Shown here: piece after piece, positions 1-35,182 of the stretch
Numbering within the stretch: the stretch's first letter is position 1
Layout: each line of letters starts with the position of its first letter
NCBI GenBank assembly: GCA_009377645.1
Contig: WHTQ01000044.1
Location: 1-35,182, forward strand
Direction of reading: 5' to 3'
Length of the DNA: 35,182 bases
Source of the DNA: Micromonosporaceae bacterium
Lineage (GTDB): Bacteria; Actinomycetota; Actinomycetes; Mycobacteriales; Micromonosporaceae
Made by a program: the position numbers and the translations under genes
Notes under the pieces: model-generated
What the model was told of the DNA's origin: nothing
The model's database searches: none
What the model saw: only the letters and a program-made list of their open reading frames with translations

Positions 1-810
1 GCCCGCGGTCGCAACGCGGTGGTGCTCAGCTGCGCCGACGGAGTGCTGTTCGTCACCGAGAACGTCTCCACCGCGCTGCACAAGGTCAGCGAGATCTACG
101 ACCGGATCGGGTTCGCGGCGGTCGGCCGCTACAACGAGTTCGAGAACCTGCGCCGGGCCGGGGTGCGGATGGCCGACCTGAACGGCTACAGCTACGACCG
201 GCGGGACGTCACCGGCCGGGCGCTGGCCAACGCGTACGCGCAGACGCTCGGCGCCATCTTCACCGACCAGACCAAGCCGTTCGAGGTGGAGATCTGCGTC
301 GCCGAGGTGGGGGTGACCCCGCAGGCCGACGAGCTCTACCGGATCACGTACGACGGCTCGGTGGAGGACTACCCGTCCGGGGTGCTGGCGATGGGCGGCC
401 AGGCGGACCCGATCGTGGCCAACATCCGGGAGGACCACCGGCCGGACGAGCCGCTGGCCACCGCGCTGCGGCTGGCGGTGCGCGGGCTCAGCAGCATCGG
501 CGGGGAGGGCGGCGCGAACCGGACCGTCCCGACCAACCAGCTGGAGGTGGCGGTGCTGGAGCGCCGCCGCACCGGACGTACCTTCCGCCGGATCACCGGC
601 GCCGCGCTGGCCGCGCTGCTGGACCAGCCGGCCGCCCCGTCCGAACCGGCCCCGGTTGAGCCAGCCCCGGTTGAGCCGACCCCGGCTGAGCCGACCCCGG
701 CTGAGCCGACCCCGGTTGAGCCAGCCCGGGACGAGACGCCGCCGCCGGCGGAGGCCGGCCCGGACGAAGGCGAGGCTGCCGACGCCGGCCCGGAGCCGGG
801 GACCAGCTGA
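1..810 (+). CDS. prcA: Proteasome subunit alpha PrcA (5' end outside window)
   Basis: Alpha-ring subunit of the actinobacterial 20S proteasome, which gates entry of pupylated substrates into the degradation chamber. The frame is open from the first base, so the true start lies upstream; the GTG at 19 is internal. The text matches PrcA closely: the [20 protein letters not shown] segment, then [20 protein letters not shown], an [10 protein letters not shown] strand and FRRITGAAL near the end of the folded domain. After that comes a roughly 65-residue tail rich in Pro, Glu and Ala, ending PEPGTS, partly encoded by 15-bp tandem repeats. Such acidic low-complexity tails vary between species and are probably disordered. 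pafA follows after 81 bp, the usual order in Pup-proteasome clusters; prcB, pup and dop are expected upstream but cannot be seen. Confidence 0.96.
646..735 (+). repeat. 15-bp in-frame tandem repeats in the prcA tail
   Basis: Five near-identical 15-bp units (646-660, 661-675, 676-690, 691-705, 706-720) and a degenerate sixth (721-735) encode the pentapeptides [25 protein letters not shown] and PARDE. Units 676-690 and 691-705 are identical, which suggests recent slippage. The period keeps the frame, so copy-number change alters only tail length. Confidence 0.9.
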
Positions 811-878
811 CCGGACCGGCTCGGCCGGAAGTCGGGACCGGCCCGGCTGCGCGGGCGCGCGAGCCCGCCGGTTCGGGC

Positions 879-884
879 TAGTGT
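879..884 (+). promoter_or_regulatory. -10 hexamer of leaderless pafA
   Basis: TAGTGT ends 7 nt before the pafA ATG at 892. No Shine-Dalgarno sequence lies in between. This is the usual geometry of an actinobacterial leaderless start, where transcription begins at the A of ATG. No clear -35 is seen. Confidence 0.6.
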
Positions 885-891
885 CGTTGCT

Positions 892-2250
892 ATGGATCGG
901 CGCATCTTCGGCCTGGAGACCGAGTACGGGGTCACCTGCACCTACCGCGGGCAGCGGCGGCTGAGCCCGGACGAGGTCGCCCGCTACCTGTTCCGGCGGG
1001 TGGTCTCCTGGGGGCGTTCCAGCAACGTGTTCCTGCGCAACGGCGCCCGGCTCTACCTGGACGTCGGCTCCCACCCGGAGTATGCGACTCCGGAGTGCGA
1101 CTCGGTGCCCGACCTGGTGGCCCACGACCGGGCCGGGGAACGGATCCTGGAGGGGCTGCTGATCGATGCCGAGAAGCGGTTGCACGACGAGGGCATCGCC
1201 GGCGAGATCTACCTGTTCAAGAACAACACCGACTCGGCCGGCAACTCGTACGGCTGCCACGAGAACTATCTGGTCTCCCGGCACGGCGAGTTCGGGCGGC
1301 TGGCCGATGTCCTGATCCCGTTCCTGGTGACCCGGCAGCTGATCTGCGGCGCCGGCAAGGTGCTGCAGACCCCGCGCGGGGCGGTCTACTGCCTCTCCCA
1401 GCGGGCCGAGCACATCTGGGAAGGGGTTTCGTCGGCGACCACCCGGAGCCGGCCGATCATCAACACCCGGGACGAGCCGCACGCCGACGCCGAGCGGTAC
1501 CGCCGGCTGCACGTGATCGTCGGCGATTCGAACATGAACGAGGTCACTACCCTGCTAAAGGTTGGCGCGGCCGACATCGTGCTCCGGATGATCGAGACCG
1601 GGGTGGTGATGCGGGACCTGTCGCTGGAGAACCCGATCCGGGCCATCCGGGAGGTCTCGCACGACGTGACCGGGCGGCGGAAGGTGCGGTTGGCCAACGG
1701 CAAGGAGGCCAGCGCGCTGGAGATCCAGCAGGAGTACTTCGCGAAGGCCTCCGAGTTCGTCCAGCGGCGCGGCGGCGACCAGGTCAGCAAGCGGGTGGTG
1801 GACCTGTGGGGCCGGGTGCTGGAGGCGGTGGAGACTGGGGAGCTGGAGCCGGTGGCCCGGGAGGTGGACTGGGTGACCAAGCTGCGGCTGCTGGAGTCCT
1901 ACCAGCGCCGCAACGACCTGCCGCTGGCCCACCCGCGGGTGGCCCAGCTCGACTTGGCCTACCATGACCTGCGCCGCGGTCGCGGCCTGTACGGGCTGCT
2001 GGAGCGCCGCGGCGAGGTGGACCGGGTCGCCAGCGACCTGGAGATCTTCGAGGCCAAGGAGTCCCCGCCGCAGACCACCCGGGCCCGGCTGCGGGGCGAG
2101 TTCATCCGGCACGCCCAGGAGAAGCGGCGCGACTTCACCGTCGACTGGGTGCACCTCAAGCTCAATGACCAGGCGCAGCGTACCGTCCTGTGCAAGGATC
2201 CGTTCCGGTCCCACGACGAGCGGGTGGAGCGGCTGATCGCGAGCATGTGA
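892..2250 (+). CDS. pafA: Pup-protein ligase PafA
   Basis: ATP-dependent ligase that joins the C-terminal glutamate of Pup to lysines of target proteins, marking them for the proteasome. At 452 residues it is the usual family length. The N-terminal strand FGLETEYGV (residues 6-14) carries the glutamates expected to bind Mg-[19 protein letters not shown] (from residue 54) contains Asp57, the position of the catalytic base in the mycobacterial enzyme. The [18 protein letters not shown] and [14 protein letters not shown]-like blocks of the glutamine-synthetase-like fold are present, followed by a C-terminal domain ending in VERLIASM. Unlike the deamidase Dop, it lacks the long insertion loop. 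The start is the ATG with a leaderless-type -10. The stop codon lies in a small tandem duplication. Confidence 0.98.
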
Positions 2251-2267
2251 CCTGCGAGCATGTGACC
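2239..2267 (+). repeat. Tandem duplication across the pafA stop codon
   Basis: GCGAGCATGTGACC occurs at 2239-2252 and again at 2254-2267, separated by one T. The first copy holds the end of pafA (AGC ATG TGA) and the second repeats the same codons just downstream. Confidence 0.85.
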
Positions 2268-2277
2268 GGAGGCACCG

Positions 2278-2487
2278 ATGCCCCATCCCGACCCGGGCCA
2301 CCGCGAGCCGGGCCACCCGGACACGTTCCTGCCGGCCCGGCGGGGCTGGCTGGAGCGGCGCCGCGACAAGATCGCCGAGGAGATCGCCCGGAACCGCCGT
2401 GGGGAGTACAAGGTCCCCACCTGGGTGCTCGCCACCATCCTGGTCGCGTTCGTGGCCGCCTGGGCCGCGTTGATCATCTTCGCCTGA
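2278..2487 (+). CDS. Small single-span membrane protein downstream of pafA
   Basis: A 69-residue protein of unknown function. The first half is hydrophilic and basic (WLERRRDKIAEEIARNR), followed by a hydrophobic segment at about residues 47-68 (VLATILVAFVAAWAALIIF) that reaches almost to the C-terminus. It would therefore be tail-anchored, with the charged part in the cytosol. GGAGG at 2268-2272 lies 5 nt before the ATG, a strong ribosome site that is unlike the leaderless neighbours. The gene starts 27 bp after pafA and is probably cotranscribed with it, which hints at a link with the Pup-proteasome system; no domain shows a function. It is convergent with the DUF3866 gene, 12 bp away. Confidence 0.75.
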   Translation: MPHPDPGHREPGHPDTFLPARRGWLERRRDKIAEEIARNRRGEYKVPTWVLATILVAFVAAWAALIIFA

Positions 2488-2499
2488 CCGGGGCGACCG

Positions 2500-3621
2500 T
2501 CACAGCAGCGCCGCGGCGTGCCGGCCAGCGGCTGCGTTGGCCAGGAAGTACGGGTGGTCGGCGTCGAGCCCGCGCCCCATGCTGGACAGGGTGGCCGGGC
2601 TGGCCCGCAGGGCCGCGTCGAGTCCCTCGGTGGCCACCGTGACCAGCCGGTGCCGGTCCGGGAGCCGGCCCAGGGCGGCGGCCACCTCAGCCGCCAGCTC
2701 CGGGGGCAGGTCGTCGGCCAGCCGGTCCGGCACCACCAGGTCGGCACCGGCCAGCGCCACCCGGCCGTACCCGGTGAGGCTGTGGTGCGACACCCCCCGG
2801 TGCCGCGGCCGCGGGTCGGCGGCCGAGATCCGTAGCGCGCCGACCGGCCGGCCGCCCAGCACCGCGGCGGCGTTGATCGCCTCGCCGGTCGCCACCCCGG
2901 AGAACCCCCAGCGGGTGCCGGTGCCCAGGTTGCCCGGACCCTGGGTCACCACCGCCAGGTCGGCGTGCAGCACGTGGCGGGCCGCCAGCAGTCCGGTGTG
3001 GAGGCTGACCGCCTCCAGGTCGCCGCCGAACGCCTGGCCGACCGTGACCACCCCGGCGAGGGCGTCGGCCAGCGCGTCCAGGGTCCGCGAGAAGGCCGCC
3101 GGCAGGGCCCCGCCGTCGGTCATCAGGTACGCCACCCGGGCCGCCGGCGCGTCGGCGTGTGCCCCGGCCAGGATCGCCGGCAGGGCCGAGTGCAGGTCGG
3201 CGGTGACCACCGGCAGCCCGGCCAGGTCGTCGGCGTCGGCCAGGACCGGGTGGTGCGGCGAGTCCGGCTCGTCCACCCCGGCCACGACCGTCTGCAGTGG
3301 AGTGTAGCGGGCCTTCACCAGGTGCCCGTACCGGCCGTGGCCGCCGGCCGGGTCCGCAGGCAGCCGGTCCGGCAGCGCCACCACCAACGCGTACCCACCG
3401 GTGCCCAGGCCCAGCGCCAGCGCGCTGGCGTTCAGCAGCACCCGGTCACCGGGGCGTGGGGTGCCGACCAGCGCCGGGTACGCGAGCGCCGGCAGCTCGG
3501 CCGGGCCGCCGCCCGGGTCCCGATCGACCGCCACCGTCAGTTCGACCGCGCCGCGCCACGATCGCACCACGGCGCGTACCGTCCCGGCCCGCCACCAGAT
3601 CCCCGTCCGAGTCGATGTCAC
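2500..3621 (-). CDS. DUF3866 family protein
   Basis: A DUF3866 protein of about 373 residues. The function is unknown, but actinobacterial genomes often carry it near proteasome and pafBC genes. Recognisable parts are the N-terminal small beta domain (GTVRAVVRSWRGAVELTV, then PRPGDRVLLNASALALGLGTGGYA), HLVKARYTPLQT, and a glycine-rich second half (VVTQGPGNLGTGTRWGFSG, SHHSLTGYG). The frame extends to a GTG at 3654, but the GTG at 3621 is preferred: TACCGT lies exactly 7 nt upstream of it on the minus strand, and the family's usual first words (WWRAGTV) follow within ten residues. It is divergent from pafB, with 65 bp between the chosen starts, and convergent with the small membrane gene. Confidence 0.85.
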   Translation of the reverse strand: MTSTRTGIWWRAGTVRAVVRSWRGAVELTVAVDRDPGGGPAELPALAYPALVGTPRPGDRVLLNASALALGLGTGGYALVVALPDRLPADPAGGHGRYGHLVKARYTPLQTVVAGVDEPDSPHHPVLADADDLAGLPVVTADLHSALPAILAGAHADAPAARVAYLMTDGGALPAAFSRTLDALADALAGVVTVGQAFGGDLEAVSLHTGLLAARHVLHADLAVVTQGPGNLGTGTRWGFSGVATGEAINAAAVLGGRPVGALRISAADPRPRHRGVSHHSLTGYGRVALAGADLVVPDRLADDLPPELAAEVAAALGRLPDRHRLVTVATEGLDAALRASPATLSSMGRGLDADHPYFLANAAAGRHAAALL

Positions 3622-3628
3622 CCGGTTG

Positions 3629-3634
3629 ACGGTA
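3629..3634 (-). promoter_or_regulatory. -10 hexamer of the leaderless DUF3866 gene
   Basis: TACCGT on the minus strand, 7 nt before the GTG at 3621. It mirrors the pafB promoter, which uses the same hexamer and the same spacing. Confidence 0.55.
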
Positions 3635-3673
3635 GGTTGCGTGGCGGGACGCACACACGTACGGTGTCGGTGC

Positions 3674-3679
3674 TACCGT
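3674..3679 (+). promoter_or_regulatory. -10 hexamer of leaderless pafB
   Basis: TACCGT ends 7 nt before the pafB GTG at 3687. One base upstream is TGTCGGTG (3665-3672), which equals the core TGTCRGTG of PafBC-controlled damage promoters. In those promoters, however, the core stands 8 nt from the -10, not 1. Confidence 0.55.
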
Positions 3680-3686
3680 CTGGGGA

Positions 3687-4730
3687 GTGTCCCGCGCGCG
3701 CACCGAACGCCTGGTCAACCTGGTGATCTGCCTGCTGGCGACGCGGCGCTTCCTGACCGCGGCGCAGATCGCCGCGACCGTGGCCGGGTATGAGCACGAC
3801 CCGGACGACCCGCGGGCGCACGAGGCGTTCCAGCGCAAGTTCGAGCGAGACAAGGCCGAGCTGCGCTCGCTGTCGGTGCCGCTGGAGACCGGCACCGACA
3901 GCGTCTTCGACACCGAGCCCGGTTACCGGATCACCCGCCGGGCGTACGCGCTGCCGGACATCCGGCTGGCGCCGGACGAGGCGGCGGTGGTCGGCCTGGC
4001 GGCCCGGCTGTGGCAGCACGCCGGCCTGGCCGCGGCGGCCTCCTCCGGGCTGAGCAAGCTGCGCGCCGCCGGCGTGGATGTGGACCCGCACGCCACCCTC
4101 GGGGTGGAGCCGGTGGTGGCGGTGGACCCGGCGTTCGCGCCGCTGGCCGCGGCCGCCCGGGAGCGGCGGGTGGTCCGGTTCGACTACCGGGTGCCGGAGC
4201 GGGACAGTGCGAGCACCCGCCGGCTGCAGCCGTGGGGGGTGGTCTGCTGGCGCACCCGGTGGTATGTGGTCGGCCACGACCTGGACCGGGACGACACCCG
4301 CTGCTTCCGGCTCTCCCGGCTGGTCGGGTCGGTGACCACCACCGGTCCGGCCGGCGCGTTCACCCCGCCGGCCGAAGTCGACCTGATCAGCCACGTGGCC
4401 CACTCGTGGGGCCCGGTCGAGCGGCACGGCCGGGCGAGGGTGCTGGTGCGCCCCGGGTACGCGGACGGAGTCCGCCGGTGGGCCGAACTGGTGGACCCCG
4501 AGCCGGAGGGGGACGTGGCGGTGCTCGCGTACCACTGCGCCGAGGAGCTGGCCCACTGGCTGGTCGGCTACGGCGCGGACGTGCGGGTGCTCGACCCGCC
4601 GGAGGTCCGCGACCCGGTGATCACCCGGCTCAAGGAGATCGCCGCGAACGCGGAGGCGCCGTCCGGCCCGGGCGGTCCGGCCGTGCCTGCAACCCCGGCA
4701 GGCCCGGCAGCCCCGGGGGCCGTCCGGTGA
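3687..4730 (+). CDS. pafB: WYL-domain transcriptional regulator PafB
   Basis: One half of the PafBC activator, which drives the RecA/LexA-independent DNA-damage response in actinobacteria. The N-terminal winged helix is seen as RTERLVNLVICLLATRRFLTA, followed by an FERDKAELRSL helix and GYRITRRAYALPDIRL. The WYL domain follows (RRLQPWGVVCWRTRWYVVGHDLDRDDTRCFRLSRL, about residues 174-210). The WYL domain is the sensory part and in this system is thought to respond to single-stranded DNA. A Pro/Ala-rich tail closes the 347-residue protein. The start is GTG with a leaderless -10. Its stop overlaps the pafC start by 4 bp (GTGA), so translation is probably coupled, as fits a heterodimer. Confidence 0.95.
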   Translation: MSRARTERLVNLVICLLATRRFLTAAQIAATVAGYEHDPDDPRAHEAFQRKFERDKAELRSLSVPLETGTDSVFDTEPGYRITRRAYALPDIRLAPDEAAVVGLAARLWQHAGLAAAASSGLSKLRAAGVDVDPHATLGVEPVVAVDPAFAPLAAAARERRVVRFDYRVPERDSASTRRLQPWGVVCWRTRWYVVGHDLDRDDTRCFRLSRLVGSVTTTGPAGAFTPPAEVDLISHVAHSWGPVERHGRARVLVRPGYADGVRRWAELVDPEPEGDVAVLAYHCAEELAHWLVGYGADVRVLDPPEVRDPVITRLKEIAANAEAPSGPGGPAVPATPAGPAAPGAVR

Positions 4731-5728
4731 CCGGACGCCCGCCGGGCACCGCGGCCACCGGGTGGCTGGCCCGGCTGCTGAACCTCGTTCCCTACCTGCA
4801 CGCCCGACCCGGGATGCGGGTCGCCGACGCCGCCGCCGACCTCGGCGTCAGCGAGCAGCAGCTGCGCGACGACCTGGAGCTGCTGTGGGTGTGTGGACTG
4901 CCCGGCTACGGCCCGGGAGACCTGATCGACATGGCCTTCGACGGGGACCGGGTCACCATCACCTACGACGCCGGCATCGACCGGCCGCTGCGGCTGACCC
5001 CGGACGAGGCGCTGGCGCTGGTGGTGGCGCTACGGATGCTGGCCGAGACGCCGGGGGTGGCCGACCGGGGGGCGATCGACCGGGCGCTGGACAAGATCGA
5101 GACGGCGGCCGGGGAGCCGGCGCCGGTGGCGGTCCGGCTGCCGGTCGGCGCCGACCGGCAGCCGGACCGGCTCAGCCAGCTGCGCGACGCGGTCGCCCAG
5201 CAACGGGCGCTGGAGATCACCTACTACTCCGCCACCCGGGACCGCACCACCGACCGGGTGGTCGACCCGATGCGGATGGTGATGGTGGGCGGGCACAGCT
5301 ACCTGGAGGCGTGGTGCCGTAGGGCCCGCCAGGTGCGCCGGTTCCGGGTCGACCGGATCGACGCGCTGGTGGTGCGGGACGAGCCGGCCGCCCTGCCGCC
5401 GCAGGCCCGCCCGGCCCCGATCGTGAACGGGATCTTCCAACCCAGTCAGGAGCTCCCGCTGGTGACCCTGCGCGTCGGCCGCGGTGCCCGCTGGATCGCC
5501 GAGTACTACCCGTGCGAGCGGGTCGACGAGTCCCGCGACGGCTGGCTGGTCTCGCTGCGGGTCACCGACCTGGCGTGGGCGCGGCGGCTGGTGCTCGGGC
5601 TGGGGCCGGAGGTCGAGGTGCTGGCCCCGCCGGCGCTGGTCGAGGCGGTCCGGAGGCACGCGGCGGCGGCGCTGGAGGCGTACGCCACGCCCACCGGCCT
5701 GGCCGCCCCGCCCAGCGTCGGCGACTAG
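4727..5728 (+). CDS. pafC: WYL-domain transcriptional regulator PafC
   Basis: Partner of PafB, 333 residues. The N-terminal winged helix is seen as WLARLLNLVPYLHARPGMRVADAAADLGVSEQQLRDDL, then a middle segment (LRLTPDEALALVVALRML) and a WYL domain (about residues 165-220: EITYYSATRDRTTDRVVDPMRM, SYLEAWCRRARQVRRFRVDRI) and a C-terminal WCX region (WIAEYYPCERV...GWLVSLRV). The GTG start overlaps the pafB stop (GTGA). PafB and PafC act together to direct RNA polymerase to damage promoters. The stop codon TAG (5726-5728) is also the first half of a -10 hexamer for the next small gene. Confidence 0.95.
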   Translation: MTGRPPGTAATGWLARLLNLVPYLHARPGMRVADAAADLGVSEQQLRDDLELLWVCGLPGYGPGDLIDMAFDGDRVTITYDAGIDRPLRLTPDEALALVVALRMLAETPGVADRGAIDRALDKIETAAGEPAPVAVRLPVGADRQPDRLSQLRDAVAQQRALEITYYSATRDRTTDRVVDPMRMVMVGGHSYLEAWCRRARQVRRFRVDRIDALVVRDEPAALPPQARPAPIVNGIFQPSQELPLVTLRVGRGARWIAEYYPCERVDESRDGWLVSLRVTDLAWARRLVLGLGPEVEVLAPPALVEAVRRHAAAALEAYATPTGLAAPPSVGD

Positions 5729-5731
5729 GCT
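5726..5731 (+). promoter_or_regulatory. -10 hexamer overlapping the pafC stop codon
   Basis: TAGGCT, whose TAG is the pafC stop, ends 6 nt before the GTG at 5738. No Shine-Dalgarno sequence is present. Confidence 0.45.
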
Positions 5732-5737
5732 CGCGTT

Positions 5738-5968
5738 GTGTGGTGGTGGATCGCCGGCGCGGTGGTGCTGGTCTCGCTGCTGGTGCTGGCAGTGGTGGCG
5801 GTGGGGCTGCGGCGGCGGCTGGCCGAGCTGGACCGGGTGGCCGCCCTGGCGCAGGAGCGGGCCGCCCGGGCGCAGGACCTGCGGGCCGCCGCCGACCGGG
5901 TCCAGGCCACCCTGGCCGGGGTCAACCAGCGGATGGCCACCATGGCGCGGCGGCGGGGCGCTGGCTGA
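5738..5968 (+). CDS. Small membrane-anchored coiled-coil protein
   Basis: A 76-residue protein of unknown function. It opens with three tryptophans and a transmembrane helix (IAGAVVLVSLLVLAVVAVGL, about residues 5-24), then a basic stop-transfer RRRL and a long Ala/Arg/Glu/Gln-rich helix with heptad-like spacing (LAELDRVAALAQERAARAQDLRAAADRVQATLAGVNQRMATM), and it ends in an RRR tail. The shape, one short anchor plus a cytoplasmic coiled coil, recalls division- or envelope-associated actinobacterial proteins, but no family is recognised. It lies between pafC and tatA, 98 bp before tatA. The GTG start is supported by the -10 hexamer that overlaps the pafC stop. Confidence 0.65.
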   Translation: MWWWIAGAVVLVSLLVLAVVAVGLRRRLAELDRVAALAQERAARAQDLRAAADRVQATLAGVNQRMATMARRRGAG

Positions 5969-6018
5969 GATCAACAAGCCCGCGGGTACGCGGGTATGGC
6001 GCATCCCGGTCAGCCACG

Positions 6019-6024
6019 TACGAT
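6019..6024 (+). promoter_or_regulatory. Candidate -10 for tatAC
   Basis: TACGAT lies about 43 nt before the tatA start. Transcription from it would give a leader of roughly 35 nt that includes the AGGGGGG ribosome site at 6055-6061. Confidence 0.4.
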
Positions 6025-6066
6025 GGTGGCGTCACCTGAAACCGATCGATCACCAGGGGGGTGTCC

Positions 6067-6357
6067 ATGGGCGCGTTGAGGCCGTGGCACATCATCGTGC
6101 TCGTGGCGGTCCTGGTCCTCCTGTTCGGCGCCAAGCGGTTGCCCGGTGCCGCCCGCTCCCTGGGCCGGTCTATGCGGATCATGAAGGCCGAGACCAAGGG
6201 GCTGGTCGACGAGCCGGAACCGGACGACCTGGACGAGAAGGCCGACGCGCAGGCGGGTCGCCGGCCGCTGGACAAGGACCAGGACGCCCCGGCCGCCGGC
6301 GAGGTGGTCGACCCGCCGGAGCGTCCGCGCAAGCGCCGCGACCGCCGCGACGCCTGA
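6067..6357 (+). CDS. tatA: Twin-arginine translocase subunit TatA
   Basis: Pore-forming subunit of the Tat pathway, which exports folded proteins. It has a short N-terminal membrane helix ([14 protein letters not shown], about residues 8-21), the [21 protein letters not shown] hinge and amphipathic helix typical of actinobacterial TatA, and a charged tail ending in RKRRDRRDA. It has 96 residues. The ATG at 6067 is chosen over the in-frame GTG at 6061 because AGGGGGG at 6055-6061 stands at a proper distance from it and because family members begin MGALRPWH-like. tatC follows 15 bp downstream; no tatB lies here. Confidence 0.93.
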
Positions 6358-6372
6358 CCAGGCGGCGCAGCC

Positions 6373-7347
6373 GTGAGCGCAGGCGACGGCCTCGACCGGC
6401 GGCGTAGCCCGCTGTCGCTGGCCCGCCGGCTGCTGCCCGGGCGGCGGGGTCCGAGCCAGTTCGCCCGCGCCGCCGACGGCTCGATGAACCTGGTCGAGCA
6501 CCTGCTGGAGCTGCGCAGCCGGCTGTTCAAGGCCACCATCGCGGTCACCGTCGGCCTGGTCGTCGGCTACTTCGTCGCTGACCCGGTGTTCGCGTTGCTG
6601 GAGCGCCCGTACTGCAAGGTCAACAACCTCCCGAGCGGAGAGTGCCAGTTCACCTGGCTGGCCCCCACCGACCCGTTCCTGCAGAAGCTGAAGATCGCGC
6701 TGTGGGTCGGGCTGATCATCGCGGCCCCGTTCTGGCTGTACCAGGTCTGGGCGTTCGTGGCCCCGGGACTGCACCGTCGGGAGCGCCGCTGGGCGTACGG
6801 GTTCGGTGGGCTCGCCGTCCCGCTGTTCGTCGCCGGGGCGGTGCTGGCCTACTTCGTGGTCGACCGGGGGCTGCACTTCCTGCTCGAGGCGGGCCTCACC
6901 GAGGGCGCCACGCAGCTGGAGGCCACCCGATATGTCTCGTTCATCACTCTGCTGATCCTGGTGTTCGGGTTGTCGTTCCAGTTCCCGGTGCTGCTGTTGC
7001 TGCTCAACTTCAGCGGGATGGTCAGCGCCCGGAAGCTGCTCAGCTCGTGGCGGGTGGTGGTGTTCGTCTGCTTCGCGTTCGCGGCGATCTTCACTCCCGA
7101 CCCGGGGCCGTTCGGGATGGTCCTGCTGGCGTCCTGCCTGAGCCTGCTCTACTTCGCGGCGGTGGGCGTGGCGTTCCTGCACGACCGGCGCAAGGCCAGG
7201 CACGAGGAGTTCGCCGACCTGCCGGACGACCAGATCTCGGGGTTGGACGAGGACCTCGAGCCGGTGACCGCCGGTGAGCCGGTCGAGCCGGCCGGCACGG
7301 TCGACGCGCCGACCCCGCTGGACCGCCGCTACGACGACATCACCTGA
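6373..7347 (+). CDS. tatC: Sec-independent protein translocase TatC
   Basis: Core Tat subunit that recognises twin-arginine signal peptides. Six membrane helices are visible, preceded by MNLVEHLLELRSRLFKA, the conserved cytoplasmic entry region, at residues 38-54. Later blocks are TDPFLQKLKIALWVGLI, PFWLYQVWAFVAPGLHRRERR, FGLSFQFPVLLLLL and FAAIFTPDPGPF, all typical TatC signatures. The C-terminal tail after FLHDRRKAR is acidic. The GTG at 6373 is taken as the start; an ATG at 6484 directly before the core domain is possible but would remove a basic N-terminal extension common in actinobacteria. Probably cotranscribed with tatA. It ends 7 bp from the convergent thioredoxin-like gene. Confidence 0.94.
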   Translation: MSAGDGLDRRRSPLSLARRLLPGRRGPSQFARAADGSMNLVEHLLELRSRLFKATIAVTVGLVVGYFVADPVFALLERPYCKVNNLPSGECQFTWLAPTDPFLQKLKIALWVGLIIAAPFWLYQVWAFVAPGLHRRERRWAYGFGGLAVPLFVAGAVLAYFVVDRGLHFLLEAGLTEGATQLEATRYVSFITLLILVFGLSFQFPVLLLLLNFSGMVSARKLLSSWRVVVFVCFAFAAIFTPDPGPFGMVLLASCLSLLYFAAVGVAFLHDRRKARHEEFADLPDDQISGLDEDLEPVTAGEPVEPAGTVDAPTPLDRRYDDIT

Positions 7348-7354
7348 TCAGAGC

Positions 7355-7921
7355 TCAGCTCGGGTCGTTTCCGGGGCGCCACTTGATGCCGCAGCCCACG
7401 CTCGGGTGGTGCGGTTCGGGCACCGGCTGGCCGGCCAGCGCCAGGTCGGCCGCCGCCCGCAGCGAGGACCCGGTCGGTGCTTGGCGGCCCGGCCGGGAGC
7501 CGTCGAACTGGCCCCGGTAGACCAGCCGGCGCTGCCCCTCGTAGAGGTAGAAGTCCGGCGTACAGGCGGCTCGGTAGGCCAGCGCCACCTGTTGGTCTTC
7601 GTCGACCAGGTAGGGGAAGCTGAACCCGGCCCGTTTGGCCTGCGCCACCAGGTGCGGCCGGTCGTCATCCGGGTAGCTGGCCACGTCGTTGGAGCAGATG
7701 CCGACCGTGGCCAGCCCGCGCCCCGCGTACTCGTCTGTGAAGGCGCCGAAGGCGGACTCGACATGCTGCACGTACGGGCAGTGGTTGCACAGGAACGCGA
7801 CCAGCAGGGCCGGCGCGTCGGCGAGGTCGGCCAGCCTAACCTCGCCCTCGCCGCCCGCCCGGGGCAGCGTGAAGTCCGGGGCGGGGGAGCCGAGCGGGGC
7901 CATGAACGAGTGGACAGCCAT
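7355..7921 (-). CDS. Thioredoxin-fold (AhpC/TSA-type) protein
   Basis: A 188-residue peroxiredoxin/thioredoxin-like protein. It opens with LGSPAPDFTLP, the standard start of the AhpC/TSA fold, followed by LLVAFLCNHCPYVQHVE, in which CNHC is a CxxC redox pair at the start of the first helix. GICSNDVASYPDDDRPHLV, FPYLVDEDQQVALAYRAACTPDFYLYE (with the cis-proline TPDFY) and LVYRGQFDGSRPG complete the domain. It belongs to the cytosolic NHCPYV class of thioredoxin-family proteins whose substrate is not settled. The ATG at 7921 is preferred over ATG 7930 because GGGAAGA stands about 9 nt from the former and abuts the latter. It is convergent with tatC. Confidence 0.88.
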   Translation of the reverse strand: MAVHSFMAPLGSPAPDFTLPRAGGEGEVRLADLADAPALLVAFLCNHCPYVQHVESAFGAFTDEYAGRGLATVGICSNDVASYPDDDRPHLVAQAKRAGFSFPYLVDEDQQVALAYRAACTPDFYLYEGQRRLVYRGQFDGSRPGRQAPTGSSLRAAADLALAGQPVPEPHHPSVGCGIKWRPGNDPS

Positions 7922-7953
7922 GGCGCCCATTCTTCCCGACCGGGCGTGCTGGA

Positions 7954-8029
7954 TACCATCGAGCCTGCCGACGCTGCGAGGAGGTGACGTGTGTACCGCG
8001 AACTCACGGAGCTGATGGCCGGGCGCTGA
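7954..8029 (+). promoter_or_regulatory. Promoter, ribosome site and 12-codon reading frame
   Basis: TACCAT (7954-7959) is a good -10. It is followed by GAGGAGG (7978-7984), one of the strongest Shine-Dalgarno matches in the window, and 6 nt later by a GTG (7991) that opens a 12-residue frame, MYRELTELMAGR, ending at TGA 8029. The signals are those of a real gene start, but the product is tiny. It could be a leader peptide for the structured RNA behind it, or the surviving 5' end of an interrupted gene. Confidence 0.45.
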
Positions 8030-8052
8030 GGCAGGGGACGGCGCCGACGCCA

Positions 8053-8302
8053 GTGTGGCTGGACTGACTGACACCTACCGGTGGGGAGCGGGGAAGCCTC
8101 CTCCACAGTGACCGGGACAATCCGACAACCCCGGTCGTGGTTCGGATTCAGGGATGGAACAGGCCCTGATGAAGCTGGAACCGGAAGTAATCGCTGACCC
8201 CAGAGGTACGGCGGTGAACGGGTCCCTCGTCCGGCCGAGCCTGGGACCGGAAACGGGAGAGCGAACGGAACCCTGCGCTCCGAGTTGAAGATCCACTTCA
8301 AC
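8053..8302 (+). ncRNA. Hairpin-rich RNA region resembling group II intron domain I (fragment)
   Basis: No protein is supported here on either strand. Four stems follow one another: CCAC + GACCGGG with CCCGGTC + GTGG (8103-8140); TCAGGG with CCCTGA (8148-8169); GGTCCC with GGGACC (8221-8248), with an inner CTCG/CGAG pair; and GTTGAAG with CTTCAAC (8284-8302). GTGTG at 8053-8057 fits the 5' intron rule GUGYG. GAAGCC, a hairpin, CAGGGAT..GAACA..CCCTGAT and then TGGAACC come in the order remembered for domain I of bacterial group II introns. No reverse transcriptase and no domain V are found, so if it is an intron it is a truncated one. Identification is from memory and needs a covariance-model search. 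Confidence 0.35.
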
Positions 8303-8318
8303 CCGGAGGAGCGCAGCC

Positions 8319-8541
8319 ATCAGCAGGCGTGCCCAGAACAGATCTGCCCAGAACCAGGGCTTTACATGTGACAATTGCGGCCTCGACCACCGGCCCGGCA
8401 AGGGCTTGGTGCTGGTGCACCGGTGCGAGCGGTGCCGGGTGGTCCGGGCCAACCGGCTGGCGGTCGACACCGCCCCAGCCGGACGACCTGGACGCGATCG
8501 CCCGGCTGGGGCCGACCGGTTGGCGAGCGCGAGACGGTTGA
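8319..8541 (+). pseudogene. Broken RNHCP-type zinc-ribbon gene
   Basis: Reading from 8319 gives SRRAQN..QGFTCDNCG, the opening of RNHCP-family zinc-ribbon proteins, then directly GLVLVHRCERCRVVRANRLAVD, which resembles their C-terminal part. The middle, including the RNHCP..C..HVD core that names the family, is missing. Near 8475 the frame must shift by one base to continue as PQPDDLDAIARL, ending at TGA 8541. The expected start codon is ATC (8319-8321) instead of ATG, although GGAGGA stands 8 nt upstream. An internal deletion, a frameshift and a lost start together indicate a decayed gene. The function of intact members is unknown beyond likely zinc binding. Confidence 0.5.
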
Positions 8542-8600
8542 CCGGGAGGCCGGCGTCTTCGCCGCTGCGGCGGCCCAGCGTATTCCGGCCGCAGGTGCGG

Positions 8601-8606
8601 TAGCGT
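8601..8606 (+). promoter_or_regulatory. -10 hexamer of the leaderless lipid kinase gene
   Basis: TAGCGT ends 6 nt before the GTG at 8613, with no ribosome-binding sequence between. Confidence 0.5.
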
Positions 8607-8612
8607 GCTGTC

Positions 8613-9524
8613 GTGAAATCCCCTCGGCCGGACGGACCGGTGGCGGTGCTCACCAACCACACCGCCGGCCGGGGCCGGTACGGCCGGCTGCTGCCGGCGG
8701 TGCGGGAACGGCTCGCCACAGCCGGCCGCCCGCTGCGCCCGCTGGTCGCCGACAGCGCGGAGGCCGCCGAGGCGGCCTGCCGGGACGCGGTCGCGGACGG
8801 TGCCAGCGCGCTGGTCGCGGTCGGCGGTGACGGGACCCTGCACGCGGCGCTGCAGGCGCTGGCCGGCACCGGGGTGCCGCTCGGGGTGGTGCCGGCCGGC
8901 ACCGGCAACGACCTCGCCACCGGCCTCGGGTTCCCGGCGGCGCCGCTGGCCGCCGCCGACGTGGTCGCCGCCGCCCTGCGGGCCGGCACCAGCCGGCGAG
9001 TGGACCTGGCCCGGGTCACCGGCCCGGACGGGACCCAGCGCTGGTTCGGCGGGGTGCTGGCGGCCGGGTTCGACGCGATAGTGAACGCCCGGGCGAACCG
9101 GCTGCGCTGGCCTCGCGGGGACCGCCGCTACGACCTGGCGATCTTCCTGGAGCTGGTGCGGCTGCGCCCGCGCGCCTACCTGATGCACCTGGACGGCGTG
9201 CCGCACCCGCTGTCGGCGGTCCTGGTGGCGGTCGGCAACACCGCCAGCTACGGCGGCGGGATCCGGATCTGCCCGGACGCGGACCCGACCGACGGGCTGC
9301 TCGACGTGGTGGTCGGCGGCCAGATGAGCCGGATCACCCTGGCCCGGCTGCGGCCGCACTCGTACCGGGGGACTCACGTGCACCACCGGCTGGTCACCAG
9401 CTACCGGGCCCGGCAGGTGCGGCTGGCCGCCGACGGGATCACCACCTACGCCGACGGGGAGCGCTGCCTGCCGCTGCCCGCCACGTTGGCCGCGGTGCCA
9501 GGCGCGCTGGCCGTCCTGACGTAG
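8613..9524 (+). CDS. Diacylglycerol/lipid kinase family protein
   Basis: A 303-residue member of the DagK/YegS/sphingosine-kinase catalytic family, which phosphorylates membrane diacylglycerol or related lipids. It begins with the nucleotide-binding strand VAVLTNHTAGRGR. The signature GGDGTLHAALQAL has GGDGT at residues 71-75, and GVVPAGTGNDLATGLG follows (GTGND loop). The C-terminal beta domain has GFDAIVNARANR, VAVGNTASYGGGIRICPDADPTDGLLDVVV and ADGERCLPLP. Length and motif order are those of a complete enzyme. The GTG start is supported by a TAGCGT -10. The stop codon TAG forms part of the next gene's -10, which places helY immediately behind it on its own promoter. Confidence 0.92.
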   Translation: MKSPRPDGPVAVLTNHTAGRGRYGRLLPAVRERLATAGRPLRPLVADSAEAAEAACRDAVADGASALVAVGGDGTLHAALQALAGTGVPLGVVPAGTGNDLATGLGFPAAPLAAADVVAAALRAGTSRRVDLARVTGPDGTQRWFGGVLAAGFDAIVNARANRLRWPRGDRRYDLAIFLELVRLRPRAYLMHLDGVPHPLSAVLVAVGNTASYGGGIRICPDADPTDGLLDVVVGGQMSRITLARLRPHSYRGTHVHHRLVTSYRARQVRLAADGITTYADGERCLPLPATLAAVPGALAVLT

Positions 9525-9527
9525 GTT
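9522..9527 (+). promoter_or_regulatory. -10 hexamer of helY overlapping the lipid kinase stop
   Basis: TAGGTT, whose TAG (9522-9524) is the stop codon of the gene before, ends 7 nt before the helY ATG at 9535. Confidence 0.55.
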
Positions 9528-9534
9528 GGACGGT

Positions 9535-12276
9535 ATGAGCAGTCCCGCCGAGCGGTATGCCGCCGCCCGCCGGCGGGAGCCGGCCGACAGCGACCGGCAG
9601 CAACCGCAGCTCGCCGAGTTCGCCGCCGGGCTGGACTTCCCGCTCGACGAGTTCCAGCGCACCGCCTGCCAGGCGCTCGAGCGGGGCAGCAGCGTGCTGG
9701 TGTGTGCCCCCACCGGCGCGGGCAAGACCGTGGTGGGGGAGTTCGCGGTCGCCCTGGCGCTGGCCGGGCGCGGCAAGTGCTTCTACACCACGCCGATTAA
9801 GGCGCTGTCCAACCAGAAGTACCACGACCTGGTACGGGTGCACGGGGCGGACCGGGTGGGGCTGCTCACCGGCGACAACTCGGTCAACGGCGAGGCGCCG
9901 GTGGTGGTGATGACCACCGAGGTGCTGCGCAACATGCTCTACGCCGGGTCGCGCACGCTGGCCGGCCTGTCCTACGTGGTGATGGACGAGGTGCACTACC
10001 TCGCCGACCGGTTCCGGGGGGCGGTCTGGGAAGAGGTGATCATCCACCTGCCGGCCAGCGTCTCGCTGGTCTCGCTGTCGGCGACCGTCTCCAACGCGGA
10101 GGAGTTCGCCGACTGGCTGGTGACCGTGCGGGGCGAGACCGAGGTGGTGGTCAGCGAGCACCGGCCGGTGCCGCTGTGGCAGCACATGCTGGTGGGCCGC
10201 CGGATGTTCGACACGTTGCACGAGGCGGCCGGTGGGTACGAGGTGCACCCGGAGCTGCTTCGCCACACCCGGGAGCTGACCCGGCGAAACGGCGCCGGCG
10301 CCGGTGGCCGGGGCGACCGGGACCGCCGGCGCGGCTACCGGGGCTGGCGCTCGCTGGTGCCCACCCGCCCGGAGGTGGTGGAGCGGCTGGACCGGGAGGG
10401 GCTGCTGCCGGCGATCGTGTTCATCTTCAGCCGGGCCGGCTGCGACGCCGCCGTGCAGCAGTGCCTGGCCGCCGGGCTGCGGCTGACCAGTCCGGAGGAG
10501 CGGGCCGAGATCCAGGCGGTGGCGCAGGCCCGGGTCGCCGGCATCCCGGCCGAGGACCTGGCGGTGCTCGGCTACCGGCAATGGCTGGACGGGCTGCAGC
10601 GGGGCCTGGCCGCCCACCACGCCGGGGCGCTGCCGGCGTTCAAGGAGGTGGTGGAGGAGCTGTTCGTACGGGGGCTGGTCAAGGCGGTCTTCGCCACCGA
10701 GACACTGGCGCTCGGGATCAACATGCCGGCCCGCAGCGTGGTGCTGGAGCGGCTGGTGAAGTTCGACGGCGAGTCCCACGTGGACCTGACACCGGGGGAG
10801 TACACCCAGCTTACCGGCCGGGCCGGCCGGCGCGGGATCGACGTGGAGGGGCACGCGGTGGTGGTGTGGTCCCCGGAGCTGGACCCGCGGCAGGTGGCCG
10901 GGCTGGCCTCGACCCGCACCTACCCGCTGCGGTCCAGCTTCCGCCCGTCGTACAACATGGCGGTGAACCTGGTGGGCACGCTCGGGGTGGCGCCGGCCCG
11001 GACCCTGCTGGAGTCCTCGTTCGCCCAGTTCCAGGCCGACCGGGCAGTGGTCGGGATCGCCCGGCAGGTGCAGCGCAACACCGAGGCGATCGCCGCCCTC
11101 ACCGCCGAGCTGGCCTGTGACCGGGGCGACTTCGAGGAGTACTTCGCGCTGCGGCGGCAGGCCACCGAACGGGAGCGGTCGCTGGCCCGGGAGGGGGCGG
11201 CGGCCCGCCGGGCGGCGGCGGTCGACTCGCTGTCACGGCTGCGGGTCGGCGACGTGATCCAGGTGCCGGCCGGCCGGCGGGCCGGGCTGGCGGTGGTGCT
11301 GGACCCGGACACCGGCGGCTTCGCGGACCCGAAGCCGCTGCTGCTCACCGAGCAGCGGTGGGCCGGCCGGGTGCCGGCCAGCGACTTCGTCACGCCGGTG
11401 CGGGCGCTGGCCCGGGTCCGGGTCCCCCGGCACTTCAACCACCGCTCGCCGGCCGCCCGCCGGGACCTGGCGGCGAGCCTGCGGGTCGCGCCGGTCCCGG
11501 CGCCCGGACGGCGGCGCCCGCGCACCGGCGAGGACCGGCAGCTGGCCGAGCTGCGGGGGAAGCTGCGCCGGCACCCGTGTCACGGCTGCGAGCAGCGCGA
11601 GGAGCATGCCCGGGCGGCCGAGCGCCGGCACCGGCTGGAGCGCGACACCGAGGCGCTGCGCGCCCGGGCGACCAGCCGCACCGGTTCGCTGGCCCGCACC
11701 TTCGACCGGGTGGTGGGGCTGCTGACCGCCCGCGGCTACCTGACCGCCGCCGGGGAGGTCACGCCCGCCGGCCGGACCCTGGCCCGGGTCTGGGCCGAGT
11801 CCGACCTGCTGGTGGCCGAGTGCCTGCGGCGGGGGCTGTGGGAGGGGCTCGGTCCCGCGCAGCTGGCCGCGGCCGTCTCGGCGGCCGTCTACCAGTCCCG
11901 CCGGGACGGCGACGAGCCGGCCAGCGTCCCGGGCGGTGCGGTGGCGGACGCGATCGACGAGACCGGCAAGGTGTGGGAGGAGCTGGCCGCCGACGAGGCC
12001 GGCCGGGCGCTGGCGCTGACCCGGGAGCCGGACCCCGGCTTCGCGTGGCCGATCTTCCGGTGGGTACGCGGGGAACCGCTGGGCCAGGTGCTGGCCAGCG
12101 GCTCGTTCGACGGGGAGCTGCCGGCCGGCGACTTCGTCCGGTGGGCGCGGCAGGTGGTGGACCTGCTGGCCCAGCTCGCCGACGCCGACGGGGTGCCCTG
12201 GCCGATCCGCGCCACCGCCCGGCAGGCGGTGGCGCGGATCGGCCGCGGGGTGGTCGCCGACACCGGGGTCCGCTGA
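9535..12276 (+). CDS. helY: Ski2/Mtr4-like DEVH-box RNA helicase HelY
   Basis: A 913-residue superfamily-2 helicase of the Ski2/Mtr4 type, probably acting in RNA turnover. The Q-like start is FPLDEFQRTACQAL. Walker A is APTGAGKT (residues 58-65), motif Ia TTPIKALSNQKY, motif II DEVH (151-154), motif III SLSATVSN, motif V FATETLALGINMPARSVV and motif VI QLTGRAGRRGID. A Ski2-type C-terminal region follows, with an SFAQFQAD-like segment, a charged coiled region around the RRHPCHGCEQREEHARAAERRHRLERDTEAL block (a possible metal site, CHGC), and a DSHCT-type helical end. The ATG at 9535 is chosen over the TTG at 9526 because a leaderless -10 stands 7 nt before it. A hairpin at 12361 may end the transcript. 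Confidence 0.95.
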   Translation: MSSPAERYAAARRREPADSDRQQPQLAEFAAGLDFPLDEFQRTACQALERGSSVLVCAPTGAGKTVVGEFAVALALAGRGKCFYTTPIKALSNQKYHDLVRVHGADRVGLLTGDNSVNGEAPVVVMTTEVLRNMLYAGSRTLAGLSYVVMDEVHYLADRFRGAVWEEVIIHLPASVSLVSLSATVSNAEEFADWLVTVRGETEVVVSEHRPVPLWQHMLVGRRMFDTLHEAAGGYEVHPELLRHTRELTRRNGAGAGGRGDRDRRRGYRGWRSLVPTRPEVVERLDREGLLPAIVFIFSRAGCDAAVQQCLAAGLRLTSPEERAEIQAVAQARVAGIPAEDLAVLGYRQWLDGLQRGLAAHHAGALPAFKEVVEELFVRGLVKAVFATETLALGINMPARSVVLERLVKFDGESHVDLTPGEYTQLTGRAGRRGIDVEGHAVVVWSPELDPRQVAGLASTRTYPLRSSFRPSYNMAVNLVGTLGVAPARTLLESSFAQFQADRAVVGIARQVQRNTEAIAALTAELACDRGDFEEYFALRRQATERERSLAREGAAARRAAAVDSLSRLRVGDVIQVPAGRRAGLAVVLDPDTGGFADPKPLLLTEQRWAGRVPASDFVTPVRALARVRVPRHFNHRSPAARRDLAASLRVAPVPAPGRRRPRTGEDRQLAELRGKLRRHPCHGCEQREEHARAAERRHRLERDTEALRARATSRTGSLARTFDRVVGLLTARGYLTAAGEVTPAGRTLARVWAESDLLVAECLRRGLWEGLGPAQLAAAVSAAVYQSRRDGDEPASVPGGAVADAIDETGKVWEELAADEAGRALALTREPDPGFAWPIFRWVRGEPLGQVLASGSFDGELPAGDFVRWARQVVDLLAQLADADGVPWPIRATARQAVARIGRGVVADTGVR

Positions 12277-12360
12277 GGACACCGGGCCGGTTGGTGCCGG
12301 CGCCGGGCTGCTAGAACACGGTGCTGCTGCCGCCCGGGTTGTTCGGGCCAGTTGGTCGAT

Positions 12361-12378
12361 TGCGGACGCTCGTCCGCA
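12361..12378. terminator. Hairpin between helY and the MHYT gene
   Basis: TGCGGAC, loop GCTC, GTCCGCA gives a perfect 7-bp stem 85 nt after helY. No U-run follows, as is common for actinobacterial terminators. The rest of 12277-12475 shows nothing recognisable apart from the ribosome site of the next gene. Confidence 0.4.
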
Positions 12379-12475
12379 GAGTCACCATCACTCTGACCCG
12401 GCCGGGTTGTCAGGCCGGGGTAGGGAGGTACGGGGGGTGGCGGCCGCGCCAGCCGGCGCGGCGAGGGGGAACGGA

Positions 12476-13432
12476 ATGGCAGAGATTGACCACTTTACGT
12501 ACGGACCGGTCACGCCCGGGTTGGCGTACGCGCTGTCGGTGCTCGGCGCGCTGCTCGGCCTGACCTGCACCGTCCGCGCCCGGGCCGCCGACTCGGCCGC
12601 CCGGCGGGCCTGGTTCCTGCTGCTGGCGGCATGGGCAATCGGCGGCACCGGGATCTGGGTCATGCACTTCATCGCGATGCTCGGGTTCGGGGTGTCCGGC
12701 TCGGAGATCCGCTACGACGTGCCGATCACGACCGCCAGCGCGGTGATCGCGATCGGGGTGGTGGGGGTGGGCCTGTTCACCGCGGGGATCGGCCGGCCGC
12801 ACCCGGTGAAGATCATCCTCGGTGGCACGTTCGCCGGGCTCGGGGTGGCGGCAATGCACTACACCGGGATGGCGGCGATGCAGATCAACGGGACCGTCCG
12901 CTACGACGACCAGCTGGTCGCCGGGTCGGTCGCGATCGCGGTGGTGGCGGCCACGGTGGCGCTGTGGTTCACGGTGACCGTCCGCAAGCCGGTCGCGATC
13001 ATCGCCTCGGCGCTGGTGATGGGGGTGGCGGTCTGCGGGATGCACTACACCGGGATGGCCGCGATGCGGGTGCACCTGCACGAGCCCGGACCGCTGACCG
13101 GCTCCACCGCGTTCGCGCTGATCCTGCCGATCGTGCTACTGGTGATCCTGGTGGTGGTCGGGCTGGTCTACGCGGTGCTCGCGGCCCCCACCGACGAGGA
13201 CCGGGCCGGCGCCGCCTACCTGGCGGAGCGGATCGCCAGCCGGCCGCCGCCGGACCGGCCGGCCGGCTCCGGAACCGGCTCGGGCTCAGGACCGGGCTTG
13301 GGAGCGGCTCGGTTCGGCGGCGCCGGCCAGCGCGTCGACCAGCCGGCGGCAGGGACCGGCCAGGTTCCAGGTCCCGGCCAGCGCCAGCAGCCGGTCCGGG
13401 TCGGCCGGCGTGGCCGGCAGAACCGGGTCTAG
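12476..13432 (+). CDS. MHYT-domain integral membrane sensor
   Basis: A 318-residue membrane protein with seven predicted helices built from repeated MHYT units: MHFIAML (about residue 62), MHYTGMAAMQI and MHYTGMAAMRV. The conserved Met and His residues of this domain are proposed to bind a metal, probably copper, to sense O2, CO or NO. No output domain (GGDEF, EAL or kinase) is attached; after the last helix comes a soluble tail of about 75 residues with a Gly/Ser stretch. The ATG at 12476 is chosen because GAGGGGGA stands 6 nt upstream; the frame itself is open from 12407. The last 147 bp overlap the 3' end of the convergent exonuclease gene, and the tail encoded there has no sign of a folded domain. 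Confidence 0.88.
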   Translation: MAEIDHFTYGPVTPGLAYALSVLGALLGLTCTVRARAADSAARRAWFLLLAAWAIGGTGIWVMHFIAMLGFGVSGSEIRYDVPITTASAVIAIGVVGVGLFTAGIGRPHPVKIILGGTFAGLGVAAMHYTGMAAMQINGTVRYDDQLVAGSVAIAVVAATVALWFTVTVRKPVAIIASALVMGVAVCGMHYTGMAAMRVHLHEPGPLTGSTAFALILPIVLLVILVVVGLVYAVLAAPTDEDRAGAAYLAERIASRPPPDRPAGSGTGSGSGPGLGAARFGGAGQRVDQPAAGTGQVPGPGQRQQPVRVGRRGRQNRV

Positions 13433-14242
13433 CTGTGGCAGCGGGACGTCCCGGGCCACCCGGACCACGGTCTGCGCCACCGCCAGGTAGTCGTGCGCCG
13501 CCGCCAGCTTGCCGCGCAGCCCGGGGGCGAACCCGGCGTCCGGGTCGTCCAGCGCGGCCACGATCGTGGCCAGGTCGCCGTGCCGCGTCACCAGCCGGGC
13601 GGCGGTCTTGTCGCCGACCCCGGCCACGCCCGGCAGGCCGTCGCTGGGGTCACCCCGCAGCGCCGCGAAGTCCACATAGGCGCCGGCCGGCACCCCGTAC
13701 CGGGCCTGCACCGCGGTGTCGTCGAAGACCTCCAGGTTGGCCACGCCGCGGCCGCAGTACAGCAACCGCACCGGCACCGAGTCGTCCACCAGCTGGAACA
13801 GGTCCCGGTCACCGGAGACCACCTCGACCGGTCCGGGACCGACCGTGGCCAGGGTGCCGAGCACGTCGTCGGCCTCGTACCCGGCCACCCCGACCGCCGG
13901 GATCCCCACCGCGGCCAGCAGGTCGAGGATCACCGGGATCTGCGGGACCAGCAGGTTCGGCACCGACTCCTCGCCCGGGGGGCCGCCGCTGGCCAGCCGG
14001 TGAGTCTTGTACGAGGGCAGCAGCGCCACCCGCCAGGCCGGGCGCCAGTCGGCGTCCATCGCGCACACCAGCCGACCCGGTGCCCGGGTGCGGATCAGTG
14101 TGGACAGCATGTCGAGGAACCCGCGGACCGCGTTGACCGGGGTGCCGTCGGCGGTGGTCGCGGCGGCGGTCGGAATGCCGTGGAAGGCGCGGAAGTACAG
14201 GCTCGGGGCGTCCACCGCCAGCAGTGGTCGGGTCGTCGTCAC
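13286..14242 (-). CDS. 5'-3' exonuclease (PolA N-terminal/FEN-like domain)
   Basis: A stand-alone 5'-3' exonuclease/flap nuclease of 318 residues, like the N-terminal domain of DNA polymerase I. LLAVDAPSLYFRAFHG opens the fold with the first metal aspartate. AMDADWRPAWRVALLPSYKTHR is the arch region, GYEADDVLGTLA and VEVVSGDRDLFQLVDD carry further metal-binding acidic residues, and ALRGDPSDGLPGVAGVGDKTAARLV is the helix-hairpin-helix that grips DNA. It probably acts on flaps and RNA primers beside PolA. The GTG at 14242 is the first start in frame; an ATG is not available. The gene is divergent from the acyl-CoA dehydrogenase (50 bp) and overlaps the MHYT gene at its 3' end. Confidence 0.93.
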   Translation of the reverse strand: MTTTRPLLAVDAPSLYFRAFHGIPTAAATTADGTPVNAVRGFLDMLSTLIRTRAPGRLVCAMDADWRPAWRVALLPSYKTHRLASGGPPGEESVPNLLVPQIPVILDLLAAVGIPAVGVAGYEADDVLGTLATVGPGPVEVVSGDRDLFQLVDDSVPVRLLYCGRGVANLEVFDDTAVQARYGVPAGAYVDFAALRGDPSDGLPGVAGVGDKTAARLVTRHGDLATIVAALDDPDAGFAPGLRGKLAAAHDYLAVAQTVVRVARDVPLPQLDPVLPATPADPDRLLALAGTWNLAGPCRRLVDALAGAAEPSRSQARS

Positions 14243-14279
14243 CCGGACAGCTTGGCATACACTCGGCCAGAACGAGCAT

Positions 14280-14285
14280 TAAGCT
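14280..14285 (+). promoter_or_regulatory. -10 hexamer of the leaderless acyl-CoA dehydrogenase gene
   Basis: TAAGCT ends 7 nt before the ATG at 14293. It also supports this ATG over the in-frame upstream starts. Confidence 0.5.
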
Positions 14286-14292
14286 GGACGGC

Positions 14293-15444
14293 ATGGTCAC
14301 CGAGGACCCCCGGTTGCTGCCCACCCCCGAAGCGCACGACCTGCTGGAGCTGACCCGCGAGCTGGCCGACAAGGAGCTGGCGCCCCGGGCCGACGAGGGG
14401 GAGCACCGGGGCGAGTTCCCCCGGGAGCTGATCCGGACCCTGGGCCGGGCCGGGCTGCTCGGCCTGCCGTACCCGGCGGTCCACGGTGGCGGCGACCAGC
14501 CGTACCAGGTCTACCTGCGGGTGCTGGAGCTGCTCGCCTCCCGCTGGCTGGCGGTGGCCGAGGCGGTCAGCGTGCACACGCTGGCCTGCTATCCGCTGGC
14601 CGCCCACGGCACCGACGCGCAGCGCGAGCGGCTGCTGCCGGCGATGCTGGGCGGGGAGCTGCTCGGTGCCTACTGCCTGACCGAGCCGGCCGGCGGCTCC
14701 GACCCGGCGGCGATGACCACCCGGGCGGACCGGGACGGTGAGTCCTATCTGGTCAGCGGCACCAAGGCGTGGATCACGCACGCTGGAGTCGCGGACTTCT
14801 ACAACGTCTTCTGCCGCACCGGCGGGGGCGGTGCGAACGGGATCTCCTGCCTGCTGGTCGATGCCGGCACACCCGGGATCGCGCCGCAGGCCCGGGAGCG
14901 CACGATGGGGCTGCGGGCCTCGCCGGTGGCCCAGATCGCCTTCGACGGCGTGCCGGTGCCGGTCGACCGGCGGCTCGGTGCCGAGGGTCAGGGGTTCTCG
15001 ATCGCGATGCAGGCGCTGGACGCCGGCCGGCTCGGGATCGCCGCCTGCGCGGTCGGCCTGGCCCAGGCGGCGCTGGACTACGCGCTGCGGTACGCGCGGG
15101 AGCGGCAGCAGTTCGGCCGGCCGATCGTCGAGTTCCAGGGGGTGGGGTTCCTGCTGGCCGACGCCGCCACCCAGATCGCGGCCGCCCGGGCGCTCACGTT
15201 GAGCGCGGCCAGGCTGCGTGACCTCGGTCTGCCCTACACCGCCGAGGCCGCCAAGGCGAAGCTGTTCGCCACCGACATGGCGATGCAGGTGACCACCGAT
15301 GCGGTGCAGGTGCTGGGCGGGTACGGGTATGTCGCCGACCATCCGGTGGAGCGATGGATGCGGGAGGCGAAGGTGCTGCAGATCGTCGAGGGCACCAACC
15401 AGATTCAGCGGCTGGTGATCGCCCGCGGCCTGGCCCACGGCTGA
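14293..15444 (+). CDS. Acyl-CoA dehydrogenase
   Basis: FAD-dependent acyl-CoA dehydrogenase of 383 residues that introduces the alpha-beta double bond into an acyl-CoA and passes electrons to ETF. The N-terminal helical domain runs to about residue 120. LLGAYCLTEPAGGSDPAAMTT is the first signature and flavin-binding loop, followed by YLVSGTKAWITHAG and the beta domain. In the C-terminal domain, RERQQFGRPIVEFQGV and VLGGYGYVADHPVERWMREAKVLQIVEGTNQIQR hold the second signature, with Glu366 of IVEGTNQ as the catalytic base. The substrate chain cannot be told from sequence. It stands alone with its own leaderless promoter, so no pathway can be read from its neighbours. Confidence 0.94.
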   Translation: MVTEDPRLLPTPEAHDLLELTRELADKELAPRADEGEHRGEFPRELIRTLGRAGLLGLPYPAVHGGGDQPYQVYLRVLELLASRWLAVAEAVSVHTLACYPLAAHGTDAQRERLLPAMLGGELLGAYCLTEPAGGSDPAAMTTRADRDGESYLVSGTKAWITHAGVADFYNVFCRTGGGGANGISCLLVDAGTPGIAPQARERTMGLRASPVAQIAFDGVPVPVDRRLGAEGQGFSIAMQALDAGRLGIAACAVGLAQAALDYALRYARERQQFGRPIVEFQGVGFLLADAATQIAAARALTLSAARLRDLGLPYTAEAAKAKLFATDMAMQVTTDAVQVLGGYGYVADHPVERWMREAKVLQIVEGTNQIQRLVIARGLAHG

Positions 15445-15462
15445 CTGCCATGCCCGGTCCGC

Positions 15463-15468
15463 GAGAAT
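15463..15468 (+). promoter_or_regulatory. Possible -10 of the ECF sigma gene
   Basis: GAGAAT, one base from TAGAAT, ends 7 nt before the GTG at 15476. It is the weakest member of the leaderless set and is offered mainly because it decides the start. Confidence 0.3.
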
Positions 15469-15475
15469 GTGGACC

Positions 15476-16675
15476 GTGGGGGACGTGACGGACGTGCTCG
15501 ACCGGGTCTGGCGGGCCGAGTCCGGAGGCATGCTGGGGGTGCTCACCCGGCGGCTGGGCGACCTGGACCGGGCCGAGGAGGCGCTGCAGGACGCGCTCGG
15601 CCAGGCCCTGGCGCACTGGCCGGACGAGGGGGTGCCGGACAACCCGGCCGGCTGGTTGGTCACCGCCGCCTGGCGCAAGGCGGTCGACCGGCTGCGCCGG
15701 GAGGCCACCGGCCGGGACAAGCTCGCCACGCTGGCCAACCCCCTGCCGCGGGAGCCGACCGGCGACGACCGGCTGGCGCTGATCTTCGCCTGCTGCCATC
15801 CGGACCTGCCCGAGCCGGCGCAGGTGGCGCTGACCCTGAACGCGGTCACCGGGCTGACCGCCGAGCAGATCGCCGCCGGCTTCCTGGTCCCCACCGCGAC
15901 CATGGCACAGCGGCTGGTGCGGGCCAAGCGGCAGCTGCGCGAGGCGCGGGTGCGGTTCGAGCCACCCGACCCGGCCGACTACCCGACCCGGCTGCCGGCG
16001 GTGCTGTCCACCCTCTACCTGATCTTCAACGAGGGCTACCTGGCTAGCTCGCGGGAGACCCCGCAGCGCCGGGAGCTCGCCATCGAGGCGCTGGACCTGG
16101 CCCGGCAGCTGGCCGACCTGCTGCCGGCCGAGCCGGAGGTGGCCGGGCTGGCGGCCCTGCTGGAGCTGCACGAGGCCCGGGCCGCCACCCGGTTCGACGG
16201 GTGGGGCCGGCTGGTGCTGCTGGAGGACCAGGACCGCCACCGGTGGGACCGTCCGATGATCCAGTCGGCGGTGGTGCGGCTGGGACGGGCGATGGCCCGC
16301 GGGCAACCCGGCCCGTACCAGCTGCAGGCCGGCATCGCCGCCCAGCACGCGCTCGCCCCCTCGTACCCGCGTACCAACTGGACGTTGATCCGGGCCCTCT
16401 ACGACCAGCTGCACGCGCTGACCGGCTCGCCGGTGGTGCTGCTCAGCCGGGCGGTGGCGACCCGGTACGCGGTCGACCCGGCCACGGCGCTTGCCGAGGT
16501 GGACGGGCTGGGGGACCGGCTGGTCGGCTACCGGCTGTGGCACGCGACCCGGGCGGAGCTGCTGCGGGCGCTGGGGCGCGACGACGAGGCGGCCGAGGCG
16601 ACCCGGCGGGCGCTGGCGCTGGCGACCAACCCGGCCGAGCGGGAGCTGCTCAGCCGGCGGCTGCGCACCGGCTGA
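15476..16675 (+). CDS. ECF42-type RNA polymerase sigma factor with C-terminal TPR-like domain
   Basis: A 399-residue extracytoplasmic-function sigma factor of the DUF6596 (ECF42) class. The sigma2 region is VLDRVWRAESGGMLGVLTRRLGDLDRAEEALQDALGQAL. Sigma4 is LTLNAVTGLTAEQIAAGFLVPTATMAQRLVRAKRQLREA (about residues 118-157). The remaining 200 residues form an Ala/Leu-rich repeat-like domain (YLIFNEGYLASS, LHEARAATRFDGWGRLVLLEDQDRHRW, AAIDRAL-like helices), as in ECF42, where it replaces an anti-sigma factor and is needed for activity. ECF42 genes are typically linked to DGPF/YCII genes, and one lies directly downstream here, but on the opposite strand. The start is GTG 15476; ATG 15467 is an alternative. 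Confidence 0.9.
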   Translation: MGDVTDVLDRVWRAESGGMLGVLTRRLGDLDRAEEALQDALGQALAHWPDEGVPDNPAGWLVTAAWRKAVDRLRREATGRDKLATLANPLPREPTGDDRLALIFACCHPDLPEPAQVALTLNAVTGLTAEQIAAGFLVPTATMAQRLVRAKRQLREARVRFEPPDPADYPTRLPAVLSTLYLIFNEGYLASSRETPQRRELAIEALDLARQLADLLPAEPEVAGLAALLELHEARAATRFDGWGRLVLLEDQDRHRWDRPMIQSAVVRLGRAMARGQPGPYQLQAGIAAQHALAPSYPRTNWTLIRALYDQLHALTGSPVVLLSRAVATRYAVDPATALAEVDGLGDRLVGYRLWHATRAELLRALGRDDEAAEATRRALALATNPAERELLSRRLRTG

Positions 16676-16695
16676 GCCCCCGCCCGCCCGGCCCC

Positions 16696-16723
16696 GGTGC
16701 CGGCTCAGCGGTGCCGGCTCAGC
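16696..16723. repeat. 14-bp tandem duplication across the DGPF gene stop
   Basis: GGTGCCGGCTCAGC occurs at 16696-16709 and 16710-16723 with no gap. The second copy contains the TGA (minus strand, 16719-16721) of the DGPF gene and the first repeats it just outside. Confidence 0.85.
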
Positions 16724-17081
16724 GCTGCATGACCGGCCGGACCTCGACCTTGTCGCCGAAGCGGGCCACACCCGGCCAGGTCGCGGCGACCGCCACCGCG
16801 TCGTCGATGTCGTCGGCCTCCAGCATGATGAACCCGCCGACCACCTCCTTGAGCTCGAGGTACGGCCCGTCGGTCACCATCGGCGCTCCGTCCGGGCCGC
16901 GGCTGACCGTCTTGGCCTTGCGGGAGGTGTCCAGCTCCGCGCCGCCGTCGGCGATCTTCCCCTCCGCCTGCCACTTCTCCATCCAGGCGTAGATCTCGTT
17001 CATGGCGTTTTCCTGCTCGGCGGCCCGGTCCGGGTCGTACCAGCCGTCCTCGTCGCCGCAGAGCAACATCACGTACCGCAT
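16719..17081 (-). CDS. DGPF/YCII-domain protein, probable ECF42 target
   Basis: A 120-residue YCII-related (DGPF) protein. MRYVMLLCGDEDGW begins the ferredoxin-like fold. VTDGPYLELKEVVGGFIMLEADD contains the family-naming motif, here DGPY instead of DGPF. WPGVARFGDKVEVRPVM is the standard C-terminus. The enzymatic role is not known; members are the hallmark partners and targets of ECF42 sigma factors, and the sigma gene lies 43 bp away, convergent. A clear ribosome site (AGAGGAG) stands 8 nt before the ATG. A candidate ECF42 promoter lies 38-65 bp upstream. Confidence 0.92.
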   Translation of the reverse strand: MRYVMLLCGDEDGWYDPDRAAEQENAMNEIYAWMEKWQAEGKIADGGAELDTSRKAKTVSRGPDGAPMVTDGPYLELKEVVGGFIMLEADDIDDAVAVAATWPGVARFGDKVEVRPVMQR

Positions 17082-17118
17082 GCGGTTCTCCTCTCTGCAC
17101 TGGTCTACTCAAGCACTT

Positions 17119-17146
17119 GACGAGCGGGGTGCGGGTCGACTCGACC
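17119..17146 (-). promoter_or_regulatory. Candidate ECF42 promoter of the DGPF gene
   Basis: Read on the minus strand, GGTCGA (17146-17141) and CGTC (17122-17119) are 18 bp apart. The remembered ECF42 target has TGTCGA at -35 and a CGAC/CGTC-type -10. The -35 match is 5 of 6 and the spacing slightly long. Confidence 0.3.
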
Positions 17147-17154
17147 GGACGCGG

Positions 17155-17160
17155 TAGGTT
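17155..17160 (+). promoter_or_regulatory. -10 hexamer of the leaderless Lrp-type gene
   Basis: TAGGTT ends 7 nt before the GTG at 17168. The same hexamer and spacing serve helY. Confidence 0.55.
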
Positions 17161-17167
17161 TTCGGTC

Positions 17168-17614
17168 GTGGAAGAGACCGACCGGGCGATCGTCGCCGCC
17201 CTGACCACCGACGGCCGGCTGTCATACACCGACCTGGCCGAGAAGGTCGGCCTGTCGGTCTCGGCGGCGCACCAGCGGGTGCGCCGGCTGGAGCAGCGGG
17301 GGGTGATCCAGGGGTACGCGGCGCGGGTGTCGCACGAGGCGCTGGGGCTGCCGCTGACCGCGTTCGTGGCGATCCGCCCGCTCGACCCGTCCCAGCCGGA
17401 CGACGCGCCCGAGCGGCTGGCGCAGCTGGCGGAGGTGGAGGCGTGCTACTCGGTGGCGGGGGAGGACTTCTACCTGTTGCTGGTGCGGGTGGTCAGCCCA
17501 CTGGACCTGGAGCGGCTGCTGCAGGAGATCCGGTCGGCGGCCAACGTCACCACCCGCACCACGGTCGTGCTGTCCATTCCGTACGAGAACCGCGCCCCGA
17601 AGGTGGGATCATAA
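17168..17614 (+). CDS. Lrp/AsnC family transcriptional regulator
   Basis: A 148-residue feast/famine regulator. The N-terminal winged helix-turn-helix reads DRAIVAALTTDGRLSYTDLAEKVGLSVSAAHQRVRRLEQRGVIQGYAA (residues 5-52), followed by the RAM ligand-binding domain (LPLTAFVAIRPL, VEACYSVAGEDFYLLLVRV, TRTTVVLSIPYENR). Such proteins form octamers and respond to amino acids or related small molecules. It is divergent from the DGPF gene with 86 bp between, so it might control that gene or itself. The GTG at 17168 is preferred over GTG 17117 because of the leaderless -10. It is convergent with the conservon. Confidence 0.92.
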   Translation: MEETDRAIVAALTTDGRLSYTDLAEKVGLSVSAAHQRVRRLEQRGVIQGYAARVSHEALGLPLTAFVAIRPLDPSQPDDAPERLAQLAEVEACYSVAGEDFYLLLVRVVSPLDLERLLQEIRSAANVTTRTTVVLSIPYENRAPKVGS

Positions 17615-17629
17615 CCATCCGTTGTGCGC

Positions 17630-17658
17630 CAGGTGGTTAGCCGTCAGGTAGCCACCTG
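17630..17658. terminator. Hairpin between the Lrp-type gene and cvnD
   Basis: CAGGTGG and CCACCTG form a perfect 7-bp inverted repeat with a 15-nt loop at the convergent gene ends. It includes the cvnD stop (17644-17646) and could serve both strands. Confidence 0.35.
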
Positions 17659-18264
17659 CATCGCCGACGGGTCCCGGCGGTACATCGTCACCACATACTC
17701 GACCAGCGAGATCAGGGTGTGCTTGACCGAGTCCCGGACCCGCGCGTCGCACATCACCATCGGGGTGTGCGGCGCGATCGCCAGCGCCTCCCGGATCTCG
17801 CCCTCGGCGTACCTGGGGGCGTCGTCGAACATGTTGACCGCCACCAGATAGGGCACCTTGCGGCTCTCGAAGAAGTCGATCGGCGAGAAGCTGTCGGTGA
17901 TCCGGCGGGTGTCGACCAGCACCACAGCACCGATCGCGCCCCGGTTGAGCTCGTCCCACATGAACCAGAACCGGGTCTGCCCGGGCGTTCCGAACAGGTA
18001 GAGGATCAGGTCGGACGACATCGTGATCCGGCCGAAGTCCATCGCCACCGTGGTGGTGGTCTTGGACGGCACGCCGCTGGTGTCGTCGACCGTGTTGCTG
18101 GCGGCGGTCATCACCGCCTCGGTGGTCAGTGGCGTGATCTCGGAGATGGCACCCACCATGGTTGTCTTACCGACGCCGAACCCGCCCGCCACGAGGATCT
18201 TGGCCGACTTGATCCGGCCCGTGGCTGGTTGGCGCATCGTCGGGTCAGAGCTTGCGGAGTCCAC
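17644..18264 (-). CDS. cvnD: Conservon GTPase CvnD-like
   Basis: A 206-residue small Ras/MglA-like GTPase, the last gene of a conservon. The P-loop is GGFGVGKT (residues 27-34), the switch region VPSKTTTTVAMDFGRI contains the conserved threonines, TPGQTRFWFMWDELNRGA holds the G3 element, VLVDTRRITDSF follows, and the base-recognition loop is AVNMFDDAP (N-x-F-D in place of NKxD). It is expected to relay the signal from the membrane kinase-like CvnA. The GTG start overlaps the end of cvnC by 20 bp; an ATG at 18237 is possible but would leave a gap and shorten the usual N-terminal lead. Confidence 0.93.
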   Translation of the reverse strand: MDSASSDPTMRQPATGRIKSAKILVAGGFGVGKTTMVGAISEITPLTTEAVMTAASNTVDDTSGVPSKTTTTVAMDFGRITMSSDLILYLFGTPGQTRFWFMWDELNRGAIGAVVLVDTRRITDSFSPIDFFESRKVPYLVAVNMFDDAPRYAEGEIREALAIAPHTPMVMCDARVRDSVKHTLISLVEYVVTMYRRDPSAMQVAT

Positions 18265-18610
18265 TTAGCACCCTCTCCAGCAGTTCCATGCGTTCCTCGT
18301 AGCCTTCACTGACGTTGGTTTCGTGCAGGGTGAGCATCCCCTCGGTGGTCATGTCGGCCACCAGCACCCGGGCCACGCCGAGCGGCACCCGGATGTGCGA
18401 GGCGATCTCGGCCAGCGACAGTGCCCGACCGTCGCACAGGTCGGCGATCATGTGCTTGTCGCGCCCGGCGAACGCCGCCTCCTGCCGGCCCTGCGGGGTC
18501 GTGACCAGGATCGCCTCGATGGCGATGTCCCGGATCGGCTCGGTGCGACCACGCGTGACTGCGTACGGCCGGATGAGCTGGCCGCGCGGGTCCTGCCGGG
18601 GACCGTCCAC
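18245..18610 (-). CDS. cvnC: DUF742 protein (CvnC-like)
   Basis: A 121-residue DUF742 protein, third gene of the conservon. LIRPYAVTRGRTEP is the family's opening motif, and LCDGRALSLAEIASHIRVPLGVARVLVADMTTEGML is a winged helix-turn-helix-like region. The role is unknown, though it is probably an adaptor in the complex with the kinase, roadblock and GTPase proteins. GTG start. It overlaps cvnD by 20 bp and lies 48 bp after cvnB. Confidence 0.93.
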   Translation of the reverse strand: MDGPRQDPRGQLIRPYAVTRGRTEPIRDIAIEAILVTTPQGRQEAAFAGRDKHMIADLCDGRALSLAEIASHIRVPLGVARVLVADMTTEGMLTLHETNVSEGYEERMELLERVLSGLRKL

Positions 18611-18658
18611 CGCTCACCTCCACTGGTTGCCACGCCACGCCATCGAAGCCGCCCACCG

Positions 18659-19069
18659 TCACTGGAAGCCGGCCACGGCCGCTCGTACCGCCGGGGTCAG
18701 TGCGTTGCCCACCCGCTCCACGAGCAGCGCCATCTCGTACCCGACCTGACCGACGTCGCAGCCGCGGGCGGCCAGCGAGGCCAGTGCCGCGCCGTCTCCC
18801 ATGGACATGAGAAACAGGAACCCTCCGTCCATCTCCACGACGTTCTGCAGGACGGCTCCCGCCTCCAGCAGTCCGGCAGCGCCCTGGGTCAGGCTGACCA
18901 GTCCGGCTGTGATCGCCGCCAACTGGTCGCCGCGGTCGCGGGGCAGGTCCCGGGAGTGCGCCAACAGCAGACCGTCCGACGAAACCGCGATCGCGTGCGC
19001 GACCCCGTGGACCTCGTCGGTGAAGTTGGTCAGCAGCCAGCCCATGTCCCGTTGGGTTGGTGTCGTCAT
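18659..19069 (-). CDS. cvnB: Roadblock/LC7 domain protein (CvnB-like)
   Basis: A 136-residue roadblock/LC7 protein, the family that acts on small GTPases in both MglB and conservon systems. [32 protein letters not shown] is the typical start, followed by [20 protein letters not shown] and [37 protein letters not shown]. The start is ATG. It sits 43 bp behind cvnA in the usual conservon order and is presumably a regulator of the CvnD GTPase. Confidence 0.94.
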
Positions 19070-19112
19070 CTGGGGAACGTCTCCTCCCGTGACCCCCTCG
19101 CTACCTTACACA

Positions 19113-21893
19113 TCATCGTGCCCCGCTTTCCCGTCCGCGCTGGACTCCGCGGTGGTACGCGGAGAGCAGCCCCCGGACCTCTTCCGGCGAACGGCGCTGG
19201 CTGGCCCCGGGCGTGGGGGTCTCCACACTGCCCGGCACCAGCTGCGCCTGTGGCACGCGCTTGGGCAGACCGGACTGAGTGGAGCCGGCCGGCTGTGGTG
19301 CGGCCGCCGCGGCCGCGGCGTGCCAACCGGTGTCGGCGGCGGTCCGCCAGCTCTCGTTCGGATCTGCGTCGTAGGCCGCCGGGGGCTGCCCGGTGCCCGC
19401 TGGTTCCCGCGGTGGCGGGCTGGCCGGCGGTGGGCCGGCCGGCGGCGCGGCGGTGGTCGCGCGAACCGGCGGCGGCCCGGCCGGATAGTGCCCGGCACTC
19501 GGGGCGTTCACCTGCCGGCCCAGATCGAGCGAGCCGTGGCTGCGGAACCAGACCGCCTCCATCTCCTTGAAGATCGGCAGCTCGATGGTGGCCTCCGGGT
19601 TGCGGGCGGCCACGGCGCTGGCCGGCGGCGGTGGCGCGGCCGGCGGCGGGGTGTGGTGCGCGGTCAGCTCGTACAGCGGCCGGCCGGCCACCGGCAGGTC
19701 GATCCGGTGCACATCGCCGTAGCTGACCTGCCCGTTGCCGGTCGCCGTTCCGGCCTGGTTGACCGGTGGCGCGGTCCGGCGGCCGGCGGCGTGGTGGGTC
19801 ACCGCCGCCGGGCGCTGCGGCAGCTGGCCCAGGTGGCGGGACGGTACCGGCGGCGGTGGCGCCGCCGGTACCTGCTCGACCGGCAGCGGCGCCCGGGGAG
19901 CCGGGACCTCGAGGCTGCGCATCCGGGACCGGGGGAGGATCAGGATGGCGCGTGGCAGCGCCACGTACGCGATGGTGCCGTAGCTCGGGTCGCACCGCAG
20001 CTCGACCCGGATCTGCTGCCGGGAGGCGAGCCGGGCCACCACCGCCAGGCCCATCTTCCGGAACGTGGTCACCTCGACCGCCGGCGGCGTGGCCAGCCAG
20101 GCGTTGAGCCGGCCCACCTGGTCCTGGGACATCCCCACGCCGCGGTCCTCGATCTGGATGATCATCTGGTCACCGAGCCGCCGGGCCTCGCAGACCACCG
20201 CCGACTCCGGCGGCGAGAACCGGGTCGCGTTGTCGAACAGCTCCGCCACCAGCCGGACCACGTCGTTGACCGCGTTGGCGACCACCGACACGTCGGCGTC
20301 CACCGTACCGAACTCGATCCGGTCGTAGTGCTCCACCTCGGACTGGGCCGCCCGCAGCGCGTCCACCACCGGTGCGTCCTCGGTGCGCGGGGGGCTGCTG
20401 TCCGCGCCCGCGAGCACCAGCAGGTTCTCGTCGTTGCGGCGCATCCGGGTGGCAAGGTGGTCCAGCGCGAACATCCGGGACAGCCGCTTCGGGTCCTCCT
20501 CGTGGCGCTCGATCTCGTCCAGCTGGCTGATCATCCGGTCGACCAGCGACTGGCTGCGCCGGGCCAGGTTGAGGAACATCGCCGAAACGCTGGTACGCAG
20601 GGCGGCCTGCTCGGCGGCGACCCGCACCGCGGCCCGGTGCACCACGTTGAACGCCTGCGCGACCTGCCCGATCTCGTCCCGGCTGCGCAGCTCGATCGGC
20701 TCCCGCACCTGGGCGGCCAGCTGGGCCGGGGTGTTCTCGCCGAGGGTGCGCGGGTCGCTCAGCCGGGCCACCGTGGCGGGCAGCTCCCGGTCGGCCACGG
20801 CCAGCGCGTTCTCCCGCAGCCGGCCCAGCGACCGGGCCAGCATCCGGGCCAGCAGCACCGCCACCGCGATCGCGACCACCAGCGCCAGCAGCACCGCCAC
20901 CGACTCGAACAGCACCTGCTGGAACACGTCGTCGCGGATCTGGTCGGCCAGCGCGAGCTGGCCGTCGTGCAGCCGTTGCTCGGCCACCCGGGTCAGGCCG
21001 ACCACCGCGCCCAGCGCCTGCGAGGCCTGCGCCGCGCTGACCTCCGACTGGTCGCCGGCGGATCGCATGACCTGGTCGGCCACCCGTTCGGCGATCACCA
21101 CCGAGCCGCCGGTGATGATCGTGTTGACCGCGGCCAGCTGCGTCGCGTCGGCGGCCAGCGTGAACGCGAGCAGCGCCTCCTGCTGACCGGTCTGGCTGGC
21201 CAGGAACGGCGTGAGCTGCTGGTCGCCCGGGATGTCGTCGACCAGCGCCACGTACGCAACCGCCTGCGCCTCGGCCATCTGGTTCTTCGCCTTGGACAGC
21301 GCCGCCACCGCCCGGACCGACTCCGCCAGGGTCGGGTTGCCGGCAACTTGGGCCACGGACTCCTGGTACGCGATGATGTCGCTGAGAATCACGCCATAGC
21401 GCAGGACCGAGCCGGAGATCGTGACCACGGAGCTGCCGACCATCTCCTGGCGGGTGGCGTCCAGCGTCGCCAGCTGGTCGTCCACTCGGTCCAGCCGCTC
21501 CTGGACCAGGTCCGGCAGCTCGCCGAGCTCGTCCCGCACCGACGTGTAGGCCGCGACCGCCGCGTCGGTATCGACGGCCTGGGCGTTGAACGCGCCGGCG
21601 TCGCCGGCCGGGTCGGCCAGCAGCTGGGCGGCCCGCATCCGTTCCAGGTGCAGCTGCTGGGACACGCCGGAGGCCTCGGCCGAGACCCGGGCCAGCGACT
21701 GGGTCAGGTCAGCGGCCAGCGCCCGCTGGCCGCTGTCCACCAGCCGCACCGCCGCCAGTGCCACCACCGCGATCAGCGGGATGATCAGGATCAGTCCCAG
21801 CTTCGAGCGGATGCGTGCGTCGCGTAGCCGCGACTTGAACAAGCCCCGCGGGCGCGGTGGCCCGGACTCTGCTGCCGGGGGGCGACCTGTCAA
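19113..21893 (-). CDS. cvnA: Conservon sensor histidine-kinase-like protein with nitrate/nitrite-sensing domain
   Basis: A 926-residue membrane sensor. TM1 is at about residues 32-52, then an extracellular NIT (nitrate/nitrite-sensing) helical domain, TM2 at about 330-357, a HAMP-like linker (ELRSRDEIGQVAQAFNVVH), and a kinase core with LDHLATRMRRNDENLLVLAG (H-box equivalent) and an HATPase domain (ELFDNATRFSPP, IEDRGVGMS, MGLAVVARLA). The last 270 residues are Pro/Ala-rich and probably disordered. In conservons this protein feeds the CvnB-C-D relay. The start is an unusual TTG at 21893, supported by GGAGG 7 nt upstream on the minus strand. It is divergent from a binding-lipoprotein gene across 471 bp. 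Confidence 0.94.
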   Translation of the reverse strand: MTGRPPAAESGPPRPRGLFKSRLRDARIRSKLGLILIIPLIAVVALAAVRLVDSGQRALAADLTQSLARVSAEASGVSQQLHLERMRAAQLLADPAGDAGAFNAQAVDTDAAVAAYTSVRDELGELPDLVQERLDRVDDQLATLDATRQEMVGSSVVTISGSVLRYGVILSDIIAYQESVAQVAGNPTLAESVRAVAALSKAKNQMAEAQAVAYVALVDDIPGDQQLTPFLASQTGQQEALLAFTLAADATQLAAVNTIITGGSVVIAERVADQVMRSAGDQSEVSAAQASQALGAVVGLTRVAEQRLHDGQLALADQIRDDVFQQVLFESVAVLLALVVAIAVAVLLARMLARSLGRLRENALAVADRELPATVARLSDPRTLGENTPAQLAAQVREPIELRSRDEIGQVAQAFNVVHRAAVRVAAEQAALRTSVSAMFLNLARRSQSLVDRMISQLDEIERHEEDPKRLSRMFALDHLATRMRRNDENLLVLAGADSSPPRTEDAPVVDALRAAQSEVEHYDRIEFGTVDADVSVVANAVNDVVRLVAELFDNATRFSPPESAVVCEARRLGDQMIIQIEDRGVGMSQDQVGRLNAWLATPPAVEVTTFRKMGLAVVARLASRQQIRVELRCDPSYGTIAYVALPRAILILPRSRMRSLEVPAPRAPLPVEQVPAAPPPPVPSRHLGQLPQRPAAVTHHAAGRRTAPPVNQAGTATGNGQVSYGDVHRIDLPVAGRPLYELTAHHTPPPAAPPPPASAVAARNPEATIELPIFKEMEAVWFRSHGSLDLGRQVNAPSAGHYPAGPPPVRATTAAPPAGPPPASPPPREPAGTGQPPAAYDADPNESWRTAADTGWHAAAAAAAPQPAGSTQSGLPKRVPQAQLVPGSVETPTPGASQRRSPEEVRGLLSAYHRGVQRGRESGAR

Positions 21894-22364
21894 CGTGCTG
21901 CCTCCGTCGTGGGCTGGTCTTTGTGCGGAACTCAGGATCGACTACCGGCCAATGACCGTGGCCCGGCAGTCAGTAGCACGTCGGCGATTTCATCACACCT
22001 GCCGCCTGCGCGGAAGGCGCGGGCGCCGCTGAGTGGGCGGCCAGGACCTGCTATCGGCCCGCCGGCCCACCCGGAACGAGGTCAGCGGACGGTCGCTGAG
22101 CAGGTACAACACGGGATCACTGCGGGGGACCCATCAGGGTGCTCCGCGCTGGCTACGGTAGGTAGTGAGTGGTCGCGATCTGCTGTGTCCTAGATCACAC
22201 TCGTGGGCCGTAACCTTTCCCGCCCTGCTTCAATGCATTCGCCGGTTATGCCGGATCACCCGACCTGGACCGGTGCGGCGGAGTTTGGCAAGGTAGTGCC
22301 CGCCCTACCGGCGGGTCCGACCTGGGTCCGAGACCGGTGCAGCCACGGCAGCAGGAGGAGCAGG
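21894..22364. promoter_or_regulatory. Divergent control region between cvnA and the binding-lipoprotein gene
   Basis: 471 bp without a credible gene. It contains the cvnA ribosome site, an inverted repeat TCAGCG-N6-CGCTGA (22082-22099), a Crp-like palindrome (22184-22199), a TAACCT -10 candidate (22211-22216) and the GGAGGAG ribosome site (22354-22360) of the rightward gene. An open frame runs through the right end but has no coding character before 22365. Confidence 0.5.
22184..22199. promoter_or_regulatory. Crp/GlxR-like operator
   Basis: TGTGTCCTAGATCACA matches the actinobacterial Crp/GlxR consensus TGTGANNTANNTCACA at all fixed positions but one (T for A at position 5), including the central TA. 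It lies 12 nt before a TAACCT -10 candidate for the rightward gene and 291 nt upstream of cvnA. Confidence 0.5.
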
Positions 22365-23582
22365 GTGGGCAGGTCCAGAAACCGACGGTACGGGCTCGGG
22401 GGAGCACTCAGCGCCCTGCTGGTGACGCTGGCCGGGTGTTCGGTGGTCGCGAACGAGTCCGAGCCGGAGCCGGTCCGGATCGCCGCCGACCTCCAGCTCA
22501 CCGGCGACGGATCCGCGCTCGGCACCGTCTACCGCAACGCGCTGCAGCTGCGGGTCGAGCAGGTGAACCAGCTCGGGCTGCTCGGTGACCGGCGGCTGGA
22601 GCTGGAGGTCCACGACAACCGGTCCGACCCGGCGACCTCCACCGCGAACATCGAGCGGCTGGCCGCCGAGCCGGACCTGGCGGCGCTGATCACCGGCGGG
22701 TGCGGCGAGTGCGTGGTGTCCGCTGTGGACGCCATCAACACCCGCGGGATGCCGACGATCGCGCTGGCGGCTCCGACCAACGTCAGCTCCCCAGTCGGCG
22801 AGCGGCCGTTCCTGTTCAAGCTCGGGCCGAACGCCAACCACAACGCCTTCGCCCTCACCGCCGCGCTGGCCGCGGCCGACGTCGAGACGATCGGGCTGGT
22901 GACCACCGGAGACCAGTACGGTGAGGACGGGCTGGCGGAGATGACCGACGCCGCCGTACGGCCGAACATCGAGATCGTCGTGCACGAGCAGGTCGGCGGC
23001 GGCGCCGACCTGGCGGCGGCGGCGGGCCGGATCGCCGGCCACGACCCGGACTCGGGCATCCTGCTCGACCCCGACGCCGAGCAGCTCGGCCCGGACGCCG
23101 TGGTGGTGTGGACCTCCGCCGCCCTGGCCGGGGAGACCGCCGCCAGCCTGCGGGACGCGGGCTACGACGGTCCGCTCTACCTCGACGCGGGGGCCGCCGG
23201 CGACCTGTTCCTGGCCGGTGCCAGCCGGGATGCGCTGGCCGGTGCCACGCTGGTGTTCACCGAGACCCTGGTGATGGACGAGGTGGTCGCCACCTCCCCG
23301 GCGAAGGCTGCCCGCAAGACCTGGTTCCGGGACTACACCGCCCAGTTCGGCACCTACCACGCCTACTCGTCGTTCGCGGCGGACGCGGTGGCGCTGGTGG
23401 TCGATGGGGTCAACCGGGCCGGTGGCACCGACCGGGCGCAGCTGCGCGACACCATCGAGACGACCCAGCTGGACGGGCTGACCGGTCAGCTGCGGCTGAC
23501 CCAGTCACAGCACAGCGCCCTGGCGGCGCGGGCGCTGACCCTGGTGACCGTCCGCGGCGACCGGTGGCGGCTCGGCGGCTGA
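22365..23582 (+). CDS. ABC transporter substrate-binding lipoprotein (branched-chain amino acid type)
   Basis: A 405-residue periplasmic-binding-protein-fold lipoprotein (Leu/Ile/Val-binding type). The signal peptide VGRSRNRRYGLGG..SALLVTLAGCS ends in a lipobox LAGC. The mature part shows IAADLQLTGDGSALGTVYRNALQLRVEQVN, AALITGGCGECVVSAVDAINTRGMPTIALAAPTN and FALTAALAAADVETIGLVTTGDQYGEDGL, all typical of the family. No permease or ATPase of the HAAT class is adjacent, so it may be an orphan binding protein or serve as the ligand sensor of a signalling system. Its divergence from the conservon sensor makes the latter worth testing. The GTG at 22365 is chosen for the GGAGGAG 5 nt upstream and the signal peptide. 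Confidence 0.88.
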   Translation: MGRSRNRRYGLGGALSALLVTLAGCSVVANESEPEPVRIAADLQLTGDGSALGTVYRNALQLRVEQVNQLGLLGDRRLELEVHDNRSDPATSTANIERLAAEPDLAALITGGCGECVVSAVDAINTRGMPTIALAAPTNVSSPVGERPFLFKLGPNANHNAFALTAALAAADVETIGLVTTGDQYGEDGLAEMTDAAVRPNIEIVVHEQVGGGADLAAAAGRIAGHDPDSGILLDPDAEQLGPDAVVVWTSAALAGETAASLRDAGYDGPLYLDAGAAGDLFLAGASRDALAGATLVFTETLVMDEVVATSPAKAARKTWFRDYTAQFGTYHAYSSFAADAVALVVDGVNRAGGTDRAQLRDTIETTQLDGLTGQLRLTQSQHSALAARALTLVTVRGDRWRLGG

Positions 23583-23598
23583 CCGGCTCTGGAGCCGG
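23583..23598. terminator. Short hairpin between convergent transport genes
   Basis: CCGGCTC, TG, GAGCCGG follows directly after the TGA of the lipoprotein gene and lies 20 bp before the end of the convergent permease gene. A compact stem, possibly serving both transcripts. Confidence 0.4.
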
Positions 23599-23618
23599 AC
23601 CGGCGCTACGAGGACTTG

Positions 23619-24461
23619 TTACGAGGTCGTGGCCCGGACCCAGGGCAGCAGCAGCCGCTCCACGCCGACCAGGACGTAGTAGAGGACGATGCTGATCACG
23701 CTGAGCACGACGAGCGCGGCGAACGCGAGGTCGGTCCGCCCGAGCCCGCCGGACTGGTTGACCACGTACCCGAGGCCCTCCCGGCCGCCGGCGAACTCGC
23801 CGATCACGGCGCCGATCACCGCCAGCGGGACCGCCAGCTTGAGCCCGATGAAGATCTGCGGGAGGGCATACGGGAACCGTACCTTGGCGAAGGTCTGCCA
23901 GCGGGAGGCGTCCAGCGACCGGGCCAGCTCCACCAGCTCAGCCGGGGTCGAGGTGAGGCCGCTGGCGGTTGCCAGCACGACCGGGAAGAAGCACACCAGC
24001 ACCGCCATCGCGACCTTCGGCTCCAGGTTGAACCCCAGCCAGACGATCAACAGCGGGGCCAGCGCGATCTTCGGGATCGCGTTGAACGCGACCAGCCAAG
24101 GGTAGGTCATCTGGCTGAACACCCGGGACAGAGCGATCGCGGTGCCGATCACCAGGCCGCCGGCCGTGGCGATCGCGAACCCGCCCAGCGTCTCCACCAG
24201 CGTGACCCGGCCGTGCTCGGCCAGGTAGTCGGGCCGGTCCCGCAGCTCGGCCAGCACGTCGGCCGGCGGCGGCAGCAGGATCCGCTGGACGTCGGTGAAG
24301 GTGGTGGCCGCCCACCAGGCCGCCAGCGAGAGCACCAGGGTGAGGGCCGGGAGCAGCAGCACCGACCAGCCCGGAAACCGGGCCCGCCAGGGGCGCGGGG
24401 GAGCCGCCTCACCCAGCGGCGGCTCGGCGGTCTGGGCGGTGGTGGCGGAGCCGGCTGGCAT
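23619..24461 (-). CDS. ABC transporter permease (NitT/TauT/Ssu type)
   Basis: A 280-residue inner-membrane permease of the nitrate/sulfonate/taurine family. About six helices are visible. The EAA loop ELARSLDASRWQTFAKVRFPYALPQIFIGLK (about residues 186-216) is the ATPase-contact site. The N-terminus PWRARFPGWSVLLLPALTLVLSLAAWW and the block AFNAIPKIALAPLLIVWLGF are typical of this class. It follows the binding-protein gene on the same strand, separated by 77 bp that contain a 42-nt perfect palindrome. GGAG stands 6 nt before the ATG. The ATPase is encoded on the opposite strand beyond the binding-protein gene. Confidence 0.93.
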   Translation of the reverse strand: MPAGSATTAQTAEPPLGEAAPPRPWRARFPGWSVLLLPALTLVLSLAAWWAATTFTDVQRILLPPPADVLAELRDRPDYLAEHGRVTLVETLGGFAIATAGGLVIGTAIALSRVFSQMTYPWLVAFNAIPKIALAPLLIVWLGFNLEPKVAMAVLVCFFPVVLATASGLTSTPAELVELARSLDASRWQTFAKVRFPYALPQIFIGLKLAVPLAVIGAVIGEFAGGREGLGYVVNQSGGLGRTDLAFAALVVLSVISIVLYYVLVGVERLLLPWVRATTS

Positions 24462-24484
24462 GACTGTCTCCTGTTCCGGCGTCG

Positions 24485-24526
24485 GGGCGGAGTCCCGTCG
24501 GCACCGGTGCCGACGGGACTCCGCCC
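24485..24526. repeat. 42-nt perfect palindrome between binding-protein and permease genes
   Basis: The 21-nt arm, from GGGCGGAGTCCC to the centre ACCGGT, is followed by its exact complement with no loop, ending GGGACTCCGCCC. In RNA it would form a very stable hairpin directly after the binding-protein stop (minus strand). It may act as a partial terminator or 3' stabiliser that gives more binding protein than permease. Confidence 0.85.
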
Positions 24527-24538
24527 GGGGGTCTGCGG

Positions 24539-25552
24539 TCAGCCGGAGATGATCAGGCTGGGCGTGATCACGTCCTCGGCGGTGATCCCGGGCGGGATCG
24601 CGCCGGTCGCCTCCAGCAGCGCGATCGTCTGGGAGACCCGGACCTCGTCGACGGAGCCGATCGGGACCCCGGCCTGCCGGACGTAGGACTCCATGATCTC
24701 CAGCTCGGCAGCGGCCACCTCCGGGACGACGGACTCGTCGGCGGCGGCCAGGATCTCGGCCGCCCCCTGCGGGTCGTCGATCGAGTATTCCAGCCCCCGG
24801 AACAGCGCGTCCCGGAACCGCTGCACCAGGTCCGGGTCCGACTGCGCCAGCTCGGTCGAGGTGACCAGCGAGTTCCCGTACAGGTCGGTCATCTCGTCGC
24901 TGTAGGGGATGAACGAGGCGGTCTCGCCTTCGGCGGCGGCCTCGATCAGCGGCACGCCGACCGAGAACTGGCCGATCGCGTCTACCTGGCCGCTGGCGAG
25001 CAGGGTGGGCAGCTGCGGCGGGTCGGCGTCGACCAGATCGACCGACTCCGGGTCGATGCCGACCAGGTCGGCGTAGGTCGGAAACAGCAGCCGGCCGACC
25101 GAGCCGCTGGAGTCGGCGATGGACTTGCCCTCCAGGTCCTGTGGGGTCTGGATCTCATCACCCAGGCTCATGAAGCCGATCAGCGAGAGCTGGTGGACGG
25201 CGCCGACCACGGTGATCCCCTCGATCTCGCCGTTGCCCAGCAACAGCGTGACGCCGCTCATGTCGCCGGTGGCGAACTGCGCCTGGCCGGAGGCGACCAG
25301 CGCGATGTTGTCCCCGGTGCCGGTGCCGGGCTGGATCTCGACGTTGATGTTCGCTTCCTCGAAGTAGCCCTTCTCCTGGGCGACCCAGGCATACGCCTCG
25401 CGGCCGAAGACGCCGAACGCGGTGATGTAGACGACCTCGTCCGGTGTGGTGTCCTCATCACCGGTGTCGCCGTCCCCACCGGTGCAGGCACTCGCGACCA
25501 GCATGGTCGCGACCGCCGCGAGGGCGGTGAGGATGCGGGTGTGCCGTCTCAT
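24539..25552 (-). CDS. ABC transporter substrate-binding lipoprotein (NMT1/THI5/SsuA-like)
   Basis: A 337-residue extracytoplasmic binding protein. The signal peptide RRHTRILTALAAVATMLVASAC ends in the lipobox ASAC and is followed by an acidic linker. EVVYITAFGVFGREAYAWVAQEKGYFEEANINVEIQPGTG and ALVASGQAQFATGDMSGV are the standard first-lobe segments of NMT1/SsuA-like proteins, and SLGDEIQTPQDLEGKSIADSSGS is the hinge region. The ligand cannot be read from sequence: thiamine precursors, sulfonates, nitrate and aromatic acids are all carried by this class. The ATG at 25552 has AGGAAGG 5-6 nt upstream. The open frame runs on far upstream, antisense to the ATPase gene, but that part is not coding. 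Confidence 0.92.
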   Translation of the reverse strand: MRRHTRILTALAAVATMLVASACTGGDGDTGDEDTTPDEVVYITAFGVFGREAYAWVAQEKGYFEEANINVEIQPGTGTGDNIALVASGQAQFATGDMSGVTLLLGNGEIEGITVVGAVHQLSLIGFMSLGDEIQTPQDLEGKSIADSSGSVGRLLFPTYADLVGIDPESVDLVDADPPQLPTLLASGQVDAIGQFSVGVPLIEAAAEGETASFIPYSDEMTDLYGNSLVTSTELAQSDPDLVQRFRDALFRGLEYSIDDPQGAAEILAAADESVVPEVAAAELEIMESYVRQAGVPIGSVDEVRVSQTIALLEATGAIPPGITAEDVITPSLIISG

Positions 25553-25736
25553 GAGTAGCCTTCCTGTGAAATCAGCGGTGCTGGCATGCTTTTGTCGGGG
25601 TAGTGTGCTCGCGGTCCCGGCGGGACATCGAGCCGGGCGGCTGTCGGCACCACCCGGCGGCAGGGCGGACAGCCTACGGCAGGCTAACAGGCCTGGCAGC
25701 CCGGCACCAGGCTCTAGATCAAGGGTGTCCCACCCG

Positions 25737-25756
25737 CTAGCCTCGACGGTGGCTAG
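25737..25756. promoter_or_regulatory. Inverted repeat before the ABC ATPase gene
   Basis: CTAGCC, 8 nt, GGCTAG is a perfect 6-bp inverted repeat ending 22 nt before the ATG at 25779, in the divergent region of the transporter genes. It is a candidate operator coordinating the two transcripts. Confidence 0.4.
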
Positions 25757-25778
25757 TCCGAACGGATAGGGGACTCGG

Positions 25779-26540
25779 ATGATTCGGATCAGCGGTGTCT
25801 CGCACACCTTCGCCAGTCGGGCCGGCACCGTCGAGGCCCTGCGCGACATCGACATCGAGGCGGCCGAGGGCGAGTTCGTCGCGGTGGTCGGCCGGTCCGG
25901 CTGCGGGAAGTCCACTCTGCTACGTCTTGTCGCAGGTTTGATCACACCGAGTGACGGCGAGGTGATCGTGGACGGTACCCTGGTCACCCGTCCCCGACGC
26001 GACCTCGCGATGGTGTTCCAGCGGCCGGCGCTGTTCCCGTGGCGCACGGTGCTGGACAACGTGCTGCTGCCGGTGGAGGTGTTCGGCTGGCGCCGGGCCG
26101 ACCACCGGGGCCGGGCGATGGAGCTGCTGGACCTGGTCGGGCTGGCCGGCTTCGAGCGGCGGCTGCCGCACGAGCTGTCCGGCGGGATGCAGCAGCGGGT
26201 GGCGCTGTGCCGGTCGCTGCTGCCACAGCCGCGGGCGATGCTGATGGACGAGCCGTTCTCGGCGCTGGACGCGCTGACCCGCGAGGAGCTGTCGGTGCAG
26301 CTGCAGCGGATCCACATGGAACACCGCACGACCATCCTGTTTGTCACGCACTCGATCGACGAGGCGATCCTGCTCGCCGACCGGGTGGTGGTGCTCAGCC
26401 CGCGGCCCGGCCAGGTCCGCAAGATCATCGACGTGGACATCCCCCGCCCGCGTACCCTCGGCCGCACCGCCCACCTGGAGGACGTCGCCCGGATCAGCGC
26501 GGAGCTGCACGAGCTGCTGCTGCCCGCCCAGGCCGCCTGA
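25779..26540 (+). CDS. ABC transporter ATP-binding protein (NitT/TauT/Ssu type)
   Basis: A complete 253-residue ABC ATPase. Walker A is GRSGCGKST (about residues 38-46), the Q-loop VFQRPALFPWRTV is typical of the nitrate/taurine/sulfonate class, the signature is LSGGMQQRVALCRSL, Walker B AMLMDEPFSALD, and the H-switch VTHSIDEA. It powers the permease and binding protein encoded on the other strand just to the left; the three make one transporter split over divergent transcripts. An LLM oxidoreductase gene follows after 16 bp, suggesting that the imported compound is oxidised by it. Confidence 0.94.
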   Translation: MIRISGVSHTFASRAGTVEALRDIDIEAAEGEFVAVVGRSGCGKSTLLRLVAGLITPSDGEVIVDGTLVTRPRRDLAMVFQRPALFPWRTVLDNVLLPVEVFGWRRADHRGRAMELLDLVGLAGFERRLPHELSGGMQQRVALCRSLLPQPRAMLMDEPFSALDALTREELSVQLQRIHMEHRTTILFVTHSIDEAILLADRVVVLSPRPGQVRKIIDVDIPRPRTLGRTAHLEDVARISAELHELLLPAQAA

Positions 26541-26556
26541 GGCCAGGGGGCGGAGC

Positions 26557-27525
26557 ATGCAGGTCTGGGTCTTCACCGAGCCGCACCGCGGCGCCGACTA
26601 CGACGCCCAGCTGCGGTTCGCCCGGCTGGCCGAGGAGTGCGGCTTCGCCGGCCTGGTGCGGGCCGACCATTACCAGGCCATGGGCGGCGCCGGCGGTCTG
26701 CCCGGGCCGTCCGACGCCTGGGTGACCGTGGCCGGGCTGAGCCGGGAGACCACCCGGCTGCGGCTCGGAGTCCAGATGTCCACGGTGACCTTCCGGCTGC
26801 CTGGGCCACTGGCGATCACCGTGGCGCAGGTCGACCAGATGAGCGGCGGCCGGGTCGAGCTGGGGGTCGGCGCCGGGTGGTACGAGCGCGAGCACCGCTC
26901 GTACGGGATCCCGTTCCCGCCGGCCACCGAACGGTTCGACCAGCTGGCCGAACAGCTCGAAATCATCACCGGACTGTGGCAGACCCCGGTCGGGAGCCGG
27001 TTCAGCCATCACGGCAAGCACTATGAGCTGGTGGACTCGCCGGCGCTGCCGAAGCCGGTGCAGCGGCCCCGGCCGCCGGTGATCGTCGGTGGGCGGGGCC
27101 GCCGCCGCACCCCGGAGCTGGCCGCCCGCTACGCCGACGAGTTCAACGCCGTGTTCGTCAGCATCGCCGAGGCGGCCGGCCAGTTCCGGCGGGTCGCCGA
27201 GGCCGCGCAGCGGGTCGGCCGCGCCGCCGCCGGCCGGCCACCGCTGCGGCTCTCGCTCGGGCTGCTGGTCGCGTGCGGCCGCACCGAGGCGGAGGCCCGG
27301 CGCCGGGCCGAGACGATGTACGAGCAGAACACCGCGCTGCCGCAGGAGGACCCGGTGATCGGCACCCCGGACCGGGTGGTGGACCGGATCGGGCAGCTCG
27401 CCGGGATCGGGGGCGGCCGGGTCTACCTGCGGCTGACCGAGCTGGCCGACCTGGACCACCTGGCGCTGCTTGGCGAGCGGGTGCTGCCGCAGGTCGCCCC
27501 GCCCGGCGGCACCGGCAGCGGTTAG
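26557..27525 (+). CDS. LLM-class F420-dependent oxidoreductase
   Basis: A 322-residue luciferase-like TIM-barrel enzyme. QVWVFTEPHRGADYDAQLRFARLAEECGFAGLVRADHY starts the barrel. LRLGVQMSTVTFRLPGPLAITVAQVDQMSGGRVELGVGAGWYEREHRSYGIPFP is the classic LLM core (residues about 70-125), and ERFDQLAEQLEIITGLW and PVIVGGRGRRRTPELAARYADEFN follow. Actinobacterial members of this subgroup mostly use F420, though flavin use cannot be excluded. The ATG at 26557 has GGGGGCGGAG just upstream. Being directly behind the transporter ATPase, it may act on the imported substrate. Its TAG stop doubles as the -10 of the next gene. Confidence 0.92.
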   Translation: MQVWVFTEPHRGADYDAQLRFARLAEECGFAGLVRADHYQAMGGAGGLPGPSDAWVTVAGLSRETTRLRLGVQMSTVTFRLPGPLAITVAQVDQMSGGRVELGVGAGWYEREHRSYGIPFPPATERFDQLAEQLEIITGLWQTPVGSRFSHHGKHYELVDSPALPKPVQRPRPPVIVGGRGRRRTPELAARYADEFNAVFVSIAEAAGQFRRVAEAAQRVGRAAAGRPPLRLSLGLLVACGRTEAEARRRAETMYEQNTALPQEDPVIGTPDRVVDRIGQLAGIGGGRVYLRLTELADLDHLALLGERVLPQVAPPGGTGSG

Positions 27526-27528
27526 CGT
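27523..27528 (+). promoter_or_regulatory. -10 hexamer of the methyltransferase gene overlapping the LLM stop
   Basis: TAGCGT, whose TAG is the stop codon of the oxidoreductase gene, ends 7 nt before the ATG at 27536. Confidence 0.55.
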
Positions 27529-27535
27529 GTCGGTC

Positions 27536-28192
27536 ATGCGCAACCTGCTGACCGTCACCGACGAGCTGTACGAGTACGTCCTGGCGCACACCACGCCGCT
27601 GGACCCGGTCGCCCGGGACCTGGTCGAGCAGACCCGGGCGGTGCTGCCGGACCGGGCGCAGATGCAGATCGGGCCGGAGCAGGCGATGCTGCTGACCATC
27701 CTGACCCAGCTGGTCGGCGCCCGCCGGGCGGTGGAGGTCGGCACGTTCACCGGGTTCTCGGCGCTGGCGATCGCCCGCGGGCTGCCGCCGGACGGCCGGC
27801 TGGTCTGCTTCGACATCTCCACCGAGTACACCGACATCGCCCGGCGGTACTGGGAGCGGGCCGGCGTCGCCGACCGGATCGACCTGCGGATCGGGCCCGC
27901 CGCCGAACGGGTCCGAGAGCTGCCGGAGCAGCCGCACCTGGACCTGGCGTTCATCGACGCGGACAAGCAGGGGTACGCGACCTACTGGGCGGAGCTGGTG
28001 CCGCGGATGCGCCTGGGTGGCCTGCTCGCGGTGGACAACGTGCTGTGGAGCGGTCGGGTGGCTGATCCGGCGCCGGACGACGAGAGTGCCCGGACGATGG
28101 CGCGGTTCAACGAGCTGGTGGTGGCCGACGACCGGGTAGACGTGGTGATCCTGCCGGTCGGCGACGGCCTCACCCTCGCCCGGCGCCGCTGA
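27536..28192 (+). CDS. Class I O-methyltransferase (CCoAOMT/COMT-like, metal-dependent)
   Basis: A 218-residue SAM-dependent O-methyltransferase of the caffeoyl-CoA type. VEVGTFTGFSALAIA (residues 67-81) is the SAM-binding motif I. FDISTEYTDIARRYWERAGV is the acidic strand that binds ribose. LAFIDADKQGYATYW (Asp141, Asp143) and AVDNVLWSGRV (Asp167, Asn168) supply the divalent-metal ligands. These enzymes methylate catechol-like hydroxyls; the bacterial substrate is usually unknown. It has its own leaderless promoter made from the preceding stop codon. Confidence 0.93.
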   Translation: MRNLLTVTDELYEYVLAHTTPLDPVARDLVEQTRAVLPDRAQMQIGPEQAMLLTILTQLVGARRAVEVGTFTGFSALAIARGLPPDGRLVCFDISTEYTDIARRYWERAGVADRIDLRIGPAAERVRELPEQPHLDLAFIDADKQGYATYWAELVPRMRLGGLLAVDNVLWSGRVADPAPDDESARTMARFNELVVADDRVDVVILPVGDGLTLARRR

Positions 28193-28215
28193 ACCCACGG
28201 CAACCACAATAGTGA

Positions 28216-28221
28216 TAGCAT
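28216..28221 (+). promoter_or_regulatory. -10 hexamer of the toxin-antitoxin operon
   Basis: TAGCAT ends 6 nt before the ATG at 28228. It lies in a small imperfect dyad (TGATAGCATTATGTCA), which could be where the antitoxin binds. The sequence is visibly richer in A+T than its surroundings. Confidence 0.45.
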
Positions 28222-28227
28222 TATGTC

Positions 28228-28521
28228 ATGACAACGACGATGGGGGTTCGTGAGGTAACCCGGCACACATCCAAGGTGATCCATCGCGCGGCGGCTGGTG
28301 AGACCGTGTTGATCACTGAACATGACCGGCCGATCGCGATGCTCGTGCCGTTGCCGACGACAGGTGACCCCGCTGTGGACACACTTATCCGGGAAGGCAA
28401 GCTGACACCAGCGAGCAACCCGGGTGGTCTCGCCGCGCTCCAGGCGATCATGCCTGCGCCGGCTAGCGACAGCTCCGACACCGCCGAGACCGTGTCGGAG
28501 CTGCGGGAGGACCGCTTGTGA
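28228..28521 (+). CDS. vapB: Phd/YefM-family antitoxin
   Basis: A 97-residue prevent-host-death-type antitoxin. TMGVREVTRHTSKVIHRAAAGETVLITEHDRPIAMLVPLP (residues 4-43) is the classic Phd/YefM DNA-binding dimer fold. The disordered C-terminal part, ending TVSELREDRL, is where such antitoxins wrap their toxin. Codon use is less GC-biased than in neighbours (CAT, ATA-type and TGT codons), suggesting later arrival. Its TGA stop overlaps the toxin's GTG start by 4 bp. Confidence 0.92.
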   Translation: MTTTMGVREVTRHTSKVIHRAAAGETVLITEHDRPIAMLVPLPTTGDPAVDTLIREGKLTPASNPGGLAALQAIMPAPASDSSDTAETVSELREDRL

Positions 28522-28907
28522 TCTATCTGGACAGCTCGGCGATCGTGAAGCTGGCGCGCCGGGAGTCGGAGACCGAAGCGCTGCGGGCGTGGCTCGCGGC
28601 AAACCCCCAACCTCTGGTCGCGTCCGCGCTGGCCCGCACCGAGGCCACCCAGGCGATCCTGCGCAGTGAACCGGCAGCGGTGGCGGTGCTGAGGGCGGTG
28701 CTGACCTTGTTGCACCAGAAGCCCATCACCGATGCGGTGCTGGATGCGGCCGCAGGCATTCCGGGTCCGACCTTGCGTAGTCTGGACGCGATTCACCTGG
28801 CTACAGCGGAGGAGCTCCGACCGGTGCTGGCGTGGTTTGTGGCCTATGACAAGCGTTTGGCCGAGGCCGCACGTTCGCGGGGCCTACCTGTTGCATCTCC
28901 GACCTGA
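28518..28907 (+). CDS. vapC: PIN-domain toxin VapC
   Basis: A 129-residue PIN-domain ribonuclease. MIYLDSSAIVKL provides Asp5, LARTEATQA Glu42, LRSLDAIHLATA Asp90 and VAYDKRLAEAA Asp111, the four acidic residues of the metal site. VapC toxins cut specific tRNA or rRNA and arrest translation until neutralised. The GTG start lies in the antitoxin's stop region (GTGA overlap), giving translational coupling. A strong terminator-type hairpin lies 100 bp downstream, so the pair is a self-contained unit. Confidence 0.94.
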   Translation: MIYLDSSAIVKLARRESETEALRAWLAANPQPLVASALARTEATQAILRSEPAAVAVLRAVLTLLHQKPITDAVLDAAAGIPGPTLRSLDAIHLATAEELRPVLAWFVAYDKRLAEAARSRGLPVASPT

Positions 28908-29007
28908 GCCGATGGCGATAAACCAGATCCCTATCCACCGGGCGCCGCTCGGCCGGAACGTGGAGCTGCAGGGCACCTAGGTCCGGTGACGACCGGCCCG
29001 ACGAGCC

Positions 29008-29035
29008 GGGGCGGGACGCGCACGCGTCCCGCCCC
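29008..29035 (+). terminator. Terminator of the vapBC operon
   Basis: GGGGCGGGACGCG, CA, CGCGTCCCGCCCC forms a perfect stem of at least 12 bp, followed by TTGTCG. It is the strongest intrinsic-type hairpin downstream of vapC. Confidence 0.7.
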
Positions 29036-29105
29036 TTGTCGTGGAGCCGGGGCGTCGGGCGGACGCGGACATCGAGAGATCGTCTGAATCCAATTCCGGC
29101 TGCGG

Positions 29106-29134
29106 TTGCGCCGGCCCGGCGGCGAACGTAGGTT
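29106..29134 (+). promoter_or_regulatory. Promoter of the secreted protease gene
   Basis: TTGCGC, 17 bp, TAGGTT. Transcription would begin near 29141 and give a leader of about 70 nt with a GGCGCC hairpin and a GAGGA ribosome site. Confidence 0.4.
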
Positions 29135-29210
29135 GTGACCTGTCTCCCAGTCATTCCCCTCGATTGGCGCCCCCCCGGCGCCGGGATACCCGAAAGCGAG
29201 GACACCCCTG

Positions 29211-30209
29211 ATGAGACGACCTCTGCGACTCACTGGCCTGGCGGTGCTGAGCGCGGCACTGCTGGTCGCAAGCGGCGGCACCGCCGCCGCGGCCCCTGCC
29301 CTCACATCAAACCCGGACGCGGTCGGGCACGCCGCCGCCGTCACCGGCGACCAGCACCGGCAGGTGCTGGACCACTGGACCCCGCAGCGGTTCCAGGCCG
29401 CCGTACCGATCGAAGCGCTGGCCGGCGACCGGCTGGCAGACCTGCCGCACACCGGTACGCCGGCCGCCGGTGCCCCGGTGGCCGTCGCGCCGACCGACCC
29501 GCTCGGCAGCGGCGCCGAGATCCAGGCCTTCCCGGAGTCGGGCGCCCCGTGGACCGACGGCGGCGCGGTGGTGCAGACCTCCGGCCGGGTGTTCTTCGAC
29601 TTCCAGGGCCAGCCGGCCTCCTGCTCCGGCAACGCGGTCACGAGCGCCAACGAGAGCGTCGTGATGACCGCCGGGCACTGCATCAAGCTGGAGGGCAGCT
29701 TCCACACCAACTGGGTGTTCGTGCCGGCCTACAACAACGGCGACGACCCGTTCGGCACCTGGACCGGCGCCCAGAGCTTCATCACGCCACAGTGGAACGC
29801 CAACGAGAACATCAACTTCGATATCGGGGCGATGGTGGTCAACCCGCTCGGCGGCCAGCAGCTGACCGATGTGGTCGGTGGCCAGGGGATCGCCTTCAAC
29901 CAGCCGCGCGGCCTGCCGATGTACGCGTTCGGCTTCCCGGCCGCCGCCCCGTACGACGGCACCCGGCTGATCTACTGCAGCGGCGACACCTTCAACGACC
30001 CGCTGTTCAGCACCGCGATCGGGATGACCTGCGACATGACCGGCGGCTCCAGCGGCGGCCCGTGGTTCCGCAGCTTCGACGAGGCCACCGGCACCGGGCT
30101 GCAGAACTCGGTGAACAGCTTCAAGTACATCTTCCTCCCGAACGCCATGTTCGGTCCGTACTTCGGCACCGACGGCCAGAACGTCTACAACGCGGCGCAG
30201 TCCGCCTGA
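29211..30209 (+). CDS. Secreted trypsin/V8-like serine protease
   Basis: A 332-residue extracellular protease of the chymotrypsin-fold (S1-like) group. A Sec signal peptide (RRPLRLTGLAVLSAALLVASGG) ends around AAAAPA at residues 25-30. A propeptide-like region runs to about residue 100. The catalytic triad is seen as His156 (VMTAGHC), Asp204 (INFDIGAM) and Ser281 (GGSSGGPW). Cysteine pairs around CSGNAV/GHC and IYCSG/MTCDM suggest two disulfides, as in this fold. The overall style recalls glutamyl endopeptidase-like actinobacterial enzymes; specificity cannot be read. GAGGA stands 8 nt before the ATG. It ends at a 44-nt palindrome shared with kamA. Confidence 0.93.
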   Translation: MRRPLRLTGLAVLSAALLVASGGTAAAAPALTSNPDAVGHAAAVTGDQHRQVLDHWTPQRFQAAVPIEALAGDRLADLPHTGTPAAGAPVAVAPTDPLGSGAEIQAFPESGAPWTDGGAVVQTSGRVFFDFQGQPASCSGNAVTSANESVVMTAGHCIKLEGSFHTNWVFVPAYNNGDDPFGTWTGAQSFITPQWNANENINFDIGAMVVNPLGGQQLTDVVGGQGIAFNQPRGLPMYAFGFPAAAPYDGTRLIYCSGDTFNDPLFSTAIGMTCDMTGGSSGGPWFRSFDEATGTGLQNSVNSFKYIFLPNAMFGPYFGTDGQNVYNAAQSA

Positions 30210-30217
30210 GCCCGACC

Positions 30218-30261
30218 CGGCTGGGTGACCGGGCCGGCCGGCCGGCCCGGTCACCCAGCCG
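30218..30261. terminator. 44-nt perfect palindrome, shared bidirectional terminator
   Basis: Every base from 30218 to 30261 pairs with its mirror partner around the centre 30239/30240, from CGGCTGGGTGACC outward-in to GGTCACCCAGCCG. It starts 9 nt after the protease stop and includes the kamA stop and its last codons (minus strand), so it would end both convergent transcripts. Confidence 0.8.
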
Positions 30262-31600
30262 AAGCCTGCTTGGTCCACCACCGCCGGCCGGAGGCGGGCA
30301 GCGTGTCGATCGGGTCGTAGTACGCGTACCGGCGGGTCAGCACATCCGGGTCGCCGGCCTCGATGGTGGTGCGGTAGTTCTTGGTCCAGTACGAGATCCC
30401 GTGCTCCCGGTCGTACTCGGTGACCATGTGGACCCACCGCTTGCCGACGAACGGGACGTCACAGACGATCCGCGGGGTCGCGTACCCAGGCAACCAGCCC
30501 ATGATGTCGTGCTGCAGCCGCTGCGCCGCAGCGACCGGCACCCGCCAGTGCTCGGCGTTCGGGATCATGTCGCACAGGTAGAAGTAGTAGGGCAGGATGT
30601 TCGCCTCGCCCTGCAGCGTGAAGCACAGGTCGAGCAGGGCGGCGGCAGAATCGTTGACCCCGCGCATCAGCACGCCCTGGTTGCGTACGTCCCGCACGCC
30701 GGCGTCCAGCGCGGCCTGGGCGGCCCGGGCCACCAGCGGAGTCAGCGAGTTGGCGTGGTTGATGTGGGTGTGGATGGCCAGGTTCACGCCGCGGGTACGC
30801 GCGGTGGCGGCCACCCGGGCCAGCCCGTCCAGCAGGTCGGGCTGCAGCCAGTGCTGCGGCAGCCCCATCAGCGCCTTGGTGGCCAGCCGGATGTCCCGGA
30901 CGGTCTCGACGGCCAGCAGCCGCAGCAGGTAGGACTCCAGGTGGCGCCACGGGATGTTCGCCACGTCGCCACCGGAGACCACCACGTCGCGTACCTGCGG
31001 GTGGTGGCGCAGGTACGCGATCTGGGCGTCGTAGCGGTCGGTCGGCTTCAGCGCCAGCCGCAGCTTGCTCACCGCCGGGGTGGAGTTGCCGACCAGGTCC
31101 ATCCGGGTGCAGTGCCCGCAGTACTGCGGGCAGGTGGACAGCAGCTCGGCGAGCACCTTGGTGGGGTAGCGGTGGGTCAGCCCCTCGGCCACCCACATGT
31201 CGTGTTCGTGCAGCGAGTCCCGGGTGGCGTGCGGGTGGGAGGGCCAGTCGGTACGCCGGTCCGAGGCCACCGGCAGCATGTAGCGCCGCACCGGGTCCGC
31301 GTACAGCGCCTCGGTGGTCATCGGGGAGTGCGGCACCATCGTGTTGAGCATCTGCGGCGGCAGCAGCATCGACATGGTGGCGCTGGCCTGCTGGTCGGCG
31401 GCCAGGTCGGCGTAGAACCGGTCGTCGACCAGGTCGCCGAGCGCCGCCCGGAGCTGGTCGAGGTTCTTCAGGCAGTGGGCGCGCTGCCACTGGGCCGAGC
31501 CCCAGTCCGCCGCGGTCACCCCGCGCCAGCCCGGGAACCGGGTCCAGTCCGGCTCGGCCAGCTCACGGCGCTGGTACTCGTACGGCTGTCCGTCGGACAC
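30251..31600 (-). CDS. kamA: KamA-family lysine 2,3-aminomutase (radical SAM)
   Basis: A 449-residue radical-SAM, PLP-dependent aminomutase that should convert L-lysine to L-beta-lysine. The [4Fe-4S] motif is CPQYCGHC (Cys157, Cys161, Cys164). VVVSGGDVANIPWRHLESYLLRLLAV, NLAIHTHINHANSLTP, NQGVLMRGVND and ILPYYFYLCDM follow the KamA order. The PLP lysine usually lies in PGGGGK; here the matching position reads CDVPFVGKRWVH (Lys387). CTRMDL replaces the usual CTRRRF, so it is a divergent branch. The GTG at 31600 is preferred because GAGGGGG stands 6 nt before it and TAGACT (-10) about 40 nt upstream; ATG 31624 is the alternative. Divergent from kdd, which supports the lysine assignment. Confidence 0.88.
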   Translation of the reverse strand: MSDGQPYEYQRRELAEPDWTRFPGWRGVTAADWGSAQWQRAHCLKNLDQLRAALGDLVDDRFYADLAADQQASATMSMLLPPQMLNTMVPHSPMTTEALYADPVRRYMLPVASDRRTDWPSHPHATRDSLHEHDMWVAEGLTHRYPTKVLAELLSTCPQYCGHCTRMDLVGNSTPAVSKLRLALKPTDRYDAQIAYLRHHPQVRDVVVSGGDVANIPWRHLESYLLRLLAVETVRDIRLATKALMGLPQHWLQPDLLDGLARVAATARTRGVNLAIHTHINHANSLTPLVARAAQAALDAGVRDVRNQGVLMRGVNDSAAALLDLCFTLQGEANILPYYFYLCDMIPNAEHWRVPVAAAQRLQHDIMGWLPGYATPRIVCDVPFVGKRWVHMVTEYDREHGISYWTKNYRTTIEAGDPDVLTRRYAYYDPIDTLPASGRRWWTKQASAG

Positions 31601-31622
31601 CAGAAGCCCCCTCTGCCGCAAC

Positions 31623-31654
31623 ATCTCCGTTAGAAGAGATAGTCTACCGGAGAT
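31623..31654. promoter_or_regulatory. Divergent kamA-kdd promoter with operator-like dyad
   Basis: ATCTCCG (31623-31629) and CGGAGAT (31648-31654) form a perfect inverted repeat with an 18-nt spacer. Within it TAGTCTA (31640-31646) reads as a -10 on both strands: TAGTCT rightwards and TAGACT leftwards. A dimeric regulator bound here would control both transcripts. Confidence 0.5.
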
Positions 31655-31679
31655 ACTGTCGTGAGACGGGGGAAGCGTC

Positions 31680-32708
31680 GTGGGTTCTCCGATCGGCCTG
31701 CATCGGGTGGTGGCGCCGACCGGGGTCTTGCCGCAGGCGGCCTGGCGGCTGGACCCGCGCCCGGCGATCGAGCCGGACGAGGTGCGGATCTCGCTCGAAC
31801 GGCTGAACCTGGACGCCGCCAGCTTCCGGCAGCTGCGCGAGGCCAATGGCGGCGACGGCGCCGCGGTCCGCACCGAGGTGGTGCGGATCATCGCCGAGCG
31901 GGGCAAGCTGCACAACCCGGTCACCGGTTCCGGTGGGATGCTGCTCGGCACCGTGGCCGAGGTCGGGCCGGGCTCGCCGCTCGGGCTGCGACCGGGAGAC
32001 CGGGTCGCCACCCTGGTCTCGCTGACCCTGACCCCGCTGGCGGTCACCGACCAGCTTGCGGGCTGGGACGGGAGCAGCGAGCAGGCGCCGGCGGCCGGGC
32101 ACGCGATCCTGTTCGCCCGTTCGGCGGCCGCGGTGCTGCCCGACGACCTCGACCCGGCGCTGGCGCTGGCGGTGCTCGACGTGTGCGGGGCGCCGGCGCT
32201 GACCGCCCGGGTGGTGCCGCCGGGGGCGGCGGTGGCGGTGCTGGGGGCGGCGGGCAAGTCCGGCGCGCTGTCGCTGGCTGCGGCCCGCCGGGCCGGCGCC
32301 GGACGTACTGTCGGGGTGGTGCGCGACGCCGCCGAGCGGGACCGGCTGGCCGCCGCCGGGCTGGCCGACGCGGTGCTGGTCGCCGACGCCCGGAACCCGG
32401 TGCAGGTCGGGGAGGCGGTGACTGGAGCGCTGGGCGGTGCGGGCGCCGCGGTCACGGTGGTGTGCGTGGACGTGCCCGGCGCCGAGCACGGGGCGATCCT
32501 GGCCACCGCCGCCGGCGGCACCGTGGTCTTCTTCTCGATGGCGACCTCGTTCACCGCCGCGGCGCTGGGCGCCGAGGGGCTGGCCGCCGACCTGACCATG
32601 CTGATCGGCAACGGCTACCTGCCCGGACATGCCGAGCTGGCGCTGGAGCTGGTCCGAACCGATCCGGCCGTCCGGCACCTGCTGGCGGCCCGGCTGCGGG
32701 CAGACTGA
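31680..32708 (+). CDS. kdd: L-erythro-3,5-diaminohexanoate dehydrogenase
   Basis: A 342-residue NAD(P)-dependent dehydrogenase that oxidises 3,5-diaminohexanoate, the product of beta-lysine 5,6-aminomutase, to 5-amino-3-oxohexanoate. GSPIGLHRVVAPTGVLPQAAWRLD is the typical Kdd opening. NPVTGSGGMLLGTVAEVG and GLRPGDRVATLVSLTLTPL form the GroES-like part. AVAVLGAAGKSGALSLAAARRAGAGRTVGVV is the nucleotide-binding Rossmann segment. FFSMATSFTAAALGAEGLAADLTMLIGNGYLPGHAELALEL is the characteristic C-terminal region. GGGGGAAGC precedes the GTG start. The neighbours kamA (divergent) and kamD (downstream) support the function. The next gene follows after 4 bp. Confidence 0.9.
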   Translation: MGSPIGLHRVVAPTGVLPQAAWRLDPRPAIEPDEVRISLERLNLDAASFRQLREANGGDGAAVRTEVVRIIAERGKLHNPVTGSGGMLLGTVAEVGPGSPLGLRPGDRVATLVSLTLTPLAVTDQLAGWDGSSEQAPAAGHAILFARSAAAVLPDDLDPALALAVLDVCGAPALTARVVPPGAAVAVLGAAGKSGALSLAAARRAGAGRTVGVVRDAAERDRLAAAGLADAVLVADARNPVQVGEAVTGALGGAGAAVTVVCVDVPGAEHGAILATAAGGTVVFFSMATSFTAAALGAEGLAADLTMLIGNGYLPGHAELALELVRTDPAVRHLLAARLRAD

Positions 32709-32712
32709 CACC

Positions 32713-34290
32713 ATGACGACCCCCACCACCACGCTCTACCGCGGCGGGCACATCCACAGCCCGTGCGACCCGCACGCGAGTGCTCTGCTGGTCACCGGCG
32801 ACCAGGTGAGCTGGGTCGGCAGCGACGCCGACGCACCCTCCGCGGACCGGACCGTCGACCTGGACGGCGGGCTGGTCACCCCGGCGTTCGTGGACGCCCA
32901 CGTGCACACCACCCACACCGGGTTCGCGCTCACCGAGCTCGACCTCTCCGGTGCCCGCTCCGCGGCGCAGCTGCTGGACGCGGTGGCGGGCGCGGCCAGC
33001 GCGCTGCCGGACGGCGCAGTGGTGCTCGGCCACGGCTGGGATGAGTCGACCTGGGACGCTGCGATACCGGCCGGCTCCGGCGCCGGGCAGACCCCGCCGG
33101 AGGCCGCCGTGCTGGAGCGGGCCGCCGGCGGCCGGTCGGTCTACCTCACCCAGGCCAGCATGCACTCGGCCCTGTGCGCGGGCACGGTGCTGGCGGCCGC
33201 GGCCGGGGCCACCGGCTACCACCCGTCCGGCTGGCTGCGCCGGGACGCCAACCACGCGGCCCGCAAGGCGGCGGTGGCCGGGATCGGCGCCGTCCAGCGC
33301 GCCGAGGCCCAGCGGGCCGCGCTGCGCCGGGCGGCCGCGCTCGGGATCGGCGCGGTGCACGAGTGCGGCGTGCCCGGCCTCGGCTCGGAGGAGGACTTCA
33401 CCGAGGTGCTCGCCCGCTCCGGGGACGGCGCCCCGGAGGTGTACGGGTACTGGGGGGAGCTAGGCGCGGCGAAGGCGAAGGAGCTGGGCGCGGTCGGCGC
33501 CGGTGGGGACCTGTTCGCGGACGGGGCACTCGGCGCTCGGACCGCCCACCTGCGCGAGCCCTACCACGACGAGCCCGGCACCGGCCACGCGTACCTGTCG
33601 GTCGAGCAGGTCCGCGACCACCTGCTCGACTGCCACCGGCACGGCCTGCCCGGCGGGTTCCACGCGATCGGCGACGCCGCGCTGGCCACCGTGCTGGCCG
33701 GGTTCGCCGCCGCCGCCGAGCAGGTCGGGCTGGAGCGGGTCCGGGCCGCCCGGCACCGGATCGAGCACGCCGAGCTAGTCGACCGCGAGATGATCGGCCA
33801 GCTGGTGGAGTTCGGCGTGGTCACCAGCGCGCAGCCGGCGTTCGACCGGCTCTGGGGCGGCGAGCACCAGATGTACGCGCAGCGGCTCGGCACCGCCCGG
33901 GCGCTGGCGAGCAACCCGCTGGGGGCGATGCACTCGGTCGGGGTGGCGCTGGCGTTCGGCTCCGACTCGCCGGTCACCCCGCTGGACCCGTGGGGCAGCG
34001 TCCGGGCCGCCGCCTGGCACCACAACCCGGCCCACCGGGTCAGCGTCCGGGCCGCGTTCGCCGCGCACACCCGGGGCGGCTGGCGGGCGGTCGGCCAGGA
34101 CCCGCACGGAGTGCTCACCCCCGGCGCGCCGGCCAGCTTCGCGGTCTGGCACACCCCAGCCGGACTCGACGGCACGCTGCCGGCGCTGCTGGCGCCAGAG
34201 CCGGCGGACCGCGGGCCGCACGACCCGACCCCGCTGCCGCAGTGCCGCCGCACCGTGCTGCGCGGGGCCACCATCTACGACTCGGAGTAA
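32713..34290 (+). CDS. YtcJ-like amidohydrolase embedded in the lysine locus
   Basis: A 525-residue metal-dependent amidohydrolase of the Amidohydro_3/YtcJ type. LYRGGHIHSPCDP and LVTPAFVDAHVHTTHTG (the HxH metal pair) open the protein, followed by VVLGHGWDESTWD, GGDLFADGALGARTAHLREPY, GGFHAIGDAALATVLAGF, ARHRIEHAEL and the late FGSDSPVTPLDPWGSV, which carries the catalytic aspartate. The C-terminal small domain ends TVLRGATIYDSE. No step of the known lysine fermentation requires a hydrolase. It might open a lactam or an N-acyl derivative of a pathway intermediate, but the substrate is unknown. It is packed 4 bp behind kdd and 4 bp before kamD, so it belongs to the same transcript. Confidence 0.9.
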   Translation: MTTPTTTLYRGGHIHSPCDPHASALLVTGDQVSWVGSDADAPSADRTVDLDGGLVTPAFVDAHVHTTHTGFALTELDLSGARSAAQLLDAVAGAASALPDGAVVLGHGWDESTWDAAIPAGSGAGQTPPEAAVLERAAGGRSVYLTQASMHSALCAGTVLAAAAGATGYHPSGWLRRDANHAARKAAVAGIGAVQRAEAQRAALRRAAALGIGAVHECGVPGLGSEEDFTEVLARSGDGAPEVYGYWGELGAAKAKELGAVGAGGDLFADGALGARTAHLREPYHDEPGTGHAYLSVEQVRDHLLDCHRHGLPGGFHAIGDAALATVLAGFAAAAEQVGLERVRAARHRIEHAELVDREMIGQLVEFGVVTSAQPAFDRLWGGEHQMYAQRLGTARALASNPLGAMHSVGVALAFGSDSPVTPLDPWGSVRAAAWHHNPAHRVSVRAAFAAHTRGGWRAVGQDPHGVLTPGAPASFAVWHTPAGLDGTLPALLAPEPADRGPHDPTPLPQCRRTVLRGATIYDSE

Positions 34291-34294
34291 CTCT

Positions 34295-35182
34295 GTGAGC
34301 ACCCGTACCCGCACTCGGGGCAAGCTGGACCTGGACCCGGCGCTGGTGCGGCGGGCCCGACGGCTGGCCCGCCGGGCCGGGCAGCCGGTGGTCGAGCTGG
34401 CCGGCAGCCACACCACCGTCTCGGTGGAGCGGGCGGTGCTGCGGCTGGCCGGCCTGACCGGCGCGAGCCCTGCCGGCACCCCGTGGGTGAACCGGCTGGT
34501 CGACGCGGTGCTGGCCGAGGTAGGGCTGGCGCACGGGGCGGCGCTGCCGGTCTTCGACGCGCTGGCCCGGCAGAGGGACGGGGACCTGGCGCTGCTGGCG
34601 CAGAAGGCGGCCGCCGGGTCGGTGCGGTTCAGCGTCCCGACCGGCAAGGCCGCCACCGCCGCCCGGCGGGCGGCCCGGCGGGTGGTGGCGGCCGGCATCC
34701 GCCGCATCGACCGGCGGCGGGCCGAGCGGGACCGGCTGGTGCGGCGGTACGGGGACCCGGCGCACCGGCCCTGGCTGTACCTGATCGTGGCCACCGGGGA
34801 CATCTACGAGGACATCGGGCAGGCGCAGGCGGCCGCCCGGGCCGGGGCGGACGTGATCGCGGTGATCCGGTCCACCGGGCAGTCGCTGCTGGACTACGTG
34901 CCGGAGGGCGCGACCCGGGAGGGGTTCGCCGGCACCTACGCCACCCAGCGCAACTTCGCGCTGATGCGCGCGGCGCTGGACGAGTCCAGCAAGGAGCTGG
35001 GCCGGTACGTACGGCTGACCAACTACGCCTCCGGGCTGTGTATGCCGGAGATCGCGGTGCTGGCCGGGCTGGAGCGGCTGGACATGATGCTCAACGACTC
35101 GATGTACGGGATCCTGTTCCGGGACATCAACCCGGTGCGCACGTTCGTGGACCAGCGGTTCTCCCGGCAGGTGCACGCCCGC
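34295..35182 (+). CDS. kamD: Lysine 5,6-aminomutase subunit alpha (3' end outside window)
   Basis: The first 296 codons of the adenosylcobalamin- and PLP-dependent enzyme that moves the terminal amino group of beta-lysine (or lysine) from C6 to C5. GKLDLDPALVRRARRLARRAGQPV, HTTVSVERAVLRLAGL, YLIVATGDIYEDIGQAQAAARAGADVIAVIRSTGQSLLDYVPEG, NYASGLCMPEIAVLAGLERLDMMLNDSMYGILFRDINPVRTFVDQ match KamD throughout. It has a TIM-barrel body; the B12 domain is in the partner KamE, expected just downstream. GGAG at 34284-34287 stands 7 nt before the GTG start. Part of the kdd-amidohydrolase-kamD transcript. Confidence 0.95.
   Translation, partial: MSTRTRTRGKLDLDPALVRRARRLARRAGQPVVELAGSHTTVSVERAVLRLAGLTGASPAGTPWVNRLVDAVLAEVGLAHGAALPVFDALARQRDGDLALLAQKAAAGSVRFSVPTGKAATAARRAARRVVAAGIRRIDRRRAERDRLVRRYGDPAHRPWLYLIVATGDIYEDIGQAQAAARAGADVIAVIRSTGQSLLDYVPEGATREGFAGTYATQRNFALMRAALDESSKELGRYVRLTNYASGLCMPEIAVLAGLERLDMMLNDSMYGILFRDINPVRTFVDQRFSRQVHAR

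Follow-up and report, generated by a model that had tools for sequence, protein, structure and literature searches.

The stretch of DNA analysed here (the window: 35,182 nt, positions 1-35,182 of the forward strand of contig WHTQ01000044.1, Micromonosporaceae bacterium, GCA_009377645.1) carries a short leader open reading frame (ORF), a structured RNA element and a decayed gene of the RNHCP family (PF12647) (Table 1). The Shine-Dalgarno site GAGGAGG and the leader ORF, 12 codons from GTG 7991 (VYRELTELMAGR) followed by TGA, are present as described in an initial annotation of this DNA. The series of stems listed there proved real and part of a structure with strong covariation in relatives; its motif CAGGGAT..GAACA..CCCTGAT is a hairpin occupying the place of 16S helix 42 (helix numbers, here and below, are those to which we take the stems to correspond). 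The feature runs beyond 8302, up to the start codon at 8319-8321. The -10 box reported upstream of it was not recovered: a scan of 7900-8620, limited to the consensus promoter type, returned no promoter site, and no terminator was found.

The frame opening at ATC 8319 begins with an RNHCP N-terminus, continues with the last third of the family and then departs from the family sequence; the middle with the RNHCP motif is absent, and an intact domain was not found. A PF12647 search of the window's genome returned only a gene on another contig and not the window copy. The genome's other RNHCP gene (G000:C190 86428-86697, L012) belongs to another subfamily and is an open frame. The RNA of the window is intact by model score (252 bits, with the sequence itself in the training set of the model) while the downstream gene is not, and because this gene is decayed the RNA may control nothing there.

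Table 1. Parts of the leader and the downstream gene in the window; R1 is the covariance model built from 30 aligned leaders.
Feature	Position	Strand	Basis
Shine-Dalgarno site of the leader ORF, GAGGAGG	7978-7984	+	sequence
Leader ORF, 12 codons, stop TGA 8027-8029 just 5' of P1	7991-8029	+	sequence and stop position in leaders
Whole conserved RNA element, 252 bits with R1 (sequence among the 30 training leaders of R1)	8028-8321	+	
Closing stem P1, 5' strand CAGGG, partner 8271-8275	8032-8036	+	covariation, RNAalifold
Stem P2, 5' strand CCAG, partner 8241-8244	8050-8053	+	97.5% of cells paired; 3 of 4 pairs changed on both sides
Stem P3, 5' strand, at the place of 16S helix 28, partner 8229-8236	8057-8064	+	alignment for part, the rest from sequence
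Helix-29-like 5' strand CCGGT, partner 8180-8184	8078-8082	+	99.3% of cells paired; 5 of 5 pairs changed on both sides
Helix-30-like stem, short-loop cap where 16S carries the rest of the head	8085-8104	+	alignment, R1 match to 16S
Helix-41-like stem, ACAGTG...ACAA	8105-8136	+	Rfam match, alignment, 16S column comparison
Helix-42-like hairpin, CAGGGAT..CCCTGAT	8148-8169	+	Rfam match, alignment
TGAAGCTGGA, helix-29 3' strand, AGTAATCG, helix-43-like hairpin, CGGTGAA	8170-8218	+	most 16S-like stretch
Stretch AGUAAUCG	within leader RNA		
Small hairpin P4, length variable	8247-8256	+	reading of leaders; poorly aligned, 55% of cells paired
P1 3' strand CCCTG, partly re-paired in the base of P5 when the 3' end is folded alone	8271-8275	+	
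Hairpin P5, covers Shine-Dalgarno GGAGG 8305-8309	8273-8316	+	predicted fold
AUC start codon of the RNHCP gene	8319-8321	+	comparison of starts
Decayed RNHCP-domain gene, extent of the open frame	8319-8603	+	comparison with relatives

Likeness to 16S rRNA and conserved structure

The covariance-model match that the initial annotation suggested looking for does exist, and it is to 16S rRNA: in a permissive Rfam scan of 7900-8620 the best hit was SSU_rRNA_bacteria at 8063-8233 (41 bits, E 2.3e-10, model positions 909-1387 with the middle skipped). The locus is not a 16S rRNA gene, the match to RF00177 being below the gathering score of 50 bits and not full-length. No Rfam family reached its gathering score in the whole window, and no riboswitch family was found at E up to 10 in 7900-8620. 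Matches in that interval to JUMPstart, two microRNA families and Bcj14 were below their gathering scores and were taken as chance; the JUMPstart-like one (8576-8607, +, 23.9 bits against a gathering score of 35) lies upstream of a frame starting at 8613. When 11 other leader-bearing loci were scanned in the same permissive way, four reached E 0.01 for an SSU model and the remaining seven did not. SSU matches in other leaders scored 65 bits (L029) and 56.5 bits (L103), both above the gathering score of 50, and 48 bits (L085), and the L071 leader matched the microsporidial SSU model with 42.1 bits.

The reverse test gave the same relationship. R1, built from leaders only, matched five places in one genome (G015; 62.5 bits, R1 positions 46-199) and, with stricter filters, gave matches in 157 of 396 genomes of the phylum including the window's own. 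Among the matches listed, only the window's element (252 bits) scored above 78.4 bits; the other genomes gave 56 to 78 bits, mostly over R1 positions 34-201. Eight R1-matched loci (L005, L110, L113, L120, L129, L151, L153 and L154) were all full-length bacterial 16S according to Rfam (1016 to 1608 bits), true 16S loci matching the Rfam model over 1-1533.

Nine 16S loci were aligned with 12 elements, the alignment being fitted to R1. The majority base was equal in 80 of 122 shared columns, and 52 columns had the same base with a conservation of 80% or more in each of the two sets; the likeness is best preserved in ACAxTGGC..ACAA, GTTCGGAT, TGAAG..GGA, AGTAATCG and CGGTGAA. From its 5' end, the element passes through P1 and P2, then through what we take to be the helix order of the 16S 3' major domain (28-29-30-41-42-29'-43-28'), and back to P2 and P1. 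It differs from that domain in having a short cap in place of helices 31-40, in helices 41 and 42, which are shortened or altered, and in P1 and P2. The comparison shows that the centre of the element is a miniature, in structure and in sequence, of the 16S 3' major domain core (helices 28, 29, a capped 30, a short 41, 42 and 43) and that P1 and P2 are its own framing stems around this 16S-like junction. Helices 28, 29, 30, 41, 42 and 43 are also what we take to be the minimal binding site of ribosomal protein uS7, which would make this the site that the element resembles. As in rRNA-mimicking leaders, a conserved structured RNA resembling a protein-binding site of rRNA lies just 5' of a start codon.

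The structure was examined in a MAFFT alignment of 30 leaders (28 from the best 80 RNHCP loci, the window and G006), using 54 pairs drawn from one sequence. In this alignment 87.5% of the cells were paired compared with 69.8% after shuffling, changes on both sides were seen in 44 of the 54 pairs, and covariation was 0.521 compared with 0.213 (sd 0.010) in shuffled alignments; none of 500 shuffles reached any of five structure measures. Structures slid by 1 to 3 columns kept 29 to 47% of the cells. RNAalifold run without an input structure returned 49 pairs, 37 of them changed on both sides, which were mostly the same stems minus P4 and P5; these two hairpins align poorly (55% and 58% of cells paired). 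The stems noticed in the window are hence kept in relatives with compensatory changes. Folded as a single sequence, the element has an unremarkable energy (z -0.76, with 45 of 200 shuffles at least as stable), and it is therefore comparison alone that supports the structure.

Association with RNHCP genes and distribution

R1 was run over 96 sources, among them RNHCP loci defined as the best 80 of 249 relatives with one genome per species scanned. At 40 of these 80 loci an element of at least 75 bits lies directly upstream of RNHCP, and 12 of the 40 stand outside the R1 training set (L031, L032, L036, L043, L045, L046, L075, L086, L095, L062, L040 and L084; 75 to 207 bits). Two more loci gave weak matches: L072 (30.6 bits, in pieces, with insertions) and L064 (26.8 bits, cut by the contig end). 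At the first of these, from a WOR-3 metagenome-assembled genome (2459-3003), one of the insertions apparently falls in the AGU/AAUCG stretch. No match was found at the RNHCP start in the remaining 38 of 80 loci. A DNA search of 61 related genomes gave matches in six, the window's own included. In two of them (G047 and G006) the similar stretch lies just 5' of an RNHCP-family gene, and in G001, from the window's genus, an RNHCP frame directly follows the first part of the element, the rest of which is absent. In related genomes the element was absent at 13 of 15 RNHCP places and present only in G047 (contig 53) and G006. RNHCP does not need the element, given these 13 places and the 38 loci without it.

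Record titles place the element in Actinomycetota, Bacillota, Chloroflexota, Planctomycetota, WOR-3, Pseudomonadota, Candidatus Uhrbacteria and Chlamydiota, which makes eight phylum-level groups if a plasmid from Chlamydiota is counted. Of these, Chloroflexota, Planctomycetota, WOR-3 and Uhrbacteria are each represented at full strength by one metagenome-assembled genome. Some contigs may be mis-binned, as the 'Roseburia' locus L055 groups with Paenibacillus. On the Candidatus Protochlamydia plasmid the element scores 220.8 bits with RNHCP directly downstream. The element on this plasmid (Candidatus Protochlamydia naegleriophila pPNK, L176 3689-4310) is full; the RNHCP gene is absent from the incomplete annotation table, and its C-terminal part looks frame-shifted. 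R1 found no element at RNHCP loci from Vibrio, a Streptomyces plasmid, Nonomuraea and a phage record. No RNHCP relative was confirmed on viral contigs; six phage-collection records, all from faecal samples, gave an RNHCP match, the best of them (L178) being without the element.

Whole genomes behind RNHCP loci contained one full-length element each in 11 of 12 cases (129 to 254 bits), and the twelfth, behind a locus without the element (L078), contained none. G453, G457, G460 and G464 gave extra matches of 60-65 bits, as 16S genes do, and G453 two more of 19 bits. The element is sparse, with 4 of 295 in the Streptomyces genus sample and 5 of 299 in the Bacilli class sample (centres included, stricter filters). 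The elements found through the RNA model in these samples have RNHCP directly downstream in all seven cases listed besides the two centres; L164 and L165 among them repeat L079 and L028, leaving five new ones. In a phylogeny of 79 RNHCP proteins (without L064; few columns, many unresolved forks) presence of the element requires 9 changes, compared with 26.7 for shuffled labels, and none of 500 shuffles was as low. The neighbours of leader-bearing RNHCP genes have no shared theme, the commonest family having matched four times (76 of 93 mechanically picked ORFs, 36 loci). At two loci other RNA matches were noted 3' of RNHCP: a second, very weak element match about 0.9 kb downstream in Maritalea mobilis (L095 4236-4400; 12 bits, E 0.026) and, about 1 kb away in a Dehalococcoidales genome (L033 4358-4478; 77.9 bits), a molybdenum cofactor riboswitch, which is a known family.

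These comparisons identify the element as a conserved cis-acting leader RNA of RNHCP-domain genes. Of the free-standing regulatory RNA with a leader peptide that the initial annotation had offered as one possibility, the conserved cis element and its short upstream ORF stand, but the RNA is attached to the RNHCP gene downstream. In relatives this gene belongs to PF12647 (107 bits in L048 and 108.2 bits in L056 against a cut-off of 24), which is not a known ribosomal protein family. The proteins compared are small and share conserved Cys and His residues as well as the RNHCP stretch. A confident structure prediction (pLDDT 88.2, pTM 0.80) had no match in Foldseek with an E of 0.001 or lower and reached a VIA-align Z of at most 2.9; PDB sequence searches returned none at E up to 5 for one RNHCP protein and a best E of 0.048 with a profile. 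This absence of a structural match does not establish a new fold. On a mobilizable plasmid of Vibrio coralliilyticus (NZ_CP009266.1, L139 2980-4411) the RNHCP gene overlaps the start of rsgA, which encodes a 30S-dependent GTPase. A plasmid of Streptomyces sp. NBC_00984 (L175 3989-5459) carries an RNHCP-RNHCP tandem followed by FBP_C (PF16571), a family presumably linked to EF-G-binding FusB proteins, near a Tn3 family transposase and an integrase. In tblastn searches over the loci, RsgA was adjacent to RNHCP only in Vibrio, with a fragment about 3 kb off in L081, and FBP_C was near it only at the Streptomyces plasmid locus. As hints of a ribosomal role for RNHCP these two operons are thin: one locus each, both without the element.

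Leader ORF, Shine-Dalgarno hairpin and start codon

The leaders are built alike. A short ORF runs up to the closing stem; next come the 16S-like core, a hairpin covering the Shine-Dalgarno (SD) sequence, and the RNHCP start codon, which in Actinobacteria is AUC. A stop codon ends within 8 nt placed at the first G run of P1 in 43 of 47 leaders, whereas windows shifted upstream gave a count of 16.7 on average and of 26 at most. The four leaders without a stop there are L080, G006 and, with stops a little more to the 5' side, L033 and L100. A canonical start preceded by a loosely defined SD-like core was found for 34 of the 47 leader ORFs, which are 7 to 14 codons long (the length of 16 computed for L035 includes a stop). 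Among the remaining 13 leaders, several seem to use non-canonical starts: ATT in L055 and L056, CTG in L031, L036 and L046, and ATC in L081. In the lineages with such apparent starts, RNHCP itself begins with ATG or TTG. The leader peptides share no common sequence.

When the 3' end was folded alone, between 4 and 10 of the 10 SD-window bases were paired in the predicted hairpin of every leader except L029, whose segment was wrongly cut. The hairpin takes up at least 2 nt of the P1 3' strand in 42 of 45 leaders, with the partners next to the start codon; in L049 the P1 3' strand pairs in another hairpin. Random 5-mers placed at the P1 3' strand are expected to overlap the SD hairpin in 30.1 of 45 leaders, so this excess is modest and the P1/P5 overlap is weak evidence for a switch. 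Competition between P1 and P5 is possible in the predicted folds.

RNHCP starts with ATC in 17 of 19 element-bearing actinobacterial loci, the exceptions being L104 (ATG) and G006 (GTG). At the other element-bearing loci the start is ATG, GTG or TTG where it can be placed, which was not the case for L049. Twenty actinobacterial loci with ATC were compared, three of them Streptomyces loci that lack the element; at none of the 20 is there a canonical in-frame start in the 45 nt 5' of the ATC or between the ATC and the first FxC of the domain. These three, in which the ATC start is kept and no element was found, are S. bohaiensis (L053), S. spiramenti (L063) and S. lonarensis (L067), and they indicate that the AUC start and the element are separable.

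Possible modes of control

The leader probably switches RNHCP translation on and off, and the 30S-head-binding protein that would read it is probably uS7 or RNHCP. We favor, with a probability of about 0.45, a translational switch that is coupled to the leader ORF and responds to a protein able to bind the 30S head, with unassembled uS7 as the likeliest candidate. Unassembled uS7 would bind the mini-head as it does on 16S rRNA; its binding together with the passage of ribosomes over the leader ORF beside P1 would set how often the SD hairpin opens, and opening would set RNHCP translation. RNHCP would then be a small zinc protein acting on the 30S head or its assembly, and in Actinobacteria the AUC start would keep basal initiation low and may confer sensitivity to initiation fidelity. 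A coupling switch readable by uS7 is the simplest reading because a copy of what we take to be the uS7 site sits between the leader ORF and the covered SD sequence. According to the accessible parts of PMC10931766, uS7 is a primary binder of the 16S 3' major domain, recognises 16S rRNA and its own mRNA through the same determinants, and in E. coli represses only coupled translation across the rpsL-rpsG gap. More tentatively, the leader may be a portable mRNA sensor made from the uS7-binding 30S-head core that reports head assembly or initiation, with RNHCP as an undescribed 30S-head factor; the inputs of such a sensor, proposed with the same reserve, would be free uS7, initiation fidelity via the AUC start and ribosome passage over the leader ORF.

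The main rival to the uS7 switch, which we regard as rather unlikely, is autoregulation by RNHCP: the protein would bind the 16S head and, in excess, the copy in its own leader, shutting down its own translation as ribosomal proteins do. RNHCP is the only gene found downstream of the RNA, its product is small with conserved Cys, His and RNHCP stretch, and the arrangement would follow the r-leader pattern in which an rRNA-mimicking leader precedes the gene for the binder of the copied site (accessible parts of PMC7247131). Yet RNHCP is only a putative RNA binder whose predicted structure has no confident match, and the element is missing at about half of the RNHCP loci. It is a good deal less probable that the mini-head or the AUC codon senses not a free protein but initiation fidelity or another ligand of the 30S head (a drug, tRNA or the state of IF3). 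The AUC starts at 17 of 19 element-bearing actinobacterial loci and the lack of canonical in-frame starts nearby in the 20 AUC loci would fit such a sensor, as would the apparent non-canonical leader ORF starts in some other lineages and a G-G-A, invariant in the leader alignment, at what we take to be the place of 16S 1337-1339. On 16S rRNA, G1338 and A1339 contact the initiator tRNA, and an excess of IF3 inhibits non-canonical starts (accessible parts of PMC2268962). Outside Actinobacteria, however, the placeable RNHCP starts are AUG, GUG or UUG, and three Streptomyces loci have AUC without the element.

Two further readings are contradicted by the data. The decayed gene in the window and the unremarkable folding energy would suit a functionless, degenerate 16S fragment or a chance similarity between genes, but most stems, among them P1 and P2 outside the 16S match, show compensatory changes in several phyla, and the element has a fixed position before one gene family, which leaves this reading a very small probability. 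Smaller still is that of an old gene interrupted by the relic of a truncated group II intron, proposed in the initial annotation for the hairpin-rich RNA beginning near GTGTG: no group II intron model matched 7900-8620 even at E 10, none reached its gathering score in the whole window, and the likeness is to 16S rRNA.

Several known systems share parts of this arrangement. Translational attenuators controlled by an upstream ORF, such as the erm leaders, also combine a short ORF with a Shine-Dalgarno sequence in a hairpin; the RNHCP leader peptides, however, have no common sequence, and an rRNA-like domain lies between ORF and hairpin. The AUU start codon of infC, which is controlled by IF3, is likewise a conserved non-canonical start in a translation-related setting, whereas here the codon is AUC, in RNHCP of Actinobacteria, and a dependence on IF3 is only conjectural. 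In the E. coli str operon, the uS7 site between rpsL and rpsG is likewise intercistronic mRNA resembling the 16S uS7 site, and controls coupled translation (accessible parts of PMC10931766); in contrast, the RNHCP leader contains an entire multi-helix domain that an rRNA covariance model can recognise, lies before a gene that is not known as ribosomal, has a short leader ORF as its upstream cistron and occurs in several phyla. The r-leader candidates that imitate rRNA for L20, eL15, S15 and S4 are also conserved leaders resembling rRNA binding sites; in the accessible parts of PMC7247131 they precede ribosomal protein genes, whereas our element precedes RNHCP (PF12647), which sets it apart from autoregulatory leaders of ribosomal proteins. 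The terms 'protein S7' and 'uS7' are absent from the main text of that paper, and the element is not described in the accessible parts of PMC7247131 or PMC11109978. The latter motif screen reports 107 protein-binding candidates, in the supplement of which the motif could stand unnamed. Full-text searches for rRNA-mimicking leaders, with supplements outside their scope, found no published description of the element, and a full-text search found no paper on RNHCP biology, its two hits being chemistry by title. Leaders that mimic rRNA are already known; what sets this one apart as new is how large the copy is, the non-ribosomal nature of the gene and the range of phyla.

An entire rRNA sub-domain with a multi-helix junction in an mRNA leader, present in several phyla, would be an unusually complete case of rRNA mimicry. 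For structural and binding studies the element offers a naturally occurring, minimal form of a central part of the small subunit, and the conserved AUC starts provide a set for testing control based on the start codon. For the RNHCP family, which has been named only after a sequence motif, the element points to a function at the 30S head; if the leader is indeed a sensor of head assembly or initiation, the target of RNHCP would be revealed by the RNA that controls it.
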